Source of the DNA: Acidobacteriota bacterium
GTDB lineage: Bacteria > Acidobacteriota > Terriglobia > UBA7540
NCBI GenBank assembly: GCA_021789565.1
Contig: JAJYJL010000419.1
Coordinates: 1 to 7,042 of the forward strand
Reading direction: 5' to 3'
DNA: 7,042 nt
Shown: positions 1 through 7,042 of the stretch, piece by piece
Layout: each line of letters starts with the position of its first letter
Numbering within the stretch: the stretch's first letter is position 1
Notes under the pieces: model-generated
Told to the model about the DNA's origin: nothing
Databases searched by the model: none
Seen by the model: only the letters and a program-made list of their open reading frames with translations
Made by a program: the position numbers and the translations under genes

Positions 1-638
1 GAACCCGTTACCACGTTGTAAGCCCCTGCGGGCACGCCCGCCTCAATGGCCAGCCGCGCCAGGCGCAACGCACTGAGGGGCGTGTTCTCAGAAGGCTTGT
101 GGACCACGCTGTTGCCGGCCGCGAGTGCCGGTCCGATCTTATGGAGCGCAAGATTGAGGGGAAAATTAAACGGCGTAATGGCAGCGATCACGCCCAGAGG
201 CTCCCGCACCGTCATGGCCCATCGGCCTTTGCCCGTAGGCGCCGATTCCATCGGGACCACCTCGCCATGCAGACCACGCGCGGCGTCGACTGAGGCCGCA
301 AGCGTCTGTTGCCCGCGCGCCACCTCGCCTCGCGCTTCGCGAATGGTTTTGCCGGTTTCAAGCGTGACCAGGCGCGCAAACTCTTCGGCGTCACGCTCCA
401 GCAGGCTGCGCATGCGCTGGAGCAGCTCAGCGCGTTCATACTGGGTGAGGTTGGCCATAGCCTCTGCGCCCACCTGGGCCGCCTTGACAGCCCGGTCGAC
501 CGTGGCGGCGTCGGCATCGTAGACTTCCGCCACCGGCGTACCGTCATAAGGAAGGCTGATGGTCCGCACCTGAGACGTGCGGATCCATTCGCTGCCAATC
601 AGCATCAGAAAGGTCTGTTTTTCAATTGCCGGTTTCAT
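1..638 (-). CDS. Aldehyde dehydrogenase, N-terminal part (runs off the left edge)
   Basis: This gene encodes an NAD(P)-dependent aldehyde dehydrogenase, which oxidises an aldehyde to the carboxylic acid, probably in the cytoplasm. Only the first 212 codons are present; the catalytic cysteine and C-terminal half lie outside the window. The reading frame is open from the ATG at 638 to base 1. Visible family features are TLETGKTIREA (residues 93-103), REPLGV (145-150), AITPFNFPLNL (153-163) with the conserved asparagine N158 of the active site, and HKPSENTPLSA (180-190) with K181 of the cofactor-binding site. The sequence most resembles the lactaldehyde / succinate-semialdehyde dehydrogenase branch as I remember it, but the substrate cannot be read from this half. 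A GAAGGA ribosome-binding site 8 bases upstream supports the start. The gene is divergent from the lipid cluster, so a role in oxidising a fatty aldehyde from that pathway is only a possibility. Confidence 0.93.
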   Translation of the reverse strand, partial: MKPAIEKQTFLMLIGSEWIRTSQVRTISLPYDGTPVAEVYDADAATVDRAVKAAQVGAEAMANLTQYERAELLQRMRSLLERDAEEFARLVTLETGKTIREARGEVARGQQTLAASVDAARGLHGEVVPMESAPTGKGRWAMTVREPLGVIAAITPFNFPLNLALHKIGPALAAGNSVVHKPSENTPLSALRLARLAIEAGVPAGAYNVVTG

Positions 639-646
639 AATAAGTG

Positions 647-652
647 TCCTTC
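647..652 (-). promoter_or_regulatory. Ribosome-binding site of the aldehyde dehydrogenase gene
   Basis: Read on the minus strand this is GAAGGA, ending 8 bases before the ATG at 638. It is the best Shine-Dalgarno match in the window and fixes the start of the aldehyde dehydrogenase. Confidence 0.7.
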
Positions 653-908
653 TTTCCTACGATTTGGCCCCTGGTGGCTTACCCCGGCCTATTAAGGCCC
701 GGATCGGAGGCGACCAAACGCTGCAACCAGCGCCATTGACTATTCTGAACGAATACAGTGGATGTGGCCAGGAATTCAATCGGCAGGGCCATTAACAGCC
801 GCACCTGACAAGCAGGTCGTCGAAGAGGACCCAACTGGCCTGCGGCAAGGATCAGGCTTGTCCGGTCTCCTGGCGGCACAGGATCATTGTGTTCCCCTTG
901 ACTCCCGG

Positions 909-937
909 TTGCAGAGCGGGCACATTTCCGCTAAGAT
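909..937 (+). promoter_or_regulatory. Candidate sigma-70-like promoter for the lipid cluster
   Basis: TTGCAG (909-914) and TAAGAT (932-937) are separated by 17 bases, the usual spacing for -35 and -10 boxes. TTG and four of the six -10 positions match consensus, so the match is modest. Transcription from here would give a leader of roughly 130 bases before the ATG at 1074. A second TTGACT at 898-903 lacks a -10 box at proper distance. The promoter consensus of the host is unknown, so this is a weak call. Confidence 0.25.
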
Positions 938-1073
938 ACGCTTCACGAGGAAGGCTCCTGGTAATGTGCTGCAGGAAGAAGGCGCAGCCATGAGAACGCG
1001 GTGGGGAGGGCGATCTGTTGCCAAAGCCCCGGACCCAGAAGTCCCCAGCCGGATGAATTCCTGATTTGATGCG

Positions 1074-1700
1074 ATGATTACCCGGAAAATCGGTGACGTT
1101 TGCTGGTATGGCTATGACGCGATCATACGGTCATTTGTAAAGATCAGAGTTAATCCCAACTTGCTGAGCTTTACGGGCTTTGCCATCAATCTGGTTGCCG
1201 CTTATCTGTTTGCTTACGGCTATTTCCGCTGGGCGGGCGTAACCATTATTTTGGGCGGGATTTTTGACCTGACAGACGGCCCGGTAGCCCGCACTACGCG
1301 CCGGGTAACACCTTTCGGCGGCTTTTTTGATTCGGTGCTGGATCGCTATTCCGACCTGTCTCTGCTGGTCGGCCTGTTAGTTTATTACGGCCGGGTCAAC
1401 CGTTTCATGTACGTGGTAGTGGTGGCTCTGGCGATGATCGGCTCCGTGATGACCAGTTATTCAAGGGCACGCGCGGAGAACCTGATCCCTTCCTGTAAGG
1501 TGGGCTTTCTGGAGCGGCCCGAGCGCGTGGTTCTGATCATTATCGGGGCGCTTTTTGACCGCATGGCGCCGGTACTATGGGTGATTGTGGTGCTCTCAAA
1601 CCTAACCGTCGTTCACCGCGTGATCCACACCTACCATGAAGCCCGGCGGATGGAAGCCGAAGCCAATACGACTCCTGCCGCGCCGGTAGCCCAATCTTGA
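1074..1700 (+). CDS. CDP-alcohol phosphatidyltransferase, phosphatidylinositol-phosphate-synthase-like
   Basis: This 208-residue integral membrane enzyme belongs to the CDP-alcohol phosphatidyltransferase family, which joins a CDP-activated lipid (such as CDP-diacylglycerol) to a hydroxyl-bearing headgroup and releases CMP. The full catalytic signature DX2DGX2ARX8GX3DX3D is present: D65, D68, G69, A72, R73, G82, D86 and D90. Upstream is the usual NPNLLSFTG stretch (residues 27-35), and about six hydrophobic segments fit the family fold. SYSRARAE (128-135) followed by GFLERPERVV (144-153) resembles the region that binds inositol phosphate in mycobacterial-type phosphatidylinositol-phosphate synthases, so a sugar- or inositol-phosphate acceptor is plausible; glycerol-phosphate or another alcohol is not excluded. 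The start is the only practical choice, because an in-frame stop lies at 1062-1064. No good ribosome-binding site is visible. It is the first gene of the plus-strand cluster and would supply the headgroup step. Confidence 0.9.
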   Translation: MITRKIGDVCWYGYDAIIRSFVKIRVNPNLLSFTGFAINLVAAYLFAYGYFRWAGVTIILGGIFDLTDGPVARTTRRVTPFGGFFDSVLDRYSDLSLLVGLLVYYGRVNRFMYVVVVALAMIGSVMTSYSRARAENLIPSCKVGFLERPERVVLIIIGALFDRMAPVLWVIVVLSNLTVVHRVIHTYHEARRMEAEANTTPAAPVAQS

Positions 1701-1734
1701 CAGCGGCTTCGAGCGGTCGATAACATGGAACAGC

Positions 1735-1754
1735 TCAGGCCCCGAAGGGCTTGA
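1735..1754 (+). other. Hairpin between the headgroup and reductase genes
   Basis: TCAGGCCC and GGGCTTGA form an eight-pair stem (one G-T wobble) closed by the four-base loop CGAA. It lies in the 79-base gap, ending 25 bases before the reductase ATG. There is no T-run after it, so it is unlikely to be a strong terminator. It could stabilise or process the message between the two genes, or be chance in GC-rich DNA. Confidence 0.4.
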
Positions 1755-1779
1755 AGCGGGTCTGGTTCCCTGCCTGCAG

Positions 1780-3351
1780 ATGGCGCAACAATCACAATTG
1801 ACGGATGCTGGGCGAACCTTCCGGGAGAACGAAATCCTCTTAACCGGAGGAAATGGATTCCTGGGCAAAGTGATCCTGGCAATGCTGCTGGAGCGGTATC
1901 CCGACCTGAAGCATCTCCACTTGTTGCTGCGGCCCGCCCGGGGCCTTTCCGCGGCGGAGCGTTTTAACAGCGAAATCATGGATTCGCCGGTAATGGCCGC
2001 GCTGGTCGCGACGGCAGGCGAAGAATTTGTCCGGGAGAGAGTCAGCGTCTGGCCCGGCGAACTCAGCCAAACCGGTTGCGGGCTCGACGAGCAGGCGCTG
2101 AAGGTGATTGCGGCCCGCGTAAAGCTGATCATCAATTGCGCAGGAAAAGTTGAGTTTTTCCCTCCCGTCGACGAGTCGCTGAAGGCCAATGTTGACGGCG
2201 TGGAAAATGCCATCGCTCTGGCCCGGCGTGCTGGCGCCCGGCTTCTGCACATTTCCACCTGCTTTGTTTCCGGCGAGGCCAACGGCCTGATTGAAGAAAC
2301 CGAGCCCATCCTCGGTTTCTACCCGCACCGCAAAGGGCCCGACGATAACGCCTTCAACGTTCTCAATGAGCTTGCTTACTGCCGCGAGCAGGCCCGGTTG
2401 ATTACCGAAGGTGAAACAACCAGTGAGGATTCCAGAGCCCGGTCCAAAGAAACAGTGCAGAAACTTGTAGCGCTGGGTAAGCGGCGGGCAGAACACTGGG
2501 GATGGGTCAACACTTATACCTACTCAAAAAGCCTGGGCGAACAACTGATCGCGCAGGAAAAGGACCTCGCGTGGTCTATCGTACGCCCGGCGATCGTTGA
2601 AAGCGCCTTGCGGTTTCCCTTCCCCGGCTGGATTGAAGGCGGGAGGACCGCGGCGCCGCTTGTACTGATGGCCATGGGCGGACTGAAGCACTGGCCCGTG
2701 CGACGCAACACTCCGCTGGAAGTCGTTCCCGTGGACCTGGTGGCAGCGGCGATTCTGGCAGTGGGCGCGCTGCTGCTGGACGGCCGCGCGGAAAATGTTT
2801 ATCAACTGGGAACGGCGGACGTGAATCCCATCAGGCTGGGACCGCTGGTGAATCTGCTGCGGCAGGAAGCGAGAAAACGGGTGCGCCGGTACGGCAAAGG
2901 AGGACTACGCATCCGCATTGCCGCTTCGCGCGGGCGGGCGCGCTTTATTTCGTTGGAAGAAGCGCGGGCCCGGCGGCTGAAGCTGGAAAAACGTATTCAG
3001 CGGGCGCAGGCTATCATTGACCGCATGCACGGTGCCGTGAAAAACGTCAGGTTGCCGGGGAAAAAATCTCTGGCGGGCTGGCAGAGCGCACTGCGCACCC
3101 TGGGCTTGCAAGCGCGGTTCCGGGAGCAGACACTCGACCAATACCTGCCGTTCATCCTTTACAATCGTTACATCTTTGAATCGGAAAACATTCGAACCGC
3201 GTACAGCCGAATTTCCGAAAGAGACAAGATGTTGCTGCCTTGGGACCCCGAACGGATTCACTGGAAAAATTATTGGATCCACCATCAAATCGAAGGAATT
3301 GAAAAGTGGGTTCAGCCCGAAGCCGTGAAGGAATGGTCGTTTAAGATATAA
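1780..3351 (+). CDS. Alcohol-forming fatty acyl-CoA/ACP reductase (FAR)
   Basis: This 523-residue protein is a fatty acyl reductase that uses NAD(P)H to convert an acyl thioester to a fatty aldehyde and then a fatty alcohol. The N-terminal Rossmann domain (about 17-350) has the nucleotide loop TGGNGFLGK (22-30), NCAGKVEF (119-126), LLHISTCFVSG (155-165) and the catalytic YX3K pair Y246/K250 in NTYTYSKSLGEQL. IVRPAIVES (267-275) and PFPGWIEGG (280-288) are hallmark FAR segments, as is VVPVDLVAAAI (315-325). The C-terminal part (about 455-510), with YIFESEN and IHWKNYW, fits the FAR C-terminal (male-sterility) domain. The alternation of motifs closely follows the roughly 510-residue Marinobacter-type bacterial FAR as I remember it. 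A strongly basic stretch (364-430) between the domains may contact membrane or carrier protein. The ATG is the only start: the frame upstream is open back to a TAG at 1687-1689 but contains no ATG, GTG or TTG. Its neighbour could supply acyl-ACP substrate. Confidence 0.9.
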   Translation: MAQQSQLTDAGRTFRENEILLTGGNGFLGKVILAMLLERYPDLKHLHLLLRPARGLSAAERFNSEIMDSPVMAALVATAGEEFVRERVSVWPGELSQTGCGLDEQALKVIAARVKLIINCAGKVEFFPPVDESLKANVDGVENAIALARRAGARLLHISTCFVSGEANGLIEETEPILGFYPHRKGPDDNAFNVLNELAYCREQARLITEGETTSEDSRARSKETVQKLVALGKRRAEHWGWVNTYTYSKSLGEQLIAQEKDLAWSIVRPAIVESALRFPFPGWIEGGRTAAPLVLMAMGGLKHWPVRRNTPLEVVPVDLVAAAILAVGALLLDGRAENVYQLGTADVNPIRLGPLVNLLRQEARKRVRRYGKGGLRIRIAASRGRARFISLEEARARRLKLEKRIQRAQAIIDRMHGAVKNVRLPGKKSLAGWQSALRTLGLQARFREQTLDQYLPFILYNRYIFESENIRTAYSRISERDKMLLPWDPERIHWKNYWIHHQIEGIEKWVQPEAVKEWSFKI

Positions 3352-3403
3352 CGGGAAGGGCGTCAGGCAACGGTTTCACGCATCGCAGGAAAAAGGCAAC
3401 CCG

Positions 3404-3481
3404 TCAGACTGAGTGTAACGAAGCATCTGCTGTTAATCCGCCACAGCAAACAAAGCAGGTTCTTCGCATTGCTCAGGATGA
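3404..3481. repeat. Imperfect palindromic intergenic element
   Basis: The left arm (3409-3431) begins CTGAGTG and ends CGAAGCATCTGCT; the right arm (3454-3476) begins AGCAGG and ends TTCGCATTGCTCAG. Read as reverse complements, the arms agree at 16 of 23 positions, and the outer TCA (3404-3406) matches the TGA of GATGA (3477-3481). Inside, TGCTGT (3428-3433) and ACAGCA (3443-3448) form an alternative small hairpin. The layout resembles a dispersed palindromic repeat that I associate with acidobacterial intergenic DNA; that link is from memory. It fills more than half of the 131-base gap between reductase and carrier-ligase genes and reaches the start codon of the latter. No second copy was found in the window. 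Confidence 0.55.
3475..3478 (+). promoter_or_regulatory. Likely ribosome-binding site of the carrier-ligase fusion gene
   Basis: AGGA lies 4 bases before the ATG at 3483, a short spacing. It is part of the right end of the palindromic element. In-frame ATGs at 3501 and 3516 lack a better-placed site, so 3483 was kept as start; the choice affects only residues before the carrier domain. Confidence 0.4.
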
Positions 3482-3482
3482 T

Positions 3483-6311
3483 ATGCCCGAATCACTTTGC
3501 ATGAGCAATCAGGAAATGACAACAACGCCTCGACAAATCGACGCGGCGAAGATTGAAGAGCAGATGCTGCAGATTGTTCGCGAGCTTCTGGCCGAGCTGG
3601 GATCGGCGCGCGCGGCGGAATCGGTCACGCTGAGTTCTTCGCTTGAGAGAGACCTGGGACTGGGAAGCCTGGAGATGGTGGAGTTGCTGGTGCGTACGGA
3701 AGCGCGCTTCAACGTCCGGCTGCCCGACCGTATTGCTGAAGAAGCCGATACGCCTGGCGATTGGGTGCGCGCCGTTGCCGGCAGCGAAGATGAAGCGCCA
3801 GCAGCCTCGCAGCGCTACACCATCAGGCAGCCCGGGCGTGTTGCACCGCCGCCACCGGAATCAGCCCGGACACTGATTGAAGTTTTGCGCAAGCACGCCG
3901 AGGTCGATCCGGAGCGCGTCCAGGCGCACGTGCTGGAGGGCAACTCCGGCGAAGACATCAGCTACGGCAAGCTGCTGGCCACAGCTTCAGACGTGGCAGC
4001 CGGTCTGGTTTCTGCGGGGCTGCGGCGGAATGAAACCGTTGCTATCATGCTGCCCACGTCGCCACAATTTTTCTACGCCTTTTTTGGCGTCATGCTGGCG
4101 GGCGGAATCGCGGTACCCATCTATCCTCCGGCACGTCCGGACAAGATTGAGGAATACGTCCGCAGACAGGTGGGAATTCTCCGCAACGCGGAAGTGCGAT
4201 TTCTGATTAGTTTTGAAGCGGTCCGGCGAGTTTCCGAACTTCTCCGCCTGAATCTTCCCAGCATTCTGGGCGTGACCACCGTCGAAGACCTCGCCGCGAG
4301 TGGCACGAGGTTGCAGCCTGGTGCCATCGAAGCCGCTGAAGCGGCTTTTATCCAGTACACCTCCGGCAGCACCGGCGAACCCAAGGGCGTGGTGCTGACG
4401 CAATCGAACCTGCTGGCCAACATTCGCGGCATCGGCTGGGCGGTGAACGTGCAGCCCTCAGACATTGTGGTGAGCTGGCTGCCGCTTTATCACGACATGG
4501 GCCTGATCGGCTCATGGCTTTACAGCGTTTACTATGCCCTGCCCATCACGATTCTTTCGCCGTTGGCTTTTCTGCGCCGGCCGGAAAAGTGGTTGTGGGC
4601 GTTGCATGACTCCGGCGGCACGCTCTGCCCCGCTCCGAATTTCTCCTACGAACTTTGTGCGCGCAAGATTCCCGACAGCGCGATCGAAGGGCTTGACCTG
4701 AGCGCCTGGCGCGTGGCCATCAACGCCGGTGAGGCGGTGCTTCCCGACACGCTGGAACGCTTTGAAAAGCGCTTCAAGCCTTATGGCTTCCGGGCTGAGA
4801 GTTTTGTGCCGTGTTACGGACTTGCCGAATCCTCCGTAGCGCTGGCGTTTCCACCCATCAACCGCAGGCCGGTGATTGACTGCATCCGCCGTGACGTTTT
4901 TGAGGCTGAAGGCAAAGCCGTTCCGGCCGCTCCTGATGATTCCAGCCCCCTGCGCTTTGTGGCTAACGGCACAGCGCTACCGGGGCACGAAATCAAAGTG
5001 ATCGACTCCGACGGGAATCCGCTCGGCGAGCGCGTCCAGGGCAAAGTGCTTTTCCGCGGGCCGTCCAAGACCGATGGATACTTCCGCAACCCGAAGGCGA
5101 CCGCAGCCGTCACCACCGAAGACGGCTGGATGGATTCCGGTGATCTCGGTTACTGGGCCGGCGGCGAAATCCACATCACGGGCCGCGCCAAGGACCTGAT
5201 CATCAAGTCCGGGCGCAACATCGTTCCGCAGGAGGTGGAACTGGCTGCGGCCGAAGTCCCTGAAGTGCGGCGGGGTTGCGTGGCGGCCTTCGGCAGGCGC
5301 GACCCGGACCTCGGCACTGAGCAACTGGTGGTAGTGGCGGAAACCCGCGTGGCCAACAAGGAAGACCTTGACCGCATTGAGGCGGAGGTGATCGAGCGGG
5401 TTGGCTTGGCGGTGGGTATTCCACCCGACAAAGTCGAACTGGTGGCGCCGCAGAGCATTCCCAAGACTTCCAGTGGCAAGATCCGGCGCAATGAAACCCG
5501 ACTGCTCTTTGAGCGTGGCGAACTCGAACTGAACCGCCGTCCGCCATGGCTCCAGATTTTGCGTCTGTGGTGGGAAAGCCTTGGCGTGTGGGCTCGCATG
5601 GTGCTGAAGCACGCGGGCAGGTGGCTCTTCCGCAAGTATTCGCAGGCACTGGTCTCCGTTGTGGCGGTTTGCGGCGGCCTCGCAGCGCGCGCCGTTCCCA
5701 GCCAGGAAGCCAAGGGCGCAATCGTCGCCATGTCGTCAAGATCTCTCCTAAAGCTGCTCGGCCACAAGATCAGCTTTGAGGAGAGCGAGCGGATCGAATC
5801 GGGGCGACCCTCGGTCCTGATGGCCAATCGAGCTGGCGTCGTCGACGCTCTGGCACTGGCCGCCACGCTTCCGATGCCCGTGCGCTTCTCCGATTCCGGA
5901 GCGCTCGATTCCCTTCCGGGCGTCCTGGTTTATCTGCTGCAGCCTATGGTTCTGCCGCCATTTCGCGAGCCCGCGCTTCCCCCGGGTGGCACGTTGCGCC
6001 AGCGCATTCGAAAGGGTTTGGAAGACGGCCATTCGGTCATTGTGCTTTCTGAGGGACCTCCTGCGGTACCGGCCCATCTCAGCCGGTTCCGCCTGGATGC
6101 TTTGGACGCGGCAGTGCAGACCGCCAATCCGATTTATCCTCTCGGAGTTCGCGGAACATCCTCTATACTTGCTTTGGGTAGGCGGATGTCGGGGCACGGG
6201 GAAGCAACGATTACTGTAGGTGAGCCCATTCACATCCAGATTAACGATGTGCGAGAGCTCACCGTGCTGCGGGAGCAGGTCCGGGAAGCAATTGCCAGGC
6301 TCTGCTCCTGA
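3483..6311 (+). CDS. Acyl carrier domain - fatty-acyl-AMP ligase - PlsC-like acyltransferase fusion
   Basis: This 942-residue protein has three parts. Residues about 20-100 are an acyl carrier domain; LGLGSLEMVEL (58-68) places the phosphopantetheine-bearing serine at S62. Residues about 125-680 are an AMP-forming ligase with YTSGSTGEPKGVV (292-304), WLPLYHDMGLIGS (332-344), CYGLAES (444-450), DSGDLGY (551-557), GRAKDLIIKSGRN (567-579) and the C-terminal catalytic lysine K666 in KTSSGKIRR. The HDMGLIG and APNFSYELCAR (384-394) segments match fatty-acyl-AMP ligases that load carrier proteins rather than CoA. Residues about 740-942 align with PlsC-type lysophosphatidate acyltransferases (ANRAGVVD 781-788, SEG 856-858, IYPLGVRG 884-891), but Arg783 stands where the catalytic His of HX4D should be. 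Hydrophobic and basic residues 689-740 may attach the protein to the membrane. It probably activates a fatty acid onto its own carrier domain for the upstream reductase. The set recalls myxobacterial ElbD without its reductase part; the functional link is inference. Confidence 0.9.
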   Translation: MPESLCMSNQEMTTTPRQIDAAKIEEQMLQIVRELLAELGSARAAESVTLSSSLERDLGLGSLEMVELLVRTEARFNVRLPDRIAEEADTPGDWVRAVAGSEDEAPAASQRYTIRQPGRVAPPPPESARTLIEVLRKHAEVDPERVQAHVLEGNSGEDISYGKLLATASDVAAGLVSAGLRRNETVAIMLPTSPQFFYAFFGVMLAGGIAVPIYPPARPDKIEEYVRRQVGILRNAEVRFLISFEAVRRVSELLRLNLPSILGVTTVEDLAASGTRLQPGAIEAAEAAFIQYTSGSTGEPKGVVLTQSNLLANIRGIGWAVNVQPSDIVVSWLPLYHDMGLIGSWLYSVYYALPITILSPLAFLRRPEKWLWALHDSGGTLCPAPNFSYELCARKIPDSAIEGLDLSAWRVAINAGEAVLPDTLERFEKRFKPYGFRAESFVPCYGLAESSVALAFPPINRRPVIDCIRRDVFEAEGKAVPAAPDDSSPLRFVANGTALPGHEIKVIDSDGNPLGERVQGKVLFRGPSKTDGYFRNPKATAAVTTEDGWMDSGDLGYWAGGEIHITGRAKDLIIKSGRNIVPQEVELAAAEVPEVRRGCVAAFGRRDPDLGTEQLVVVAETRVANKEDLDRIEAEVIERVGLAVGIPPDKVELVAPQSIPKTSSGKIRRNETRLLFERGELELNRRPPWLQILRLWWESLGVWARMVLKHAGRWLFRKYSQALVSVVAVCGGLAARAVPSQEAKGAIVAMSSRSLLKLLGHKISFEESERIESGRPSVLMANRAGVVDALALAATLPMPVRFSDSGALDSLPGVLVYLLQPMVLPPFREPALPPGGTLRQRIRKGLEDGHSVIVLSEGPPAVPAHLSRFRLDALDAAVQTANPIYPLGVRGTSSILALGRRMSGHGEATITVGEPIHIQINDVRELTVLREQVREAIARLCS

Positions 6312-6345
6312 TTGAAACAAGGGAAGATTCAAAAGACGCTCTAAT

Positions 6346-6942
6346 ATGCCTACAAGTACATTGGGAATCATCATCCGATTGATTGTGTGCTTCCTGCTGG
6401 GATCCATACCATTTGCGGTTCTGGCCATGATGGGCAGTGGCATTGACATCCGCGACGTGGGGTCCGGAAATCCCGGCTTCAATAACGTCTTGCGGGTGAA
6501 CAAGTGGCGCGCGGTGCTGACACTGATCGGCGATGTGGGCAAAGGCTATTTTGCCGTGTGGCTGGCCAGCCACGGAGCTCCTGGACCGGCACTGGGCTGG
6601 CTATTTGGTTTTGGGGCCATTCTGGGCCATTGCTACTCGCCGTTTTTGAAGTTCAACGGCGGCAAGGGCATTGCAACCTCGGCGGGCGTAATGCTTCAGC
6701 TTTATCCCGTGTGGGCCGCGATAGCCATAGCTTATTTCGCTGGGATGCGAGTGACAGGCAGCCGCCTGAAATGGCCTGAAGCGGGTGCGATGGCTTCCAT
6801 GAGCACATGGGTTGTCTTTACGATTCTGATGCTGGCCTTCGTAAGTTCTGCAAATGCAGTGTACGCCGCTTTGCTGACGCTGTTCCTCGGCTGGAGGCAC
6901 AAGAAGAATTTCCAGAACCTCCTAGCCCGGCGCAACGCTTGA
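6346..6942 (+). CDS. plsY: Glycerol-3-phosphate acyltransferase, PlsY family
   Basis: This 198-residue multipass membrane protein belongs to the PlsY family, which transfers an acyl chain from acyl-phosphate to glycerol-3-phosphate, giving lysophosphatidate. Seen in order: an N-terminal membrane helix ending in LGSIPFAVL (18-26); motif 1, IRDVGSGNPGFNNVLR (35-50), with the essential-type S40 and R50; GDVGKG (62-67); motif 2, GHCYSPFLKFNGGKGIAT (94-111), with the glycine-rich phosphate loop; and a motif 3-like RHKKNFQNLL (184-193) keeping H185 and N188. Two points differ from ordinary PlsY: motif 1 has GFNN where GATN is usual, and the protein stops without the conserved C-terminal glutamate region. 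It may be a specialised paralogue. The start is needed to keep the first helix; the ribosome-binding site is poor. It lies 34 bases after the fusion gene and is probably cotranscribed. No plsX, the usual source of acyl-phosphate, is in the window. Confidence 0.88.
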   Translation: MPTSTLGIIIRLIVCFLLGSIPFAVLAMMGSGIDIRDVGSGNPGFNNVLRVNKWRAVLTLIGDVGKGYFAVWLASHGAPGPALGWLFGFGAILGHCYSPFLKFNGGKGIATSAGVMLQLYPVWAAIAIAYFAGMRVTGSRLKWPEAGAMASMSTWVVFTILMLAFVSSANAVYAALLTLFLGWRHKKNFQNLLARRNA

Positions 6943-7042
6943 AGGCGGGAATTTGTCCGCACCCTTTCGTATGAAGCGCTCGCGAATTCATGAAGCATCC
7001 AGTCTTGGTCACAGGCTGAGTCCATGAAGATCCCCGAACCAT

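Follow-up and report, generated by a model that had tools for sequence, protein, structure and literature searches.

A stand-alone acyl reductase and an ACP-ligase-PlsC-like fusion in a probable variant elb cluster of Acidobacteriota

The window, by which we mean the whole 7,042-nucleotide stretch of DNA analysed here, probably represents the upstream half of a variant Acidobacteriota elb cluster, in which the job of ElbD is divided between a stand-alone fatty acyl reductase (FAR) and an ACP-ligase-PlsC-like fusion that feed ether-lipid synthesis (we put the probability of this reading at roughly 60%). At the level of sequence, homology and genomic context make a strong case for an elb variant, and an ether lipid is the product that we infer by analogy with Myxococcus xanthus. 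The open reading frames define five genes, the last four of which all lie on the plus strand with gaps of 79, 131, and 34 bases between them:

3-638, minus strand: divergent aldehyde dehydrogenase, truncated by the left edge (open frame and family match)
1074-1700, plus strand: CDP-alcohol phosphatidyltransferase (CDP-OH_P_transf, 1.1e-17)
1780-3351, plus strand: stand-alone FAR, 523 aa (NAD_binding_4, 9e-53, residues 21-325)
3483-6311, plus strand: ACP-ligase-PlsC-like fusion, 942 aa as called (PP-binding, 6.6e-8; AMP-binding, 1.3e-59)
3576-3776, plus strand: ACP domain of the fusion, residues 32-98, carrier serine at residue 62 (GLGSLEM) (Pfam, alignment)
3888-5084, plus strand: AMP-binding ligase domain of the fusion, residues 136-534, FAAL type (Pfam, NCBIfam, PDB match)
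5769-6149, plus strand: PlsC-like domain of the fusion (Pfam stretch), residues 763-889 (sub-cut-off Pfam match, predicted structure)
5829-5831, plus strand: Arg783 codon in place of the NHX4D catalytic His, with Asp788 retained (alignment)
6346-6942, plus strand: PlsY glycerol-3-phosphate acyltransferase (Pfam, 3.1e-39)

The frames, the family matches, and the model of the PlsC-like domain confirm the core of the original prediction, namely a complete FAR beside a carrier-ligase-PlsC fusion, accompanied by PlsY and a CDP-alcohol gene. The FAR and fusion frames are not chance, because each protein shows 57-100% identity to its 120 best listed homologues; those with a taxon name come from Terriglobia or other Acidobacteria, most of the listed homologues being unnamed. 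Most of the fusion's nearest homologues measure 930-931 aa and the alignment of most relatives begins at residue 10-12, so a later ATG is likely the true start, giving a product of about 931 aa. No Rfam match was found anywhere in the window.

The FAR carries a glycine-rich cofactor motif and Tyr246/Lys250, invariant across a 14-row alignment, and aligns with the solved fatty acyl-CoA reductase 7eoz (145.5 bits); its C-terminal Sterile match is sub-threshold (28.2 bits versus a Pfam cut-off of 35.4). Long FAR fusions were sought with the FAR and the fusion joined as the query, and the FAR part alone was scored. Among the 120 best matches to this query, 115 are at least 1,400 aa long and most have Pfam domains for the FAR, ligase, ACP, and PlsC-like parts, which is the domain set reported for ElbD in excerpts of PMC9426513 and PMC9131029. 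These ElbD-like homologues, with which our ElbD comparison was made in place of M. xanthus ElbD itself, align with 95-100% of the window FAR at 33-38% identity, and their named sources include Myxococcales, Vulgatibacter, Kofleriaceae, Vicinamibacteria, and Pyrinomonadaceae.

A genome scan for FAR loci returned 563 matches, the best 80 of which comprise 62 stand-alone FAR loci (39-84% identity; Acidobacteriota-labelled groups except L008 and L026) and 18 ElbD-like loci (33-38%; Myxococcota, Acidobacteriota, and a few labelled Deltaproteobacteria or Proteobacteria). The FARs of L008, from a contig titled Nitrospirae, and L026 (Acidimicrobiia) nest inside Acidobacteriota clades and are perhaps mis-binned or mislabelled. 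In a FAR tree of 92 rows (fragment L060 excluded; L104 and L105, repeats of L041 and L058, included), the stand-alone group of 64 rows, two of them repeats, has a branch support of 100 and the ElbD group of 19 rows a support of 97. The two unite against two other FAR groups with a support of 83, a value that calls for caution given the long branches. Outside its own clade, the window FAR is nearest to the N-terminal domain of ElbD-like proteins, a grouping with moderate support in the tree. One of the two other groups (L094-L098) had first been read as AT-FAR like MXAN_1675, but Pfam assigns an N-terminal HAD domain to L098, and those frames beside the L096 and L098 FARs that were tested are not AGPS; we therefore used the group solely as an outgroup. 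L098 itself is an acidobacterial HAD-FAR fusion protein with an adjoining NAD_binding_4 reductase, and L094-L097 are alike in length and FAR position.

In contrast to the FAR, the fusion departs from the corresponding part of ElbD. Its domain order is ACP-ligase-AT, whereas ElbD-like proteins read ligase-ACP-AT. The best PDB match of its ligase is the FAAL 3pbk (306.6 bits) and the best NCBIfam model is PRK09192 (439 bits, below the cut-off of 600), while the three ElbD-like ligases tested are nearest to acyl-CoA ligases; the two kinds of ligase share 22-32% identity in matched pieces. By kinship, the fusion ligase is of the fatty acyl-AMP ligase (FAAL) type. The ACP serine is present in 119 of 121 rows (the window and the 120 best homologues), the other two having gaps. 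Separately, the L033 fusion (Solibacteraceae) has Ala at this position, so that either its ACP is inactive or the alignment has slipped. With a leading ACP, a FAAL-type ligase, and a PlsC-like domain devoid of the catalytic His, the fusion is, judged by its domains, not the severed back half of ElbD. The idea of a divided ElbD, which was to be judged by the domain order and phylogeny of both proteins, thus survives in part: it stands on the kinship of the FAR and on the elb-type neighbours found in relatives, and it fails where the fusion was to supply the rest of ElbD.

The PlsC match of the C-terminal domain falls below the Pfam cut-off of 23 (16.3 bits, rising to 19.8 when the piece is searched by itself); in the predicted structure (pLDDT 88.4), for which Foldseek placed T. 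maritima PlsC 5kym at the top (E 5.9e-10), the PlsC fold is confirmed as modelled. This domain has NRAGVVD where NHX4D is expected and EGPP instead of EGTR. Arg takes the place of the catalytic His in 119 of 121 rows (the window and the 120 best homologues) and the Asp is kept in all 121; the two exceptions have Cys (P0175) and His with a motif gap (P0227). By comparison, all 115 ElbD-like proteins of at least 1,400 aa have NHX4D and EGTR in their C-terminal part.

Fusion homologues beyond the FAR-type clade occur in 10 of 297 phylum genomes besides G001, and as second copies in FAR carriers. The 14 that were aligned (L111-L124; nine taken from genomes that lack the stand-alone FAR clade, the other five being additional copies in genomes that carry the FAR) share the domain order of the window fusion and 38-45% identity with it, but all 14 keep NHX4D, and no FAR or elb genes were found in the stretches read around them. 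Conversely, Arg is present in 33/33 FAR-type rows (31 distinct genes; one row is truncated before the Asp), including the unlinked copies of G009 and G011 and that of G339, where no FAR matched. A single branch with a support of 100 separates Arg from His fusions in a tree whose root is not fixed (L108, a repeat of L033, and frames under 780 aa left out; L129 repeats L030); from the PlsC family, we infer that His is the ancestral state. His-type fusions were first weighed against a special FAR-fusion partnership; their sequences instead gave the His/Arg contrast. Loss of the His as a means of steering the acyl chain to the FAR would match its distribution, which marks the FAR-type clade, a fit that falls short of proof. 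Alternatively, the fusion could be an ordinary self-loading acyltransferase for phospholipid remodelling in which Arg is tolerated, as the modelled PlsC fold and the universally kept Asp would allow. We judge this very unlikely, given that His is found in every outside-clade homologue and every ElbD-like protein above and is absent throughout the FAR-type clade, and that the EGT motif is lost as well. Rather than acylating glycerol, the fusion probably loads itself with a fatty acid and passes the chain to the FAR.

The gene neighbourhood of relatives links the FAR and the fusion to the elb system. In L002, L007, L009, L011, and L012 (genes assigned by Pfam in L002 and by BLAST in the other loci), the order is FAR, fusion, PlsY, HAD phosphatase, Lar_N protein, SDR, and a DAG kinase-like gene, and in ElbD loci it is HAD, Lar_N protein, ElbD, and SDR. 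As the elb gene set of M. xanthus, described in passages of PMC9131029 as elbB (HAD), elbC (unknown function), elbD, and elbE (epimerase/dehydratase), corresponds to these genes, we call those of the relatives ElbB, ElbC, and ElbE types; the M. xanthus proteins are absent from the loci compared, and the assignment is by type. Among the best 80 of the 563 matches, the 18 ElbD loci contain ElbC in 18 cases, ElbE in 16, and ElbB in 15, and the 62 stand-alone FAR loci contain the fusion in 30, PlsY in 29, ElbB in 21, ElbC in 20, ElbE in 19, the kinase in 19, and the CDP-alcohol gene in one. PlsY accompanies the fusion in 22 of the 30 loci in this set with FAR and fusion on one stretch. Where such a stretch, within the same best 80, continues for at least 5 kb beyond the fusion, at least two of ElbB, ElbC, and ElbE follow in 12 of 17 loci; they were not found beyond the fusion in the other five (L006, L018, L020, L022, and L039), and the L018 genome has ElbB-ElbC-ElbE elsewhere. 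The window itself holds none of the three and ends shortly past PlsY, before their expected place; in its nearest relative, L001, the contig breaks off after PlsY with just the beginning of ElbB present. The L030 and L033 clusters include the FAR, the fusion, ElbB, and ElbE, and ElbC was not found in either cluster.

The CDP-alcohol gene is different. Besides the window it was found in L001 alone of the 62 FAR loci among the best 80 of the 563 matches, so it lies outside the conserved module, and the headgroup gene built into the proposed nearly self-contained locus is not conserved among relatives. The enzyme comes closest to archaetidylinositol-phosphate and phosphatidylinositol-phosphate synthase models without reaching their cut-offs, and may attach an inositol headgroup in close kin of the window. 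As a further peculiarity, L001 has two extra frames between the FAR and the fusion (11844-13899), one of 467 aa with a TonB_C match and one of 178 aa with no family.

A second, fusion-less arrangement appears in nine loci among the best 80 of the 563 matches, where the FAR adjoins elb genes. Five of these (L041, L051, L052, L057, and L058) have the full order ElbB-ElbC-FAR-ElbE-kinase, L049, L050, and L053 are truncated by the contig start, and L055 has ElbB alone; a full-length fusion was not found in the FAR-bearing genomes of this kind that were searched (G012, G108, G144, and G201). The FAR, ElbC, and ElbE trees divide ElbD loci from stand-alone FAR loci alike (fragments, weak matches, and L104/L105 were excluded from the latter two trees), with the sole exception of L041, which joins the ElbD side in the ElbC tree with a support of 94.

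Across 150 genomes of one order, which we judge from the locus names to be Bryobacterales, the FAR was matched in 30 and the fusion in 31, with both in 30, so the two genes co-occur. The fusion was counted at E <= 1e-140, and eight further genomes gave ligase-only matches; for these FAR and fusion counts, as for those in the 297-genome set, the first few candidates per genome were scored, and no match does not equate to absence. The FAR-fusion hypergeometric value of about 1e-30 ignores kinship and is not readable as a probability; the co-occurring genomes are related, and therefore the counts overstate independence. In the phylum at large the stand-alone FAR clade is not common, as it appeared in four of 297 genomes (G001, G144, G108, and G201). 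Together, the elb-type neighbours of relatives, the matching trees, and the co-occurrence of FAR and fusion support the link to ElbD.

Orthologous ElbC (at least 58%) is present in 25 of the 150 genomes, 24 of which are FAR carriers; of the remaining six of the 30 carriers, a distant LarA relative was matched in five and neither kind in the last (G416, 3.5 Mb). Linkage varies among these genomes. On one 6.2-Mb contig of G011, distances of over 1 Mb separate the FAR, the fusion, and ElbC from one another; G009 has its fusion at least some 2 Mb away from the FAR and ElbC, which are perhaps about 70 kb apart if the chromosome is circular. G006 and G328 have the FAR on a separate contig but keep the fusion and ElbC no more than 3 kb apart, so the link of the fusion to the elb genes may be no looser than its link to the FAR. 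In G339, the fusion and ElbC were matched and a FAR was not. The genes for the nickel-pincer nucleotide (NPN) cofactor were discarded as an indicator for ElbC: LarC and LarE each occur in 143 of the 150 genomes, and finding them in 29 and 30 of the 30 FAR carriers is therefore uninformative.

FARs commonly supply fatty alcohol, and the FAR studied here might make such alcohols for wax esters or another neutral lipid, with the elb neighbours serving that pathway. Consistent with this, 23 of the 62 FAR loci among the best 80 of the 563 matches have neither the fusion nor elb genes on the stretch, and most of these stretches are long (17 exceed 16 kb). In the six genomes of these 23 that were searched, however, orthologous ElbC lies elsewhere in five and a divergent LarA in one (G004). 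The presence of ElbC in carriers even where it is unlinked, the ElbB/ElbC/ElbE neighbours with their parallel trees, and the finding of no wax ester synthase by Pfam among the five window proteins make this explanation unlikely, although the boundary between it and ours is soft, since M. xanthus elb lipids include neutral ether lipids (excerpts of PMC9131029).

In the variant elb cluster that we favor, the FAAL would adenylate a free fatty acid and load it onto the ACP of the fusion itself, and the PlsC-like domain, having lost its catalytic His, would withhold the chain from glycerol phosphate. The FAR would then reduce the ACP-bound chain to an aldehyde or alcohol, and ElbB, ElbC, and ElbE would help to turn this product into the alkyl chain of a glycerol ether lipid. 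PlsY would provide acyl-glycerol phosphate and could compensate for the lost AT, and the lipid kinase and HAD phosphatase would interconvert glycerolipids and their phosphates. As a sub-case of this explanation, with overlapping odds, the module might yield fatty aldehyde rather than alcohol as a vinyl or alkyl ether precursor. The weak Sterile match at the FAR C-terminus would suit an aldehyde, as would the report, in passages of PMC9131029, of i15:0 aldehyde in M. xanthus wild type and not in elbD mutants, with fatty alcohols undetected. The alignment to 7eoz, taken as sequence likeness with the product of 7eoz aside, points the other way, and the same passages deem a reductive route from vinyl to alkyl ethers implausible since CarF was found; we regard the aldehyde as possible but doubtful.

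Passages of PMC9131029 also correct two points about M. xanthus. There, MXAN_1676, which had been taken for ElbD, is the AGPS homologue. Its disruption lowers ether lipids only slightly, while elbD loss lowers them strongly, so the lack of an alkyl-DHAP synthase (AGPS) in view, originally listed as a gap, is no objection. Other reports stand against our reading, as do G339 and the FAR loci where elb genes were not found: according to the same text, the FAR and AT activities of M. xanthus ElbD were undetected in vitro and ElbE is only "possibly" involved; an excerpt of PMC11868695 reports that Pontiella has elbD homologues, yet ether lipids were undetected in its isolates.

The variant has FAR, AMP-ligase, ACP, and PlsC-like parts in common with the M. 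xanthus elb operon (elbA-elbE), and relatives of the window share its ElbB/ElbC/ElbE-type neighbours. Unlike that operon, it has the FAR as a separate gene, a FAAL-type ligase, an ACP-ligase-AT order, and a His-less AT; PlsY and often a YegS/DAG kinase-like gene join it, and the gene order differs. The elbD clusters of sponge Acidobacteriota and Poribacteria are likewise elb-type but have one core gene with all four domains (excerpts of PMC9426513). The elb system itself is already known; the divided arrangement is a new variant, and no description of a divided ElbD was found in the titles and abstract openings of the openly licensed literature searched. Passages of PMC11868695 call it unclear how Acidobacteria make ether lipids and the brGDGTs that serve as climate proxies, and passages of PMC10087280 report that Solibacter usitatus makes i15:0 mono- and diethers although it lacks ElbD. 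A rearranged elb set may help explain ether-lipid making in such Acidobacteria. A divided ElbD is missed by screens that require the whole protein, and a BLAST screen like that described in part of PMC11868695 (30% identity, E below 1e-30) could score the FAR as ElbD, overlooking that the remaining parts differ. The variant also dissects ElbD naturally: the FAR is kept, usually with ElbB, ElbC, and ElbE, the ligase is replaced, and PlsC-like catalysis is seemingly lost.

ElbC of the relatives is, by homology, a LarA-like protein of the nickel-cofactor type. In L002 (15824-17512) it matches Lar_N (4.2e-37) and, over both halves, the LarA-like nickel-pincer enzymes 9q2u and 9q3j (127 and 125 bits). 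His155, Lys230, and His246, which we take to be equivalent to the catalytic His, cofactor Lys, and Ni-ligand His of LarA, are invariant in 39/39 rows (including two divergent LarA relatives and two repeats), and a further His (NHD motif), aligned with a LarA catalytic His, is common but not invariant. This likeness suggests a cofactor for ElbC, whose function in Myxococcus is unknown. The text passages, titles, and abstract openings of the LarA literature searched mention no lipid role for LarA-type enzymes, and the LarA-like enzymes described there have hydroxy acids as substrates or show ties to carbohydrate metabolism. A bolder scheme, which we consider distinctly improbable, would take the conserved elb core to be the FAR with ElbB, ElbC, and ElbE, and not the other domains of ElbD. 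The ether bond would be made without AGPS: the FAR would deliver an aldehyde or alcohol, ElbC would act as an NPN hydride-transfer enzyme that helps to form or set the glycerol ether, and the His-less PlsC-like domain would hold glycerol phosphate or acyl-ACP. If true, this role of ElbC would be the first for the NPN cofactor in membrane lipid synthesis; we know of no earlier one. Divergent LarA proteins were counted apart from ElbC, and two of them, L092 (from the carrier G008) and L093 (from a different genome, G004), sit on a very long branch. In G008, G384, G403, G408, and G448, the distant LarA relative is the only one present, possibly replacing ElbC.
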